A stretch of DNA of 64,000 nucleotides from Streptomyces umbrinus (GTDB taxonomy: Bacteria > Actinomycetota > Actinomycetes > Streptomycetales > Streptomycetaceae), in contig NZ_JAUSZI010000002.1 of NCBI RefSeq assembly GCF_030817415.1, positions 8,618,001 to 8,682,000 of the forward strand. Direction: 5' to 3'. Below the pieces are notes generated by a model. The model searched no databases and was not told where the DNA came from. It saw nothing but the letters and a program-made list of their open reading frames with translations. The translations under genes and the position numbers were made by a program. Each line of letters starts with the position of its first letter. Positions within the stretch are counted from its first letter, which is position 1. Shown in pieces: positions 1-64,000 of the stretch.

Positions 1-166
1 CCTGCCCCTTGAGCACGAACACGGCTGTGAGCAGCCCGGTGAGCGAGGCCACGAAGTTGCGGTAACCCTCGGCCTGGTGGAGTGCGGCTGCCAGTTGTTG
101 TCCGGAGCCGAACATCTCCTCGATGCGGCGGTCGGCATCGTCCAGCTGAGCACGTGTGTACGTCAT
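1..166 (-). CDS. Membrane protein, N-terminal part (cut by window edge)
   Basis: Only the first 55 codons are inside the window. The protein starts MTYTRAQLDDADRRIEEMF, a polar, probably helical region. A hydrophobic stretch follows (FVASLTGLLTAVFVLKG, about residues 38-54), which reads as a transmembrane helix. The ATG overlaps the stop of the upstream small gene in an ATGA arrangement, so it is translationally coupled and belongs to the same leftward operon as the caspase/Hsp90 gene. A small membrane protein in that position could be an effector or anchor. That is inference; too little is visible to name a family. Confidence 0.6.
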   Translation of the reverse strand, partial: MTYTRAQLDDADRRIEEMFGSGQQLAAALHQAEGYRNFVASLTGLLTAVFVLKGQ

Positions 167-492
167 TGCGAGGCACCGTCCAGCCAGGAGGCGATGGTGA
201 TACGAGCGCCGCAGCCGACCTGAACGCCTTCAGGACGGTCCGTATGCAGGGAGGTGCACTGGCACAGGGTGCTGAAGGGCTGAGGGCCGGGACCCTTGCG
301 ACGGCCGAGGAAACCACCTTTGGGCTGGGTGTATTGGCCGGTCGTGTAGCGCTTGGTCATCACACAGCCGCATTCCGGGCAGGCACCGGTCGCTTCGTGC
401 AGCTCCTTGCCGTTCGAGACACCGTGCGTCCACTGGAAGGCGGCCGGAGCGGTGTGATGCGGGCCCGTGTTGTACGGGTTGAGTGGGCTCAA
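163..492 (-). CDS. Small cysteine-rich protein of the caspase/Hsp90 cluster
   Basis: 109 aa, no family recognised. The middle holds paired cysteines (CPECGC near residue 39, then CQC and GCG about 40 residues later) with a basic stretch between them, which suggests a zinc ribbon or other metal-binding fold. It starts with TTG overlapping the TGA of the preceding gene (TTGA), and its own TGA overlaps the ATG of the next gene (ATGA). All three genes are therefore tightly coupled in one leftward operon. The coupling suggests it is an accessory part of the conflict-type system upstream. The TTG start was chosen because of the overlap. Confidence 0.6.
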   Translation of the reverse strand: MSPLNPYNTGPHHTAPAAFQWTHGVSNGKELHEATGACPECGCVMTKRYTTGQYTQPKGGFLGRRKGPGPQPFSTLCQCTSLHTDRPEGVQVGCGARITIASWLDGASQ

Positions 493-1520
493 CTGGCTTT
501 CTGGCCTTCCTCGGGCTGGAGCTGGAAGAGAGTGGCATACCGTCGCAGGCGCTCGCGTACCTCGGCCTCCGACAGGTCCGTCTCCTCCGAGCAGAGGGCG
601 ATGTGGTCCGCCGTGACGGCTCCGGACAGGGCTGGAGTGCGCCCGGTCAACTGCTCGCTGAGGATGACCACGTCATACCACGTGGGAGTCATCTCGGCTT
701 CGTGCCGCGTGGGTTCGCCGACCTCGACGTTCAGGCCGAGACAGCGGAAGGGGGCGTATCGGTCGTACGTCCGCTTCAGCGTCCACCCGAAACGGCCTGC
801 CACCAGGACCAGTTCGAGAGGGCCGAGTGTGCCGGGGCCCAGCAGCCCGGGATCGAAGGCAGCGAGGTCGAAGCGGTCGGGCTCGAAGTCGGCGAGGGTC
901 TCGGCGTCGGGGCCTGTGAAGTCGCCGGGCAGGGGCGGGGCGCCGATGGCGGTGAAGCGGGAGAGGTGGTGGACCGATTGGGAGAGCGTGCCGCCGTCGG
1001 AGTGGGCGTGTTCGAGGAGGTCCCGGATCGTCAGGCTGCGGAATGCGGGGATTCCCATGATGCCGGATGATCGGTCGAGAAGCGTATGCCGGTCGTAGGC
1101 GCTGCATTGCAGCGAACGGGCCTCTGCCGTCATGTCGGGAAGGTGGAGGGGCAGATGTTTTCTCGCGGCCTTCAACCGGTCCAGGGCCTCGCCCACTCTG
1201 CCGGTCCTGTTGTTGACGAGCGACAGGCAGTAGGCGAGGGACACAGGAGCCGCATCCAGCGCGGAACCCGTGTATCCGTACGGGGGGAGGCCGTCGAGAG
1301 GTGGCGCCGTCGCTTGCCGTATCAGTGCGTCGTGATTCCAGGACGGGGAGGCTGTGAGGAGACCGCAGGCGTCAAGCGCTGTCACGGCTTCCCTGAATTC
1401 CGCGGTACCCCGGGGTGTCTGGTTCCGGTGTTCGTGGAGATAGGCGTCGATCAGTTCCCAGGGCCCGAATGCCTGGTGCGGTTCTGGCCATTCCTCCATG
1501 ACACGGATGTGAGGGGCCAC
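489..1520 (-). pseudogene. 3' fragment of the IS-split caspase/Hsp90 gene (C-terminal repeats)
   Basis: This open frame is the severed C-terminal part of the large gene at 2798-6943. It contains repeat units (hydrophobic helix, short linker, then a PPLPG/PGLPPLP-like turn) of the same kind as the last several hundred residues of the upstream protein, resembling the winged-helix-like modules that follow Hsp90-type ATPase domains in actinobacterial conflict proteins. The reading frame matches exactly: after deleting the IS3 element and one GATG copy, ...YWVI runs straight into RVMEEWPEP. As it stands it could be translated only from a GTG inside the IS inverted repeat (1518-1520) or an ATG at 1497-1499, so an isolated fragment of about 337-343 residues is possible. 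Ends in a TTGA overlap with the next gene. Confidence 0.85.
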
Positions 1521-1536
1521 GTGCTTTCCGGACAGG
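1510..1536 (+). repeat. Left terminal inverted repeat of the IS3 element
   Basis: Begins TGAGGGGCCACG and ends TTTCCGGACAGG. It pairs with 2774-2800, with three consecutive mismatches at positions 13-15. Immediately outside is GATG (1506-1509), the target-site duplication. Confidence 0.92.
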
Positions 1537-1552
1537 CGTCTGACTGTCTATT

Positions 1553-2416
1553 TCACGCGGCGATTCGCAACTTTTCGTACTCGGCGTGGACTTCACGTGG
1601 AGGGCGGTAACCCACCGCCGAGTGGAGGCGTTTGCGATTGTACCAGAATTCAATGTACCGAGTGATGTCCTGCCGGGCAGCCTCTCGGGTCAGGTAAGTG
1701 ACCCGAGATACGCGCTCGTTCTTCAACACGCCGAAGAACGATTCGGCCATGGCATTGTCGAAACAGATCCCGGTACGGCCGGAAGACCTGCGCAGTCCGA
1801 ACCGGTTGAGCGTCTTCCCGAACTCGGCTGACATGTAGTTGCTTCCGCGGTCCGAGTGAAATATCGCTCCCGCCGAGAGGCTTCTGTTCCGTGCCGCGTT
1901 GCGGATCGCCCTGGATATCAGCGAGGTTTGGTAGTGGTCGTCCATCGCGTAACCGATAACTTCCTTCGTGCAGCAGTCGATGACCGTCGCGAGGTACAGC
2001 CAGCCTTCCCCGGTCGTGATGTAGGTGATGTCACCGACGAGCTTTTCGCCAGGCGCATCTGCGGTGAAGTCACGGCCCACCAGATCCGGTACCTGGCCGG
2101 CTGCGGCCTGGGTGAGGCCGAACCTCTTCGGCCTTGGCTGGCAGGGCACCAGGCCCAGTTCACGCATGAGGCAGCGGACCAGCTCCATGCCCGCGGCGAC
2201 GCCCCAGCGATCCAGTTGAGCCTGGATGCGCCGGTGCCCGTAGGTGCTGTCGGATATGTCGAAGGCTTTCTTGATGAGCAGTTTCAATTCTTCGCGCCGC
2301 TGGGCCGTTGCGGATTCCGGGCGGGATCGCCAGTCGTAGTAGCCGGACCTGGACACGCCGAGTCGGCCGCACATGAACTCGACGCTGTAGGCGTACTCCT
2401 CGGTGTCGAGCCGCAT
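1553..2416 (-). CDS. IS3-family transposase OrfB (DDE integrase core)
   Basis: 287 aa from the first internal ATG. The N-terminal third is the HTH_21-like segment (VSRSGYYDWRSRPES). The rest is the rve integrase core with the three catalytic acidic residues in context: GDITYI (first D), HSDRGSNY (second D) and NAMAESFFGVLKNE (E). The open frame continues upstream of the ATG back to an A6G slippery sequence in orfA. The active enzyme is therefore most likely the OrfAB fusion made by -1 frameshifting. No internal stop or lost catalytic residue is seen. Confidence 0.93.
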   Translation of the reverse strand: MRLDTEEYAYSVEFMCGRLGVSRSGYYDWRSRPESATAQRREELKLLIKKAFDISDSTYGHRRIQAQLDRWGVAAGMELVRCLMRELGLVPCQPRPKRFGLTQAAAGQVPDLVGRDFTADAPGEKLVGDITYITTGEGWLYLATVIDCCTKEVIGYAMDDHYQTSLISRAIRNAARNRSLSAGAIFHSDRGSNYMSAEFGKTLNRFGLRRSSGRTGICFDNAMAESFFGVLKNERVSRVTYLTREAARQDITRYIEFWYNRKRLHSAVGYRPPREVHAEYEKLRIAA

Positions 2417-2442
2417 CTCGTCGATGAACTCGTACTTGCTTG

Positions 2443-2733
2443 CTACCGGGGATCCTTCGCGAAGTACGCTGCGGCTTTTTTCAGGAAGGTAACTTCCATC
2501 TCCAGCTCGCGGTTGCGTCGTTCGAGTTCCTTCAGGCGCGCCCGCTCGTTCACCGTCAGTTCCGCATCGGGGGCCGGTTCCTGCTGCTTCTGGTGCTTCT
2601 TCACCCAGCCGCGTAGCGTCTCCGAGTTCAGCTCAAGCTCCCGGGCGACTTCAGAGATCGTCTTGCTCGACCTCAACGCGATCTGGACGGCTTCCTCGCG
2701 GAACTCCGGCGAGTACTTACTGGGTGGCGCCAC
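2443..2733 (-). CDS. IS3-family transposase OrfA (helix-turn-helix and coiled coil)
   Basis: 96 aa. Starts MAPPSKYSPEFREEAVQIAL, the typical HTH_Tnp_1 DNA-binding domain. A leucine/glutamate-rich segment follows (RLKELERRNRELEMEVTFLKK) that should form the coiled coil used for multimerisation. OrfA binds the IS ends and initiates OrfB/OrfAB synthesis. It ends with TAG at 2443-2445, a few codons after the A6G frameshift signal. Confidence 0.93.
   Translation of the reverse strand: MAPPSKYSPEFREEAVQIALRSSKTISEVARELELNSETLRGWVKKHQKQQEPAPDAELTVNERARLKELERRNRELEMEVTFLKKAAAYFAKDPR
2475..2482 (-). promoter_or_regulatory. Programmed -1 frameshift site (A6G) in the IS3 transposase
   Basis: On the minus strand the orfA codons CTG AAA AAA GCC contain A6G. 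Slipping back one base changes GCC to AGC and enters the orfB frame, which is open from here to the orfB stop. This is the standard slippery sequence of IS3-family elements. Confidence 0.85.
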
Positions 2734-2773
2734 TTCTTCCTCGTTTCCTTGTTCAGGACAACCCTATTGGGTA

Positions 2774-2800
2774 CCTGTCCGGAAACTTCGTGGCCCCTCA
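2774..2800 (-). repeat. Right terminal inverted repeat of the IS3 element
   Basis: Reverse complement begins TGAGGGGCCACG and ends TTTCCGGACAGG. Its terminal TGA (2798-2800 on the minus strand) is in frame with the interrupted gene and is the stop codon of the truncated 1,381-residue protein. The second GATG follows at 2801-2804. Confidence 0.92.
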
Positions 2801-5800
2801 GATGACCCAGTACGGCGGGGTCCAGGCGGCGGCTTCCGCGGGAACGGTGGGAACGCGCATGGCGGCGGTGGCGGATGACTCGGCGAGAAGTCTTGCCGCC
2901 TCGCCCAGCGAAATCCTGAGTCGTGAGGAGGCGAGCAGCACCTGCGGGAGGGTCAGGCACCCGTCCACCCACGGATTCCCCGTCGAGGTCCTGACCGCCA
3001 GGAGCATATGTTCGGCCGCTGTCAGAGAGCCGTCGTCACTTGATGACTCCTCATGTTCTCCCCATATGGAGAAGCCAAGGGGGGCCAGACGACGAACGCG
3101 GGCCAGGAGCGCCGCGGCGTCCGGCGAAGAGTTGGCGAAGAGTGTTTCTACGCGGTCCTTGAGATGGGTGATGGAAACCGCGCCGGGACTCCATCTCCTC
3201 GACGGAAGCCAGTCGGAAGCCGCATCGCCGGCCAGCACTCGCGTTTCGTCGAAGGTGAAGCGCTCCGCGGCGAGGGATCCCTCCAGCTCCGGGAGCGGAG
3301 GAAGGCCGGGGTCGAGCCCTTGGAGCCGGCCCAGCAGAGGCAGGCAGTCACCCAAAGGGAGGTCGTACTTTTCGGAGATGATCAACAGTGGTGCATGCAC
3401 CGCGGCACTCTCGTGAGGAGACCCCAGAACATCGCGATATGCGATGTAGAGATCGGCTGTGGCGGGCGTGAGTTCGACAGCGAGCTGGGACCGGATGTCG
3501 GTGGCCGCGGGGACGTACACACCCGTGATGGCATACCGGCGCAGTGCCTTGACCGCGGCTCGCAGGGGCATCCTCGCCAGAGCCGCGGCTTTCACCGCCG
3601 GAGCCCATCCCCAGTCCGGGGACGGGATGCCCACGAAGAGCAGGGCGTCAAGCCCCGTGGCGACGGGATACCCGGGCGGTGAGAACTCGTGATCAGCGAG
3701 TGGGGCATGTTCCAGCCTCGTCATCCGCCACTGACGGAGCAGGTCGTTCTCGTACGGACGGTCCGTTCCCAGCAACTCCAGATCGTGTGTCGAGGACACA
3801 AGCCGGTGGTCCACCGGCAGACAGCCCGTCGTCGTCAACCGCAGTCGCCCGCGCAGAAGACGGACGTCGTTGCCGGCCGGTTCCAGGGTCGCCATCACTT
3901 CCTGGGGGAGGGCGTCGAGCACCGCCACCGCCAGGGGCGGCGCCTCTTCGGCGAGCCGCCACAGCCGCCGCAGCGACACTTCTTTCCACTGGGCCGCGGC
4001 CTTGGGCGCCGCGGCGAGCACCTCCTCCTGCACGGCGTCTTCGTCGAACGACAGGAGGTCGTTGCGGTCCACACTCGGTACCGGCCGGTGTCGTTCCCGG
4101 AGATTGACGACGCATCCGTATGCGCGGGGAGCGTCCTCGATCACCACTCCGTCGAGGAGCAGCTGACCTTCGCCCTGGACGAGCCATACGTCGGTGCCGT
4201 CCGCCTGGACCGCCGGGCCGCGCCAGTCGGCTGCGGCCTTCAGCCTGCCAGGTTTCCAGGACCGGCTCCGGACCTCCCGTGCCGAGTCGTCCTGCGCGTA
4301 CTCCACCGCTGTCACCGCGTAGTCGCTCACCCACAACTGTGACTGGAGGGTCTCCACGAGGGACGGTGGCTGCTCATCCTTGGCCAGGGCGAGGTAGAGC
4401 CGGACCCGGGTGCCGCCGTGGGCGGGTGCGCCCTTGCCCGGGGTGATGCTCAACAGGCCCGAGCCGGACTGGATGTCGGCACGCGAGGCCTGGTCGAGGG
4501 ACTCCCGCAGACCGTAGCGGTTGACCGGGGCGGTGAGGACCACGACCTCCTCGGCGAGCATGAAGTAGCTGAACACGCCGATGCCGAAACGGGAGTTGAG
4601 CGCGATCGGCTTGAGGCCCGCGCGCCGCCACTCGCGTCGTTCCTGCATGAACTCGGGGTCCTGCTCATAGCGTTTTCCCGCACGGGCGAACATCGAGGTG
4701 AGCTTGGTGCGGCTCATCCCCGTGCCGTTGTCCTCGCACTGGATGTAGAGCCGCCCCTTCTCGTCCCAGCCCTGCGTGAAGGCGATCTCACCCTCCCAGC
4801 GTTCCGTGGCAGCCTCGCCCTGGGACCGGCCGTACTGGTCGCGCATGTCCCTCAGCCGACAGGCGTCCAGCGCGTTCTGGTACAGCTCGCGGACGGCGAG
4901 CATCTTGTCGCCGTACAACTGCGCGCCCATCAGCAGGGGGCGGATCTCGTCCTCGGCGAGCCGGAAGCGTTCCAGCGGGACCGTGTACTGCCCCGACTCG
5001 GGCACCAGCTGGCCGGCGGTGACGCGCTCGGGCAGACCGCGCAGCAGCGACGGCGGACTGGAACGCTGCTCCCGCCAGCGGCTGCGGATCGCGGCCACCG
5101 CCGCGTTGGCCCTGCCCGCGAGTTCCTCGACGGCCGCGTGCAGCGCGGGATGCGGGCAGTGGAAGCGGACATCCAGGCCGTACGCGTCAGCGCTGAGGTC
5201 ACCGACGACCGCGAAGTCGAACTCCTCGGACAGCGCCTCGACCACCGTCTGCGGATCGAGCCGTTCGTGCGCTCCGAGGTGGTTGACGAGCACGCTGGAC
5301 ATCCGGCGCGGATCGGCCGACAGCAGCCCCGCCGTCCACAGCAGCTGAGCGAGTTCCTGGCCGCGCCACTTCCCGCCCGGAACCGGGTCGTATCTGCTCC
5401 AGCTGTCGCTGTCGGAGTCGTTGATACGGGGGCGGTCGGCCGGTTCCACGGTCAAGTGGCCCAACACCTGGCGGATCTGGCGGTCGATGAGTCGCAGCGA
5501 CTGCTCCGACGCCCGCCCGGGCGGCAGCGGTTCGGCGGAGTCGGCGATCACGCCGGCCAGCCCGGACAGGAGGGTGTTGACGGACTCGTACCCCCCGGTG
5601 CGCTCCCACAGGGGGTCCCAGTCCGCGATGAAGCGATGGCGCAGCCAGTGCTCGGCGGCATCGGCCTGTGCGACGAGACCGCGTCCCCGCAGGGTCTCCA
5701 GGGTGCCCTGCACCTGTTTGTGGGCCCGGCGCACGTCTTCGACGGCGGCGGCGACCAGCTGTGCGTGTGCGTCTAGGTGCTCGTCGGGCTCGGCTCCGTC

Positions 5801-6943
5801 CGGTCGGCGCCGGTCCAGGACCTGCCGCAGATCCTCCAGAGCGACGGCGGTGATGTCCTCGTACACCAGGGGTGCGGCGAGCAGCACCGCCGTCTCGGCC
5901 GGAGACAGGGGTGCCCGCAGTTCCTTGAGCCGGGCACGCTCGACGAGACCGACGAGCCTGCGCTCGAAGCGGGCCGGATACGTCGGATCCCGCCACGGAT
6001 CGTTCTTGTGCGCGCCCGCACCTCGCAGGTTCCGCCCGACGCGTTCCACCAGTTCCGTGAGACCGGCCTTGACGCGGGCGTGCACCGCCTCGCCGCCCGA
6101 AGTGTGCTCCCACAGCGCGGACTTCGTGACCATCTCGGCCCAGGGGAGCGGCTCCTTGAACCCCTTGCACAGTTCGAGGGTGTCCACGATCCGCCCGTGC
6201 GGGGCGAGATGCTTGACGGTGGGCGGATCGACCGGTTCGTCACCGGCCAGCCGGCGCATCTCCTGCTCGGTGTGCCGCATGACGTCACCGAACGTCGTCG
6301 GCGGACTGTCGGGCGACAGCGCCTGCGCCAGCCCCTGGGCGAACCAGCTGCCGTTCTCCCGGTCGGCGTACGCACGCTGTCCGGGACCACAACTGTAGAA
6401 CCACACCACGTCCTGAGCGGGTGCCCGCACTCCTGTCGAGACCTCCTCGTCCGGCAGGAGGTCCGCCGTCCGGCACGTGTCCAGGCAGATGACTGCGGTG
6501 ACCCCCTTCTTCAGACCGCTCAGTTGCAGTCCCACCGGGTCGGCCCCGAGCAGCGAGTCCATGAGAAGCATGGGGGTCCCGTCGGCGCGTGGATCACCCG
6601 GTTGTGCGTCCGCCGCCAGCAGGAAATCACGGCCGCCCAGCGTCACCCCGTGGCAGGAGATATAGACGAACGCCGTGTCGCCCGGTTCGCACGAGACGAA
6701 GAAACGGTGCAGTTCGCCTTTGAGTCCGTTCTTGCCCAGTTTGAGTTCGGAGACGCGGCCCGCGTGGTGCTCGGTGACCGTGTAGCCGGACAGATCCAGA
6801 GCCTCCGATACGAGCGCGACATCGCGCTCCGCACAGTCCAGCGTGTCGAACTCCTCGCCGAGCAACGGATCGTCGGCCAGGAACGGAGTCGCCGTCACGC
6901 CGATCAGCAGCGCTCGGCGCCGTCCTTGGAACTCACCGTGCAT
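2798..6943 (-). CDS. Caspase-like protease / Hsp90-like ATPase conflict protein, truncated by IS
   Basis: 1,381 aa as it stands. The N-terminal ~240 residues are a caspase-like (peptidase C14) domain: RRALLIGVTATPF opening strand, catalytic His98 in YISCHG and Cys157 in CLDTCR. A helical linker follows to about residue 640. Then comes a GHKL/Hsp90-type ATPase: RELYQNALDA (ATP/Mg Asn, ~687), EDNGTGM (~740) and a glycine-rich FGIGVFSYF loop. The remainder consists of Hsp90-associated and winged-helix-like repeats. Proteins of this layout are known as NTP-dependent conflict or programmed-death systems of multicellular bacteria, where the caspase is the effector and the ATPase the switch. The stop is supplied by the IS inverted repeat; the original protein continued for about 338 more residues (489-1505). 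Whether the truncated protein is active cannot be told. Confidence 0.88.
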   Translation of the reverse strand: MHGEFQGRRRALLIGVTATPFLADDPLLGEEFDTLDCAERDVALVSEALDLSGYTVTEHHAGRVSELKLGKNGLKGELHRFFVSCEPGDTAFVYISCHGVTLGGRDFLLAADAQPGDPRADGTPMLLMDSLLGADPVGLQLSGLKKGVTAVICLDTCRTADLLPDEEVSTGVRAPAQDVVWFYSCGPGQRAYADRENGSWFAQGLAQALSPDSPPTTFGDVMRHTEQEMRRLAGDEPVDPPTVKHLAPHGRIVDTLELCKGFKEPLPWAEMVTKSALWEHTSGGEAVHARVKAGLTELVERVGRNLRGAGAHKNDPWRDPTYPARFERRLVGLVERARLKELRAPLSPAETAVLLAAPLVYEDITAVALEDLRQVLDRRRPDGAEPDEHLDAHAQLVAAAVEDVRRAHKQVQGTLETLRGRGLVAQADAAEHWLRHRFIADWDPLWERTGGYESVNTLLSGLAGVIADSAEPLPPGRASEQSLRLIDRQIRQVLGHLTVEPADRPRINDSDSDSWSRYDPVPGGKWRGQELAQLLWTAGLLSADPRRMSSVLVNHLGAHERLDPQTVVEALSEEFDFAVVGDLSADAYGLDVRFHCPHPALHAAVEELAGRANAAVAAIRSRWREQRSSPPSLLRGLPERVTAGQLVPESGQYTVPLERFRLAEDEIRPLLMGAQLYGDKMLAVRELYQNALDACRLRDMRDQYGRSQGEAATERWEGEIAFTQGWDEKGRLYIQCEDNGTGMSRTKLTSMFARAGKRYEQDPEFMQERREWRRAGLKPIALNSRFGIGVFSYFMLAEEVVVLTAPVNRYGLRESLDQASRADIQSGSGLLSITPGKGAPAHGGTRVRLYLALAKDEQPPSLVETLQSQLWVSDYAVTAVEYAQDDSAREVRSRSWKPGRLKAAADWRGPAVQADGTDVWLVQGEGQLLLDGVVIEDAPRAYGCVVNLRERHRPVPSVDRNDLLSFDEDAVQEEVLAAAPKAAAQWKEVSLRRLWRLAEEAPPLAVAVLDALPQEVMATLEPAGNDVRLLRGRLRLTTTGCLPVDHRLVSSTHDLELLGTDRPYENDLLRQWRMTRLEHAPLADHEFSPPGYPVATGLDALLFVGIPSPDWGWAPAVKAAALARMPLRAAVKALRRYAITGVYVPAATDIRSQLAVELTPATADLYIAYRDVLGSPHESAAVHAPLLIISEKYDLPLGDCLPLLGRLQGLDPGLPPLPELEGSLAAERFTFDETRVLAGDAASDWLPSRRWSPGAVSITHLKDRVETLFANSSPDAAALLARVRRLAPLGFSIWGEHEESSSDDGSLTAAEHMLLAVRTSTGNPWVDGCLTLPQVLLASSRLRISLGEAARLLAESSATAAMRVPTVPAEAAAWTPPYWVI

Positions 6944-7041
6944 CGTGTCCCCCGGACCTCACTCGGTACCCCCTCGCCGACCGGCGCCGAACAGCGACAT
7001 GATTCCAGAAGTGGCCCGTTTCCGCGTTGGGTTGATGTCGG

Positions 7042-7878
7042 TCAGCGCACGCGGTACGTCACGCCGTACACCTTCCACTCCAGCGGGGTGCGGAGGTCCA
7101 GGTTGCCGTCGTACAGGAACCTTCGCTGAGCCGTGTCCACGCGGGTCGTGTCGCGTTTTTCGGACTTCATGGTCTCGCGGCGGGTGTCCAGGAAGATGTC
7201 GAGGTAGCTCTGCTCGTCGCCGCCCTCCGCCGGGGTGTCGGCCTCGGCCATGGCGCGCTCGCGGATGCCGTGGAAGCCGGGGTCGCCGGGGCCGTGCATG
7301 ACCATGGCGTCGTAGTAGATGAACTGGCCGAGGGCGCCCAGGCCGTCACTCTTGGCGAGGCGGACCGCCGGGCCGAAGTAGACGCGGTCGCGTTGGGAGT
7401 CCTGGACGCGCTGGAAGGCGTCCTTCTGCGCCTCCTCCTTCCAGGCCTCGGTGAAGCCCGGGTCCAGGCCCTCGTGGGAGTCGGAGCCGTCCACCGCGCG
7501 CAGAGCGGGCAGGTAGCGGGCCAGGGCGTTGTCCGGATGGGACTCGGTGTACAGCTCGACCAGTTTGAGCAGATCGTGCGTGCCGGTCGTGAAGCCGATG
7601 ATCCCGGCGGTGTAGCCACGGCCGTCGCCTATGTCCTCGACGTAGTCGTACTGGGCGCGCCAGTCGAGGCTGGAGTTCTCGGCACTCGACACGATCCGCT
7701 GGGCCAGCTCCTTCATCTTCGGGGAGTCCAGGTCCGCGGCCGACCCGGAGGAGGTCGACGGGGAGGAGCTCCGGGTGTCGGAGGGGCCGTCGTCACCCTT
7801 CTCGCCGGGCACGGCGACGTACACCGTCACCGCGACGAGAGGGACGGCGACGAACATCAGACGGCCAGCGCGTTTCAT
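7042..7878 (-). CDS. csn: Chitosanase, glycoside hydrolase family 46
   Basis: 278 aa from the ATG giving MKRAGRLMFVAVPLVAV, a signal/anchor sequence; an ATG 13 codons upstream is less likely because it lengthens the n-region. After a Ser/Thr-rich spacer the GH46 fold begins. SSAENSSLDWRAQYDYVEDIGDGRGYT carries the catalytic Glu and, about 18 residues later, the catalytic Asp, closely matching Streptomyces sp. N174 chitosanase. The downstream segments GLGALGQFIYYDAMVMHGPG and TRVDTAQRRFL are also family hallmarks. It hydrolyses beta-1,4 links of chitosan outside the cell. It is a single leftward gene upstream of the caspase/Hsp90 gene; I see no functional link. Confidence 0.93.
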   Translation of the reverse strand: MKRAGRLMFVAVPLVAVTVYVAVPGEKGDDGPSDTRSSSPSTSSGSAADLDSPKMKELAQRIVSSAENSSLDWRAQYDYVEDIGDGRGYTAGIIGFTTGTHDLLKLVELYTESHPDNALARYLPALRAVDGSDSHEGLDPGFTEAWKEEAQKDAFQRVQDSQRDRVYFGPAVRLAKSDGLGALGQFIYYDAMVMHGPGDPGFHGIRERAMAEADTPAEGGDEQSYLDIFLDTRRETMKSEKRDTTRVDTAQRRFLYDGNLDLRTPLEWKVYGVTYRVR

Positions 7879-7953
7879 GGGCAAAGAGTACGATCGGCCC
7901 GGAGTGCCGTGCCGCATCGGGTGGAGAAACCAGTGAGCATCGGGGGAGGACCT

Positions 7954-8172
7954 GTGAGCGCGGAAGAACTGGCGCTGCTGCGGGCCGAGTTGGGCGCCCC
8001 ACCACCGGAGAGCTTCGGATCACTGGACGACACACAGGCCCAGACCCTCACGCTGGCACTGCGCCGGGCACGGGAGCGCCGGGCATCCGGGCTGAACGAG
8101 GCCGTCGAGGACGCCCTGACCCTCGTACCGGCCCTGACCAGGGAACCCCTCCGCCGGATGCTCTTCCGTTAG
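7954..8172 (+). CDS. Small conserved hypothetical protein
   Basis: 72 aa, starting with GTG at 7954 after GGAGG at 7945-7949; a GTG seven codons upstream lacks such a site. The sequence (SAEELALLRAELG..., then LTLALRRARERRASGLNEAVEDAL) is entirely helical and charged, with no cysteines, membrane segment or recognised family. It ends 18 bp before the next gene and probably forms an operon with it and with the vWA gene. Confidence 0.55.
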   Translation: MSAEELALLRAELGAPPPESFGSLDDTQAQTLTLALRRARERRASGLNEAVEDALTLVPALTREPLRRMLFR

Positions 8173-8190
8173 CCAGGAGACCCCTCCCGC

Positions 8191-9296
8191 ATGGACACAC
8201 TGCGCAGCAGGGCCGAGATCCTCAAACTCGCCCGCCTGCTGGACGTCGAACCCCGGCAGCTGGCGTTCCTCGAAGAGCTGCCCGTCGAGGACGTGCGCGC
8301 CTTCCGCGAGAGATCCGTCGCCGCGCTCTTCGACGATGCCCCCCCCGGATCCTCGACCGCATCGCCGCGAAGACCAGGCTGCTGCCCGCGGGTATCGCCG
8401 TCGGCATCTCGCAGAAGGCACTCGGGCCCCAGCTCGCCGCCGCCCTCGCCGGACGCCTCGAACCGGGCCGCGCCGCCGACATCATCGAGCGGCTCCCTCC
8501 CGAGTTCACGGCCCGCTGCTGCCACCACGTCGACCCGCGCCGGATCGCCGGGATCATGGGCAGACTGGACGACGACATCGTCGTACGGATCGCCCTCGTC
8601 CTCGCCGACCGCCGCGACCACCTCACGATGGGCCGGTTCGTCGGGCATCTGCGGGACTCCGCGCTGCTGCGGATCCTGCCGCGGCTCGACGACGCGACCC
8701 TGCTGCTCACCGGCTTCGTCATCGACCATCCCGAACGGCTCGGCCGCATCGTCGAGCTGCTGGGCGAGGAGCGGGTGTCGTCGGTCATCGCGTCCGCCGC
8801 CGACGGCGGGCTGTGGCCGGAGGCCATGGCCGTCGCGAGCATGGCCTCCGGCGAACAGCGGGCCCGCATCGCCTCCCTCACCGCCGCCCAGCCCGAGGCC
8901 CGGCTCGACTCCCTCGTCCGCACCACCGCCGAGCAGAACCTGTGGGAGTCGCTCCTGCCGATCGTGGCCGCGCTCGACGAGGACGAGCTGCGGGCCGTCG
9001 CCGCGCTGCCCGCGCTGCGGGACCGCGCGGTGCTCGACGGGCTCGTCCGCGGGGTCGTGGCGACCGGGCTGTGGGCGGAGTTCCTCCCGATGGTCGCGGC
9101 GCTGCCGCCGACCGCCCGGCGGATCGTCGCGAAGGCCGCGGGGGCGCTGTCCGATTCCGACCTCGACGCGCTGGCCGTGGGCGTGGAGAAGGAGGATCTG
9201 TGGGAACTGGTTTTCCCGCTGGTCGAGTTGATGGGTGACGGGGCCCGGCGGCGGCTCTTCGAGCTGCCGGCGTTCCGGGAGCGGGCGGCCGGTTAG
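8191..9296 (+). pseudogene. MgtE N-domain-like helical-repeat protein with frameshift at a C8 run
   Basis: Two open frames join to make one protein. Codons 8191-~8343 give MDTLRSRAEILKLARLLDVEPRQ...RSVAALFDDAP. From ~8343 the -1 frame gives RILDRIAAKTRLLPAGIAVG...MGRLDDDIVVRIAL and runs to 9296. The change of frame falls in eight consecutive C (8339-8346); nine would restore one frame of about 369 residues. The product is a solenoid of short helices (MGRLDDDIV, RILPRLDDATL, SLLPIVAALDEDEL) resembling the cytoplasmic N domain of MgtE without the transporter. Function unknown. The shift may be real, phase-variable, or a homopolymer sequencing error. Confidence 0.7.
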
Positions 9297-9332
9297 GCTC
9301 ACCCGGTCGGATCATGGCCGGAAGGAGCCCGC

Positions 9333-10055
9333 ATGGCCGGGATCAGCCTCACCAAGGTCGAGGAGACCGCGCCCGCGCTGGTCAGCCTCTACAAGAGCGC
9401 GGGGGTCTCCCTCACCAAGCACGGACTGAGCGGGCAGCGGGCCGCCGTCTATCTCGTCGTCGACTACTCGGGATCGATGAAGCCGTACTACTCCGACGGC
9501 AGCGTGCAGGCGCTCGCCGACCGTGTGCTCGGTCTGAGCGCGCACTTCGACGACGACGGGACCGTGCCGGTCGTCTTCTTCTCCACGGACGTCGACGCCG
9601 TGACCGACATCGCGCTCGACAGTCACGCGGGGCGTGTGGAGCGGATCGTGGCCGGGCTGGGGCACATGGGCAAGACGAGCTACCACCTCGCGATGGACGC
9701 CGTCATCGACCACTACCTCGACAGTGGCTCCAAGGACCCCGCCCTGGTCGTCTTCCAGACCGACGGCGGCCCGATCAACAAGCTCGCCGCGGAGCGGTAC
9801 CTGTGCAAGGCTGCGAAGCTGCCGTTGTTCTGGCAGTTCATCGGCTTCGGGGACCCGTCCAGCAAGCAGTTCGACTTCCTGCGCCGGCTTGACGACCTGG
9901 CCGTTCCGGGGAAGCGGGTCGTGGACAACGCCGGGTTCTTCCACGCGGGTTCGGATCCCCGCCGGGGTGTCTCCGACGGGGAGCTGTACGACCGGTTGCT
10001 GGGCGAATTCCCACGATGGCTGTCCGCGGCGCGGGCCGCGGGGATCGTCGAGTGA
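9333..10055 (+). CDS. TerF-like von Willebrand A domain protein
   Basis: 240 aa, essentially a single vWA domain of the kind found with tellurium-resistance/stress (Ter) genes. The MIDAS motif DYSGSM (D44, S46, S48) and a later QTDGGP acidic turn should bind a divalent metal. It is predicted to be cytosolic. The N-terminal ISLTKVEETAPALVSLYKSA segment is shared with TerF-type proteins. The start follows GGAAGGAG about 7 nt upstream. No terD/terZ genes are next to it; it is the last gene of the 7954-10055 rightward group. Likely role is metal-dependent protein interaction or scaffolding; the partner is unknown. Confidence 0.88.
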   Translation: MAGISLTKVEETAPALVSLYKSAGVSLTKHGLSGQRAAVYLVVDYSGSMKPYYSDGSVQALADRVLGLSAHFDDDGTVPVVFFSTDVDAVTDIALDSHAGRVERIVAGLGHMGKTSYHLAMDAVIDHYLDSGSKDPALVVFQTDGGPINKLAAERYLCKAAKLPLFWQFIGFGDPSSKQFDFLRRLDDLAVPGKRVVDNAGFFHAGSDPRRGVSDGELYDRLLGEFPRWLSAARAAGIVE

Positions 10056-10105
10056 CACGGAGTGCCTGAGCCGGTGGATTCGCTGCGGACCGGTGGGGGT
10101 TGCTC

Positions 10106-10187
10106 GCGCAGTTCCCCGCGCCCCTGACGGGGCGCGGTTGACATACGGCCTCAGCCACGTCCTTCCTGGGGGCGCGGGGATCTGCGC
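10106..10187. repeat. Dispersed palindromic repeat pair downstream of the vWA gene
   Basis: Holds the core GCGCAGTTCCCCGCGCCCCT (10106-10125) and, 42 bp on, an inverted degenerate copy (GGGGGCGCGGGGATCTGCGC, 10168-10187). The two could pair as a long stem. The same core recurs at 16935, 27152, 36886, 58995 and 59075, always outside genes. Confidence 0.75.
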
Positions 10188-10291
10188 GAACAACCCCCAC
10201 CGGCCCGCAGCCGAATCGTGGACCCGCACAACCCCTTTGGCTTCGCAGAACCCCGTGACACTCTGAACTGAGCCTATGGGGAGGGCCACGA

Positions 10292-11923
10292 ATGGACGCG
10301 CGGAGCAACGGGCGAGCGGCACAGACGGGCAAGGGCGAGAAGGTGGCGGACTGGGCCGACGGACGGCTCGGGATCTACTCCCTGGCCAAGACCCAGATGC
10401 GCAAGGTGTTCCCGGACCACTGGTCCTTCATGCTGGGCGAGGTCTGCCTCTACAGCTTCCTCATCCTGATCCTCAGCGGCGTCTACCTCACCCTCTTCTT
10501 CGAGCCCAGCGCCGCCGAGGTCGTCTACAACGGCTCGTACGAACGCCTCAACGGCATCATCATGACCAGGGCGTACGAGTCCACCCTCGACATCAGCTTC
10601 GACGTGCGCGGTGGACTGCTGATCCGGCAGATCCACCACTGGGCGGCAATCGTCTTCGTCGCCGGAATGCTCGTGCACATGATGCGCGTGTTCTTCACGG
10701 GCGCCTTCCGCAAGCCGCGCGAGCTGAACTGGCTGTTCGGCTGGACCCTGCTGTTCCTCGGGATCATCACCGGCCTGACCGGCTACTCGCTCCCCGACGA
10801 CCTGCTCTCCGGCACCGGCCTCCGCTTCGCACAGGGCGCGATCCTGTCCGTGCCGATCGTGGGCACGTATCTCGCGTTCTTCCTCTTCGGAGGGGAGTTC
10901 CCGGGACACGACATCATCTCCAGGCTGTACCCGATCCATGTCCTCCTGCTGCCCGGGATCATGCTCGGCCTGGTCGTCGCCCACCTGATCCTGGTCTTCT
11001 ACCACAAGCACACCCAGTACCCCGGGCCCGGCCACGAGCAGAAGTCCGTCGTGGGCATGCCGTTCATGCCGGTCTACATGGCCAAGGCCGGCGGCTTCTT
11101 CTTCCTGGTCTTCGGCGTGCTGTCGATGATGGGCGCGATCGCGACGATCAATCCCGTGTGGGCCTTCGGGCCCTACCGAGCCGATCTGGTCACCACAGGA
11201 GCCCAGCCCGACTGGTATCTCGGCTTCTCCGAGGGACTGATCCGGGTGATGCCGGGATGGGAGATCAACGCCTGGGGCCACACCCTGCAGCTGGGCGTCT
11301 TCATCCCCTTCTCCCTCTTCCCGCTGATCATGGTGGCGATCGGTGTCTACCCGTTCATCGAGGCGTGGATCACCGGGGACAAACGCGAGCACCACATCCT
11401 GGACCGGCCCCGCAACGTCCCCACGCGCACCGGGCTCGGCGTCGCCTGGCTGAGTCTGTACGGCGTCCTGCTGATCGGCGGCGGCAACGACATCGTGGCC
11501 ATGCATCTGCATCTGTCCATCAATTCGATCACCTGGTTCGTACGGATCGCCTTCTTCGTTGTCCCGGTGATCGCCTTCATCATCACCAGACGCGTCTGCA
11601 TGGGGCTCCAGCGCAGCGACCGCGACAAGGTGTTGCACGGCAGGGAGTCCGGCGTCATCAGGCGGCTGCCGCACGGAGAGTTCGTCGAGGTGCACGAACC
11701 CCTCACCCCGGCCCAGCGGTTCACTCTCACCCAGCACGAGCAGGACGTGCCCTACGACGTGGGTCCGCTCGTCGACGCGAACGGCGTCGAGCGGAAGGTC
11801 AAGCCCTCCCAGCGGCTGCGGACGCGGCTCGCCCGGGCCATGTACGGACAGAACGCGCAGATCCCCAAGCCGACCGTCGAGGAGTACCGCGAGCTCACGA
11901 GCAGCGACGACCACCACCACTGA
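10292..11923 (+). CDS. qcrB: Cytochrome b subunit of cytochrome bc1-type complex, orphan paralogue
   Basis: 543 aa. It begins with a cytosolic N-terminus, then membrane helices with the heme-binding histidine pairs: RQIHHWAAIVFVAGMLVHMMR and YPIHVLLLPGIMLGLVVAH. The quinol-site region has PDWYLGFSEG, the actinobacterial form of PEWY. The C-terminal half adds further helices and a charged tail ending DDHHH. The usual Streptomyces qcrB lies in a cta/qcrCAB operon. Here no cytochrome cc (qcrC) or Rieske (qcrA) gene is adjacent, so this is a solitary second copy. RBS GGGGAGGG lies at 10278-10285. It may replace the main subunit under some condition or work with a different redox partner; that is inference. 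Confidence 0.93.
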   Translation: MDARSNGRAAQTGKGEKVADWADGRLGIYSLAKTQMRKVFPDHWSFMLGEVCLYSFLILILSGVYLTLFFEPSAAEVVYNGSYERLNGIIMTRAYESTLDISFDVRGGLLIRQIHHWAAIVFVAGMLVHMMRVFFTGAFRKPRELNWLFGWTLLFLGIITGLTGYSLPDDLLSGTGLRFAQGAILSVPIVGTYLAFFLFGGEFPGHDIISRLYPIHVLLLPGIMLGLVVAHLILVFYHKHTQYPGPGHEQKSVVGMPFMPVYMAKAGGFFFLVFGVLSMMGAIATINPVWAFGPYRADLVTTGAQPDWYLGFSEGLIRVMPGWEINAWGHTLQLGVFIPFSLFPLIMVAIGVYPFIEAWITGDKREHHILDRPRNVPTRTGLGVAWLSLYGVLLIGGGNDIVAMHLHLSINSITWFVRIAFFVVPVIAFIITRRVCMGLQRSDRDKVLHGRESGVIRRLPHGEFVEVHEPLTPAQRFTLTQHEQDVPYDVGPLVDANGVERKVKPSQRLRTRLARAMYGQNAQIPKPTVEEYRELTSSDDHHH

Positions 11924-11963
11924 GCCCGCAGATGCTGAGGGGCTGAGCTGCTGAAGGGCTCAG

Positions 11964-12974
11964 CTACTTGAGGACCAGCTCGCGGCATTCACCGGGGGTA
12001 CCCCAAGCCGTGCGCAGCACGCGGGCCTTGGTCAGCCACAGGGACAGGTCGTACTCCGCGGTGTAGCCGATCGCGCCGTGCAGTTGCAGGGCGGTACGGG
12101 CGGTCGTGTACGCCGCCTCGCAGGCCGTGACCTTGGCGGCGGCCACGTCGGCCGGGTCCATGGTCAGCGCCGCGCCGAAGAGGAGCGGGCGCGCGAACTC
12201 CAACGCGACCTTGGCGTCCGCCAGTCGGTGCTTCACCGCCTGGAACGAGCCGATGGGGACACCGAACTGGCTGCGCTGCTTGACGTACGCCACGGTCCTG
12301 TCGAGCAGGGTCAGTCCCACACCGAGCGCCTGCGCGGCGGTCGCGAGCCGGGCCCAGGTCAGGGCGTGGGCGGCGGCCGCGGCGACCTGGGGGCCGGTGG
12401 CGAGGAGTTCGCCGCCCGGCTCCGGGCGGGTGAGGCGCCGGGCCGGGTCGATGGACGTACGGACCGGGCCGTGCCCAGGGGCCAGCCGGAGTCCGCCGCC
12501 GTCGAGAGCGAGCAGGGTCGTCGCCGCGTCCCCGTCCAACGCGTACGAGTCGTACAACGCGTACGAGTCGTACAGCGCGTACGAGTCGTCCAGCGCGTAC
12601 AAGCCGTCCGTGGCGGCCACCGTCGTGATCGTCTCCCCGGAGGCCAGCCCCGGCAGGAACCTCTTCGCCAGGCCCGGTTCCGTCAGCAGCGCGGCCGCCG
12701 CCACCGTCTCCACCAGCGGGCCCGGTACCGCGTGCCGCCCCAACTCCACGAAGGCGACGGCCAGTTCGACGGGGAGCGGCCCGACACCCTCGTACGCCTC
12801 GGGGACCGCCAGCGCGAACACTCCCGCGTCGGCGATACGGGACCACAGGGCCCGCCCGGCCGTGTGGTCACCGGCGCCCCACGACCGTACGACCGACGGG
12901 GTGTCCGCCGCCGTCAGCAGGGCGTCCAGCGAGTGGGCGAAGGCGCGTTGTTCGTCGTCCAGGAGGAAACGCAT
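11964..12974 (-). CDS. Acyl-CoA dehydrogenase, smaller FadE subunit of the HIP cluster
   Basis: 336 aa with the acyl-CoA dehydrogenase fold: N-terminal helical domain (FLLDDEQRAFAHSLDALLTAAD), weak central beta domain, and C-terminal domain with KQRSQFGVPIGSFQAVKHRLAD and LQLHGAIGYTAEYDLSLWLTKA. It belongs to the shorter FadE class that pairs with a second FadE to make a heteromeric enzyme (as FadE32/FadE33 types do). Its ATG overlaps the stop of the other acyl-CoA dehydrogenase (ATGA), so the two are co-translated. Residues ~140-160 contain a tandem repeat (Y-A-L-Y-D-S units) encoded by an 18-bp repeat, inserted where homologues are normally short. Confidence 0.88.
   Translation of the reverse strand: MRFLLDDEQRAFAHSLDALLTAADTPSVVRSWGAGDHTAGRALWSRIADAGVFALAVPEAYEGVGPLPVELAVAFVELGRHAVPGPLVETVAAAALLTEPGLAKRFLPGLASGETITTVAATDGLYALDDSYALYDSYALYDSYALDGDAATTLLALDGGGLRLAPGHGPVRTSIDPARRLTRPEPGGELLATGPQVAAAAAHALTWARLATAAQALGVGLTLLDRTVAYVKQRSQFGVPIGSFQAVKHRLADAKVALEFARPLLFGAALTMDPADVAAAKVTACEAAYTTARTALQLHGAIGYTAEYDLSLWLTKARVLRTAWGTPGECRELVLK
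12538..12603 (-). repeat. 18-bp tandem repeat inside the acyl-CoA dehydrogenase gene
   Basis: About 3.5 copies of an 18-bp unit (AAC or AGC followed by GCGTACGAGTCGTAC, + strand) starting at 12538, 12556, 12574 and 12592. Being a multiple of three it keeps the frame and adds six residues per copy to the protein. Confidence 0.9.
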
Positions 12975-14131
12975 CAGCGGCGTCCCTTCGGCAGGCCCAG
13001 GAGGCGTTCGGCGATGATGTCGCGCTGGATCTCGTTCGTGCCCGCGTAGATGGGGCCTGCGAGGGAGAAGACGTACCCCTCGGTCCAGCCGCCGCCCTCG
13101 TCGTCGGTGCCGTCCGTCAACTCCCCCTCCCCGCCCAGGAGATCGAGGGCCGTCTCGTGGAGCGCTATGTCGTACTCGGACCAGAAGACCTTGTTCAGGC
13201 TGGACTCCGGGCCGATGGGCTCTCCGTCGAGGAAACGGGAGGCGCCCGCGTACGTGAAGAGCTGGTAGGCGCGGGCGCCGATCACCGCGTCGGCCACCCG
13301 GTCGCGGGTGAACGGGTCCCGGCCGTGCGCCCGCCAGAGCGCGGCCAGGCGGTCGGCCGAGGCCAGGAAGCGGCCGGGGGAGCGGAGCGTCAGGCCGCGC
13401 TCGTTGCCCGCCGTCGACATGGCGACCCGCCAGCCCCGGCCGGGCTCGCCGATCACGTCCTCGTCCGGCACGAACACGTCGTCCAGGAAGAGTTCGGCGA
13501 AGGCCGGCTTGCCGTCCAGGCGGCCGATCGGGCGGACGGTCACGCCCGGCGCGCGCAGGTCGAACATCAGGTAGGTGAGGCCCTGGTGGGGCTTCGGGGT
13601 GTCGGGCTCGCTGCGGAACAGGCCGAACGCGCGGTCGGCGAACGCGGCCCGCGACGACCACGTCTTCTGTCCGCTCAAGCGCCAGCCGCCGTCCGTGCGC
13701 ACCGCCCTGGACCGGAGGGAGGCCAGGTCGGACCCGGCCTCGGGCTCGGACCAGGCCTGCGCCCAGACGACCTCGCCGGAGGCCATCGGCGGCAGGATCC
13801 GGGCCCGCTGTTCCTCCGTGCCGTGGTCGAAGAGGGTCGGCGCGAGGAGGTTGATGCCGTTCTGGCCGACCCGGCCCGGTGCGCCCGCCGCGTAGTACTC
13901 CTCCTCGAAGATCAGCCACCGTACGAGCCCCGCGTCCCGTCCGCCGTACGCGGCCGGCCAGGACACCACCGACCAGCGGTCCGCGGCGAGCTCGGCCTCC
14001 CACGCGCGGTGTGCGGCGAAGCCCTCCTCTGTCTCCAGGGAGGGCAGCGGCGGCGACGGGACGTGCGCGTGCAGCCAGGCGCGCGCCTCGGCGCGGAAGG
14101 CGTCCTGGTCGGCCGTGAAGTCGAGGTCCAT
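12974..14131 (-). CDS. Acyl-CoA dehydrogenase, FadE30-like
   Basis: 385 aa, the length of mycobacterial FadE30. All FadE hallmarks are present: N-terminal DFTADQDAFRAEARAWL, FAD/substrate-binding AQAWSEPEAGSDLASL, SGQKTWSS, and C-terminal IYAGTNEIQRDIIAERLLGLPK. It begins with ATG at 14129-14131 in a divergent promoter region containing a KstR2-type operator. By analogy it desaturates a CoA ester formed from 3a-alpha-H-4-alpha(3'-propanoate)-7a-beta-methylhexahydro-1,5-indanedione (HIP), the C/D-ring remnant of steroids. Exact substrate is inferred from the neighbourhood. Confidence 0.9.
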   Translation of the reverse strand: MDLDFTADQDAFRAEARAWLHAHVPSPPLPSLETEEGFAAHRAWEAELAADRWSVVSWPAAYGGRDAGLVRWLIFEEEYYAAGAPGRVGQNGINLLAPTLFDHGTEEQRARILPPMASGEVVWAQAWSEPEAGSDLASLRSRAVRTDGGWRLSGQKTWSSRAAFADRAFGLFRSEPDTPKPHQGLTYLMFDLRAPGVTVRPIGRLDGKPAFAELFLDDVFVPDEDVIGEPGRGWRVAMSTAGNERGLTLRSPGRFLASADRLAALWRAHGRDPFTRDRVADAVIGARAYQLFTYAGASRFLDGEPIGPESSLNKVFWSEYDIALHETALDLLGGEGELTDGTDDEGGGWTEGYVFSLAGPIYAGTNEIQRDIIAERLLGLPKGRR

Positions 14132-14146
14132 CAGCGGCGATCCTTC

Positions 14147-14166
14147 CCTAACAAGTGTTTGGTAGG
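14147..14166. promoter_or_regulatory. Putative KstR2 operator (left)
   Basis: CCTAACAAGTGTTTGGTAGG, an imperfect palindrome between the divergent fadE30-like (14131) and ipdF-like (14180) starts. The inner 14-mer AACAAGTGTTTGGT (14150-14163) matches 9 of 10 fixed positions of the published mycobacterial KstR2 motif as I recall it (AnCAAGnnCTTGnT). A near-identical site lies at 21035-21053. Confidence 0.75.
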
Positions 14167-14179
14167 TTAGCGTGGCGTC

Positions 14180-14989
14180 ATGACAGGCGTCGAGAGTCCG
14201 GCATACGTGCCCGGGCACGGGCTGCTGAAGGGACGCACCGCGGTGGTGACCGCCGCCGCGGGCGCGGGCATCGGCGGGGCCACCGCGCGCCGCTTCCTGG
14301 AGGAGGGCGCGCGCGTGCTGATCAGCGACGCGCACGCACGACGACTCAAGGAGTACGAGGCCGAGCTGGCCGGGGAGTTCGAGGGCGTCTCGGCGCTCGC
14401 GTGCGACGTCACCGACGAGGCCCAGGTGCAGGCGCTCTTCGATACGGCCGTGCGGCAGCACGGGCGGCTCGACATCGTCGTCAACAACGCCGGTCTCGGC
14501 GGGACTTCGGCCCTCGCCGACATGAGCGACGAGCAGTGGTCGAAGGTGCTCGACGTGACGCTGAACGGCACCTTCCGGTGCACGCGCGCGGCCCTGCGCG
14601 CCTTCCGGGAGGGCGGGCAGGGCGGCGGACACGAGGGCAGACACGGCGGCGTGATCGTCAACAACGCCTCGGTCGTCGGCTGGCGTGCGCAGGCCGGGCA
14701 GGCGCACTACGCGGCGGCGAAGGCCGGGGTCATGGCGCTCACCCGGTGTGCGGCGATCGAGGCGGCGGAGCACGGCGTGCGCGTCAACGCGGTCTCGCCG
14801 AGCCTCGCCATGCACCCGCATCTGGTGAAGGTGACGACCCCCGAGCTGCTGGAGGAGCTGACGGCCCGCGAGGCCTTCGGGCGGTACGCCGAGCCGTGGG
14901 AGGTCGCCAACGTGATCGTGTTCCTGGCGTCCGGCTACTCCTCGTACATGACCGGCGAGATCGTCTCCGTGAGCAGCCAGCATGCGTAG
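14180..14989 (+). CDS. ipdF: Short-chain dehydrogenase, IpdF-like
   Basis: 269 aa classical SDR. Cofactor-binding TAAAGAGIGGATAR near residue 30, NNAG at ~110, and the active-site pattern S...YAAAK (QAHYAAAKAGVMAL) are present. IpdF (Rv3559c type) oxidises the 5-hydroxyl of 5-OH-HIP-CoA in steroid ring degradation. That assignment rests on its position next to fadE30, kstR2 and fadA6. The ATG is 13 bp after the operator-like palindrome, so repressor binding there should block its promoter. First gene of the rightward ipdF-kstR2-fadA6 group. Confidence 0.8.
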   Translation: MTGVESPAYVPGHGLLKGRTAVVTAAAGAGIGGATARRFLEEGARVLISDAHARRLKEYEAELAGEFEGVSALACDVTDEAQVQALFDTAVRQHGRLDIVVNNAGLGGTSALADMSDEQWSKVLDVTLNGTFRCTRAALRAFREGGQGGGHEGRHGGVIVNNASVVGWRAQAGQAHYAAAKAGVMALTRCAAIEAAEHGVRVNAVSPSLAMHPHLVKVTTPELLEELTAREAFGRYAEPWEVANVIVFLASGYSSYMTGEIVSVSSQHA

Positions 14990-15040
14990 GCGGTCGGTGG
15001 CCGGCGCTCCCGGGACCGGGACCAGGACCACAATGGAACC

Positions 15041-15652
15041 GTGCCTACCAAGAAGAAGCCCCAGGTGACCGCCGCGCCCGCCCGCCGCCGCGAACTTCTC
15101 GACACCGCCGCCGAGGTCTTCGCCGAGCAGGGTTACAACGCCACCACCGTCCGCAAGATCGCGGACCACGCGGGCATGCTCGCGGGCAGCCTCTACTACC
15201 ACTTCGACTCCAAGGAATCGATGCTGGAGGAGATTCTGCGGACCTTCATGGACGAGCTGTGGGACGGGTACGACACCGTCCTGGAGGCCGAGCTCGGCCC
15301 GCGCGAGACGCTGGAGGCCCTGGTCACCGAGTCCTTCCGGGAGATCGACCGGCACCGCGCGGCCGTCGCGATCTACCAGCGGGAGTCCAAGCATCTCGTC
15401 GCGCAGGAGCGGTTCGCGTTCCTCGCCGAGTCGCAGCGCAAGTTCGAGAAGACGTGGCTGGCCACGCTGGAGCGGGGCGTGGCCGGAGAGGTCTTCCGGG
15501 ACGACCTCGACATCCGGCTCACCTACCGGTTCGTGCGCGACACGGTGTGGGTCGCCGCGTCCTGGTACCGGCCCGGCGGACAGCACAGCCCGGAGGAGAT
15601 CGCCCGGCAGTACCTGTCGATGGTCCTCGACGGGATCGCCGTACGGACGTAA
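15041..15652 (+). CDS. kstR2: TetR-family repressor, KstR2-like
   Basis: 203 aa from GTG. The N-terminal TetR HTH is clear (RRELLDTAAEVFAEQGYNATTVRKIADHAG, then SLYYHFDSKESML). The C-terminal ligand domain carries AVAIYQRESKHL, LTYRFVRDTVWVAASWYRPGG and IARQYLSMVLDGI, segments shared nearly word for word with mycobacterial KstR2. In mycobacteria this regulator binds HIP-CoA and represses the HIP catabolic genes. Two operator-like palindromes in the divergent promoters of this cluster support the same role here. No operator is seen directly upstream, so it is probably autoregulated through the ipdF promoter. Confidence 0.88.
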   Translation: MPTKKKPQVTAAPARRRELLDTAAEVFAEQGYNATTVRKIADHAGMLAGSLYYHFDSKESMLEEILRTFMDELWDGYDTVLEAELGPRETLEALVTESFREIDRHRAAVAIYQRESKHLVAQERFAFLAESQRKFEKTWLATLERGVAGEVFRDDLDIRLTYRFVRDTVWVAASWYRPGGQHSPEEIARQYLSMVLDGIAVRT

Positions 15653-15724
15653 CCCACTGAACCTGCTCAACCCACTGAACCTGCTCAACCACTGGACCCA
15701 CTGAACCCATTGGACCCACTGAGG
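15651..15724. repeat. Tandem repeat between kstR2 and fadA6
   Basis: Two perfect copies of the 18-bp unit AACCCACTGAACCTGCTC (15651-15668, 15669-15686), then degenerate copies built on CCACTG/CCCATTGGAC up to the fadA6 RBS. The first copy overlaps the last two bases of the kstR2 TAA. Confidence 0.88.
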
Positions 15725-15740
15725 AGCCCGAGGAGTTGTC

Positions 15741-16898
15741 ATGGCCGAGGCCTACATAGTCGAAGCGGTCCGTACGCCCGTGGGGCGCCGGAAGGGTGGC
15801 CTCGGCGGGGTCCATCCCGCCGATCTGGGCGCGCATGTGCTGAAGGCCCTGGTCGAGCGGTCCGGTGTCGATCCGCTCGCCGTCGAGGACGTCGTCTTCG
15901 GGTGCCTGGACACCGTCGGGCCGCAGGCCGGGGACATCGCGCGGACGGCCTGGCTGGCCGCCGGGCTGCCCGAGGAGGTGCCCGGGGTGACGATCGACCG
16001 GCAGTGCGGGTCCTCGCAGCAGGCCGTGCACTTCGCCGCGCAGGGTGTCCTGTCCGGCACCCAGGACCTGGTGGTCGCGGGCGGCGTCCAGAACATGACG
16101 CAGATCCCCATCGCCTTCGCCTCCCGCCTGGCCGCGGAGCCGCTGGGGCTCACGGAGGGGCCGTTCGCGGGGAGCGAGGGGTGGCGGGCGCGGTACGGCG
16201 ACCGGCCCGTCAACCAGTTCTACGGCGCGGAGCTGATCGCCGAGAAGTGGGGGATCAGCCGGCGGGACCAGGAGGAGTTCGCCCTGCGGTCGCATCAGCG
16301 GGCGGTCCGGGCGATCGACGAGGGGCGTTTCGAGCGGGAGGTCGTGCCGTTCGGGGACGTCGCCGTGGACGAGGGGCCGCGCCGGGACACCTCGCTGGAG
16401 AAGATGGCCGGGCTGAAGCCGGTGGTCGAGGGCGGCACCATCACCGCCGCCTGCTCCTCCCAGGTGTCCGACGGCGCGGCCGCGATGCTGCTCGCCTCCG
16501 AACGGGCCGTGCGAGAACACGGGCTCACGCCCCGGGCGCGGGTTCACCATCTGTCGGTGCGGGGGGAGGATCCGATACGGATGCTGTCGGCGCCGATTCC
16601 GGCCACCGCGTACGCCCTGAAGAAGGCCGGGATGGCCATCGGTGACATCGACCTCGTCGAGATCAATGAGGCGTTCGCGCCCGTGGTGCTTGCCTGGCTG
16701 AAGGAGACCGGGGCGGATCCCGACAAGGTCAATGTCAATGGGGGCGCCATTGCCCTGGGGCATCCGTTGGGAGCGACCGGTGTGAAGCTGATGACCACGT
16801 TGCTGCATGAACTGGAGCGGACGGGTGGGCGCTTCGGGTTGCAGACGATGTGCGAGGGCGGGGGTCAGGCGAACGTGACGATTGTTGAGCGGCTTTAG
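15741..16898 (+). CDS. fadA6: Acetyl-CoA acetyltransferase (thiolase), FadA6-like
   Basis: 385 aa thiolase. Active-site Cys in TIDRQCGSSQQAVHFAAQ, then the conserved NEAFAPVVLAW, GGAIALGHPLGATG (His) and QTMCEGGGQANVTIVERL (second Cys) near the C-terminus. FadA6 performs the last thiolytic step after ring C opening in steroid degradation. The assignment rests on the family and the KstR2-type neighbourhood. GAGGAG about 8 nt before the ATG serves as RBS. It is the last gene of the rightward group; a dispersed palindromic repeat follows. Confidence 0.9.
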   Translation: MAEAYIVEAVRTPVGRRKGGLGGVHPADLGAHVLKALVERSGVDPLAVEDVVFGCLDTVGPQAGDIARTAWLAAGLPEEVPGVTIDRQCGSSQQAVHFAAQGVLSGTQDLVVAGGVQNMTQIPIAFASRLAAEPLGLTEGPFAGSEGWRARYGDRPVNQFYGAELIAEKWGISRRDQEEFALRSHQRAVRAIDEGRFEREVVPFGDVAVDEGPRRDTSLEKMAGLKPVVEGGTITAACSSQVSDGAAAMLLASERAVREHGLTPRARVHHLSVRGEDPIRMLSAPIPATAYALKKAGMAIGDIDLVEINEAFAPVVLAWLKETGADPDKVNVNGGAIALGHPLGATGVKLMTTLLHELERTGGRFGLQTMCEGGGQANVTIVERL

Positions 16899-16934
16899 GT
16901 TGTTCGGTCGGGTGCGGGTCCGTCATGGCTTGTC

Positions 16935-16953
16935 GCGCAGTTCCCCGCGCTCT
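16935..16953. repeat. Dispersed palindromic repeat copy after fadA6
   Basis: GCGCAGTTCCCCGCGCTCTT, one copy of the window-wide repeat, in the gap between the convergent fadA6 and relE-like genes. Confidence 0.75.
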
Positions 16954-16998
16954 TGAAAGACCTAAAAGAAGGGGCGCCTCCTGACAGGGCGCTCCACT

Positions 16999-17268
16999 CT
17001 ACAGGGTGCGGTACACGTCTCGACGATTGCCCATCTTGACGACAAGGATGATCAGCTGGCCGTTGTCGATCTGGTAGGCGATGCGGAAATCCCCGACGCG
17101 CAGTCGGTACAGACCTTCCTGCCCTGCGAGCTTTTTGACGTCCGCGTCCTCACGGTACGGATCGTCGCCCAGCCGCGTCAGGGCGGTGAGGATGCGCATG
17201 GCGCTGGTCCGGTCGATCGTGCGGAGCTGTCGCTGGGCGGTGGCGGTGAACCTGAATGCATACTTCAT
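16999..17268 (-). CDS. RelE/ParE-family toxin
   Basis: 89 aa. Starts MKYAFRFTATAQRQLRTI and carries the RelE-type core GLYRLRVGDFRIAYQIDNGQLIILVVKMGNRRDVY. These toxins are ribosome-dependent mRNA endonucleases. The Arg pair in GNRRDVYR and the LRVGDFR strand are the usual functional region. Its ATG overlaps the antitoxin stop (ATGA), the standard coupled arrangement, and it follows the antitoxin in the operon. The pair has no relation in function to the catabolic genes around it. Confidence 0.9.
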   Translation of the reverse strand: MKYAFRFTATAQRQLRTIDRTSAMRILTALTRLGDDPYREDADVKKLAGQEGLYRLRVGDFRIAYQIDNGQLIILVVKMGNRRDVYRTL

Positions 17269-17525
17269 GCGGCGCCCATGTCATCGCTGAACAGGTCGGC
17301 GAGCAGCTCTGCCATGGAGACCGTGGGCTCATCGAGATGCGCGGCTGCTTCCCGGGCGAGCATTTCGTCGGCCGCTTCCTCGACCGCATCCAGAATCTCT
17401 ATCGGGACGACGGCCCCGACGCGCTCGCCTTTGCGGGTGATCACCGTGACCTCGCCGGCCTCGGCATTGCTCAGGATCTCGGCCAGCCGTGCACGGGCCT
17501 CACGAATGCTCAGCGTCTCGGACAT
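17265..17525 (-). CDS. Phd/YefM-family antitoxin
   Basis: 86 aa from the ATG giving MSETLSIREARARLAEILSNAEAGEVTVITRKGERVGAVVP, the typical YefM/Phd N-terminal DNA-binding fold. The C-terminal half is acidic (EEAADEML, EPTVSMAELLADLFSDD) and should wrap the toxin. The gene is preceded by two GTGTACAC palindromes, consistent with autorepression by the antitoxin/toxin complex. Its start lies inside the 3' end of ipdC on the same strand. Confidence 0.9.
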   Translation of the reverse strand: MSETLSIREARARLAEILSNAEAGEVTVITRKGERVGAVVPIEILDAVEEAADEMLAREAAAHLDEPTVSMAELLADLFSDDMGAA

Positions 17526-18603
17526 ATCGCGAGTGTACACGCTCCTGTGTACACGATGCCTGTGCCGGGAGCCCGCGCAGAATCGCCCCCGCCTCCGCCA
17601 TCACCCGTTCCACCAGCTCCGCGCACGACGGCAGATCCTCGATCAGGCCCGCCACCTGGCCCGAGGCCATCACCCCCAGATCCGTGCGGCCCTCGACCAT
17701 CGAGGCGCGCAGCAGCATCGGGGTGTTGGCGGCGAGGAGGACCTGGCTCCAGGTCAGGGCCTTGCCGTGCTTCATCGCGAGGCCGTCGCGGATCAGCTGG
17801 GGCCAGGTGAGGCCCGAGAGCTTTCGGAAGCGGGCGGCCCGGCCTATCGCCCGGGTCAGCGTTCTCATACGGCCCGCCTCCTCAAGGGAGTTGACCAGGT
17901 CCGTGCGGAGCATGCGGTGGGGGAGGCCGTCCACGGCTGTCGTCACCGTCACGTCCTTCACCGTGGCCGCGAGGTACTGGGCCTTCACCGCGTCCGGGAC
18001 CGTGGAGTCGGAGGTGAGCAGGAAGCGGGTGCCCATGGCGATGCCCGCCGCGCCGTACGCCAGCGCCGCGACCAGGCCCCGGCCGTCGAAGAAGCCGCCC
18101 GCCGCGATCACCGGTATGTCGACGGCGTCCACGACCTGGGGGAGGAGGACGGTGGTCGCCACCTCGCCGGTGTGGCCGCCGCCCTCGCCGCCCTGCACGA
18201 TCACCGCGTCCGCACCCCAGGCCGCGACCTTCTCGGCGTGACGGCGGGCCCCGATCGACGGGATGACGACGACGCCCGCGTCCTTGAGCTCGGCGATCAG
18301 CTCACGGGAGGGCGCGAGCGCGAAGGAGGCGACCTTCACCTCCTCCTCGACGATCAGCCGGACGCGGTCGCGGGCGTCCCCCGCGTCCGCGCGCAGGTTC
18401 ACACCGAACGGCGCGTCCGTACGGGACTTGACCTCCCGGACCGCTGCCCGCAGGTGGTCGAGGGTCATGGTCGCGGAGGCCAGGATGCCCAGTGCTCCCG
18501 CGTTCGCCGAGGCGGAGACCAGCCGCGGGCCCGCCACCCAGCCCATCCCGGTCTGCACGATCGGGTGCCGGACGCCGACCAGTTTCGTGAGCGCGGTCTC
18601 CAT
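17500..18603 (-). CDS. ipdC: Nitronate monooxygenase-family flavoprotein, IpdC-like
   Basis: 367 aa TIM-barrel FMN protein (NMO/2-nitropropane dioxygenase family): VRHPIVQTGMGWVAGPRLVSA at the start, ADAVIVQGGEGGGHTGE and IPVIAAGGFFDGRGLVAAL in the FMN-phosphate region, GAAGIAMGTRFLL. IpdC (Rv3553 type) is the reductase acting with the CoA-ester intermediates of ring C/D degradation. Its ATG overlaps the ipdB stop (ATGA). The last ~20 residues (ASCTQERVHSRYVRDAEHS) look foreign: they are encoded by the toxin-antitoxin operator and run past the antitoxin start. The original 3' end was probably replaced when the module arrived. Confidence 0.87.
   Translation of the reverse strand: METALTKLVGVRHPIVQTGMGWVAGPRLVSASANAGALGILASATMTLDHLRAAVREVKSRTDAPFGVNLRADAGDARDRVRLIVEEEVKVASFALAPSRELIAELKDAGVVVIPSIGARRHAEKVAAWGADAVIVQGGEGGGHTGEVATTVLLPQVVDAVDIPVIAAGGFFDGRGLVAALAYGAAGIAMGTRFLLTSDSTVPDAVKAQYLAATVKDVTVTTAVDGLPHRMLRTDLVNSLEEAGRMRTLTRAIGRAARFRKLSGLTWPQLIRDGLAMKHGKALTWSQVLLAANTPMLLRASMVEGRTDLGVMASGQVAGLIEDLPSCAELVERVMAEAGAILRGLPAQASCTQERVHSRYVRDAEHS
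17533..17554. promoter_or_regulatory. Putative antitoxin operator with two TGTACA cores
   Basis: Two perfect GTGTACAC palindromes (17533-17540 and 17547-17554), 14 bp apart centre to centre and 8 bp upstream of the antitoxin ATG. TGTACA cores are known YefM operator elements in E. coli. The site lies inside the last codons of ipdC. Confidence 0.75.
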
Positions 18604-19409
18604 CAGCCCGGGACCTCACGGTCGCGCAGCCCCCGCGGGTCGATGACCCCGCGGATCAACTCCAGCTCCGCCGGGGTCGGTTCGCGGGTGTACGGGACCT
18701 CGTCGGGAACCGTCGGCTCGAACCCGGTCGCCGCCAGGACCTCCTCGACCGTCACCCCCGGATGCAGCGAGGCGAGCCGCATCGAGTGGTCCGGGGTCGC
18801 GAAGTCGAACACTCCCAGGTTCGACACGACCCTGGGGATGCGGTGGAAGCGGGTCGCCGTGGGGCCGGCCGCCGCCGCGCTGTCGTACCCCACCCCGCTG
18901 ATCATGTCGACCTTCTCCACGAAGACCCGCGTCGAGTGCTTGGGCACCCAGTAACTGACCGGGTTGTTGAGGGTGTTGACGGGCGCGCCCCGCACCCCGA
19001 GCAACTGCCGGGCGGGCCGCTCCCAGTCGCCGATGCAGGAGATGTTCTGGTTGCCGAAGCGGTCGATCTGACTCGCGCCCATCATCACGTGCCGACGCCC
19101 GCCGGTGACCATCGTGAGATGCCTGCGGTAGGGCAGCCACCCTTCGGGGGTGCCGTCCGGGCCGACGAGCATCGCCTCGCCGTCGGTGAGCAGGAGCTCC
19201 GGGGCGAAGGTCCGCCGGGCGAGCCGGGCACCGACGGAGGGGACGGCCCCCATCGGGCTCGCGAGCACCTCGCCGTTGTCCCGCCACGCCTCGGCGCAGG
19301 CGATCACGCAGTACTCGGCGCGGGTGGGCGGGAGAAGAGGAGACGTGCGGGTGTCCGGGAGCGGGGCCCCGGTGGGCGGGACAGGAGAGGGCCGGGTCGC
19401 GTCCGTCAT
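18603..19409 (-). CDS. ipdB: CoA-transferase-type ring hydrolase, beta subunit (IpdB-like)
   Basis: 268 aa, beta-subunit type of the class I CoA-transferase fold: YCVIACAEAWRDNGEVLASPMGAVP, GRRHVMMGASQIDRFGNQNISCIGDW, and the C-terminal PDHSMRLASLHPGVTVEEVLAATGF. With IpdA it forms the heteromeric hydrolase that opens the last steroid ring (COCHEA-CoA hydrolysis). The N-terminal ~25 residues are Pro/Thr-rich and extra. The ATG overlaps the ipdA stop and its stop overlaps the ipdC start, both ATGA, so echA20-ipdA-ipdB-ipdC is a fully coupled operon. Confidence 0.88.
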   Translation of the reverse strand: MTDATRPSPVPPTGAPLPDTRTSPLLPPTRAEYCVIACAEAWRDNGEVLASPMGAVPSVGARLARRTFAPELLLTDGEAMLVGPDGTPEGWLPYRRHLTMVTGGRRHVMMGASQIDRFGNQNISCIGDWERPARQLLGVRGAPVNTLNNPVSYWVPKHSTRVFVEKVDMISGVGYDSAAAAGPTATRFHRIPRVVSNLGVFDFATPDHSMRLASLHPGVTVEEVLAATGFEPTVPDEVPYTREPTPAELELIRGVIDPRGLRDREVPG

Positions 19410-20260
19410 CGCCGCTCCTCGTGCCAGGCCTGTGCGGCCGACTGGTAGGCCTTCTCGTCCCCGTACAGGAACCGCTCGGTGAACTCGGGCCACGGCGTCG
19501 TCGAGTACAGCTTCTGGAAGGGCTCGTCGCGGTCGTGGTCGGGGACGCAGGAGGTGGGGTGGGCGCCACCGGGCGTCTCGACGACTCCCGTGACCGAGTT
19601 CCGGTTGACGAGGAGGGTCTGCGGCACCGCGTCGTCGAAGCGGTCCACGAGCCGCTCGCAGGAGACGTACGCGTCGTCCGCGGCCTCGCAGAACAGGTCG
19701 TCGAAGTACGGGTCCGGGCCCAGATACTGGCCGTTGCCCGAGCGGTCCGCGCGGTTGACGTGGACGAGGGCCGCGTCCATGCGCAGGGCCGGCATGGCGA
19801 CGAAGGTCTCCCGGATCCCGGTCGACGGGTCCTCGTACGGCGAAGTGACCGTCCGCAGGCCGGGGTTGACCCGCATGACGTCCGAGCCGATGCCCGCCCG
19901 GACGGGCATGAACGGCAGCCGGTTCGCGGCCGCGTGCAGCCCCCACATGAACATCGCCTCGTCGACCTCCGTCAACTCGAAGGCCCCGCTCTGCCGGGCG
20001 GCGCGGTAGTGCGGCTCCAGGGGGATCGAGTCGAGCGTCACGAAGGCCGCGACGAGCTTGCGGATCCTGCCCGCCGCAGCGAGCATCCCGACGTCCGGGC
20101 CGCCGTACGACACGATCGTGAGGTCGGTGACCTGGGAGCGGAGCAGTGCTCTCACCAGGGCCATCGGTTTGCGGCGCGAGCCCCAGCCGCCGATGCCGAG
20201 GGTCATCCCGCTGCGGAGCCGGGAGACGGCCTCGTCGGCCGTCATCGTCTTGTCGCTCAT
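19406..20260 (-). CDS. ipdA: CoA-transferase-type ring hydrolase, alpha subunit (IpdA-like)
   Basis: 284 aa. Begins MSDKTMTADEAVSRLRSGMTLGIGGWGSRRKPMALVRALL, the characteristic IpdA N-terminus with GIGGWG. The rest follows CoA-transferase alpha subunits (VTDLTIVSYGGPDVGMLAAAGRI, ALVHVNRADRSGNGQYLG). Partner of IpdB in opening the final carbocycle of steroids. Coupled by ATGA overlaps to echA20 upstream and ipdB downstream. Confidence 0.9.
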   Translation of the reverse strand: MSDKTMTADEAVSRLRSGMTLGIGGWGSRRKPMALVRALLRSQVTDLTIVSYGGPDVGMLAAAGRIRKLVAAFVTLDSIPLEPHYRAARQSGAFELTEVDEAMFMWGLHAAANRLPFMPVRAGIGSDVMRVNPGLRTVTSPYEDPSTGIRETFVAMPALRMDAALVHVNRADRSGNGQYLGPDPYFDDLFCEAADDAYVSCERLVDRFDDAVPQTLLVNRNSVTGVVETPGGAHPTSCVPDHDRDEPFQKLYSTTPWPEFTERFLYGDEKAYQSAAQAWHEERR

Positions 20261-21015
20261 TCCGTACCCCCTCCTTCCCGGTCCTTCCCGAACGTGTCCC
20301 TGACCCGGTCGCCCACCCCCGCGAGGTTCGCCTCGAACGTGAAGCCCTGCTCGAAGCGGTAGCTGCGGCGGACGTCCACGGGATCGATGCCGTTGATCGC
20401 GGCCTTGGCGAGCCGGATCAGCTGCCCGTCCTTGCTCGCGATCGAACGGGCCAACTCCAGGACGGCGGCACGCAGTTCGCCGCGCGGCACGACCCGCCAC
20501 ACCGACCCGTGCCGGTGCAGCTCGGCCGCGGTCGCCGTGCGCGAGGTGTAGTACAGCGCACGCATCAGATGCTGCGGCACCAGCCGGGCGAGGTGGGTGG
20601 CCGCGCCCAGGGCGCCCCGGTCCAGCTCGGGCAGGCCGAAGGTCGCGTCCTCGCTCGCCACGATCGCGTCCGCGTTGCCCACCAGGCCTATGCCGCCGCC
20701 CAGACAGAAGCCGTGCACCTCCGCCACCACGGGCACCTCGCACTCGTACACCGCGGCGAAGGCGTCGGCGCAGCCGCGGTTGGCACCGAGCAGCCCGCCA
20801 CCGCCCTGCGCCTGTATCTCCTTGATGTCCACGCCCGCGTTGAACCCCCGCCCCTCGGCGGCCAGCACCACACAGCGGACCTCGGCGTCGCGGCCCGCCG
20901 CGCGCAGGGCGTCGGCCAGCTCGAACCAGCCGCGCACCGGCAGCGCGTTCACGGGCGGGAAGTCGACCGTGACGACGGAAATCCCCTTTTCCGGGGACGA
21001 GGTGGAGACACCCAT
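20257..21015 (-). CDS. echA20: Enoyl-CoA hydratase/isomerase family, EchA20-like
   Basis: 252 aa crotonase-fold enzyme: GISVVTVDFPPVNALPVRGWFELADAL, oxyanion-hole strand GRGFNAGVDIKEIQ and GFCLGGGIGLVGNADAIVAS. EchA20 hydrolyses the first C/D-ring CoA ester, giving the substrate of IpdAB. The ATG at 21015 was chosen over an in-frame ATG at 21045 because the latter lies within the operator-like palindrome. It is the first gene of the leftward echA20-ipdA-ipdB-ipdC operon, with the putative KstR2 site 20 bp upstream. Confidence 0.88.
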   Translation of the reverse strand: MGVSTSSPEKGISVVTVDFPPVNALPVRGWFELADALRAAGRDAEVRCVVLAAEGRGFNAGVDIKEIQAQGGGGLLGANRGCADAFAAVYECEVPVVAEVHGFCLGGGIGLVGNADAIVASEDATFGLPELDRGALGAATHLARLVPQHLMRALYYTSRTATAAELHRHGSVWRVVPRGELRAAVLELARSIASKDGQLIRLAKAAINGIDPVDVRRSYRFEQGFTFEANLAGVGDRVRDTFGKDREGGGTE

Positions 21016-21034
21016 CAGCTCATCAGCTACCTTT

Positions 21035-21053
21035 CGACCAAACATTTGTTAGG
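21035..21053. promoter_or_regulatory. Putative KstR2 operator (right)
   Basis: On the minus strand CCTAACAAATGTTTGGTCG, matching the left site at 16 of its first 17 bases. The inner 14-mer (21037-21050) keeps 8 of 10 fixed positions of the KstR2 motif. It sits between divergent echA20 (21015) and the SDR at 21102. Confidence 0.75.
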
Positions 21054-21101
21054 TGCGCCAGTTGTGAAGGTAACAGCGAACACCGACGAGTGGGAGGCCC
21101 T

Positions 21102-21836
21102 GTGGACAAACGGCTCGTGGTGGTCACGGGCGGCACCCGGGGCGTGGGCGCCGGCATCGCCCGCGCGTTCGTCGAGGCGGGTGACGACGTCGTGGTCTGT
21201 GCGCGCAGACCGCCCGAAGTGCCGGTCGACGGCGTCGAGTTCGTCCCCCTCGATCTGCGGGACCCACCGGCCGTGCGCGTCTTCTTCGACGGGCTGCCCC
21301 GCGTCGACGTCCTGGTCAACAACGCGGGCGGCGCCCCCCACCGGCTGCTCGCGGAGACGGACGCCGAGCGGCACGCGCGCGTGATCGAACTCAACCTCAC
21401 CGCCCCGCTGACGGCGTCCCTGGCGGCGTACGAGCAGCTCAGGCGCGCGCGTGGCTCCGTCGTGATGATCGGCAGCGTCAGCGGGACCCGGCCCTCGCCC
21501 GGCACGGCGGCCTACGGGGCGGCCAAGGCGGGCCTGGAGAACCTCGCGCGCTCGATGGCCGTGGAGTGGGCGCCGGACGTACGGGTGAACACCCTCGTCG
21601 TAGGGATGGTCCGCACCGAGCTGTCCCACCTCCACTACGGGGACGAGGACGGCATCGCGGCCGTCTCCCGCACCGTCCCCATGGGGCGGCTCGCCGAGCC
21701 CCTGGACGTCGGCAGGGCCGCCGTCTTCCTCGCGTCGGACGCCGCCGCGTACATCACCGGGGCCGGCCTCCTCGTGCACGGCGGGGGCGAGCGGCCCGCC
21801 TTCCTGGACGCGGCGACCGCCAACAAGGAGAAGTGA
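21102..21836 (+). CDS. Short-chain dehydrogenase of the HIP cluster
   Basis: 244 aa from the GTG at 21102, preceded by GGGAGG at 21092-21097; a GTG 12 bp upstream is less well placed. Classical SDR: VVVTGGTRGVGAGIARAF, VLVNNAGG, catalytic Ser in MIGSVSG and YGAAK. It corresponds by position to the Rv3549c-type SDR found beside echA20 in mycobacteria. It starts 49 bp from the operator-like palindrome and probably leads the rightward SDR-SDR pair. Confidence 0.82.
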   Translation: MDKRLVVVTGGTRGVGAGIARAFVEAGDDVVVCARRPPEVPVDGVEFVPLDLRDPPAVRVFFDGLPRVDVLVNNAGGAPHRLLAETDAERHARVIELNLTAPLTASLAAYEQLRRARGSVVMIGSVSGTRPSPGTAAYGAAKAGLENLARSMAVEWAPDVRVNTLVVGMVRTELSHLHYGDEDGIAAVSRTVPMGRLAEPLDVGRAAVFLASDAAAYITGAGLLVHGGGERPAFLDAATANKEK

Positions 21837-21872
21837 GAACCGCCTTCAAGGACGAGTGAGAGGAGAAGCGGG

Positions 21873-22790
21873 ATGACTGCAGGCACCGGAATCTGCGACG
21901 GGCGGGTCGTGATCGTCACGGGCGCGGGTCGCGGGCTCGGGCGGGCACACGCACTCGCCTTCGCGGCGGAGGGCGCGCGCGTCGTCGTCAACGACCTGGG
22001 CGTCGGGCTCGACGGCGCGCCCGGCCCCGACAGCCCGGCCCGTCAGGTCGTCGAGGAGATCACGGCGGCGGGCGGCGAGGCGGTGGCGCACGGCGGGGAC
22101 ATCGCCACGACCGAGGGCGCCGCATCCCTCGTACGCACGGCCGTGGACGCCTTCGGGCGGCTCGACACGCTCGTCAACAACGCCGGGTTCCTGCGCGACC
22201 GGATGCTCGTGAACCTCGACGAGGACGACTGGGACGCCGTCATGCGCGTCCACCTGAAGGGCCACTTCCTGCCGCTGAAGCACGCCGCCGCGCACTGGCG
22301 GGCGGAGGCGAAGGCGGGGCGCCTGCCGCAGGCGCGGATCGTCAACACCAGTTCCGGAGCCGGGCTGTTGGGGTCCGTCGGGCAGGGGAACTACAGCGCC
22401 GCCAAGGCCGGGATCGTGGGGCTCACGCTGGTGGCCGCCGCCGAGATGGGGCGCTACGGGGTGCAGGTCAACGCCGTCGCGCCCGCCGCGCGGACCCGGA
22501 TGACCGAAGGCACCTTCGCCGAGACGATGGCGGCACCCGACAGCGGCTTCGACGCGATGGCGCCCGGGAACGTGTCGCCGCTCGTCGTCTGGCTCGGCTC
22601 CGCGGCGAGCGCCGGTGTCACCGGCCGGGTCTTCGAGACCGAGGGTGGCCGCATCACGGTCATGGAGGGCTGGCGGCCCGGCCCGAGCATCGACAAGGGG
22701 GCGCGGTGGACCCCCGCCGAGGCCGGGGACACGGCGCTCGAACTGCTCGCGGAGGCGCAGGCACCGCAACCGGTCTACGGAGCGCAGTAG
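21873..22790 (+). CDS. Short-chain dehydrogenase, hydroxysteroid dehydrogenase type
   Basis: 305 aa, longer than a plain SDR and of the same size as the mycobacterial Rv3548c-type protein. It resembles the dehydrogenase domain of multifunctional enzyme type 2: CDGRVVIVTGAGRGLGRAHALAFAAEGARVVVNDLGVGLDG, NNAGFLRDRMLVNLDEDDWDAVM, catalytic SSGAG...NYSAAKAG, then a C-terminal tail. RBS AGGAGAAG lies upstream of the ATG. Likely oxidises a 3-hydroxyacyl-CoA of ring-derived side chains; exact step unknown. Confidence 0.85.
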   Translation: MTAGTGICDGRVVIVTGAGRGLGRAHALAFAAEGARVVVNDLGVGLDGAPGPDSPARQVVEEITAAGGEAVAHGGDIATTEGAASLVRTAVDAFGRLDTLVNNAGFLRDRMLVNLDEDDWDAVMRVHLKGHFLPLKHAAAHWRAEAKAGRLPQARIVNTSSGAGLLGSVGQGNYSAAKAGIVGLTLVAAAEMGRYGVQVNAVAPAARTRMTEGTFAETMAAPDSGFDAMAPGNVSPLVVWLGSAASAGVTGRVFETEGGRITVMEGWRPGPSIDKGARWTPAEAGDTALELLAEAQAPQPVYGAQ

Positions 22791-22899
22791 TGCGATCGGC
22801 GTACGACACCTAGGAGGACGACGCGCGGGGAACCCTTTGACCCCGCACCCCGTGCTCGCGAGGATGCCCAGCAGGGCGCGGCGGGCGGAGGTGGCTCAG

Positions 22900-25830
22900 G
22901 TGGAGTTCGTCGGGCGAGCGGACAGCCTCGCGCTCCTCGAGGCGGCCCGCGAGCGCGCCCGCGCGGGGCACCCTCAACGCGTACTCGTCGAGGGCCCGGC
23001 CGGCATCGGCAAGACCGCCCTCGTACGCCGCTTCCTGCGCGGCGGCACACATGTGCTGTACGGGGCGGGGGAGGAGGCCGAGTCGGAGCTGGCCTTCGGA
23101 GTACTGGATCAACTGCTGGGCCGGGACGGCACCGGTGACGGCAGTGGCCCCGGGGGCGGAGACGGGGCCGGAGGCGGGGCCGGTGGTGCGGCCGGCGGCG
23201 GGCGCTGGGCGGACGCGCACGCGGCCGGGGCGGCTCTGCTGGAGGCACTGGACGAGGCACAGGGAGCGGGCGCCGGCCCGGGTTCCGACGACCGGCCCGC
23301 GCGTGGCCCCGACGCCCCGAGCGCCCCTGCCTCGGGCACCCCCACCCCCGGCACTCCCGTCCCCAACACCCCGGACACTCCCATCGCCCTCGTCCTCGAC
23401 GACGCCCAATGGGTGGATCATCTCTCCCTCCAGGCCCTCGCCTTCGCCGTGCGCCGACTGCGGGCCGATCGCGTGCTCGTTCTCGTCGTCGTGCGGGACG
23501 CCGAGGACACGCGGCTGGCAGAGGGGCTGCGGAGGCTGTTCACGGCGGACGACGCCGTGCGCGTACGGCTCGACGGCCTCGGGCCCGCCGAACTGGCCGA
23601 ACTCGGCGGAGGACTGGGCGTGCAGGGACTCACCGCGCGGGTCGCCGCACGGCTGCACGCGCACACCGCGGGCAACCCCCTCCATGCGAAGGCCCTCCTG
23701 GAACAGGAAGGAACCGGACTCCTGGAGGCGCTCGGCGAGCCCGATGTGACACCGCCCGCCCCCAAGTCGTTCACCGCCCTCGTGCTGGCGAAGCTCGCCG
23801 CCTGCTCGCCGGCCGCCGACGCCCTGGTCTGCGCGGCCGCGGTACTCGGCGCACACTGCGCGCCGGCCGACGCCTGGGAGGTCGCGGGCGCGGACCTGCT
23901 CGACGAGGAACGCCGGGCCACCGACGTCCTCACCGCACTCGAAGAGGCCGTCCACACGGGCCTGTTGACCGAGGCCCCGGGCGATCCGCTGATCCGCTTC
24001 CCGCACCCCCTCGTACACGCCGCCGTCTACCACCAGCTCGGCCCCTCCCGCCGCGCCGCCCTGCACCTGAGCGCCGCCCGCACCGTCCGGGACCAGGCGC
24101 ACCGGCTGCGCCACCGGGCGCTCGCCGCGGTCGGCCCGGATCCGGAACTGGCCGCCGAACTCGCCGCCCTGGGACGGAAGTTCGCCGCCGAAGGCGCCTG
24201 GGCGAACGCGGCCGGACAGCTGACGGCCGCCGCGCGGCTCTGCCCGGACCCGGCGGTGTACGAGCAGTACACCCTCGAAGCCGTCGAGTGCTCGCTGCTC
24301 GCCGGAGACGTACCGGACATGGGTGAAGTCGCCCAGCGGATCGCGCAGTTCACCCCCGGCGGCTGGCGCAGCTATCTCCTGGGCAGGCTCAGCCTGTACG
24401 ACCTGGACCGGGCCGAGGCGTTGCTCACGGACGCGTGGCACCGGTGCGACCCGGCGGCCGAACCCGTCCTCGGGGCACGTATCGCGGGCCAGTTCGCCGC
24501 GCTGCACGGCAGCATGTCGCACGGTGCCGAGATGGCCGAGTGGGCCGACCTCGCGATCCGCCTCGCACCCGACGACACGGCCACCGACATGATCCGGGTC
24601 CTGCGCCTCAACGGCCTCGCCATGAGCGGCCGGGCTCCGCAGACGCTCGCCGCACTCGCCCCGCTGCCCGACCCGGCGCTCGCCACCCCCGCCCAGCTGG
24701 AGGAACTCCTCGGCCGCGGCACCCTGCGCGAGTGGACCGGCGACCTCACCGGCGCCGTACGGGACCTGGGCGGGGTCTTCGGAGCCTGCCACGGGCGCGC
24801 CGCCTCCTTCCGGGTGGTCGCCGCGACCGCGCTCGCCTCCGCCGAGTACCGCGCGGGCCGCTGGGACGACGCGATCGTCCACACCGACCTCGCGCTGTCC
24901 CTGGCCGCCGACACCGACCAGCCGCACATCGCCCTGTACTGCAGGATGCTCGCCGCCCAGGTGCACGCGGTGCGGGGCGCGTTCGCCAAGGCACAGGCAC
25001 ACGCGCGCGTGGCCCGCGTCTACGCGGCCGGCGGCCATGTGAACCCCACCCTGTGGGCCGCTCTCGCAGAGGCCCACCTCGCCCGCGCCCAGGGCCGGCC
25101 CGAGGAGGTCCTCGCGGCCCTGGGACCCCTGCTCGCGCTCGCCCCGCGCGGCGACCTGGAGGAGCCCGGCACGGTCGCCTGGGCGGACCTGCTCGCCGAG
25201 GCCTGGGCCGCCCTCGGCGACGAGAAGCGCGCCGTCCAGGCCCTCGCCCCGTACGAGGTCCTCGCCACCCAGCGCGGCCACCACGGGGCGCTGCTCGTCG
25301 CGGCCCGGGCCCGCGGCACCCTGGAAGCCGCTCGCGGCGACACCGTGGCCGCCGAGCGCGCCTTCCGCTCCGGCCTCAAGCACGCCGCACACGTCGAGGC
25401 ACCCTTCGACCGCGCGCTGCTGCACCTCGCGTACGGCGGCTTCCTGCGCCGAGCGGGCCGCCGCACCCGCGCGGGCGAGCAGCTGCGCACCGCCCGCGAC
25501 CTCCTCGTACGCCTCGACGCACCGCCCGATCTCGGGCGCTGCGAACGGGAGTTGGCGGCCTGCGGACTCGGTCCCGCCGGGTCCGCCGCCGAGCGGGAGC
25601 CACGGACACGCGGAGCGGCGCTGCTCACGCCCCAGGAACTGGCGGTCGCCCGCCTCGTCACGTCCGGGCTCACCAACCGGCAGGTGGCACGCGAACTCGT
25701 CATCAGCGTCAAGACCGTCGAGTACCACCTCGGCCGGATCTTCCCCAAGCTGGGCGTCGACTCCCGTACGCGGCTCACGGCGATGCTGGCCGCGGACGAG
25801 CCGGTACCGGGGCCCGGACGCGCACCCTAG
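22900..25830 (+). CDS. LuxR-family regulator with AAA ATPase domain (LAL type)
   Basis: 976 aa. N-terminal NTPase: VEFVGRADSL, Walker A VEGPAGIGKTALVRRF (~residues 30-45), Walker B IALVLDDAQWVDH (~165). A long helical (TPR-like) middle ends in a C-terminal LuxR HTH (LLTPQELAVARLVTSGLTNRQVARELVISVKTVEYHLGRIFPKLG). LAL proteins are pathway-specific or nutritional activators, often of sugar, steroid or secondary-metabolite genes. Between the Walker motifs are two low-complexity inserts, one Gly/Ala-rich and one of Pro-Thr repeats, not normal for the family. The start at GTG 22900 follows GGAGG by 8 nt; an ATG at 22864 is possible. Target unknown; it follows the HIP genes in the same direction. 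Confidence 0.9.
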   Translation: MEFVGRADSLALLEAARERARAGHPQRVLVEGPAGIGKTALVRRFLRGGTHVLYGAGEEAESELAFGVLDQLLGRDGTGDGSGPGGGDGAGGGAGGAAGGGRWADAHAAGAALLEALDEAQGAGAGPGSDDRPARGPDAPSAPASGTPTPGTPVPNTPDTPIALVLDDAQWVDHLSLQALAFAVRRLRADRVLVLVVVRDAEDTRLAEGLRRLFTADDAVRVRLDGLGPAELAELGGGLGVQGLTARVAARLHAHTAGNPLHAKALLEQEGTGLLEALGEPDVTPPAPKSFTALVLAKLAACSPAADALVCAAAVLGAHCAPADAWEVAGADLLDEERRATDVLTALEEAVHTGLLTEAPGDPLIRFPHPLVHAAVYHQLGPSRRAALHLSAARTVRDQAHRLRHRALAAVGPDPELAAELAALGRKFAAEGAWANAAGQLTAAARLCPDPAVYEQYTLEAVECSLLAGDVPDMGEVAQRIAQFTPGGWRSYLLGRLSLYDLDRAEALLTDAWHRCDPAAEPVLGARIAGQFAALHGSMSHGAEMAEWADLAIRLAPDDTATDMIRVLRLNGLAMSGRAPQTLAALAPLPDPALATPAQLEELLGRGTLREWTGDLTGAVRDLGGVFGACHGRAASFRVVAATALASAEYRAGRWDDAIVHTDLALSLAADTDQPHIALYCRMLAAQVHAVRGAFAKAQAHARVARVYAAGGHVNPTLWAALAEAHLARAQGRPEEVLAALGPLLALAPRGDLEEPGTVAWADLLAEAWAALGDEKRAVQALAPYEVLATQRGHHGALLVAARARGTLEAARGDTVAAERAFRSGLKHAAHVEAPFDRALLHLAYGGFLRRAGRRTRAGEQLRTARDLLVRLDAPPDLGRCERELAACGLGPAGSAAEREPRTRGAALLTPQELAVARLVTSGLTNRQVARELVISVKTVEYHLGRIFPKLGVDSRTRLTAMLAADEPVPGPGRAP

Positions 25831-25944
25831 GGATTCCCCCGGGGCGCATCCCGGGGCGCCCGGACTCCCCCTGTCCGTACCGTCGGTCGGGCCTTCGCGG
25901 AAACAGTCGCGAAGGGAGCAGTAAGCAACGGGGGATGAACAGAA

Positions 25945-29102
<3,158 letters not shown>

Positions 29103-29120
29103 CCGCTCCGGCCTCGATTT

Positions 29121-29161
29121 TTCGTGACGGCTCGTTGGTTCGTGACGGCTCGTTGGTTCGT
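29121..29161. repeat. 18-bp tandem repeat downstream of the trypsin gene
   Basis: TTCGTGACGGCTCGTTGG occurs twice in tandem (29121-29138, 29139-29156) followed by TTCGT, 18 bp after the protease stop codon. Confidence 0.88.
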
Positions 29162-29350
29162 CCGGCGGGCCGTTTCGGCTTGTCGGGCATAGCCCGGTCC
29201 ATTCCGGCATTCCATACGGCGAACCGCAGATGACGTGCACCAAAGCGAACAGAAATGAATTCGCAACGCGCGCGTCAAAGCGTGGCCGCTGTCCGCGACG
29301 GCAATGCAGGATTGTGCGCAGGAACCGTGCGCGAACAAGGGAAGCCAATA

Positions 29351-30127
29351 ATGGAAATCAGCCGTCGTCGATTTTCCGCGCTGGGTGCGGGAGTCGCAGC
29401 AACCACGCTTTCCGGAGCCCCGGCAGCCCGGGCGGAAACCCCTCCGCGCAAGCCCGCGGTGCGCAATGTCGTACTCGTTCACGGCGCCTACGCCGACGGC
29501 TCCTCCTGGGCGAAGGTCATCCCGCTGCTGCAGGAGGCGGGCATGAACGTCACCGCGGTGCAGAACCCGCTCACCTCGCTCGCCGACGACGTCGCCGCCA
29601 CGAACTTCGCCCTGGCCCGGCAGGACGGGCCCACGGTCCTGGTCGCGCACTCCTACGGAGGCACCGTCATCTCCGAGGCCGGGCTCGCCCCGAACGTCAC
29701 CGGGCTCGTCTACGTCGCCGCCCGCGCCCCGGAAGCCGGCGAGGACTTCGCCGCGCTGTCCGCCAGGTTTCCCACCCCTCCGGTCACCCCCGGGATCATC
29801 TCCTCGGGTGGCTTCAAGTGGATCGGCCGGTCGGCCTTCCTCAAGGATTTCGCCAACGGCGTGCCCAGGAAAGAGGCCCTCGTGCTCTATGCGGCCCAGG
29901 GCCTGCTCTCGACCGCGCCGCCCACCACGAGCGTCGCCGCCTGGCACGAGAAGCCGTCCTGGTACGCGGTCTCGAAGAACGACCGCACCATCAATCCGGA
30001 CCTTGAGCGTTTCATGGCTCAGCGCATGAATGCCACGACCGTCGAGGTCGACTCCGGCCATCTGTCGCTCGTGACGCACCCGAAAGCCATCGCCGGGCTC
30101 ATTCTGCGAGCCGCGGCAAAAGGCTGA
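29351..30127 (+). CDS. Tat-exported alpha/beta hydrolase
   Basis: 258 aa. Tat signal ISRRRFSALGAGVAATTL with processing near ARAE. The mature part is an alpha/beta hydrolase of the esterase/hydroxynitrile-lyase-like group: NVVLVHGAYADGSSW (oxyanion hole), nucleophile Ser in LVAHSYGG, and His in DSGHLSLV near the C-terminus. It begins at ATG 29351 behind AAGGGAAG. Export by Tat suggests it folds in the cytosol before secretion. Substrate unknown, probably small esters. Confidence 0.9.
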   Translation: MEISRRRFSALGAGVAATTLSGAPAARAETPPRKPAVRNVVLVHGAYADGSSWAKVIPLLQEAGMNVTAVQNPLTSLADDVAATNFALARQDGPTVLVAHSYGGTVISEAGLAPNVTGLVYVAARAPEAGEDFAALSARFPTPPVTPGIISSGGFKWIGRSAFLKDFANGVPRKEALVLYAAQGLLSTAPPTTSVAAWHEKPSWYAVSKNDRTINPDLERFMAQRMNATTVEVDSGHLSLVTHPKAIAGLILRAAAKG

Positions 30128-30163
30128 CGCCGGTCCGTCGAATCCGCGTACAAGAGAAGGCCG

Positions 30164-31915
30164 TCACACCTGGGAGAGAAAAGGAGCGGGCCCGGACGCC
30201 TCCTCGAACTCCAGCAGCCATACCTCGTTCACGCCCTCCCGCAGAACAGGTCCGGGGACGTACAGGGATTGTTGCGGGCCGACGGACCAGTAGCGGCCCA
30301 GGTTGAAGCCGTTGATCCACGCGAACCCCCTTGTCCAGCCGGGTAGTTGGAGGCGGGCGTCCCCCGCGCCGCGTAGCGTGACCGTGCCGCGGTACAGGCC
30401 GGGCGCACCGGAATCAGGGAGTGTCCGGAACGGCACCGGCTCCACACCGGCGTCGAACGCGTCGAGACGCAGCGCCCGCGCCCGCACCCCGTGCAGATAC
30501 TGCCGTTCGTGCAGTACGCCGCCGGTGATGCCCTTCGTCTCCCCGGTGCGCGGGCCGTAGTTGACCCGACCCAGCGACTCCACCCACAGGTCCACGCGCG
30601 CGGGACCGGCGACCGGCTCCTTGAGCTGCGGCTCGTCCTCGGTGAGCACTCCGGCCGGCTCTCCGTCGACGTACACCGTCGCCAGGTCCCGCAGGCCGCG
30701 CACGGTCAGCGGATACGGCCGGCGGGGGCCCGGAACGGCGATGGTGTAGCGGACGAGCCCCCGGTCGAGGTCCAGTTCCTCGAAGGTCGGCGGCACGGGC
30801 CGCTCGCTCTCGGGCCCGCCGAGCGCGTCGAGCACGGCGGACAGGGACGCCCATCCGGCCAGGTCCACGGTGGCCGGAGAGCCCAACCGGTCCGGTGCGG
30901 CGGGCAGTTCGGGCAGCGGGCCGTCCGTGTACGCGGCCAGGAGCGACCGGAACCGCCAGAACTTCTCCGTGGGGCGCCCGTACTCGTCGATCGGCGCGTC
31001 GTAGTCGTACGACGTCACGTCCGGCTCCAGCACCCCGTCGTGCAGTGCGCCGCCGCCCCGGTTGGCGCCCGCCCAGCCCGCGAAGTTCGTGCCGCCGTGC
31101 GCCATGTAGAGGTTGACCGAGGCCCCGCACTCCAGGATCTCCCGCAGCGCGTCGGCGGCGTCACCGGGATCGCGTACGACATGCTCGGCGCCCCAGTGGT
31201 CGAACCAGCCGCACCAGAACTCCATGCACATCAGCGGACCCGTCGGCCGGTGCCGGCGCAGCGTCTCGAAGGCCACGCGCGCGTGCGACCCGAAATTCGC
31301 GGTCGCCAGGACGCCGGGCAGGGAGCCGCCGGTGAGCATGTGGTCCTCGGGGCCGTCCGACGTGAAGAGCGGCACGGTCACGCCCCCCTCGCGCAGCAGG
31401 CCGGCGAGCCGGCTCAGATAGACCTGGTCCGAGCCGTAACTCCCGTACTCGTTCTCCACCTGCACCATCAGGACCGGACCGCCCCGGTCGATCTGCCGGG
31501 GCACGATCTCGTGCAGCAGGTGGGCGAACCAGCGCTCCACATGACCCAGGAACCGCTCGTCACGGGTGCGCACGAGCGCGCCCGACTCGCCGGTCAGCCA
31601 GTGCGGCAGCCCGCCGTTCTCCCACTCGGCGCAGATGTACGGACCCGGCCGCACGATCGCCCGCAGCCCTGCCCGCCGGGCCGCGTCCAGGAACCGGCCG
31701 AGCGCCCCGACGTCCCGGAAGGAGCCCGGCCGCGGCTCGTGGAGATTCCACGGGACGTAGGTCTCCACACAGTTGAGGCCCATCGCCCGCAGCATCGCCA
31801 GCCGGTGCCCCCACTGCCCCTCGTGCACCCGGAAGTAGTGCAGCGCCCCCGACAACAGCCGCACCGGCCGCCCGTCCAGCAGAAAATCGGTGTCCCCCAC
31901 CGTGAACTCGGTCAT
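30164..31915 (-). CDS. Beta-galactosidase, glycoside hydrolase family 35
   Basis: 583 aa. TIM barrel with YVPWNLHEP, GPYICAEWENGGLP, the acid/base Glu in MVQVENEYGSYG and the nucleophile Glu in MCMEFWCGWFDHWG. A C-terminal jelly-roll region follows (LQLPGWTRGFAWINGFNLGRYW, GPQQSLYVPGPVLREGVNEVWLLEFE). No signal peptide, so it acts in the cytosol on imported galactosides. It is divergent from the AraC regulator at 32038, the usual arrangement for a sugar-induced hydrolase. Confidence 0.93.
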   Translation of the reverse strand: MTEFTVGDTDFLLDGRPVRLLSGALHYFRVHEGQWGHRLAMLRAMGLNCVETYVPWNLHEPRPGSFRDVGALGRFLDAARRAGLRAIVRPGPYICAEWENGGLPHWLTGESGALVRTRDERFLGHVERWFAHLLHEIVPRQIDRGGPVLMVQVENEYGSYGSDQVYLSRLAGLLREGGVTVPLFTSDGPEDHMLTGGSLPGVLATANFGSHARVAFETLRRHRPTGPLMCMEFWCGWFDHWGAEHVVRDPGDAADALREILECGASVNLYMAHGGTNFAGWAGANRGGGALHDGVLEPDVTSYDYDAPIDEYGRPTEKFWRFRSLLAAYTDGPLPELPAAPDRLGSPATVDLAGWASLSAVLDALGGPESERPVPPTFEELDLDRGLVRYTIAVPGPRRPYPLTVRGLRDLATVYVDGEPAGVLTEDEPQLKEPVAGPARVDLWVESLGRVNYGPRTGETKGITGGVLHERQYLHGVRARALRLDAFDAGVEPVPFRTLPDSGAPGLYRGTVTLRGAGDARLQLPGWTRGFAWINGFNLGRYWSVGPQQSLYVPGPVLREGVNEVWLLEFEEASGPAPFLSQV

Positions 31916-32037
31916 GAGCACCACCCTGACCCCTGGCGGCGACCGGGTCCATGGACAAAGATCAGCGGTGATTGGACGCAGCTGACACCGCCGACGGAGC
32001 GCGGGACGGGCTTGCCGGACAGGTGGGAGGACAGCCG

Positions 32038-32928
32038 ATGTACCACACCTGGATGCGGTTCTTCAGCCCCGGACCCGCCCACCACAAGCTCGGCCTCGTC
32101 TGCCTCGGCGTCGGCCTCCAGTACGGGGCACTGCCCACCGTCGGACCCCGCACCCTCGACCACCACGTGGCCGTCGTGGTCAGCGCGGGACGAGGCTGGT
32201 TCCGTACCGTCGGCGGGGGGTCCACGGCCGTCACCGCGCCCGCCCTGCTCTGGCTCACCCCCGGCGTACCCCACCACTACGCGCCCGACCCCGAGACCGG
32301 CTGGGACGAGGCCTTCGTCGACTTCACCGGGCCCACCGCCGACACGTACACCGAACTCGGCTACATCGAACCGGCCCGGCCCGTCGTCCCCCTCTCCGAC
32401 GCGGGCCCGGCCCGCACCACCGTCGCGCGTATCGCCCGCGCCGCCCGCCTCGGCAACCCCCTGCTGGAGGTCGAGACCAGCGCCGCCGTCCACGAACTCC
32501 TCGTCACCCTGCGCCGCGCCCGCGCCGACACCGCCCCCGACGGCGAACAGGTACTCCAGGCCCTCGCCCGCGACGCCTTCAAGCCGCTCTCCGTCGCCGA
32601 CCACGCCGCCCGCCACGGCATGAGCCCCGCCGAACTGCGCACCGCCGTGCGCCGCGGCGCGGGATGCAGCCCCAAGGACTACCTCCTCGGCATCCGCCTC
32701 GGCCGTGCCAAGGAACTCCTCGCCGCCACCGAACTCCCCGTCGCCGCCGTGGCCAGACGCGTCGGCTACGACGACCCGGCCTACTTCTCCCGCCTGTTCA
32801 CCCGCCGCGTCGGCACGGCACCCGTGCGCTTCCGGGAACAACAGGGACGCACCGTCCCCGGCGGCTGGAGCAACCAGGTCCCCGACCCCGACGATCCGCC
32901 GATGCTCCATTCCCCGGGAACACGATGA
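32038..32928 (+). CDS. AraC-family transcriptional regulator
   Basis: 296 aa from ATG 32038, with GTGGGAGG 7 nt upstream. An N-terminal cupin-like sensing domain (LGVGLQYGALPTVGPRTLDHHVAVVVSAGRGWF, then PALLWLTPGVPHHYAPD) is followed by two C-terminal HTHs (FKPLSVADHAARHGMSPAELRTAVRRGAGCSPKDYLLGIRLGRAKELL, and VAAVARRVGYDDPAYFSRLFTRRVGTAP). Probable activator of the divergent GH35 gene in response to a galactoside. Its 3' end runs into a direct repeat. Confidence 0.9.
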   Translation: MYHTWMRFFSPGPAHHKLGLVCLGVGLQYGALPTVGPRTLDHHVAVVVSAGRGWFRTVGGGSTAVTAPALLWLTPGVPHHYAPDPETGWDEAFVDFTGPTADTYTELGYIEPARPVVPLSDAGPARTTVARIARAARLGNPLLEVETSAAVHELLVTLRRARADTAPDGEQVLQALARDAFKPLSVADHAARHGMSPAELRTAVRRGAGCSPKDYLLGIRLGRAKELLAATELPVAAVARRVGYDDPAYFSRLFTRRVGTAPVRFREQQGRTVPGGWSNQVPDPDDPPMLHSPGTR

Positions 32929-32990
32929 CCGGGACTCCTCGGGACTTCCCCGGGAACACGATGACCCGGATTCCCCGGGACCACGTTGAT
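32912..32990. repeat. Direct repeats at the 3' end of the AraC gene
   Basis: CCCCGGGAACACGATGACC occurs at 32912 and again at 32948 (36-bp period). A degenerate third copy CCCCGGGACCACGTTGATC starts at 32973. The first copy codes for the last AraC residues and its stop. Confidence 0.82.
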
Positions 32991-33037
32991 CGAACGGCCG
33001 CGCACCGCCCGCGGCACGCCACGTAGGGTTGCCCTCC

Positions 33038-33412
33038 ATGACCACCAGCAACACCGGAAACGCGGGCGGCGTCGACCCGGCCGTCCGCGCCGAACTCGCC
33101 CGGCTGCGCGAGAGCATCGACAACATCGACGCGGCCGTCGTCCACATGCTCGCCGAACGCTTCAAGTGCACCCAGCAGGTCGGCCACCTCAAGGCCGCCC
33201 ACCAACTGCCGCCCGCCGACCCGTCCCGAGAGGCCCAGCAGATCGCCCGGCTGCGCAGCCTCGCCGGGAACGCCAGACTCGACCCGGCGTTCGCGGAGAA
33301 GCTCCTCAACTTCATCATCGCCGAGGTGATCCGCCACCACGAGAGCATCGCGGACAGCGCAGGCGGCACGGGCGGCACGGTCGGTACGGGCGGCGCAGGC
33401 AGCCGGGAATGA
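33038..33412 (+). CDS. Chorismate mutase (AroQ type)
   Basis: 124 aa. The all-helical AroQ fold: ELARLRESIDNIDAAVVHMLAERFKCTQQVGHLKAAHQLPPADPSREAQQIARLRSLA, with the conserved Arg (LARLRESID), Lys (HLK) and Asp/Glu positions that bind chorismate, then FAEKLLNFIIAEVIRHHE. It converts chorismate to prephenate for Phe/Tyr synthesis in the cytosol. The tail is glycine/threonine-rich. The ATG at 33038 gives the family-typical start; a TTG nine bases upstream is also possible. Confidence 0.92.
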   Translation: MTTSNTGNAGGVDPAVRAELARLRESIDNIDAAVVHMLAERFKCTQQVGHLKAAHQLPPADPSREAQQIARLRSLAGNARLDPAFAEKLLNFIIAEVIRHHESIADSAGGTGGTVGTGGAGSRE

Positions 33413-33594
33413 GCACAACGGCCCACCGGCGAGCCCCACTTCCCACGCCGATTCTCATGCCGTCGTAGGTCCGCCCTCTCGGCGTGCGCGCCGAAATGAG
33501 GCATCCTGCGTGAGCACTCCTTGTCAGTCCACGAGTACTCCCTGTCGGTCGGTTCGGACATAAGCTTGTCGTCCAAGCGAGGGGACTTCGCTCC

Positions 33595-34068
33595 ATGCCG
33601 CCGGATGCCAAGATCCTCATAGTCGACGACCATGAGGAAACGCTCTACGCCCTGGAAAGCGCCCTGGCCCCGCTCGGCTACCACCTGACGCGGGCCACCA
33701 GCGGCGACGCAGCGCTGAAGGAAGTCCTGCGCGGCCATGTCGGCCTGCTCGTCCTCGACGTACGCATGCCGGGCGTCAGCGGCCTCGACGTCGTCCGCTA
33801 CATGCGCGGCGTGGAACAGACCCAGCGCATCCCGATCATCCTCGTCACCGGCTTCGGCCCCGACGCCGAACTCACCGCCACCGCCTACCACCTGGGCGTC
33901 GCCGACCTCGTCATGAAACCCATAGACCCCTGGGCCCTGCGCACCAAGGTCCGCTACCTGTACGACTCCCACCAGCGCTACCGGTCCCTGGAACGCGAAG
34001 TACGCGAACTCCGCGCCCGGGTGAAGGAACAGCCGCCCGCCGGGCGCTTCGTGGGACCGGGGACGTAA
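33595..34068 (+). CDS. Single-domain response regulator with C-terminal coiled coil
   Basis: 157 aa. A receiver domain with acidic pocket (VDDHEE), phosphoacceptor Asp55 in LLVLDVRMPG, Thr85 and Lys108 in LVMKPIDPW. A charged helical tail follows (YRSLEREVRELRARVKEQ) rather than a DNA-binding domain. It probably works by protein contact, as a phosphate relay or switch. No sensor kinase is adjacent. Confidence 0.92.
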   Translation: MPPDAKILIVDDHEETLYALESALAPLGYHLTRATSGDAALKEVLRGHVGLLVLDVRMPGVSGLDVVRYMRGVEQTQRIPIILVTGFGPDAELTATAYHLGVADLVMKPIDPWALRTKVRYLYDSHQRYRSLEREVRELRARVKEQPPAGRFVGPGT

Positions 34069-34163
34069 CCCCGACCGGTCCGAGGCACAACTCCGACCGC
34101 TCCGGGGGCGCAGCCCCGCCCGGACCAGGCCACCCCTGTGCCGGGCCACGCCCATCAGGCAGC

Positions 34164-36671
34164 ATGGCACCCATGTCCGTACTGACGCGCGACGAAGCGC
34201 AGACCCGTGCCAAGCTCCTCGACGTCCACCGCTACCAGATCGAACTCGACCTGACGCGCGGCGACGAGATCTTCGACTCCCGTACCGTCATCCGCTTCAC
34301 CACCCGCGCGGACGGGGACACCTTCGTCGAGCTCAAGCCCGCCGAACTGCGCTCCGTCGCCCTCGACGGCCACCTTCTCGACCTGGACACCCTCTCCCTG
34401 GACGAGAACCGGCTGCCGCTCAAGGACCTCACGGCCGGCGAGCACGAACTGCGCATCGACGCCACCATGCGCTACTCCCGCACCGGCGAGGGCATGCACC
34501 GCTTCACCGACCCCACCGACGGCGAGACATACGTCTACACACAGCTGTTCATGGAAGACGTACAGCGCGTCTTCGCGGCCTTCGACCAGCCCGACCTCAA
34601 GGCCGTCTTCGAACTGACCGTGACGGCCCCCGAAGGCTGGACCGTACTCGCCAACGGCATCACCGAACTGCAGGAGGACGGCCGCTGGCGGGCCGCCCCC
34701 ACCCCGCTGATCTCCACCTACCTCGTCGCCGTCGCCGCCGGCCCCTGGCACTCCGTACGCACCGAACACCGTGGCCTGCCCTTCGGCATCCACTGCCGCC
34801 GCTCGCTGGCCCCCCACCTCGACACCGACGCCGACGAGATCCTCGACATCACCCGCGCCTGCTTCGACCGCTACCACGAGAAGTTCGAGGAGCCCTACCC
34901 CTTCGACTCCTACGACCAGGCATTCGTCCCCGAGTTCAACGCCGGCGCCATGGAGAACCCCGGACTCGTCACCTTCCGCGACGAGTTCGTCTACCGTTCC
35001 GCCGTCACCGACACCGAACGCCAGACCCGCGCCATGGTCATCGCCCACGAGATGGCCCACATGTGGTTCGGCGACCTCGTCACCCTGCGCTGGTGGGACG
35101 ACATCTGGCTGAACGAGTCCTTCGCCGAGTACATGGGCTACCAGACCCTCACCGAAGCGACCCGCTTCACCGACACCTGGACCGACTTCGGCATCGTCCG
35201 CAAGGCCTGGGGCTACGACGCCGACCAGCGGCCCTCCACCCACCCCGTCGCCCCCGACCCCGAAGCCGTCCCCGACACCGCCTCCGCGATGCTCAACTTC
35301 GACGGCATCTCCTACGCCAAGGGCGCCTCGGCACTACGCCAACTCGTCGCCTGGCTCGGCGAGAAGGACTTCCTCGCCGGCATCAACACCCACTTCGCCC
35401 GCCACAGGTTCTCCAACGCCACCCTCGCCGACTTCATCGAATCCCTCGCCGCCGCCACCGAACGCGACGTCCACGCCTGGGCCGACTCCTGGCTGCGCAC
35501 TACCGGCGTCGACACCCTCACCGCGTCCGTCACCGCTCAGCCGGGGGAGTGGACCCTCACCCTCGACCACGCGGGCAGCCGCCCCCACCGCGTCACCGTC
35601 GGCGTCTACGACCGCGACCTCAACGACAGCCGCGCACTCCTCCTGCGCGAACGCTACGAGACGGACATCCCGCAACAGCCGGCCCCCGAACCCCGCCCCG
35701 GCCCCCGCCCCGCCCTCGTCGTCCCCAACGACCTCGACCTCACCTACGCCAAGGTCCGCCTCGACGAGGTGTCCTCCGAGACCGCCCTGCGCGGCATCTC
35801 CGACGTCCCCGACGCCCTCACCCGCGCCGTCCTGTGGAACACCCTGCGCGACATGGTCCGCGACGGCGACCTCGCCCCCGCCGCCTACCTGGAGACCGCC
35901 CGCGCCCACCTCCCCGAGGAGAGCGACCTCGCCGTCGTCCAGGGCGTCCTCAGCTTCGCCGCCGCCCAGGTCGCCGACCGCTACCTGCCCGGCCACGAAC
36001 GGCCCGCCGCCCTCGCCACCCTCACCTCGCTCTGCCGCGACCTCATCCGCCGCACCGAGGACGGCGACCACCCCGGCCTGCGCCTCATCGCCGTACGCCA
36101 CCTCATCGACGTCGCCGCCCAGCCCGACACCATCAGCGCCTGGCTCTCCGAAGGCACCGTCCCCGGCGGCCCCGAACTCGACCCCGAACTGCGCTGGCGC
36201 ATCCTCGGCCGCCTCGCCGTCCTCGGCGCCATCGACGACGCCGTCATCGACACCGAACTCGTCCAGGACCCCAGCGCCACCGGCCAGGAAGGCGCCGCCC
36301 GCTGCCGCGCCGCCCTCCCCGACCCCGTCGCCAAACGCGCCGCCTGGGACTCGATGTTCACCACCGACGACCTCTCCAACTACCTCTTCACCGCCACCGC
36401 CCAGGGCTTCTGGCAACCCGAACAGACCGACCTCGTACGCCAGTACGTCGACCTCTACTGGAACGACGCGACAGCCGTGGCCGCCCGCCGCGGCCCCGCC
36501 ATCGCCGAAGCAGCGGGCCGCTGGGCCTTCCCGGCCTACGCCATCACCCCGGAAACCCTCCAAGCAGGCGAACAGTGCCTGACAGAGTCCACCCCAATCC
36601 CCGCCCTCCGCCGCAAACTCACAGACCAACTGGACGACCTGGCAAGGGCATTGCGAGTACGAGAGGCATAG
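34164..36671 (+). CDS. pepN: Aminopeptidase N (M1 zinc metallopeptidase)
   Basis: 835 aa, normal length for actinobacterial PepN. Substrate-binding GAMEN at 261-265, zinc site HEMAH at 295-299 followed by the third ligand Glu in WLNESFAEYMGY. The N-terminal beta domain begins LTRDEAQTRAKLLDVHRYQIELDL. The C-terminal ~400 residues are the ERAP1-like helical domain. It removes N-terminal amino acids from peptides in the cytosol. Two ATGs (34164, 34173) are possible; AGG just upstream favours the first. Confidence 0.95.
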   Translation: MAPMSVLTRDEAQTRAKLLDVHRYQIELDLTRGDEIFDSRTVIRFTTRADGDTFVELKPAELRSVALDGHLLDLDTLSLDENRLPLKDLTAGEHELRIDATMRYSRTGEGMHRFTDPTDGETYVYTQLFMEDVQRVFAAFDQPDLKAVFELTVTAPEGWTVLANGITELQEDGRWRAAPTPLISTYLVAVAAGPWHSVRTEHRGLPFGIHCRRSLAPHLDTDADEILDITRACFDRYHEKFEEPYPFDSYDQAFVPEFNAGAMENPGLVTFRDEFVYRSAVTDTERQTRAMVIAHEMAHMWFGDLVTLRWWDDIWLNESFAEYMGYQTLTEATRFTDTWTDFGIVRKAWGYDADQRPSTHPVAPDPEAVPDTASAMLNFDGISYAKGASALRQLVAWLGEKDFLAGINTHFARHRFSNATLADFIESLAAATERDVHAWADSWLRTTGVDTLTASVTAQPGEWTLTLDHAGSRPHRVTVGVYDRDLNDSRALLLRERYETDIPQQPAPEPRPGPRPALVVPNDLDLTYAKVRLDEVSSETALRGISDVPDALTRAVLWNTLRDMVRDGDLAPAAYLETARAHLPEESDLAVVQGVLSFAAAQVADRYLPGHERPAALATLTSLCRDLIRRTEDGDHPGLRLIAVRHLIDVAAQPDTISAWLSEGTVPGGPELDPELRWRILGRLAVLGAIDDAVIDTELVQDPSATGQEGAARCRAALPDPVAKRAAWDSMFTTDDLSNYLFTATAQGFWQPEQTDLVRQYVDLYWNDATAVAARRGPAIAEAAGRWAFPAYAITPETLQAGEQCLTESTPIPALRRKLTDQLDDLARALRVREA

Positions 36672-37090
36672 AGGACTAGGGCTGATTGGCCGACCCCGCG
36701 CCCGCGCCCCTTTGGCTCCAGGGGCGCGGGCAACCGCCTGCCTTCGGTTTCTAGGGGCGCGGGGCGGCTTCCTTACGGGGTTCGGGGGTCGCCTTCTCGC
36801 GGGGGGTGCGGGCGACAGCCTGCCTTTGCTCTTCAGAGGCGCGGGGCTCGCTCTCTTGCACGGGCGCCGCGAACCGCCATCTTTTAGGGGCGCGGGGAAC
36901 TGCGCGACCAGCCCCGACCGACCCGCACGTCACCACAAACCCGCACGCCCCCAACCCCCGGCGCGGAGCGCCAAGAACCCCGGCGCGCAGCGCCAATACC
37001 CCTTTCGAGTGCTGATCACCGCACTCTCCGCGCACGCCGCCCCAAACACAGACACGCTGGAAGTCCCCGCCCGCGCCCCGGAGGACGACC
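36672..37090. other. Gene-free stretch with clustered repeat remnants
   Basis: No convincing gene in 419 bp between pepN and the decarboxylase. It holds one exact copy of the dispersed repeat (36886-36905) and several decayed GGGGCGCGGG copies near 36718, 36753 and 36835, spaced by GC-rich linker. A short duplicated segment based on CGGCGCG(G/C)AGCGCCAA lies near 36958-36995. I see no iron box or other clear operator upstream of the decarboxylase. Confidence 0.6.
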
Positions 37091-38476
37091 ATGAGCCCGC
37101 TCGCATCAGGCCCCCAAGGCCCGACCACCCTGCGACCGCTGCTCACCACCGTGCTCGACGCACTGACAGCCGGCGCAGCCACCCGCGACGGCCCCCTCCC
37201 GTCCGGCGGCCCCACCGAGGTCGCCGCCCGCCTCCGAGAGGCCCTCGGCGCCCCCTTCCCGGACCACGGCGACGAAGACGCCCTCCGCACCCTCGTCCAA
37301 GCCGTCGCGGCAGGCGCGGCAGACCCCGCGGACCCCCTGTGCACGGCCCACCTCCACTGCCCGCCCCTCGCCGTCGCCACCGCCGCGGACCTCGCCGCCT
37401 CCGTCCTCAACCCCTCCCTCGACTCCTGGGACCAGGCCCCGGCCGCCTCCGAACTGGAAGCCCTCGTCACCAAGGCCCTCGCCGCCGAGGTCTACCCAGA
37501 GGTCCACGCGGAGGCAGACCGAACCCGGACAGACAGCGAAGCCCTCGTCACCACAGGCGGCACCGAGTCCAACCAACTCGCCCTCCTCCTCGCCCGCGAA
37601 CACCACGGCCACACCCAGCTCGTCCGCGCCGAGAACGCCCACCACTCACTCCGCCGCGCCACCTGGCTCCTCGGCCTCCCGGAACCCGTCACGGTGCCGG
37701 CCCCCGCAGGCACCATGGACCCCGCCGCCCTCGGCGAAGCCCTCACCGCACTCCCGGGCCCCCTCCTGGTCGCCGCAACCGCAGGCACCACCGACGCCGG
37801 CCTCATCGACCCCCTCCCCGACATCGCCGCCCTCTGCGAAACCCACGGCGCCCGCCTCCACATCGACGCCGCCTACGGCGGAGGCCTCCTCTTCAGCGAC
37901 CGCCACCGCCCCAAGCTCGACGGCCTCGCCCGCGCCCACACCGTCACCCTCGACCTGCACAAACTCGGCTGGCAGCCCGTCGCGGCGGGACTCCTCGCCG
38001 TACGCGACCGGCACGACCTCGCCCCACTCGGCCACCACGCCGACTACCTCAACGCCGACGACGACACCGAAGCGGGCCTGCCCGACCTCCTCGGCCGCTC
38101 CCTGCGCACCACCCGACGACCCGACATCCTCAAGATCGCCGTCACCCTCAAAACCCTCGGCCGCACCGGACTCGGAGCCCTCGTCGACCGGGTCTGCGAA
38201 CAAGCCGCCGAGTTCGCCGAACTCATCCACCGGCACCCCCGCTTCGAACTCCACGACCGGCCCACCATCAGCACCGTCCTGTTCCGGCCCGCCGACACCA
38301 CCGACGACACCGTGGCCGCCGTACGCCGCACCCTCCTCACCGAAGGCCGGGCCGTCCTCGGCCGCGCCCGCCTCGACGACCGCCTCTGGCTCAAAGCCAC
38401 CCTGCTCAACCCGCACACCGGAGCCGACGACCTGGCCGCGCTCCTGAAACTGGTGGAAGGACACACGCCACGATGA
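37091..38476 (+). CDS. PLP-dependent decarboxylase, DesA-like (lysine/diamine type)
   Basis: 461 aa group II PLP decarboxylase. ALVTTGGTESNQLALLLAREHH, the PLP-stacking region NAHHSLRRATWLLGL, LHIDAAYGGGLLFSD (Asp contacting the pyridine nitrogen) and the Schiff-base Lys in TVTLDLHKLGWQPV. Related to L-2,4-diaminobutyrate and lysine decarboxylases such as desferrioxamine DesA, but clearly divergent from it. It overlaps an N-hydroxylase gene (ATGA), so the pair should make an N-hydroxylated diamine, a siderophore building block. desC and desD are not next to it. Substrate (lysine, ornithine or diaminobutyrate) not resolved. Confidence 0.88.
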   Translation: MSPLASGPQGPTTLRPLLTTVLDALTAGAATRDGPLPSGGPTEVAARLREALGAPFPDHGDEDALRTLVQAVAAGAADPADPLCTAHLHCPPLAVATAADLAASVLNPSLDSWDQAPAASELEALVTKALAAEVYPEVHAEADRTRTDSEALVTTGGTESNQLALLLAREHHGHTQLVRAENAHHSLRRATWLLGLPEPVTVPAPAGTMDPAALGEALTALPGPLLVAATAGTTDAGLIDPLPDIAALCETHGARLHIDAAYGGGLLFSDRHRPKLDGLARAHTVTLDLHKLGWQPVAAGLLAVRDRHDLAPLGHHADYLNADDDTEAGLPDLLGRSLRTTRRPDILKIAVTLKTLGRTGLGALVDRVCEQAAEFAELIHRHPRFELHDRPTISTVLFRPADTTDDTVAAVRRTLLTEGRAVLGRARLDDRLWLKATLLNPHTGADDLAALLKLVEGHTPR

Positions 38477-39906
38477 CGCCCCCCACGTCACCCACACCCC
38501 CCAAGCACCCCGTACACCACGAACCCGAAGCCCCCCGCGACCTCGTCGGCATCGGCATCGGCCCCAACAACCTCTCCCTCGCCGCCCTCGCCCACCCCCT
38601 GGCCGAACTCGACACCGCCTTCTACGAACAGCGGCCCGCCTTCGACTGGCACCCCGGCCTCCTCATCGAAGGCACCACCCTCCAAGTCCCGTTCCTCGCC
38701 GACCTGGTGACCCTCGCCGACCCCGCGAGCCCCTGGACCTTCCTCAACTACCTCAAGGCCCGCGACCGCCTCTTCCCCTTCTACTTCGCCGAACGACTCC
38801 ACATCCACCGCGCCGAATACGCCGCCTACTGCCGCTGGGTCAGCGACAGCATCCCCGGACTCCACTTCGGCCACCAGGTCGACGCCGTCCGCTGGAACCC
38901 CGAACGCGACGTGTTCGAAGTTGACTTCACCCAACTCGACAGCGACGGCGAAGCCGAGGCACTCGGCCGCACCTACACCAAGAACATCGCCCTCGGTATC
39001 GGCACCGCCCCCTACATCCCCGAACCGCTCCGCCCCCTCGTCGAAGCCCCCGGCGTGCCCGTCATCCACGCCGCGGACTACCTCGAACACCGCGACCGGT
39101 TCCTCACCGCCGAACACATCACCGTCATCGGCTCAGGACAGTCAGGCGCCGAAGTCTTCCTCGACCTCCTCAGAAACCGCCCCGCAGGACGCGAGAAAAT
39201 CCACTGGCTCGCCCGCACCGAGGCCTTCGCACCCATGGAGTACTCAAAACTCGGGCTCGAACACTTCACGCCCGACTACACGCGCTACTTCCACGCCCTG
39301 CCCGAACCCGTACGCGACCGGCTCGTCCCCGCCCAATGGCAACTCCACAAGGGCATCGACGCCGACACCATCGCCGCCATCCACGACGAGCTCTACCGCC
39401 GCACCCTGGACGGCGGCTGGCCCGACACCGTCCTCACCCCCGGCGTCCACGTCCGCACCGCGGGCCGCATCGCCACCACCAAGGTCGAACTCCACCTGGA
39501 ACACGCCCAACAGGCCAGCCGCTCCCGCATCACCACCGACGCCGTCATCCTCGCCACCGGCTACCGCGAACGCCCCCTCGGCCGAATCCTCGCCGGACTC
39601 GACCCCTACATGCGCCGCGACGCCTCCGAACGCCCCCGCATCGACGACCGGCACCGCCTCGTCCTCGACCCCTCCGTCACCGGAGCCGTCCACGTCCAGA
39701 ACGGCGAACGGCACACCCACGGCGTCGGTGCCCCCGACCTCGGCCTCACCGCCTGGCGCAGCGCGAGCATCCTCAACTCCCTGACGGGCAAAGACCCCTA
39801 CCCGCTGCCGAGCCGAACGGCCTTCACGACCTTCGGACTCACCCAGCAGCCCCAGATCCCACCCGCCAGGCAGCAGCCACGGATGCTCACACCGCTCGCC
39901 GAATAG
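38473..39906 (+). CDS. L-lysine/ornithine (or diamine) N-monooxygenase, DesB-like
   Basis: 477 aa flavin N-hydroxylating monooxygenase. FAD-binding GIGIGPNNLSLAALA at the N-terminus, substrate region FLADLVTLADPASPWTFLNYLK, NADPH-binding VIGSGQSGAEVFLDLL, and the ATGYRE motif near the C-terminus. These enzymes N-hydroxylate terminal amines of lysine, ornithine, cadaverine or putrescine on the way to hydroxamate siderophores. ATGA overlap with the decarboxylase gives strict co-translation. The following gene is convergent, so the operon is only these two genes. Confidence 0.92.
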   Translation: MTPPTSPTPPKHPVHHEPEAPRDLVGIGIGPNNLSLAALAHPLAELDTAFYEQRPAFDWHPGLLIEGTTLQVPFLADLVTLADPASPWTFLNYLKARDRLFPFYFAERLHIHRAEYAAYCRWVSDSIPGLHFGHQVDAVRWNPERDVFEVDFTQLDSDGEAEALGRTYTKNIALGIGTAPYIPEPLRPLVEAPGVPVIHAADYLEHRDRFLTAEHITVIGSGQSGAEVFLDLLRNRPAGREKIHWLARTEAFAPMEYSKLGLEHFTPDYTRYFHALPEPVRDRLVPAQWQLHKGIDADTIAAIHDELYRRTLDGGWPDTVLTPGVHVRTAGRIATTKVELHLEHAQQASRSRITTDAVILATGYRERPLGRILAGLDPYMRRDASERPRIDDRHRLVLDPSVTGAVHVQNGERHTHGVGAPDLGLTAWRSASILNSLTGKDPYPLPSRTAFTTFGLTQQPQIPPARQQPRMLTPLAE

Positions 39907-39908
39907 AA

Positions 39909-39964
39909 ACCGACCAGCCGAACAGCAGCCGACCAGAACCAGCCGACCAGAACAGCAGCCGACT
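39909..39964. repeat. Short direct repeats between convergent genes
   Basis: Four spaced copies of CCGACCAG / CCGACTAG separated by AACAGCAG-type linkers fill the 56-bp gap after the monooxygenase stop and run into the stop of the 5'-nucleotidase gene. Confidence 0.75.
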
Positions 39965-41774
39965 AGAAGACCGGCGTCCCCTCACGCGTCAGCTTCCAGT
40001 CCACCGACGCGAACTCCTTCGGGTCCAGCGAACCCTTCGCCGTCACCCACTCCGCGATCCGCGTACGGATCTCCGTCGACTCCGCCCACAGCTCCCTCGC
40101 CGACGCCACATGCGGGAACGCCCCACCGCCATTGGCCCGGTAGTTGTTCACCGCGAACACGAACTGCTGCGCGTCGTCCAACGCCACACCGTTGTAGGAC
40201 AGGTTCCTGATCCGCGAACCCGCCGCCTGAGCGATGTCGATGTCGTACGCCAGACCCGACACGTAGTCGTAGTTGTAGTCCGGCCGGTTGCCCGCGTTCG
40301 TCAGCTTCTCCACGTCGACCGCGGCACCGGCCGCCGTCTGCACGAAATACTGCGCCGAGTACTCCAGGTACGCCCGCACCTGCGCACCCGTCATCAACTT
40401 CGCGACCAGCGTGTTGTCGTACACATACAGACTCGACAGATCCCGGATCGTCACATCACCGGCCGGGATCTCCGACGTACGCGAGAACGGCGACGCCTGC
40501 GACAGCACCGGCAACGACGCGTACTCCGTCCCCACCAACGCCGCCTTGACCACGTCCTCCTGGACCTTCGTGATCAGATCGATGATCGGAGCGTCCTTGT
40601 AACGCGCCTCCACCGTCGTCAACGTCTCCGTCGCCGTCCCGACCACCTGGTTCACGTACGCCACGACCACGTCGTGCTCGTCCTTCAACAGCTTCGTGAT
40701 CTTCGGATCGTCCGCCACCGAGTTCGAGTTGCGGACCGACGCCGCCACCGACTCGACCGTCCAACGCCCCTTCTCGAAGACCAGCTCGAAGTCGAACAGC
40801 GACAACCGCTCCGCATACGCCAACGGCTCCGACAGGACGACCGTCTTCCCCGTCTTCGTGTTGGTGACCTTCAGCTCCGGAATCTCCACATGCGCGTGCC
40901 CGACCAGGATCGCGTCGATCCCCGGCACCTGCTGCGCCACCAACCCCGCCGAGTTCTCGACATACGGCAACTGATCACCGTACGAGGACGTGCCCGACGA
41001 ACCGGAGTGCGCCGACACGACCACCACGTCCGCACCCATCGACCGCAGCTTCGGCACCCACTTCGCCGCCTGCTCCTCCAGACCCGGGAACGTCAACTTG
41101 CCCTGCACATACGCCTTGTCCCAGATCGCGATACCGGGGTTCGTCAGACCCAGCACGGCCACCTTCACCGGCGGGGCTCCCTTCACATGGAACGTCTTCA
41201 TGAAGTACGGAGGGAAGGCCGGCTTCAGCGTCTTCGCGTCCAGCGCGTTCGCACCCAGCAGCGGAAAACGGCACTGCGACTCGAACTTCCGCAGCGTCTC
41301 GATTCCGTAGTTGAACTCATGATTGCCGAGCGCCACCGCGTCATAACCGATCGCGTTCATCGCCTGCGCCATCGGATGCACCGGACCACCCTTGGCGGTG
41401 ATCGGGTCAACCTTCGCGTAGTAGTACGTCAGAGGCGTGCCCTGAATGGTGTCACCGGCGTCCAGCAACAGCGTGTTGCACCGGCCCTTCTCCTTGCGGA
41501 CCGCGTTCACCAGCGTCGAGATCCGCGCCAGACCCTGCGCGTTGCCCGCCGCATCCTTGTACTCCGCGTCCTTGAAGTAGTCCCAGTTGAAGATGTGACC
41601 GTGCAGATCGGTCGTGCCCATCACCGTCAGCGAATACCGCTTCGGCTTCCTGCCGCCCTTCGCCACCGCGGCCTCCGCCGCCTGAGCGCTCGGAGCCACG
41701 GCCGCACCGGCCAGGGCGACCCCCGCGCCGGTCACGGCGGACTTCTTCAGGAACTTCCGACGGTTCAACGGCAT
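39963..41774 (-). CDS. Tat-exported 5'-nucleotidase / metallophosphatase
   Basis: 603 aa. Tat signal LNRRKFLKKSAVTGAGVALAG at the N-terminus. Metallophosphoesterase motifs in order: DLHGH, LDAGDTIQG, ALGNHEFNYG, VVSAHSG, and VGHAHVEI. The C-terminal substrate-binding 5_nucleotid_C domain has FAVNNYRANGGGAFPHV, the stacking region for the base. It releases phosphate or nucleosides from extracellular nucleotides. The ATG at 41774 with GAGGAG upstream is preferred over longer starts because it places the twin-arginine motif at residues 5-6. Confidence 0.93.
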   Translation of the reverse strand: MPLNRRKFLKKSAVTGAGVALAGAAVAPSAQAAEAAVAKGGRKPKRYSLTVMGTTDLHGHIFNWDYFKDAEYKDAAGNAQGLARISTLVNAVRKEKGRCNTLLLDAGDTIQGTPLTYYYAKVDPITAKGGPVHPMAQAMNAIGYDAVALGNHEFNYGIETLRKFESQCRFPLLGANALDAKTLKPAFPPYFMKTFHVKGAPPVKVAVLGLTNPGIAIWDKAYVQGKLTFPGLEEQAAKWVPKLRSMGADVVVVSAHSGSSGTSSYGDQLPYVENSAGLVAQQVPGIDAILVGHAHVEIPELKVTNTKTGKTVVLSEPLAYAERLSLFDFELVFEKGRWTVESVAASVRNSNSVADDPKITKLLKDEHDVVVAYVNQVVGTATETLTTVEARYKDAPIIDLITKVQEDVVKAALVGTEYASLPVLSQASPFSRTSEIPAGDVTIRDLSSLYVYDNTLVAKLMTGAQVRAYLEYSAQYFVQTAAGAAVDVEKLTNAGNRPDYNYDYVSGLAYDIDIAQAAGSRIRNLSYNGVALDDAQQFVFAVNNYRANGGGAFPHVASARELWAESTEIRTRIAEWVTAKGSLDPKEFASVDWKLTREGTPVF

Positions 41775-41925
41775 GGCGGGCCACTCCTCGGGAAACGGTC
41801 GACAACACACGCAGATACGCGCGTAGATTCTGACCCGGTCATGACGTACGACAACAGCCCCCGCAGGTTTCGATCTGATGACCGGCACGGTCCGGAAACG
41901 GGCCGCCGGTGACAGAGTGGGACGT

Positions 41926-42654
41926 ATGACCTCACCCTCCGAAGCCTCCGAGGAAACCCGCTCCGCCGTCCCCTACGGCACACCCGACGCACCCCGAATC
42001 GCCGTCCGCGGCGAAGCCCACCTCGAAGTCGACCCCGAGATCGCCCGCATCGGCATCACCGTCAGCGCCCGCGGCACCGACCGCCGCGACGCCCTCACCG
42101 ACCTGACCCGCCGCAACACCACCGCCCTCGACCTCGTGAAGACTTATGGCGACGCCGTCGAAAAGCTGGAGACCGGCGCCTTCTCCATCACCCCCGAACT
42201 CACCAAACACGGCCGCGGCGAACGCATCCGCGCCTACCACGGCCGCGTCCACATCACCGCCGAACTCACCGACTTCACCGCACTCGGCGAACTCACCACC
42301 CGCCTCGCCGACCTCGACCTCACCCGCGTCGACGGCCCCTGGTGGGCCCTGCGCCCCGACTCGCCCGCCCACCGCCAGGCCAGGCAACAGGCAGTACGCG
42401 AAGCCGTCCAACGAGCCCGCGAATACGCCGAAGCCCTCGGCACCACACTCGCCGCCCTCGTGGAACTCGCCGACATCGGCGCCGAGAACGCCCACCCCTA
42501 CGGCATGGAAACGGGATCCGCCCGAAGCATGCGCACCATGGCATTCGACGCGGCCGCCCCCGAAAGCGCCCCGGCCCTCGACCTCGAACCCGAACGACAG
42601 CACGTCTACGCACAGGTCAACGCCCGCTTCACAATGTCACCGCCGGTGCTCTGA
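41926..42654 (+). CDS. SIMPL-domain protein (DUF541)
   Basis: 242 aa. Starts with a short acidic lead, then IAVRGEAHLEVDPEIARIGITVSARGTDRRDALTDL, the SIMPL/DUF541 signature, and continues to LEPERQHVYAQVNARFTM. The family includes oxidative-stress and interaction proteins such as BP26/OMP28, most exported. No signal peptide is visible here, so it is probably cytosolic. Divergent from the 5'-nucleotidase. Role unknown. Confidence 0.85.
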   Translation: MTSPSEASEETRSAVPYGTPDAPRIAVRGEAHLEVDPEIARIGITVSARGTDRRDALTDLTRRNTTALDLVKTYGDAVEKLETGAFSITPELTKHGRGERIRAYHGRVHITAELTDFTALGELTTRLADLDLTRVDGPWWALRPDSPAHRQARQQAVREAVQRAREYAEALGTTLAALVELADIGAENAHPYGMETGSARSMRTMAFDAAAPESAPALDLEPERQHVYAQVNARFTMSPPVL

Positions 42655-42786
42655 AAGCCCTCCGAAATGCTCATCGGAGCGGCCCCATGCACAATTCAAC
42701 ACTTGTCAACAGCCCTTCACGCAAAGGTTGTTGAGTAGTCATGCCCGACCAATTCCCTACCCGCTGGTAAGGCCTAGGCTCGAACC

Positions 42787-44223
42787 ATGCGCCGAGCAAA
42801 AATCGTCTGTACATTGGGCCCCGCCACCGACTCGTACGACCAGATCAAGGCACTGGTCGAAGCCGGAATGGACGTAGCCCGCCTCAACCTCAGCCACGGC
42901 AGCCATGCCGACCACGAGGAGCGCTACCAGCGCGTGCGAAAGGCCTCCGACGAGACCGGCCGCAGCGTCGGAATCCTCGCCGACCTTCAAGGCCCGAAGA
43001 TCCGACTCGGCCGCTTCACCGAAGGACCCGTACTCCTTGAACGCGGAGACACCTTCACCATCACGGTGGAAGAGGGCACAGAGGGTGACCGCCAGACCTG
43101 CGGGACCACCTACTCCGGCCTCGCCGCCGACGTCACCACCGGCGAGCGCATCCTCGTCGACGACGGCAAGGTCTGCCTCGAAGTCACCGCCGTCGACGGC
43201 CCCCGCGTCCACACCACCGTCATCGAAGGCGGCATGGTCTCCGACAACAAGGGCCTCAACCTCCCCGGCGTCGCCGTCTCCGTCCCCGCCCTCTCCAAAA
43301 AGGACGAGGACGACCTCCGCTGGGCCCTGCGCACCGGATGCGACGTCATTGCCCTCTCCTTCGTCCGCAGCGGACGCGACATCGTGGACGTCCACCGCAT
43401 CATGGACGAAGAGGGCCGACGCCTCCCCGTGATCGCCAAGGTCGAGAAGCCTCAGGCCGTCGAGAACATCGACGACATCGTCGCCGCCTTCGACGGCATC
43501 ATGGTCGCCCGAGGCGACCTCGGCGTCGAAATGCCCCTCGAACAGGTCCCGATCGTCCAGAAGCGCGCGGTCAAACTCGCCAAGCGCAACGCCAAGCCGG
43601 TCATCGTCGCCACCCAGATGCTCGACTCGATGATCGACAACTCCCGCCCGACGAGGGCCGAGGCGAGCGACGTCGCCAACGCCGTCATCGACGGCACAGA
43701 CGCCGTGATGCTGTCCGGCGAGACGAGCGTCGGCAAGTACCCCATCGAGACGGTCCGCACGATGTCCCGCATCGTCGAGGCGGCCGAGGAAGACATCCTG
43801 GCGAAGGGCCTCCCGCCCCTGACGGACCGGAACAAGCCCCGCACCCAGGGCGGCGCGGTCGCCCGGGCCGCCGCCGAGATGGGCGACTTCCTCGGCGCGA
43901 AGTACCTGGTCGCCTTCACCCAGTCCGGCGACACGGTCCGCCGCCTGTCCCGCTACCGCTCCCCGATCCCGCTGCTGGCCTTCACCCCGGACGAGGCGAC
44001 CCGCTCCCAGCTCAACCTGACCTGGGGCGTCGAGACCTTCCTCGGCCCCCACGTCGACTCGACCGACGCGATGGTCGACCAGGTCGACGAACTGCTCCTG
44101 AAGTACGGCCACTGCGAGAAGGGCGACATCGTCGTCATCACGGCCGGCTCCCCGCCCGGAGTCTCCGGCTCCACGAACCTGGTCCGCGTCCACCACATCG
44201 GCGAGGACGACAGCCCTAAGTAG
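42787..44223 (+). CDS. pyk: Pyruvate kinase
   Basis: 478 aa. MRRAKIVCTLGPATDSYDQIKALVEAGMDVARLNLSHGSH opens the A domain. GILADLQGPKIRLGRF and the B domain follow. The active site IAKVEKPQAVENIDDI carries the catalytic Lys; DGIMVARGDLGVE, KPVIVATQMLDSMI and RAEASDVANAVIDGTDAVMLSGETSVGKYP complete it. Final ATP-yielding step of glycolysis. The Lys in VEKPQ is preceded by VIAKV (glutamate-type potassium independence is not judged). It is convergent with the LAGLIDADG gene at 44234. Confidence 0.96.
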   Translation: MRRAKIVCTLGPATDSYDQIKALVEAGMDVARLNLSHGSHADHEERYQRVRKASDETGRSVGILADLQGPKIRLGRFTEGPVLLERGDTFTITVEEGTEGDRQTCGTTYSGLAADVTTGERILVDDGKVCLEVTAVDGPRVHTTVIEGGMVSDNKGLNLPGVAVSVPALSKKDEDDLRWALRTGCDVIALSFVRSGRDIVDVHRIMDEEGRRLPVIAKVEKPQAVENIDDIVAAFDGIMVARGDLGVEMPLEQVPIVQKRAVKLAKRNAKPVIVATQMLDSMIDNSRPTRAEASDVANAVIDGTDAVMLSGETSVGKYPIETVRTMSRIVEAAEEDILAKGLPPLTDRNKPRTQGGAVARAAAEMGDFLGAKYLVAFTQSGDTVRRLSRYRSPIPLLAFTPDEATRSQLNLTWGVETFLGPHVDSTDAMVDQVDELLLKYGHCEKGDIVVITAGSPPGVSGSTNLVRVHHIGEDDSPK

Positions 44224-44233
44224 GGGTGTGGGG

Positions 44234-44998
44234 TCAGTACTTGGGGCCTACGTGGGTGTCCATTAGGGCTACGGAGGCGCGGCGGGCGATGGAGATGTTG
44301 CAAGAGTTCGCTCGCTTCCAGCTGACGCCGACCGCGTCGAGGGTGTCCGTGAAGAGCTGGATGATGTCAGGCGACTTGTTGGTGAAGAAGTACCGGGGGT
44401 ACTCGTATCGCTTGCGTTCACCGCCGACTAGGCGGGTCGTCCAGTTGGTGATACGGCAGCCGTCGGAATGGATGAGTCCCCGGATGAATTCCCATGGGTG
44501 CGCATCGACGATTTCCTGCTGCCAGGGTTCGAGGACGATCGGGCGCTCATGCTTCTTGCCGGGGCCGTGCTGGGGGAACAGGCAGGGCCAGTGCTGGCTG
44601 TACCCGACGACCGAGACGTATCCGACTGCGTGGACCCGGTTCGACTTCTTGCTGGGGTTGATGGCTTCGACGGCGGTAGCGCAAGCCTCGATGAGGCCGG
44701 GCCAAGCGTTGGCGCATGCGATGCGGAGAAAGGAGCCCGCTCGTATGCCGGGACTGATGCAGCCGTCGCCGAGGTAGAGCCCCAAGAGATAGCTGTAGGC
44801 CGCCGTGTTGGAAGGTGACTCAGTCGTTGGACCGCATCTCGAGCATGGCGTGCGCTTCATGCGCGGTAACGGTTCGATGCGTGATTGCCAGGAGCGGATC
44901 GCTGACCGGGAGGCACCGGTCTCCTGGCTCACTGAGTTCAGGCTGCGTCCCTGAGCGACAAGTGCCAGAGCTCGCTTGCGTGTGCCCATGTCGTACAT
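44234..44998 (-). CDS. LAGLIDADG-type protein with N-terminal helix-turn-helix
   Basis: 254 aa. Residues ~5-40 form an HTH (ALALVAQGRSLNSVSQETGASRSAIRSWQSR), then a CSRCGP knuckle. Two LAGLIDADG-like helices follow: YLLGLYLGDGCIS near 70 and FIRGLIHSDGCRI near 170, each with the catalytic acidic residue. This is the pattern of homing endonucleases. It is free-standing, with no intron or intein around it, so it may have been adapted as a DNA-binding regulator. It sits 41 bp from a terminator and ~110 bp from the unusual tRNA on the same strand. Base composition is noticeably less GC-biased than its neighbours. Confidence 0.85.
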   Translation of the reverse strand: MYDMGTRKRALALVAQGRSLNSVSQETGASRSAIRSWQSRIEPLPRMKRTPCSRCGPTTESPSNTAAYSYLLGLYLGDGCISPGIRAGSFLRIACANAWPGLIEACATAVEAINPSKKSNRVHAVGYVSVVGYSQHWPCLFPQHGPGKKHERPIVLEPWQQEIVDAHPWEFIRGLIHSDGCRITNWTTRLVGGERKRYEYPRYFFTNKSPDIIQLFTDTLDAVGVSWKRANSCNISIARRASVALMDTHVGPKY

Positions 44999-45038
44999 GC
45001 GGCCACTCTGTGCTACTGATCGTGACCATGCGCAGCGA

Positions 45039-45074
45039 AAAGCGGATGTTCACGAGAACGTGAGCATCCGCTTT
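45039..45074 (-). terminator. Hairpin terminator downstream of the tRNA
   Basis: 16-bp stem with one G-U pair (45039-45054 with 45059-45074) around an AGAA loop, followed on the minus strand by a short T-run. It lies ~30 bp after the tRNA 3' end. Confidence 0.75.
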
Positions 45075-45104
45075 CTTCTGGCGACCTTCAATTCGAAGGA
45101 AAAG

Positions 45105-45180
45105 TGCCCCGAGTCGGACTCGAACCGACACTGTATGGGTTTTGAATCCATTGCCTGCTGCCAAATTGGGCTACCGGGGC
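45105..45180 (-). tRNA. tRNA, class I shape, apparent anticodon CAA (Leu-like, unusual)
   Basis: 76 nt on the minus strand. Acceptor GCCCCGG/TCGGGGC with discriminator A; D arm GCCC...AGGC with an 11-nt loop containing GG; anticodon arm ATGGA-TTCAAAA-CCCAT; variable loop ACAGT (5 nt); T arm GTCGG-TTCGAGT-CCGAC. The loop puts CAA at 34-36 with U33, i.e. leucine (UUG). Ordinary bacterial tRNA-Leu are class II with a long variable arm, and this one is not. The anticodon stem has an A-C mismatch next to the loop. No CCA is encoded. Could be a specialised Leu tRNA, a tRNA charged with another amino acid, or a tRNA-like regulatory RNA. Confidence 0.8.
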
Positions 45181-45218
45181 CCGCAAATCGAAGGTTCACT
45201 CCGACCCGCTGCGTTCCC

Positions 45219-45249
45219 ACCATACCGCAGCTAGGTACGCTCTTGTCAG
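45219..45249 (-). promoter_or_regulatory. Possible promoter of the tRNA
   Basis: On the minus strand CTGACA (45244-45249) and TATGGT (45219-45224) are 19 bp apart, about 40 bp upstream of the tRNA 5' end. Near-consensus sigma-70-type boxes, spacing slightly long. Confidence 0.4.
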
Positions 45250-45278
45250 CAGTACCCCGCCCTGAACGAGGAGCCCCC

Positions 45279-45935
45279 GTGACCGCCCCCGAGTCGCCCC
45301 AGCCCGTAGACGCGCCCGACGACGACAAGTCGCACGTGCCTCCGCTGACGACCCGTGTCGTCATCGCCGAGGACGAGGCGTTGATCCGTCTCGACCTCAA
45401 GGAGATGCTCGAAGAAGAGGGGTACACGGTCGTAGGCGAGGCCGGTGACGGTGAGCAGGCCGTCGAGCTCGCCCGGGAGCACCGCCCCGACCTCGTCATC
45501 CTCGATGTGAAGATGCCGAAGCTCGACGGCATCTCCGCCGCGGAGAAGATCGCCGAGGAGTCCATCGCCCCGGTGCTGATGCTCACCGCGTTCTCGCAGC
45601 GCGACCTCGTCGAGCGGGCGCGTGACGCCGGTGCGATGGCGTATCTGGTGAAGCCGTTCAGCAAGAGCGATGTCGTTCCGGCGATCGAGATGGCTGTCTC
45701 GCGCTTCACGGAGTTGAAGGCGCTGGAGAAGGAGATCGAGGATCTCACGACGCGTCTGGAGACGAGGAAGCTCGTCGACCGTGCGAAGTCGGTGCTGCAG
45801 ACGGAGTACGGCCTGTCGGAGCCGGCCGCGTTCCGTTGGATTCAGAAGACGTCCATGGACCGTCGTATGTCGATGCAGCAGGTCGCCGAGGCGGTTATTC
45901 AGGACGCCGACGAGAAGAAGGCCGCGAAGGGCTGA
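45279..45935 (+). CDS. pdtaR: Response regulator with ANTAR RNA-binding domain (PdtaR-like)
   Basis: 218 aa from GTG 45279 with GAGGAG upstream; the frame stays open far upstream but only through the tRNA region. The receiver domain has acidic pocket AEDEALI, phosphoacceptor Asp76 in LVILDVKMPK, and Lys in YLVKPFSK. The C-terminal ANTAR domain (LEKEIEDLTTRLETRKLVDRAKSVLQTEYGLSEPAAFRWIQKTSMDRRMSM) binds paired hexaloop RNA hairpins to prevent termination. No kinase is adjacent; PdtaS is usually encoded elsewhere. The pyk-pdtaR-liv order is the standard Streptomyces one. Confidence 0.93.
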   Translation: MTAPESPQPVDAPDDDKSHVPPLTTRVVIAEDEALIRLDLKEMLEEEGYTVVGEAGDGEQAVELAREHRPDLVILDVKMPKLDGISAAEKIAEESIAPVLMLTAFSQRDLVERARDAGAMAYLVKPFSKSDVVPAIEMAVSRFTELKALEKEIEDLTTRLETRKLVDRAKSVLQTEYGLSEPAAFRWIQKTSMDRRMSMQQVAEAVIQDADEKKAAKG

Positions 45936-45956
45936 GCGACCGGCAACGAGCGTACG

Positions 45957-46004
45957 TACGGCTGAGGCCCGCACCCGTGTCAACGGGTGCGGGCCTCAGC
46001 CGTA
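45957..46004. terminator. Bidirectional terminator between pdtaR and livF
   Basis: Perfect 22-bp inverted repeat (45957-45978 with 45983-46004) around a GTCA loop, midway between the convergent stops of pdtaR and livF. Confidence 0.9.
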
Positions 46005-46042
46005 TGCGAGTAGCCGCGAGGGGCCGTACCGCGAACGTCGGC

Positions 46043-46759
46043 TCAGTCCTCGCCGAGGTACGCCTTGCGGACCGACTCGTCGTGCAGGAGGTCCTGGCCG
46101 GATCCGGAGAGGACGATGCTGCCGACCTCCATGACGTGTCCCTGGTCGGCGAGCGAGAGTGCTGCCTGGGCGTTCTGCTCGACGAGCAGGATGGTGGTGC
46201 CCTGGGACTTGAGTTCGGAGATCGTGGCCATGATCTTCTGCATCATGATCGGCGAGAGGCCCATGGAGGGTTCGTCGAGCATGAGCAGCTTGGGCTGGGA
46301 CATGAGCGCGCGGCCCATGGCGAGCATCTGCTGCTCGCCGCCGGAGAGCGTGCCCGCGGCCTGCTTGCGGCGTTCGCCGAGGATCGGGAAGAGGTCGTAC
46401 GCCCGTTGGATGTCCTTGTCGATGCCTGCCTTGTCGCTGCGCAGGAAGGCTCCGAGGCGGAGGTTGTCCTCGATCGTCATGCGGGGGAAGATGTGCCGCC
46501 CCTCGGGGGAGTGGGCGAGCCCGAGGGAGACGATCTGGTGGGCGGGGGTCTTCTTCAGTGACTTGCCCTGGAACTTGATCTGGCCGCCGACGGGCTTGAG
46601 GAGGCCGGAGAGGGTGCGCAGGGTGGTGGTTTTTCCGGCGCCGTTGGTGCCGATGAGGGTGACGACCTGGCCGGCGTCGACCTTGAAGGAGATGCCCTTG
46701 ACGGCTTCGATCTTGCCGTAGGCGACTCGGAGGTCCTCGACTTCGAGCAGTGCGGTCAT
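46043..46759 (-). CDS. livF: Branched-chain amino acid ABC transporter ATPase LivF
   Basis: 238 aa. Walker A LIGTNGAGKTTTLR, Q-loop region, signature LSGGEQQMLAMGRAL, Walker B LLMLDEPSMGLSP and switch His region (VEQNAQAALSLAD, typical for LivF). It energises import of Leu/Ile/Val or related amino acids at the inner face of the membrane. Its ATG overlaps the livG stop (ATGA). Last gene of livKHMGF. Confidence 0.95.
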   Translation of the reverse strand: MTALLEVEDLRVAYGKIEAVKGISFKVDAGQVVTLIGTNGAGKTTTLRTLSGLLKPVGGQIKFQGKSLKKTPAHQIVSLGLAHSPEGRHIFPRMTIEDNLRLGAFLRSDKAGIDKDIQRAYDLFPILGERRKQAAGTLSGGEQQMLAMGRALMSQPKLLMLDEPSMGLSPIMMQKIMATISELKSQGTTILLVEQNAQAALSLADQGHVMEVGSIVLSGSGQDLLHDESVRKAYLGED

Positions 46760-47667
46760 CGGTCGTTCTCCTTGCGGGGCGCGGCGTCCGTGGAGGCTTC
46801 GGCCTGTGCCTCGGCGGCTTCGACCTCGGCGACCTCCTCCTGGCCGGGTGCGTCTTCGAAGGGTTCGCCGAGGTAGGCGGCGATGACGCGTTCGTCGCCC
46901 TGGACGGTGGCGCTGTCGCCTTCGACGAGTTTTTCGCCCTGGACGAGGACGGCGACGCGGTCGCAGAGGTTGAAGATGAACCGCATGTCGTGCTCGATGA
47001 CGAGGACGGCGATGCCCATGTCCCGGATGGCGAAGACGAGTTCCTCGGTGGCCCGGGTCTCCTGCGGGTTCATGCCGGCGGTGGGCTCGTCGAGGAGGAG
47101 CAGGCCGGGTTCGCTGGCGAGGGCGCGGGCGATTTCGAGCTTGCGCTGTTCGCCGTAGGGGAGGTTCCTGGCGAGGTGGTCGCGCTTGGCGGCGAGGCCG
47201 ATGAACTCGAGGAGTTCCATGGCGCGGTCTTCGGAGGTTTTTTCGGCCTTCTTGAAGCCGGGGCCGCGTACGAGTGCGGACCAGAGTCCTTCTTTGGTGC
47301 GGGTGTGGCGGCCGACGAGGACGTTTTCCAGGACCGTCATGTTGGCGAAGAGACGGATGTTCTGGAAGGTGCGGGCGACGCCGGCGGCGGTGACCTTGAA
47401 GGACTGGGACGGCAGGACGGTGCCCTTGTAGCGGACCTCTCCCTCGGTGGGGATGTAGAGGCCGGTGAGGCAGTTGAAGAAGGTCGTCTTGCCGGCGCCG
47501 TTGGGGCCGATGAGGCCGACGATTTCTCCGCTGTTGACCTGGAGGTCGACGTTGCGTACGGCGGTGAGGCCGCCGAAGCGCATGGTGACGCCGCGTGCGT
47601 CGAGCACCGTTTCGCCGGGGGCGGTGGCGCCGGGGGCGGCGCCCTTGGTGGTGGTGTCGGTAGTCAT
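46756..47667 (-). CDS. livG: Branched-chain amino acid ABC transporter ATPase LivG
   Basis: 303 aa. Walker A LIGPNGAGKTTFFNCLTG, a LivG-specific insertion with TFQNIRLFANMTVLENVLVG, signature PYGEQRKLEIARAL, Walker B LLLLDEPTAGMNPQE, His-loop VIEHDMRFIFNLCD. An extra N-terminal tail (~20 residues, Ala/Gly-rich) and an acidic C-terminal tail of ~45 residues are beyond the usual ~255. Lies 5 bp after livM. Confidence 0.95.
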   Translation of the reverse strand: MTTDTTTKGAAPGATAPGETVLDARGVTMRFGGLTAVRNVDLQVNSGEIVGLIGPNGAGKTTFFNCLTGLYIPTEGEVRYKGTVLPSQSFKVTAAGVARTFQNIRLFANMTVLENVLVGRHTRTKEGLWSALVRGPGFKKAEKTSEDRAMELLEFIGLAAKRDHLARNLPYGEQRKLEIARALASEPGLLLLDEPTAGMNPQETRATEELVFAIRDMGIAVLVIEHDMRFIFNLCDRVAVLVQGEKLVEGDSATVQGDERVIAAYLGEPFEDAPGQEEVAEVEAAEAQAEASTDAAPRKENDR

Positions 47668-47672
47668 CGTGG

Positions 47673-49502
47673 TCAGGCCCCTGCCTTGCTGAGGACTGTG
47701 GGAGCTTCCGCTTCCTCGTGGAATTCGAGCTGGCGGCGCCGGTTCGGGATGAGGCCTTCCGGACGGAAGCGCATCAGCAGGACGAGCGCGAGGCCGAAGG
47801 CGAGGAGCTGGTAGTCGCCGAGGAACTGGAGCTTGGCGGGGATCAGGTAGAGCAGTGCGGCGCCGACGAGCGGTCCGCTGATGGTGCCCATGCCGCCGAG
47901 GACGACCGCTGCGAGCAGGAAGGCCGAGTTGGGCGGGACGACGTGGGCGAACTGGTACTGCTCGGGTGTCACGGTGTAGGTGACGTGTGCCTGGACGGAG
48001 CCGGCGAGGCCGGCGAGGGCTGCGCCGAGGGCGAAGGCGATGAGCTTGACGCGGAAGCCGTTGATGCCCATGGCGAGCGCGGCGGTCTCGTCCTCGCGGA
48101 TGGCGACCCAGGCGCGGCCGATGCGGGAGTCGCCGCTGCGGCGGAAGACGACCACGACGACCAGCGTGATGAGGAGCATCAGCAGGAAGTAGTTGGCGAA
48201 GCGCGCGATGGTGAATCCGGCGATGCTGTGCTCTTGGCCGAAGTCGAACCCGAGGATGTTGAGGTTCGGGATCGAGGAGATGCCGTTGGAGCCGTTGGTG
48301 ATGTCGGGTCCGCTGGTGCCGTCCATGTTGAGGACGGTGATGCGGAAGATCTCACCGAAGCCGAGGGTCACGATGGCGAGGTAGTCGCCGCGCAGCCGGA
48401 GGGTCGGGGCGCCGATGAGGACGCCGAAGACCATGGCGACCGCCGCGCCGAGGAGGGCGGAGGCCCAGAACGGCAGGTGGATGTCGAACGGTGAGGAGGG
48501 GGAGCCGGAGACCATGGCCGCGGTGTAGGCGCCGACGCCGAGGAAGGCGACGTATCCGAGGTCGAGGAGTCCGGCGAGGCCGACGACGATGTTGAGGCCG
48601 AGGGCGACGGTGGCGAAGATCAGGATGTAGACGCCGATGGTCGCGTACTGGTCGTCGGACTGGGTGAAGGGGAATGCGGCGGCGGCGACGAACGCGCCGA
48701 TCATGGTGACGTTGCGGTGCTTCGAGGTGAGTGCGGACAGCCTGTTGACGAGTCCGGCCTTGGCCGCGGCGGCGAAGCCGAGGCCCGCGGTGATGAGGAA
48801 GCCGATGAACTGCTCGTCGTACTCGGTGCCGATGCCGTAGGTGAAGACGGTCAGGCCGAGGGCCAGTGCGGCGACGATGACGAGGATTTCGGCGTACGCG
48901 GGCAGCTTGTGGGCCGGGGCCTTGGTGGTGCCGGAGGCGAAGGCTGCCTTGACGACGGTGACGTCGTACCGCCGCTGGTGGCGGAACTGCTCCCAGGCGG
49001 TGTCGTCGGGGTCGTACGGGTCGGGTGCCGGTCGCTGGAACGGCAGGGAGAGCGAGCCGACCAGGGCGGCGAGGGTGGCGACGGCCACGATCCAGCCGCC
49101 GGGTTCGAGGTTGGCCAGCCCGCCGAGTTTGGTGCTGATCGCGATGATCGTGTACCAGGCGGTGGCGAACGCGGCGAGCGCGGCGAGCTTGATGGCGCTG
49201 TCGGCGCCTGCGGGGGTGAGCCAGCGCAGGCCCTTGACGCCGTAGGAGGAGAGGCCGAAGAGCGTGGTGAGGGCGCCGCCGATGAGGACGAGGACCTGCA
49301 GGCCGCCGGGGTAGCCGTAGACGGTGAGGTCGCCGGGGAATGCGGCGGTCCAGGTCCAGGCGAGGAAGGTGGAGATGATGGTGAGGATGCCGCCGCCGGT
49401 GGCGAGGGCGCGTCCGATGTTCGGGGGGATGCCGATGAGTCCGGCGGTGGAGCCGGCCGGCTCCTTGGCGGGCGTCTGGGGGCTGGTGGTCTGTGTGGTC
49501 AT
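47673..49502 (-). CDS. livM: Branched-chain amino acid ABC transporter permease LivM, N-terminally extended
   Basis: 609 aa, about twice the typical LivM length. The C-terminal ~330 residues are the permease (VGLAGLLDLGYVAFLGVGAYTAAMV, RLRGDYLAIVTLGFGEIFRI, RIGRAWVAIREDETAALAMGI with the EAA loop, then LAGSVQAHVTYTVTP). The N-terminal ~280 residues add membrane helices and a cytosolic loop (DPYDPDDTAWEQFRHQRRYDV). Such extension is common in Streptomyces LivM, so it is noted rather than surprising. The ATG at 49502 is 5 bp after livH. Confidence 0.93.
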   Translation of the reverse strand: MTTQTTSPQTPAKEPAGSTAGLIGIPPNIGRALATGGGILTIISTFLAWTWTAAFPGDLTVYGYPGGLQVLVLIGGALTTLFGLSSYGVKGLRWLTPAGADSAIKLAALAAFATAWYTIIAISTKLGGLANLEPGGWIVAVATLAALVGSLSLPFQRPAPDPYDPDDTAWEQFRHQRRYDVTVVKAAFASGTTKAPAHKLPAYAEILVIVAALALGLTVFTYGIGTEYDEQFIGFLITAGLGFAAAAKAGLVNRLSALTSKHRNVTMIGAFVAAAAFPFTQSDDQYATIGVYILIFATVALGLNIVVGLAGLLDLGYVAFLGVGAYTAAMVSGSPSSPFDIHLPFWASALLGAAVAMVFGVLIGAPTLRLRGDYLAIVTLGFGEIFRITVLNMDGTSGPDITNGSNGISSIPNLNILGFDFGQEHSIAGFTIARFANYFLLMLLITLVVVVVFRRSGDSRIGRAWVAIREDETAALAMGINGFRVKLIAFALGAALAGLAGSVQAHVTYTVTPEQYQFAHVVPPNSAFLLAAVVLGGMGTISGPLVGAALLYLIPAKLQFLGDYQLLAFGLALVLLMRFRPEGLIPNRRRQLEFHEEAEAPTVLSKAGA

Positions 49503-49507
49503 AGGTC

Positions 49508-50440
49508 TCACGCCCTGTCCGCGACGCGCTCGCCGAGCAGGCCCTGTGGCCTGAAGAGGAGCACGAGGATGAGGAGTACGAAGGCCCAGACGTTGGCCCA
49601 GGACTGGCCGCCGAGCTGTGACATGCCGGGGACGTCGGCGATGTAGGCGGTTGCCATGGTCTCGGCGAGGCCGAGGACGACGCCGCCGATCATGGCTCCG
49701 TAGATGTTGCCGATGCCGCCGAGGACGGCGGCGGTGAAGGCCTTGAGGCCGAGGATGAAGCCCATGCGGAAGTCGATCTGGCCGTACTTGAGGCCGTAGG
49801 CGAGGCCTCCGACGGCGGCGAACGCGGCGCCGAGGGCGAAGGCGACCACGATGATGCGGTCGGTGTTGATGCCCATGAGCTTGGCGGTGTCCGGGTCCTG
49901 GGCGGTGGCCTGCATGCCGCGTCCGGTCCGGGTCTTCATGACGAAGTAGGCGAGGACGGCCATGCTGATGGGGGCCGCGATGAAGAGGAAGACGTCACCG
50001 GTCTGGATGGTGACGCTGCCGATCTCGAAGGGGCCGCCTTCGATCTGCGGGAAGGTCCGCGCCGACTTGGCGTTGGGGTACCAGGCCCATACCGCCTGCT
50101 GCAGGGCCAGGGAGAGGCCGATGGCGGTGATGAGGGGGGCCAGGCGTGGTGCGGTGCGCAGGGGGCGGTAGGCGAACCGTTCCGCTCCGACTGCGACGGT
50201 GACGGCGACGAAGATGGCGCCGACGAGCATGAGCGGCAGGGCGATCCACATGGTGGTGCCGTCGGGGAGTACGTACAGATAGACCGTGAGCGCGCCGAAG
50301 GCCCCGGTCATGAAGATCTCGCCGTGGGCGAAGTTGATGAGCTGGACGATGCCATAGACCATCGTGTAGCCGATGGCGACCAGCCCGTACATGGATCCCA
50401 GTAGCAGGCCGTTGACCAGCTGCTGCGGCAGTTCGTTCAC
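49508..50440 (-). CDS. livH: Branched-chain amino acid ABC transporter permease LivH
   Basis: 310 aa, typical length. Starts NELPQQLVNGLLLGSMYGLVAIGYTMVYGIVQLINFAHGEIFMTG, the LivH hallmark. Continues with the EAA-type loop GRGMQATAQDPDTAKLMGI and GGIGNIYGAMIGGVVLGLAE. About eight membrane helices. Forms the channel together with LivM. Separated from livK by a strong hairpin. Confidence 0.95.
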   Translation of the reverse strand: MNELPQQLVNGLLLGSMYGLVAIGYTMVYGIVQLINFAHGEIFMTGAFGALTVYLYVLPDGTTMWIALPLMLVGAIFVAVTVAVGAERFAYRPLRTAPRLAPLITAIGLSLALQQAVWAWYPNAKSARTFPQIEGGPFEIGSVTIQTGDVFLFIAAPISMAVLAYFVMKTRTGRGMQATAQDPDTAKLMGINTDRIIVVAFALGAAFAAVGGLAYGLKYGQIDFRMGFILGLKAFTAAVLGGIGNIYGAMIGGVVLGLAETMATAYIADVPGMSQLGGQSWANVWAFVLLILVLLFRPQGLLGERVADRA

Positions 50441-50491
50441 CGCATGTCCTCCGAGCGTTCGGATAGTCGAGGGATGTGACCGGATGCGAGT

Positions 50492-50527
50492 CCGCGCGGG
50501 GCGCTTGTGGTGCAGCGCCCCGCGCGG
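50492..50527 (-). terminator. Hairpin between livK and livH
   Basis: Perfect 13-bp stem CCGCGCGGGGCGC / GCGCCCCGCGCGG with a 10-nt loop. No T-run follows, so it more likely acts as a partial terminator or mRNA-stabilising stem, keeping livK more abundant than livHMGF. Confidence 0.75.
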
Positions 50528-50551
50528 CTCAGGTGGTGATGCGGGTGTGGA

Positions 50552-51787
50552 TCAGCCTTCGTACGTGCCGGACTTCACCGGCTTCCAGGTGCCACCCTCG
50601 ACGGAGTAGACGGTGAGCTGCTTGTTGGTGGCGTCGCCGTACTCGTCGAAGGAGACCTTGCCGGTCACACCGTCGAAGGAGACGCCCTGCATGGCCTCGG
50701 TGACCTTGGCGCGGGCATCGTCCGGAAGCTTGCCGTCGTTGTCCTCGACGACCTTCTTCACGGCCTCGATGATCGCCCAGCCCGAGTCGTAGGAGTAGCC
50801 GCCGTACGCCTCGTAGGCCTCCTTGTAGCCCGCGGCCTTGTAGCTGGACACGAACTCCTTGGCGGAGGGGAGGTCCTCGACGGGCGCGCCGACCGAGGTG
50901 GCGAGGTCGCCGGTGCCGCTGGCGCCGGCCAGCTTGATGAAGTCGGCGCTGTAGATGCCGTCACCGCCGACGAGCGGGATCTTGGCGCCCGCGGCCTTGA
51001 TCTGCTTGCTGAGCGGGCCGGCCTGCGGGTACTCGCCGCCGTAGTAGACGACGTCGGCACCGGAGCTCTTCACCTGCGTGGCGACGGCGGAGAAGTCCTT
51101 GGTGTCGGGGTCGATGTGCTGCGTACCGACGACCTTGCCACCGAGCTTCTTGAACTCCTCGGTGAAGGTGGCGGCGAGGCCGGCACCGTAGGTCTTCTTG
51201 TCGTCGATGACGTAGACGCTCTTCTTCTTGGCGTCGTTGAAGACGTACTGCGCGGCGAACGGGCCCTGGATGGCGTCCGTGGTCGCGGTGCGGAAGTACG
51301 ACTTGTACGGGCGGGCCTTCTCGCCGCCGTTCCACTTCGTGCCCTGGGTCAGGGCCGGGTTGGTGTTGGCGGGCGAGACCTCGACGAGCTTGGCGTCGTC
51401 GAAGACCTTCTGCATGGACTCGGCGACCGAGGAGTTCAGGGGGCCGACGACGCCGAGGACGTCCTTGTCGGCGACCAGCTTGGTGGCGTTCTGCTGGCCC
51501 GAGGAGGGCTGCGCCTGGTCGTCCAGGGCCTCGACCTTGAAGGTGATCCCTTCGACGGTCTTCTCCTTGTTGGCCGTCTTGGCCGCAAGGTCCACGGAGT
51601 TCTTGATTCCGAGGCCCAGCGCGGAGAGGTCGCCGGTCAGCGGGGCGTCGACGCCGATGACGACGGTGGTGTCACCGCCGTTCGAGTCCGAACCGCCGCC
51701 GTCCTCGTCGCGCGAGCCGCAGGCGGTGAGGGTGAGTGCTCCCGCCGCCAACGCGGCGGTGATGGCGATGAGCGAACGTTGACGCAC
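50552..51787 (-). CDS. livK: Branched-chain amino acid-binding lipoprotein LivK
   Basis: 411 aa from GTG 51785-51787, preceded by AAAGGA. Lipoprotein signal with lipobox LTLTACGS, then an acidic Gly/Ser linker and the periplasmic-binding type I fold (VVIGVDAPLTGDLSALGLGIKNSVDLAAKTAN, VVGPLNSSVAESMQKVFDDA, VYVIDDKKTYGAGLAATF, ADVVYYGGEYPQAGPL). It captures the amino acid at the outer membrane face and hands it to LivHM. Promoter not pinpointed; the 280 bp upstream hold nothing else clear. Confidence 0.94.
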   Translation of the reverse strand: MRQRSLIAITAALAAGALTLTACGSRDEDGGGSDSNGGDTTVVIGVDAPLTGDLSALGLGIKNSVDLAAKTANKEKTVEGITFKVEALDDQAQPSSGQQNATKLVADKDVLGVVGPLNSSVAESMQKVFDDAKLVEVSPANTNPALTQGTKWNGGEKARPYKSYFRTATTDAIQGPFAAQYVFNDAKKKSVYVIDDKKTYGAGLAATFTEEFKKLGGKVVGTQHIDPDTKDFSAVATQVKSSGADVVYYGGEYPQAGPLSKQIKAAGAKIPLVGGDGIYSADFIKLAGASGTGDLATSVGAPVEDLPSAKEFVSSYKAAGYKEAYEAYGGYSYDSGWAIIEAVKKVVEDNDGKLPDDARAKVTEAMQGVSFDGVTGKVSFDEYGDATNKQLTVYSVEGGTWKPVKSGTYEG

Positions 51788-52067
51788 GATCAGCAGTCCT
51801 TTCCCTGGCGCAGCCCTTCCTCGTGGAACGGGCCGAGTCGAGCGCTGGGCCGAAAATAATTCGAATCCGATGGCGCGGTGACTGGCCGTGACTCTAAGCG
51901 TGTCGGGGGAACGTGGAGGAGAGTCTGACTCATGCTGTGACGCTCTTGTTATGACACGAGGTAATGCAGAGCGGTACTCACTGGGCGGATGGGCAGACTT
52001 CCTGCCTATTCGTCCGGTCCACATAGTGAGAACCTGCAGGACGTGCCGCAGTCATTTCAGGAGCGTC

Positions 52068-52700
52068 CTACCGTTTTGGTGATGACCGGGAGTCGTTGCT
52101 GCAGGCTACTTGCAGGGCCTCTGAGAGGTCGTGCGCATAGCGCTCACCCAGGATGAAGCTGTGGTCTTCTATTGCGCGCGTATTACGCAGAGTTACGTCC
52201 AGGAAAGGGAAAGCGGCGTTTGACGGCACATTCGCGCATTCCGTGACATGCATCGTGACGACGATCTTGTGACCGAAACCGGGCTTGGTCCGGAACGGCG
52301 GGGGCGGAACCGACGTCAGCGAGAGGCTCGCGTAGGGCTGCGAGATGCGCACCACGGTGATCGTGGGTCCGTCCTGCGCGGTGACCTTCACCGCGAAGCT
52401 GAAGCTTCTGCTCGGAGCGCCGGCGGGCGTGCCCTCCTGGCCGAGGTAGGTGATGGACACCGCCTGGGACGGGTTGGGTGCCTCGGGTGGTGGCGGGTCG
52501 TGGGGCCGGGTCGCGAAGAGATAGCCGCCGCCCGCCACGAGGGCGACCACGGTGGTGGACGCGAGCACGGCACGGCGGTGCCGGGCGTACAGGCTTGTCA
52601 GCCGCTCGCGCGGGGTTCCGGGGAGGAACGGCGGGGCCGGCTCGACGGTGTCCCACGCGCGTGTGCCCTCGCCCGGCTCGACCGGACCGACGCCGCTCAA
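52068..52700 (-). CDS. Membrane-anchored hypothetical protein
   Basis: 210 aa using a TTG start that overlaps the stop of the preceding gene (TTGA). A cytosolic lead of about 50 residues is followed by one transmembrane helix (AVLASTTVVALVAGGGYLFATRP) and an extracytoplasmic domain with a strand-rich pattern (SFSFAVKVTAQDGPTITVVRISQPYASLSLTSVPPPPF) reminiscent of small Ig-like domains. Two cysteines are placed for a disulfide. Family not recognised. Probably works with the lipoprotein encoded upstream. Confidence 0.65.
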   Translation of the reverse strand: MSGVGPVEPGEGTRAWDTVEPAPPFLPGTPRERLTSLYARHRRAVLASTTVVALVAGGGYLFATRPHDPPPPEAPNPSQAVSITYLGQEGTPAGAPSRSFSFAVKVTAQDGPTITVVRISQPYASLSLTSVPPPPFRTKPGFGHKIVVTMHVTECANVPSNAAFPFLDVTLRNTRAIEDHSFILGERYAHDLSEALQVACSNDSRSSPKR

Positions 52701-53107
52701 CTCCAGGGCCCTCCCGTCGGATTGCCGTCGCGGTACCGCTTGGTGCAGCGTTCGCGTGCGTCGCGGTCGATCAGTTCCCGCGCCGCCTGTCCGCCGGAGC
52801 GCCTCTTCTCGGCCCGGGCCGCGTCCACGACCTCCATCAGGATCTCGTACTGCCCGTTGGACAGGCCCATCGACTGGTAGTCCCCGTAGGTGTCGCTGTC
52901 CAGCACCTCCTGCGACCAGTGGGCGACGATCCGGGCGCACAGGTCCTCGGGAGGTGTGGCGGGCGGTGACGACGGCGCACCGGAAGCGGCCCGCGTGCCC
53001 GCCGCCTGGCCCTGCGGGCCGGACTCGCCGCACCCGGTGGCCACAGCGCCGGTCAGGAGCACCAGCCCAAGCACCGGCCCCCGCCAGAGGGCCCCACCCG
53101 TTCCCAT
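52697..53107 (-). CDS. Small putative lipoprotein
   Basis: 136 aa. Signal peptide LGLVLLTGAVATGC with lipobox TGAVATGC, a Pro/Ser-rich linker, then a helical domain (EDLCARIVAHWSQEVLDSDTYGDYQSMGLSNGQYEILMEVVDAARAEKRR). Widespread uncharacterised Streptomyces type. Its stop overlaps the TTG of the next gene, so the two envelope proteins are made together. Confidence 0.7.
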   Translation of the reverse strand: MGTGGALWRGPVLGLVLLTGAVATGCGESGPQGQAAGTRAASGAPSSPPATPPEDLCARIVAHWSQEVLDSDTYGDYQSMGLSNGQYEILMEVVDAARAEKRRSGGQAARELIDRDARERCTKRYRDGNPTGGPWS

Positions 53108-53174
53108 GTCATGACGCTATGCCGCCGGGTGCCCGGGATCAACGCCGCCCGCGGACAACGGTTTTCCGGTTGGG

Positions 53175-53663
53175 TCAGTTCCTCGCGTCGACGCGCTGCG
53201 CGTCGCTCGGATTCACGTCGCGCAGCATGCACGTCAGCCGCGCGCTGCACACCCGCTTGCCGTCCTCGTCACTGATCACGATCTCGTACGTGGCTGTCGA
53301 GCGGCCGCGGTGCAGGGGCGTGGCCACGCCGGTCACCAGGCCGGATCGGGCGCCCCGGTGGTGGGTGCAGTTCAGGTCGACGCCGACGGCGATCTTGGAG
53401 CTGCCGCCGTGCAGCATGGCGCCGACCGAGCCGAGTGTCTCGGCGAGCACGGCGGAGGCGCCGCCGTGCAGGAGCCCGTACGGCTGGGTGTTGCCCTCGA
53501 CCGGCATGGTGCCCACCACGCGGTCCGCGGAGGCCTCGACGACCTGGACGCCCATGCGCGTGCCGAGATGTCCGGCGGAGAACATGGCGACCAGGTCCAC
53601 GCCGAGCGCCGCGTACTCGTCGATGACCTCTTGCGGGAACTTCGCGTGGTGCTGCTCGCCCAT
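53175..53663 (-). CDS. Hotdog-fold thioesterase (PaaI family)
   Basis: 162 aa. MGVQVVEASADRVVGTMPVEGNTQPYGLLHGGASAVLAETLGSVGAML carries the hotdog helix and the HGG motif with the downstream acidic residue (Glu in LAETLG) expected for catalysis. The C-terminal strand region TYEIVISDEDGKRVCSARLTC completes the fold. It hydrolyses acyl-CoA thioesters in the cytosol; substrate not deduced. Confidence 0.9.
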   Translation of the reverse strand: MGEQHHAKFPQEVIDEYAALGVDLVAMFSAGHLGTRMGVQVVEASADRVVGTMPVEGNTQPYGLLHGGASAVLAETLGSVGAMLHGGSSKIAVGVDLNCTHHRGARSGLVTGVATPLHRGRSTATYEIVISDEDGKRVCSARLTCMLRDVNPSDAQRVDARN

Positions 53664-53724
53664 GGGTCCTGCTCCTTCGTCGTCGATCACGCCGCCTGAG
53701 CGGCCGCGCTGGCTAAGCGAACGC

Positions 53725-56028
<2,304 letters not shown>

Positions 56029-56216
56029 CTCGGCCTCCTCTTCGAGCACACGTATGAGGTACGTCTTCGATCCTCCCACGTGGTGGTGACAACGATCGCG
56101 GCCCGTCCGCGGCGATGATCGCGCGCGGTCCGAAAGCTGTGACGGACACGGCGCGAAGGCGCTCGCGGAGGGCGGGGCGGGTCCGACTGTCAGTGGGGCG
56201 TGGCAGGATCGGGGGC

Positions 56217-58943
56217 GTGGCAGATTCAGCATCGAAGAAGACCGAGAAGACCTCCGGCGGCGGACGCCCGCGGCTGATGCTCATGGACGGGCATTCGCTG
56301 GCGTACCGAGCGTTCTTCGCGCTGCCCGCGGAGAACTTCACGACGGCGACGGGCCAGCCGACGAACGCGATCTACGGCTTCGCGTCGATGCTCGCCAACA
56401 CGCTGCGCGAGGAGGCGCCCACGCACTTCGCGGTGGCGTTCGACGTCTCCCGCAAGACATGGCGCTCCGAGGAGTTCACCGAGTACAAGGCGAACAGGTC
56501 GAAGACCCCGGACGAGTTCAAGGGTCAGGTCGAGCTGATCGGCGAGCTCCTGGACGCGATGCACGCCGAGCGGTTCGCCGTGGACGGCTTCGAGGCGGAC
56601 GACATCATCGCCACGCTCGCCACCCAGGCCGAGGCCGCGGGCTTCGAGGTGCTCATCGTCACCGGCGACCGCGACTCCTTCCAGCTCGTCTCCGAGCACA
56701 CCACCGTGCTCTACCCCACGAAGGGTGTCTCCGAGCTGACGCGGTTCACTCCGGAGAAGGTCTTCGAGAAGTACGGACTGACGCCCGCGCAGTACCCCGA
56801 CTTCGCGGCCCTGCGCGGAGACCCGTCCGACAACCTGCCGGGCATCCCCGGGGTCGGCGAGAAGACCGCCGCGAAGTGGATCAACCAGTTCGGGTCGTTC
56901 GCGGAACTGGTCGAGCGCGCCGAAGAGGTCAAGGGCAAGGCCGGGCAGAACTTCCGTGACCACCTGGACGCGGTCAAGCTCAACCGTCGCCTCACGGAGA
57001 TGGTGCGCGACGTCGAGCTGCCGAAGTCGGCCGCCGACCTGGAGCGCGCTCCGTACGACCGCACGGCCGTCGCGATGGTCCTGGACACCCTGGAGATCCG
57101 TAACCCGTCGCTGCGCGAGCGGCTGCTCGCCGTCGACCCCGGGGCGGAGGAGGCGGACGCCGGTCCGCCGGCCGCCGCGGGCGTGGCCGTGGATGGCACG
57201 GTCATCGGCGCGGGCGAGCTCAAGCCGTGGCTCTCCGAGCACGGCACCACGGTCCTGGGCGTCGCCACGGTCGACACCTGGGCCCTCGGCACCGGCTCGG
57301 TCGCCGAGGTCGCCCTCGCCGCGGCCGACGGCGCCGCCGCATGGTTCGACCCGTCCGAGCTGGACGAGTCCGACGAGAACGCGTTCGCGGCCTGGCTCGC
57401 CGACCCCGACAGGCCCAAGGTGCTGCACAACGCCAAGGCCGCCATGCGGGTCTCCGCCGAGCACGGCTGGAGCATCGAGGGCGTCTCCATGGACACCGCC
57501 CTCGCCGCCTACCTCGTCAAGCCGGGCCGCCGCTCCTTCGACCTGGACGCGCTGTCCCTGGAGTACCTCGGCCGGGAGCTGGCGCCCGCCGCCGCGGCCG
57601 ACGGGCAGCTCGCCTTCGGCGCGGACGAAGGCGCCGAGGCCGACGCGCTGATGGTGCAGGCCCGCGCGATCCTCGACCTGGGCGACGCGTTCACGGAGCG
57701 CCTGAAGGAGGTCGGCGCGGCCGACCTGCTGCGTGACGTGGAGCTGCCCACCTCCGTGCTCCTGGCCCGCCTGGAGCGGCACGGCATCGCGGCCGACAAG
57801 GCCCACCTGGAAGCCATGGAGCAGATGTTCGCGGGCGCAGTCCAGCAGGCCGTGAAGGAGGCGCACGCGGCCGCCGGGCACGAGTTCAACCTCGGCTCGC
57901 CCAAGCAGCTCCAGGAAGTCCTCTTCGGCGAACTGGGCCTGCCCAAGACGAAGAAGACGAAGACCGGCTACACGACGGACGCCGACGCGCTCGCCTGGCT
58001 CGCCGGCCAGACCGACAACGAACTGCCGGTCATCATGCTCCGCCACCGCGAGCAGGCGAAGCTCCGCGTCACCGTCGAGGGCCTGATCAAGACGATCGCC
58101 GCGGACGGCCGCATCCACACCACGTTCCACCAGACGGTGGCCGCGACGGGCCGTCTCTCGTCGCAGGACCCGAACCTGCAGAACATCCCGGTCCGCACGG
58201 AGGAGGGCCGCGCGATCCGCCGCGGCTTCGTCGTCGGCGAGGGCTTTGAATCCCTCATGACCGCCGACTACAGCCAGATCGAACTGCGCGTGATGGCCCA
58301 CCTCTCCGAGGACGAGGGCCTCCTGGAGGCGTTCACCTCCGGCGAGGACCTGCACACCACCGTCGCCTCCCAGGTGTTCTCCGTCGAGGGCACGGCCGTC
58401 GACGCGGAGATGCGCCGCAAGATCAAGGCCATGTCGTACGGCCTGGCGTACGGACTGTCCGCCTTCGGCCTCTCCCAGCAGCTGAACATCGACGCGGGCG
58501 AGGCCCGCGCGCTGATGGACACCTACTTCGAGCGCTTCGGCGGCGTACGGGACTATCTGCGCCGGGCGGTCGACGAGGCGCGGGCGACGGGCTACACGGC
58601 GACGCTCTTCGGGCGCCGCCGCTACCTCCCCGACCTCAACAGCGACAACCGCCAGCGCCGCGAGGCTGCCGAGCGCATGGCTCTGAACGCGCCGATCCAG
58701 GGCACGGCGGCGGACATCGTCAAGATCGCCATGCTGAACGTGGACCGGGCTCTCCGCAAGGCCGACCTCAAGTCCCGCATGCTCCTCCAGGTCCACGACG
58801 AAATCGTCCTGGAGATCGCCCCCGGCGAGCGCGCGAAGGCCGAGGAACTGGTCCGCCACGAAATGGCCAACGCCGTGCACCTCCGGGCCCCCCTGGACGT
58901 CTCGGTCGGCTCGGGCCCGGACTGGGAGTCGGCGGCCCACTAG
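56217..58943 (+). CDS. polA: DNA polymerase I
   Basis: 908 aa from GTG 56217. Residues ~15-310 are the 5'-3' exonuclease (MLMDGHSLAYRAFFALP, FAVDGFEADDIIATLA, IVTGDRDSFQLV, DNLPGIPGVGEKTAAKWI). The middle is a proofreading-like domain in which the usual D-x-E motif is absent (ATVDTWALG in its place). The C-terminal polymerase has TADYSQIELRVMAHLS (motif A), the O-helix region KAMSYGLAYGLSAFGLSQ and LQVHDEIVLEI (motif C). It fills gaps and removes RNA primers; proofreading is probably absent. Confidence 0.95.
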   Translation: MADSASKKTEKTSGGGRPRLMLMDGHSLAYRAFFALPAENFTTATGQPTNAIYGFASMLANTLREEAPTHFAVAFDVSRKTWRSEEFTEYKANRSKTPDEFKGQVELIGELLDAMHAERFAVDGFEADDIIATLATQAEAAGFEVLIVTGDRDSFQLVSEHTTVLYPTKGVSELTRFTPEKVFEKYGLTPAQYPDFAALRGDPSDNLPGIPGVGEKTAAKWINQFGSFAELVERAEEVKGKAGQNFRDHLDAVKLNRRLTEMVRDVELPKSAADLERAPYDRTAVAMVLDTLEIRNPSLRERLLAVDPGAEEADAGPPAAAGVAVDGTVIGAGELKPWLSEHGTTVLGVATVDTWALGTGSVAEVALAAADGAAAWFDPSELDESDENAFAAWLADPDRPKVLHNAKAAMRVSAEHGWSIEGVSMDTALAAYLVKPGRRSFDLDALSLEYLGRELAPAAAADGQLAFGADEGAEADALMVQARAILDLGDAFTERLKEVGAADLLRDVELPTSVLLARLERHGIAADKAHLEAMEQMFAGAVQQAVKEAHAAAGHEFNLGSPKQLQEVLFGELGLPKTKKTKTGYTTDADALAWLAGQTDNELPVIMLRHREQAKLRVTVEGLIKTIAADGRIHTTFHQTVAATGRLSSQDPNLQNIPVRTEEGRAIRRGFVVGEGFESLMTADYSQIELRVMAHLSEDEGLLEAFTSGEDLHTTVASQVFSVEGTAVDAEMRRKIKAMSYGLAYGLSAFGLSQQLNIDAGEARALMDTYFERFGGVRDYLRRAVDEARATGYTATLFGRRRYLPDLNSDNRQRREAAERMALNAPIQGTAADIVKIAMLNVDRALRKADLKSRMLLQVHDEIVLEIAPGERAKAEELVRHEMANAVHLRAPLDVSVGSGPDWESAAH

Positions 58944-59255
58944 GGCCCTCCGGGGGGCGCGGAATTCGGCTGCGGGCCCGGTTGGGTGCTGGTCGCGCAG
59001 TTCCCCGCGCCCCTTAAAGGCAGGGGCTACCGCCCCCTGAAGACGAAAGCGCGGGAGCGCAGCCCCCGCCTTTCAGGGGCGCGGGGAACTGCGCGAGCAA
59101 CCCCCACCGGCCCGCGGTGAACCCACCACACCAGCCCCCACCCACCCGCACCCGACAAACAAACGCCCCCGCCCCCACCCAACCCCCGGAGGCCTCGTCA
59201 CCCACGTGGCCCCCGACCAGAAGCCCCCGGCGGAGCGCCCCGCAAGGATGCGGGC
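58944..59255. other. Gene-free stretch with inverted copies of the dispersed repeat
   Basis: 312 bp after polA without a convincing gene. A forward repeat core at 58995-59014 and a perfect inverted copy at 59075-59094 can form a long stem around ~60 bp, which may serve as a polA transcription end. The rest is C/A-rich (CCCACC-type) sequence before the next gene. Confidence 0.7.
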
Positions 59256-60377
59256 ATGGGTCCTCACATACGACACATACAGCGTGTACACGTACAGCGC
59301 GTGCGGTACGTACGACACTGCCGCACCGCCCTCGTCGCAGCCCTCGCCTCCGTGCTCCTCACCCCGGTCCCCGCCGTCGCGGCCACCGCGGCCAGCCCCA
59401 GAATCCCGGCCGGCGCCACGACCAGACGCGTCCCGGCCGACACCACCGACTGGACGGACTGGACCGACCGGCACCCCCGGCAGGGCGCCACGGGCCACCA
59501 CGCCTCCACGGCGGACCCCGCCGGCACCGTCACCTGCCAGGCCCCCCACGCCCCCGACCTGGCTGCCCGGCTCTCCCAGGACATCCAGGCGGCCCTGTCG
59601 GGGAGGGACGGCACGGTCTCCGTGGCGGTGCAGGACGACTCCGGACTGACCTGCGTACGCGCCGGCGAGCGGCAGTACGACTCGGCGAGCGTCGTCAAGG
59701 TGCTGATCATGGAGGGACTGCTCCGCCGCGCCGAGGACCTGGGGCGCCGACTCACCCAGTGGGAGGAGACGAACGTACGCCCCATGATCATCAGCTCCGA
59801 CAACGACTCGGCCGTGCGACTGTGGGCCGACCTGGGCCGCAGCTACCTGAACGACTTTCTTGTTCGCGTCCGCACCAGCGCCACCCTCCTGGGCCCGGGC
59901 CGCTACTGGGGTCTCACCCGCACCACGGCCACCGACCAGCTGCGCCTGCTGGACGTGCTGACGAACGCCCAGTCCTTCCTCCGCACCCGCGCGTACGGCC
60001 TGAAACTGCTCTCAGAGGTCCGCGCCGACCAGCGCTGGGGCGTCCCCGCGGGTATGCCGCAAGGACTGACGGCGCACGTCAAGAACGGCTGGCTGCCCAG
60101 AGCCACCCACGGCTGGCGTGTCCACAGCATCGGCGCCTTCACCGGCGAGGGCCGCAGCTACCGCATCGTCGTCCTGTCCCACGACAACCCCACGATGGCG
60201 TACGGCGTCCGCACCATCGAGCGCATAGCCCAGGCCGTCCACCGGGGCCTGGGCCAGGGCCGCGGCCTCGGCCGGGACCTCACCCCGGAGACCGCGATCA
60301 GCGAGGAGTCGGACGGCTCGGCTCCGTACGAACCGCTGCCGGGCTGGGACGAACCGGAGCCGGACGCCACACCCTGA
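59256..60377 (+). CDS. Secreted class A beta-lactamase-like serine hydrolase
   Basis: 373 aa. Basic N-terminus and signal helix (RTALVAALASVLLTPVPAVAA). The mature fold has SxxK (Ser145-Val-Val-Lys148), an SDN triad (ISSDNDSA), and a KNG segment (HVKNGW) in place of KTG. The usual omega-loop Glu is not obvious, so it may be a carboxypeptidase or esterase rather than a true beta-lactamase. The Asp/Glu/Pro-rich C-terminus overlaps the 3' end of the opposite gene by 80 bp. Confidence 0.82.
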   Translation: MGPHIRHIQRVHVQRVRYVRHCRTALVAALASVLLTPVPAVAATAASPRIPAGATTRRVPADTTDWTDWTDRHPRQGATGHHASTADPAGTVTCQAPHAPDLAARLSQDIQAALSGRDGTVSVAVQDDSGLTCVRAGERQYDSASVVKVLIMEGLLRRAEDLGRRLTQWEETNVRPMIISSDNDSAVRLWADLGRSYLNDFLVRVRTSATLLGPGRYWGLTRTTATDQLRLLDVLTNAQSFLRTRAYGLKLLSEVRADQRWGVPAGMPQGLTAHVKNGWLPRATHGWRVHSIGAFTGEGRSYRIVVLSHDNPTMAYGVRTIERIAQAVHRGLGQGRGLGRDLTPETAISEESDGSAPYEPLPGWDEPEPDATP

Positions 60378-61152
60378 CCGCCACCCCGTACAGCGCGAGG
60401 CCGACGGCAAGACCCGCCCCCGCCCCGAAGCACACGGTGGGAATCAGCTCCCAGGGCTTCGCGCCGGACGACCAGTGGTCCCACCACCGCGTCGCCCGCC
60501 GCACCGCGGCCACCGTCGCGCAGCCACCGATCACGGCCGCCGCCAGCCACCGGTCCCGTACGGACAGCACCGGCACCCCCACGGGCTCCGTGTCGCGCTG
60601 CCGCTGCAGGGCGACCACGACGAAGGCGGCGATCACCACCGCGGCGACCGCCGAACCGCCGTACTGCAGATACCAGTAGAGCGGCGAGCCCGCGATCTCC
60701 TGCCCGAGGACCGGAAAGACCCGCATGCCCCACCGGTCGAGATGCGTGAACGCGTCCCACACGACGTGCGTCAAGGAGCCGGCCACCGCGGACACGTACC
60801 ACCACAGGGCCAGTGCGGGCCGCACGCGGGCGCGCGGCGCACCGCAGCGCAGGAGGGCCCCGACCCGCCCCTGCCGGCCGCGCGGCAGCAGAGCCACCAG
60901 CGGCTCGCGCAGCACCAGCCAGGCGCCCACGAGCGCCCAGGCGACCAGCACATCGACCGTGAACACCCCGGTGAAGGAGTGCGTGAAGTCGCCGAACTCC
61001 ATCGCCTCCGGCAGCACACTCGCCGCGTAGTAGGTCATGTCGGGCGCGAACGATCCGGCCACGAGCAGGGCCGGAACCAGTCGGCCGCGTCCGGCCCCGT
61101 CGGTGCGCACGGCGGGCAGAACGGCCGCGGCATGGCTGAGGGTGAACGGCAA
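60298..61152 (-). CDS. DUF4184 membrane protein
   Basis: 284 aa from a TTG at 61150-61152 with AAGGAG 6 nt upstream; the start PFTLSHAAAVLP is the DUF4184 signature. Conserved polar residues in the early region (FAPDMTYYAASVLPE, FTHSFTGVF, SLTHVVWDAFTH) suggest a metal site in the membrane. About six hydrophobic segments are visible. Function unknown; related proteins are loosely called membrane-bound metal-dependent hydrolases. Tail-to-tail overlap with the preceding gene. Confidence 0.88.
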   Translation of the reverse strand: MPFTLSHAAAVLPAVRTDGAGRGRLVPALLVAGSFAPDMTYYAASVLPEAMEFGDFTHSFTGVFTVDVLVAWALVGAWLVLREPLVALLPRGRQGRVGALLRCGAPRARVRPALALWWYVSAVAGSLTHVVWDAFTHLDRWGMRVFPVLGQEIAGSPLYWYLQYGGSAVAAVVIAAFVVVALQRQRDTEPVGVPVLSVRDRWLAAAVIGGCATVAAVRRATRWWDHWSSGAKPWELIPTVCFGAGAGLAVGLALYGVAVRVWRPAPVRPSPAAVRTEPSRPTPR

Positions 61153-61477
61153 CGGGGCTCCTTGCGAACGGCATTGACCACACGCGGCGGCCGGCATCGA
61201 CCGCACGCGACGGCCCGGTGATCCCGGAACGGTCCCGGCGATCCCTTGATCGATGACGCTCAGTATGCGGTCGGCAGTTCCCGTCGGTCCCGCATGCCCC
61301 CCAAGACGCCGGGGCAGGAGAAACGCGATATGGCCAACCGGTGAAAAACGGGCACGAACGGGTGTCTGCGCAACGGAAGTTGTCGTAGGGTCGCCTGGGT
61401 CGCCGTACGGGGGAGTACGGCCGGACAACAGGAAACGCGCGAGGCGCGGGCGATCGTCCACGGGAGGGGTTCACGCA
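61153..61477. other. Divergent intergenic region upstream of the lytic transglycosylase
   Basis: 325 bp between the divergent DUF4184 and transglycosylase starts. No gene seen. It should hold both promoters. A short inverted repeat CCGTACGGGGGAGTACGG lies near 61403-61420. I looked for a ydaO-type (c-di-AMP) riboswitch, common before actinobacterial cell-wall lytic genes, and did not find convincing conserved blocks. Confidence 0.45.
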
Positions 61478-63190
61478 ATGGCGGCGCAATTCGGCAGGCG
61501 AGTTGTCAAGGGGGCGGCAACCACCGCTGTGGCCGCGGTCGCGGTCGCGGCGCTGTCCGCGTCCCAGGCGCCGGGCGTGACCGACACCGCACAGGGCAGA
61601 CAGAACACCGGTTCCCAGCCCTCGTCCGACCCGGACGCCGACAACAGCGCCACCGGCAACTCGCCGTACTACACCGACCTTCCGCCGCTCAACAGCCCCA
61701 CCCCGACGCCCACCACGGGCACCGGAACGCCGACCGGCACGGGCGAGGCCGAGGCCGGCATACCCGCGACCGTCCTCGACGCCTACAAGAAGGCCGAGGC
61801 GGCGCTGGGCGAATCCAAGCCCGGCTGCAACCTGCCCTGGCAACTCCTCGCCGCCATCGGCAAGGTCGAGTCCGGCCAGGCCCGCGGCGGCCGCGTCGAC
61901 GCCAACGGCACCACGATCACCCCGATCCTCGGCCCGGTCCTCAACGGCAACGGCTTCGCGAGGATCACCGACACCGACGGCGGCGCGTACGACGGGGACA
62001 CCACCCACGACCGTGCCGTCGGCCCCATGCAGTTCATTCCCTCCACCTGGGAGTGGTCGGGCCGCGACGGCAACGGCGACGGCAAGAAGGACCCCAACAA
62101 CATCTACGACGCGGCCCTCGCCGCCGGCGGCTACCTGTGCCGGTTCGGCTGGGACCTGTCCGACAAGGCCGACCTCAGGCGCGCGATCCTCAGCTACAAC
62201 AACTCGACGCACTACCTGAACACGGTCCTGTCGTGGCTGGAGTACTACCGCAAGGGCACCCACGAGGTCCCGGACGGCACGGGCACGCTGCCCTCCGGCC
62301 GCAGCGACGACAACAACGGGTCGAGCTCCTCCCCGACGCCGACGCCGACCCCGCCGGGCACGACCCCGCCCAGCTCCCAGACGCCGGGCGGCGGCGGTTC
62401 CACGAGCCCGAGCCCGAAGCCGCCCACCACGACACCGCCGCCGAGCACGCCGCCGACGACTCCCGCCACGCCCACCGACACGGTGGACCACCTGGAGGAC
62501 GCGGGCACCGCCAAGCTCACCGCGACCGCGGGCGACGCCTTCGCCGAGAAGATCGCCACCCGCACCGAGACCGAGGCCGGCAAGGCCGTCGCCAAGGTCC
62601 GGGTCCGGTTCACGATCGTCGGCGACACCGACTCCGTCTTCACCGGCGGCGAGAGCGTCGCGACCGTCGTCACCAACAGCGCAGGCGTGGCCACCGCGCC
62701 CGCCCTCAAGGCAGGTGAGAAGACGGGCGACTTCACGGTCCGCGCCACCGTCGTCGGCCGTGCCGTTACCGGCCTCGACTACAAGGCGACGGTCACCGCG
62801 CGCCAGGCCGACGCCCTCGCCCGTACGAGCGACACCGCGCTGACCTGTGTCGCGGGCGGCGAGTTCGCGGACCAGGTCGAACTGAAGGCCACCTACAAGG
62901 GTGCCGCCGCGGACGGCGTCGCGGCCACCGCCACGCTCATCAAGGCGGCGGACGACGCGACCGCCAACGACAAGGGCCCCTACTTCAAGGACGCGGACGG
63001 CAAGACCGTACGGACCCTCGCGGGCCTCAAGACGGACGCGAACGGCCTGTTGAAGCTGCCGAAGCTGTACGCGGACGACACGGCCGGCACGTTCCTGCTC
63101 CGCATCAACACCACCGGCGGTGCCACGCTGACGGTCGAGCTGAAGGTGACGGCCGCCCCCTCCTCCTCGCCGAGCCCCTCCGCCTCGTAG
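61478..63190 (+). CDS. Secreted lytic transglycosylase with Ig-like C-terminus
   Basis: 570 aa. Signal region (VVKGAATTAVAAVAVAALSASQA), then a low-complexity Pro/Thr stretch and the transglycosylase domain. Catalytic Glu131 sits in LAAIGKVESGQARGG; AVGPMQFIPSTWEWSGRDGNGDGKKDPNNIYDAALAAGGYLC is the MltB/SLT-type core. A ~60-residue Pro/Ser/Thr linker leads to two Ig-like/invasin-like modules (KLTATAGDAFAEKIATRTETEAGKAVAKVRVRFTIVG..., then TCVAGGEFADQVELKATYKG). It cleaves peptidoglycan glycan strands outside the cell. GGGAGGGG lies before the ATG. Confidence 0.92.
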   Translation: MAAQFGRRVVKGAATTAVAAVAVAALSASQAPGVTDTAQGRQNTGSQPSSDPDADNSATGNSPYYTDLPPLNSPTPTPTTGTGTPTGTGEAEAGIPATVLDAYKKAEAALGESKPGCNLPWQLLAAIGKVESGQARGGRVDANGTTITPILGPVLNGNGFARITDTDGGAYDGDTTHDRAVGPMQFIPSTWEWSGRDGNGDGKKDPNNIYDAALAAGGYLCRFGWDLSDKADLRRAILSYNNSTHYLNTVLSWLEYYRKGTHEVPDGTGTLPSGRSDDNNGSSSSPTPTPTPPGTTPPSSQTPGGGGSTSPSPKPPTTTPPPSTPPTTPATPTDTVDHLEDAGTAKLTATAGDAFAEKIATRTETEAGKAVAKVRVRFTIVGDTDSVFTGGESVATVVTNSAGVATAPALKAGEKTGDFTVRATVVGRAVTGLDYKATVTARQADALARTSDTALTCVAGGEFADQVELKATYKGAAADGVAATATLIKAADDATANDKGPYFKDADGKTVRTLAGLKTDANGLLKLPKLYADDTAGTFLLRINTTGGATLTVELKVTAAPSSSPSPSAS

Positions 63191-63204
63191 CCTCGCAGGC
63201 CTTC

Positions 63205-63254
63205 AGAACGACGGTGCCCTTCCACCCGACCGGGTGGAAGGGCACCGTCGTTCT
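63205..63254 (+). terminator. Strong intrinsic terminator after the transglycosylase
   Basis: Perfect 24-bp inverted repeat (63205-63228 with 63231-63254), 2-nt loop, 15 bp after the stop. One of the longest stems in the window. Confidence 0.9.
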
Positions 63255-63343
63255 GTGTGTGCAACGTGTTCTCATCTCGCCCACCCGTTGCTACGGTGCC
63301 CGACCTGACGATGTATCAGCTTCGCCGAGTCGGGAGGCCCCGC

Positions 63344-63478
63344 ATGCGCGCCCTGATCGCCGCCGCGACCGGTCTCGCCGTCGCGCTCGCGCTCGTCCTC
63401 ACCATCACGGCCATGGGCTCACCGGCGGGCAAGACGTCACCCAAGCCGCTGCTCACCACCATCCCCAGCCACCCGTGA
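63344..63478 (+). CDS. Small membrane protein (SPW_0924-like)
   Basis: 44 aa. MRALIAAATGLAVALALVLT forms one hydrophobic helix, followed by GSPAGKTSPKPLLTTIPSHP. The CGGGAGG RBS lies at 63331-63337. It resembles the short conserved Streptomyces family known as SPW_0924, which I recall next to DUF3068 genes, as here. Function unknown. Confidence 0.75.
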   Translation: MRALIAAATGLAVALALVLTITAMGSPAGKTSPKPLLTTIPSHP

Positions 63479-63556
63479 CACACGAGCCACCCGCGGCACA
63501 CGCCCGCACCGCACACCCGTGACACACACCCCCAACGCACAGGGAGGGCCGCCGAG

Positions 63557-64000
63557 ATGCGCCGCAAGGCCAGCCTGATCCTGCTCGCCCTCGCCGTGTT
63601 CTTCGCGGCGCTGTCCCCGCTGATGCGCTGGTACGCCTTCCCGCGCCTCGCCAAGATCCCGGCCGACCAGTACCAGGACATGGTCCTGGAGGCGAAGGAC
63701 GCGACCCTCCTCGACTACGGCACGATGAAGGCCAAGAAGGTCGACAAGGTCACCATCGTGCAGACCCTCAAGGGCAACGTCGAGGCCTCCGAGAAGATCG
63801 AGAAGACCGCGGGCCGCGACGTCGTCGTCTGGGACGGCCTCTCCTACGTCCAGGGCCCCGACGGCAAGATGGTCTCCAAGATCCCCGAGCGCTACATCTT
63901 CGACGCGCACACCCAGGAACCCGTCCACGCCACCGGTGAGATGGTCGACGGCGACCCGGTCAAACGCGAGGGCATCGAGTTCAAGTGGCCGTTCCTCACG
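63557..64000 (+). CDS. DUF3068 protein, N-terminal part (cut by window edge)
   Basis: 148 codons are visible. An N-terminal helix (RKASLILLALAVFFAALSPLMRWYAFPRL) anchors it, followed by an extracytoplasmic beta-rich domain (DQYQDMVLEAKDATLLDYGTMKAKKVDKVTIVQTLKGNVEASE) and DVVVWDGLSYVQGPDGKMVSKIPERYIFDAHTQEPV, the DUF3068 pattern; the family is sometimes described as porin PorA-related. AGGGAGG precedes the ATG at 63557. Confidence 0.88.
   Translation, partial: MRRKASLILLALAVFFAALSPLMRWYAFPRLAKIPADQYQDMVLEAKDATLLDYGTMKAKKVDKVTIVQTLKGNVEASEKIEKTAGRDVVVWDGLSYVQGPDGKMVSKIPERYIFDAHTQEPVHATGEMVDGDPVKREGIEFKWPFLT

Follow-up and report, generated by a model that had tools for sequence, protein, structure and literature searches.

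EACC1 systems are two-gene membrane-associated conflict systems in which, according to Kaur et al. (2020, eLife 52696), an actinobacterial membrane protein is linked to a caspase-headed protein, and a combination of membrane sensing and proteolysis has been proposed for them. The locus analysed here, a three-gene unit A-B-C in the window (the whole 64,000-nucleotide stretch of Streptomyces umbrinus DNA that was examined), is alike in both respects. Its gene A encodes, on the minus strand, a caspase-like protease and an Hsp90-like ATPase in one large bacterial protein. As presented in that paper, EACC1 is the product of the 5' gene and has a single transmembrane helix, whereas C is the product of the 3' gene and has two strongly hydrophobic stretches by hydropathy; A-B-C, unlike the EACC1 systems, includes an Hsp90-type ATPase, and the terms 'Hsp90' and 'HD-CE' have 0 occurrences in the main texts of Kaur et al. 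(2020 and 2021). Membership in EACC1 was rejected on account of the 3' position and two hydrophobic stretches of the partner, the EACC1-caspase model score on A (27.4 bits, cut-off 140), and the lack of a Pfam or NCBIfam match for C.

Gene A is of the same kind and similar length class as the Pepco-linked caspase/iHD-CE/HATPase/wHTH genes (PF24393, PF24401, PF24410), exemplified by L086, L087, L102 and others. In this group a Pepco-like gene lies just upstream of A in 16 of the 80 named loci, none of them with B-C; the Pfam model itself was applied only to the L086 protein, and the remaining loci were identified with a profile built from relatives of that protein. The Pepco and B-C groups separate with support 1.0 in a tree of the Hsp90 region, no Pepco-like gene was matched at the window locus or at any B-C locus searched, and no examined locus holds both, the Pepco gene being the sister clade's alternative to B-C. 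With Hsp90/HtpG, A shares the ATP-binding motifs, the N-terminal domain fold and, probably, some of the middle domain, but its ATPase is embedded between the protease and the HTH repeats, and the full HtpG model scores 36.5 bits on A (cut-off 371), matching its N-terminal part only. The PADLOC 2.0.0 defence models gave no match for the A fragments, the homologues P0002 and P0003, or the B and C genes of the window; the single PADLOC hit to a homologue of C was at chance level (E 0.51). Full-text searches in a largely open-access body of literature found neither a paper describing a caspase/iHD-CE/Hsp90 system or B-C nor an experiment on any A member.

Architecture of gene A and its division by an IS3-family element

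Profile and homologue comparisons show ancestral A, at the level of the predicted protein, to be a single 1,719-residue chain of caspase protease, iHD-CE domain, Hsp90-type ATPase clamp and winged-HTH-like repeat tail (Table 1). The catalytic His/Cys pair that defines the caspase family (C14), here His98/Cys157, is present in all 118 aligned proteins covering both positions, and the A1 profile gave weak PDB matches to MALT1 and caspase-7 (E 0.0006 to 0.006). PF24401 matches nowhere else in the S. umbrinus genome; iHD-CE would be an inactive HD domain, judging from its name. Residues Glu686, Asn690, Asp738, Gly740, Gly742, Gly787 and Gly789 of the ATPase are invariant in 119/119 A proteins, and region 641-1381 matches the Hsp90/TRAP1 fold at a best E of 1.2e-12 over about 420 columns. 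A structure model of the 3' fragment has a mean pLDDT of 89.3; a fold search of the HTH tail against the PDB returned no match at E <= 0.001. The suggestion of the first-pass annotation that both fragments share one repeat type stood for the 3' fragment, on which PF24410 scored 60.2 bits in two stretches, and was left weak for the 5' fragment, where the score stayed below the cut-off and where a single 3' repeat used as a profile found only weak partners.

Table 1. Features of the A-B-C locus and of the inserted element (window positions)
Feature	Position	Strand	Remarks
Gene C	1..166	-	148-aa predicted membrane protein; runs past window start
Gene B	163..492	-	about 109 aa; predicted metal-binding
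Gene A, 3' fragment	489..1505	-	338 codons + stop; tandem winged-HTH-like repeats
Target-site duplicate GATG	1506..1509	.	flanks IS
IS3-family element	1510..2800	-	1,291 bp; six identical copies in genome
IS end, 27 bp	1510..1536	.	24/27 positions match opposite end
Transposase OrfB (rve integrase core)	1553..2416	-	open frame extends back to 2632
Transposase OrfA (HTH_Tnp_1)	2443..2733	-	Pfam
A6G heptamer	2475..2481	-	OrfA/OrfB overlap; phase suits -1 frameshifting (putative)
IS end, 27 bp	2774..2800	.	pairs with end at 1510..1536
Target-site duplicate GATG	2801..2804	.	flanks IS
Gene A, 5' fragment	2801..6943	-	1,381 codons: caspase, iHD-CE, Hsp90-type ATPase, first HTH-like repeats
Winged-HTH repeat (PF24410), weak	2879..3004	-	A 5' fragment; 19.7 bits, below cut-off 23
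Hsp90-type N-terminal ATPase (about residues 669-857)	4373..4939	-	motif residues and fold match Hsp90/TRAP1
iHD-CE domain (PF24401, residues 268-648)	5000..6142	-	213.7 bits, cut-off 27
Caspase domain (Peptidase_C14, residues 8-230)	6254..6922	-	Pfam 56.8 bits, cut-off 21.4

The insertion sequence is where it had first been placed, with inverted ends and GATG on both sides, except that the ends are not fully alike, their mismatches forming one 3-nt block in mid-repeat. An OrfA with an HTH, an OrfB with an rve core (NCBIfam transpos_IS3, 296 bits, cut-off 160), inverted ends and a short target duplication assign it to the IS3 family, from whose members it differs in nothing unusual. The A6G heptamer may be a -1 frameshift signal joining OrfA and OrfB, as in the IS3 family. 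Target duplications in this family are usually 3-4 bp; at the other five genome copies they are 3 bp in four and not clear in L041, so that 4 bp is the value proper to the window's copy. Relatives with 79-93% identity occur on the ten listed plasmid records, of 18 matching (Streptomyces, Embleya). Because the five further copies each show 0 mismatches over 1,291 bp, we closely infer that the insertion into A is recent.

The 5' fragment of A stops right at the IS boundary, its TGA being the first three bases of the element (2798-2800). The two fragments form open frames on one strand; by arithmetic, their register is consistent across the IS, which bears out the earlier proposal that removing the element restores the frame exactly. 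Their sum, proposed as one gene of about 1,719 codons, fits P0003 (1,719 aa) and P0002 (1,720 aa). The uninterrupted homologue of about 1,700 aa that was to be sought was found many times over, both fragments matching within one protein in 118 of the 120 listed homologues (adjacently in 117), and no relative with the parts as two separate genes was seen among these 120. The fragment matches leave no surplus residue between them in either of the two nearest relatives (1,720 and 1,719 aa), and both pieces adjoin in one frame at L156 and L157, with 0 nt between them. A pair of separate ancestral genes was rejected on the 118/120 homologues that hold both parts, and a single ancestral gene, divided by a recent IS, is strongly supported by these comparisons.

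Partner genes B and C and the distribution of A

Gene A heads an overlapping three-gene unit that the first-pass annotation had missed. A start at the TTG at 492 would give gene B a 4-bp overlap with the end of A, and the start of C overlaps the end of B, also by 4 bp; the whole C gene is found at L039 (11720-12166). The B motif CPxC ... CxCxxxH ... GCG, a Cys/His metal site, is invariant in 62/62 proteins, and C is predicted to be a membrane protein from hydropathy only. Neither B nor C matched a family in Pfam, NCBIfam or PADLOC, and their placement in known families was rejected for this reason. Both accompany A in the same 57 of the 80 named loci, downstream in A's direction in 55 and divergently on its other side in two (Actinoplanes L092 and L105), and the A, B and C distances correlate (r 0.81-0.89, 21 loci), showing A-B-C, as a set of predicted genes, to be a conserved unit.

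A genus survey of 392 genomes found A in 39, C in 38 and both in 33. The idea that C invariably occurs together with A was rejected, since B-C stands without a found A in 5 of the 38 C-bearing genomes, in which a weaker A is possible because the survey scored 2 candidates per genome. The A slot of G041 measures about 150 bp, compared with about 5.3 kb in relatives, and in G248 the apparent first 33 codons of A immediately precede B and look like a deletion scar of A. G223 and G306 hold only a distant C (E 5e-9 and 2e-8), in G082 the B match is divided over two frames, and orphan B-C could be mere decaying relics. The reverse case is represented by L114, where alone in the B-C clade an untruncated A has no adjoining B-C; its strain has a second A with B-C (L054). 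Six A-positive genomes gave no C match (A E 9e-81 to 5e-64, 32-41% identity); as the tree covers none of these six, lone A genes may be more frequent than the single case of L114.

Damage to A was also compared among the named loci. At gltBD, A is frameshifted in 3/17 loci and gltB gives one whole match in 17/17 (one-sided Fisher p = 0.11), with L160 (G374) excluded as an error-rich assembly in which gltB itself is broken over several frames. The frameshifts in L049, L054, L058 and L106 were rejected as proven decay, these being draft assemblies in which they may be assembly errors; the intact proteins P0037 and P0105, only 92-94% identical to L049 and 71-82% identical to L054, neither confirm nor refute such errors. 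Among the 80 named loci, A also has shorter open frames at L091, L099, L100, L111, L121 and L123. Leptolyngbya sp. PCC 7375 has a homologue that is split by an unrelated IS.

Proposed working of the unit and competing readings

The best explanation of the locus, with a probability of about 0.5, is an IS-interrupted A-B-C unit in which an Hsp90-type clamp switches the caspase and B-C serve as its keeper. B-C would hold A at the membrane and keep it off, with C as the probable anchor, until a trigger is sensed by the HTH tail; closure of the Hsp90-like clamp, driven by ATP, would then bring the caspase domains together, and the assembled caspases would cut cell proteins and so stop, or presumably kill, an infected or damaged hypha. 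In the window's strain the IS leaves the caspase, iHD-CE and ATPase in frame and cuts off most of the HTH tail. With the tail mostly removed and B-C left behind the transposon, the system is, from its gene structure, most likely dead in this strain.

Almost even odds attach to a plainer account, in which A is a non-essential accessory gene offering a 5-kb target to an active IS and nothing about cost or death follows from the insertion. It agrees with the patchiness of A (39/392 and 29/394 genomes in overlapping samples), with the presence of the IS at five other genome sites, and with the other A copies, almost all of which are open: frames of at least 1,550 aa were counted in 39/41 copies of the 392-genome sample and 30/30 of the 394-genome sample, omitting the window's own A and with six genomes common to both. 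The 5/38 genomes with B-C but no found A and the unrelated IS in another member of the family are hints of preferential A loss that run counter to it. The insertion by itself does not show that A is costly. The first-pass view that a costly death-type system is expected to be lost accordingly stands in part: A apparently can be lost while B-C persists, which supports it, as do the G041 and G248 slots, the Leptolyngbya insertion and, at p = 0.11, the gltBD frameshifts, and the open copies speak against it.

It is improbable that the truncated A, with its caspase, iHD-CE and ATPase, still works or is deregulated, the insertion being an adaptive regulatory change and not a loss. The frame of the enzymatic domains is preserved and closes in a clean stop at the IS end, and the 5' fragment has no additional stop or frameshift, for which recency alone is sufficient reason; the removed tail contains well-conserved columns, and none (0/118) of the other homologues with a fragment-2 match ends at the split point. 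Somewhat less unlikely, though still doubtful, is that B-C is an activating membrane sensor, the orphan copies serving another partner. Their neighbours are an alpha/beta hydrolase gene (L167), an EF-G-like gene (L169) and an unknown ORF (L168), none of which looks like a fixed partner as they differ from one another, and what is probably a remnant of A separates the hydrolase gene from B in L167. The keeper-plus-effector arrangement predicts the asymmetry between orphan B-C and a near-absent orphan A in the B-C clade. We tentatively suggest, at less than even odds, that A-B-C would be an undescribed actinobacterial system in which the Hsp90-type clamp activates a fused caspase, B-C restrain it at the membrane, and A is lost or broken first.

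The pairing of chaperone clamps with regulated proteolysis is otherwise discussed for eukaryotic cell death, and a bacterial caspase fused to an Hsp90-type ATPase provides a testable link between the two. The conserved and unnamed B and C make it a defined unit that is open to testing. Finally, the recent split of A and the orphan B-C pairs allow one to ask whether a costly effector drives the loss of such systems.

Reconstruction of the interrupted gene

The element inserted in gene A, which encodes a caspase, an iHD-CE domain, an Hsp90-type ATPase and HTH repeats, belongs to the IS3 family, as its OrfB matches the NCBIfam model transpos_IS3 with 296 bits (cut-off 160). It encodes OrfA and OrfB, with an A6G heptamer in phase within their overlap. 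Its extent and GATG flanks are those proposed in the first-pass annotation, and its ends are confirmed by plasmid relatives, nine of ten among the matches listed aligning from base 1 through base 1291.

Features of the window, with domains in residues of the A protein
Feature	Position	Size	Remarks
Gene C		148 aa	extends past window start
Gene B	163-492		behind A
Gene A, 3' fragment	489-1505, minus strand	338 codons	
IS3-family element	1510-2800	1,291 bp	27-bp ends with 24 identical positions; flanked by GATG
Gene A, 5' fragment	2801-6943, minus strand	1,381 codons	stop supplied by first three bases of the element
GH46 chitosanase gene	7042-7917		
vWA-TerF-like gene	9333-10055		
Caspase domain	residues 8-230		Pfam
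iHD-CE domain	residues 268-648		Pfam
wHTH-HSP90_Na-assoc repeats	A		Pfam

The host genome (12.4 Mb, 3 contigs) carries six copies of the element, the other five with 0 mismatches across 1,291 bp. Since all copies are identical, the duplication is intact and both A fragments are free of additional stops, we closely infer that the insertion is recent, in agreement with the initial proposal. Target duplications of 3 bp are found at four of the five other copies; one of the six identical copies (L041:805-2095) has no clear matching duplicates, perhaps as a result of recombination between copies.

The homologues likewise bear out the proposal that both fragments derive from a single ancestral gene. 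When proteins were searched with the 5' fragment and the 7,992 candidates with the most shared words were scored, 302 reached E <= 0.001; the homologue counts rest on the 120 matches listed. The 3' fragment is also matched by 118 of these 120, the exceptions being P0014, a piece of 858 aa, and the window's own protein. In 117 of the 118 homologues (1,466 to 1,783 aa) the matches to the 5' and 3' fragments lie side by side, at most 8 residues apart; in P0080 they seemingly overlap by 80, since its 5' match stops early. Among the nearest listed, P0002 from S. phaeochromogenes (1,720 aa; identity 90% to the 5' and 82% to the 3' fragment) and P0003 from Streptomyces sp. NBC_00878 (1,719 aa; 89% and 81%) have no leftover residue at the junction. 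Separate genes for the two parts, sought as evidence against a single gene, were seen in no relative among the 120 listed homologues. At the DNA level, both matches extend to the junction in 17 of 61 B-C loci, with leftovers of -39 to +12 nt (0 nt in L046, L047, L052, L156 and L157); in L054 the frame changes between the two matches.

Caspase residues His98 and Cys157 are conserved in 118/118 aligned proteins covering both, and the ATPase motif residues in 119/119. The Hsp90-type ATPase is indicated by PDB and by NCBIfam models scoring under their cut-offs, and a model of residues 641-1381, built from an alignment with 37 homologous stretches, reaches a mean pLDDT of 82.9 and has Hsp90 and TRAP1 as its top fold matches (E 1.2e-12, about 420 columns). 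The confident model of the 3' fragment (40 stretches, mean pLDDT 89.3) consists of repeated helix-turn-helix units, for which the fold search returned no PDB match at E <= 0.001. Gene A holds the sole iHD-CE match in the genome.

The A-B-C unit and its Pepco-linked sister group

Neighbourhood comparison of 84 loci and profile searches define a three-gene unit of A, the small metal-binding protein gene B and the predicted membrane protein gene C. The 57 of 80 named loci that have B are also those that have C, and the pair is present as well in the window, L156 (G349), L157 (G104), L158 (G124) and L160 (G374). Of the 57 loci, 55 have the pair downstream of A and in its orientation, and two, from Actinoplanes, have it divergently on A's other side. 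A/B and B/C each overlap by 4 bp in the window, provided that B starts with TTG at 492. In B, Cys37, Pro38, Cys40, Cys76, Cys78, His82, Gly92, Cys93 and Gly94 are invariant (62/62). C is strongly hydrophobic around residues 63-95 and 117-148. Neither B nor C of the window, nor any of the few homologues tried, fits a model of Pfam, NCBIfam or PADLOC. Across 21 loci, window counted, all with adjoining gltD and gltB, A, B and C show pairwise distances that intercorrelate at 0.81-0.89, whereas those of A or B correlate more weakly with gltD or gltB (0.69-0.72). A vWA-TerF-like gene lies upstream of A in the window, in 11 of 17 named gltBD loci and in L156-L158; the chitosanase gene between it and A was not seen as a unit member.

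A Pepco-like gene (for example L086:8297-8599), instead of B-C, stands directly upstream of A in 16 of the 80 named loci, which include cyanobacteria, one planctomycete and one archaeal assembly and form a deep sister clade; Pepco and B-C were seen together in no examined locus. In the Hsp90-region tree (84 tips: 61 B-C, 16 Pepco, 7 neither), one branch with support 1.0 groups all 61 B-C loci with three others, of which L048 and L075 reach contig ends and L114 is an additional A in S. wedmorensis NRRL 3426, a strain that also carries an A with B-C (L054). The A-like gene behind Pepco at L100:9995-12391 matches from about the iHD-CE part, its caspase domain being apparently absent.

Loss of A and its possible cost

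In a survey of 392 genomes of the genus (A at E <= 1e-60, C at E <= 1e-6), A was found in 39, C in 38 and both in 33. A lacks a C match in six (G097, G139, G192, G300, G307, G364; A E 9e-81 to 5e-64, 32-41% identity), and C lacks an A match in five (G041, G082, G223, G248, G306), B adjoining C in all five. Searches of 12 kb per genome around these orphans with seven whole A proteins found nothing at E <= 1e-6, and 119 A proteins gave only short matches (E 0.003 or worse). G041 (L165:8080-9725) has a near-empty A slot, with the order vWA-TerF gene, B, C, gltD; about 150 bp separate vWA and B, where L045 and L047 have about 5.3 kb. In G248 (L167:3277-3450), a search with the first 120 residues of the A proteins found a stretch resembling A residues 1-33, beginning about 190 bp before B on its strand; this is likely the scar of an internal A deletion, at E-values modest for 119 queries (55% identity to P0112, E 1.5e-4; 45% over 62 columns to P0104, E 6.5e-5). 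The B match of G082 is divided between two frames. The orphan B-C adjoins an EF-G-like GTPase gene in G306 (L169:3643-5646), and a similar B-C in G223 (L168) adjoins an unknown ORF of 242 aa.

The first-pass annotation expected a costly death-type system to be lost by a recent IS insertion; this cost argument is plausible but not proven. Besides the five orphans, an A homologue in Leptolyngbya sp. PCC 7375 is split inside iHD-CE by a different element (L119:11156-12670) with an antisense IS4-type transposase, inverted ends and 12-bp direct repeats, an independent insertion. A is frameshifted in three of the 17 named gltBD loci (L049, L054, L058) and gltB in none (p = 0.11); adding the window, itself chosen because broken, gives 4/18 against 0/18 (p = 0.05). 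Against this, nearly all other A copies are open, with frames of at least 1,550 aa in 39 of 41 other matches in one genome survey and 30 of 30 in a second (six genomes in common). Of the two short ones, one is at the edge of a contig (G102) and the other comes from an assembly that is incomplete and rich in errors (G374).

Proposed working of the unit

There is nothing unusual in an IS hitting a large accessory gene, and A is of a known kind, since Pfam models already cover its architecture. Within the literature that they covered, our full-text searches found no description of the A-B-C unit, of its exclusion of Pepco or of the B-C orphans. Since the insertion takes off most of the tail and sits upstream of B and C, the unit is probably dead in this strain; a stable truncated A protein could conceivably persist. 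We suggest that the Hsp90-like clamp would assemble the fused caspases under ATP gating, that the HTH tail would serve as sensor and that B-C would be the membrane keeper of A, a model that fits both the anatomy and the one-sided pattern of loss.
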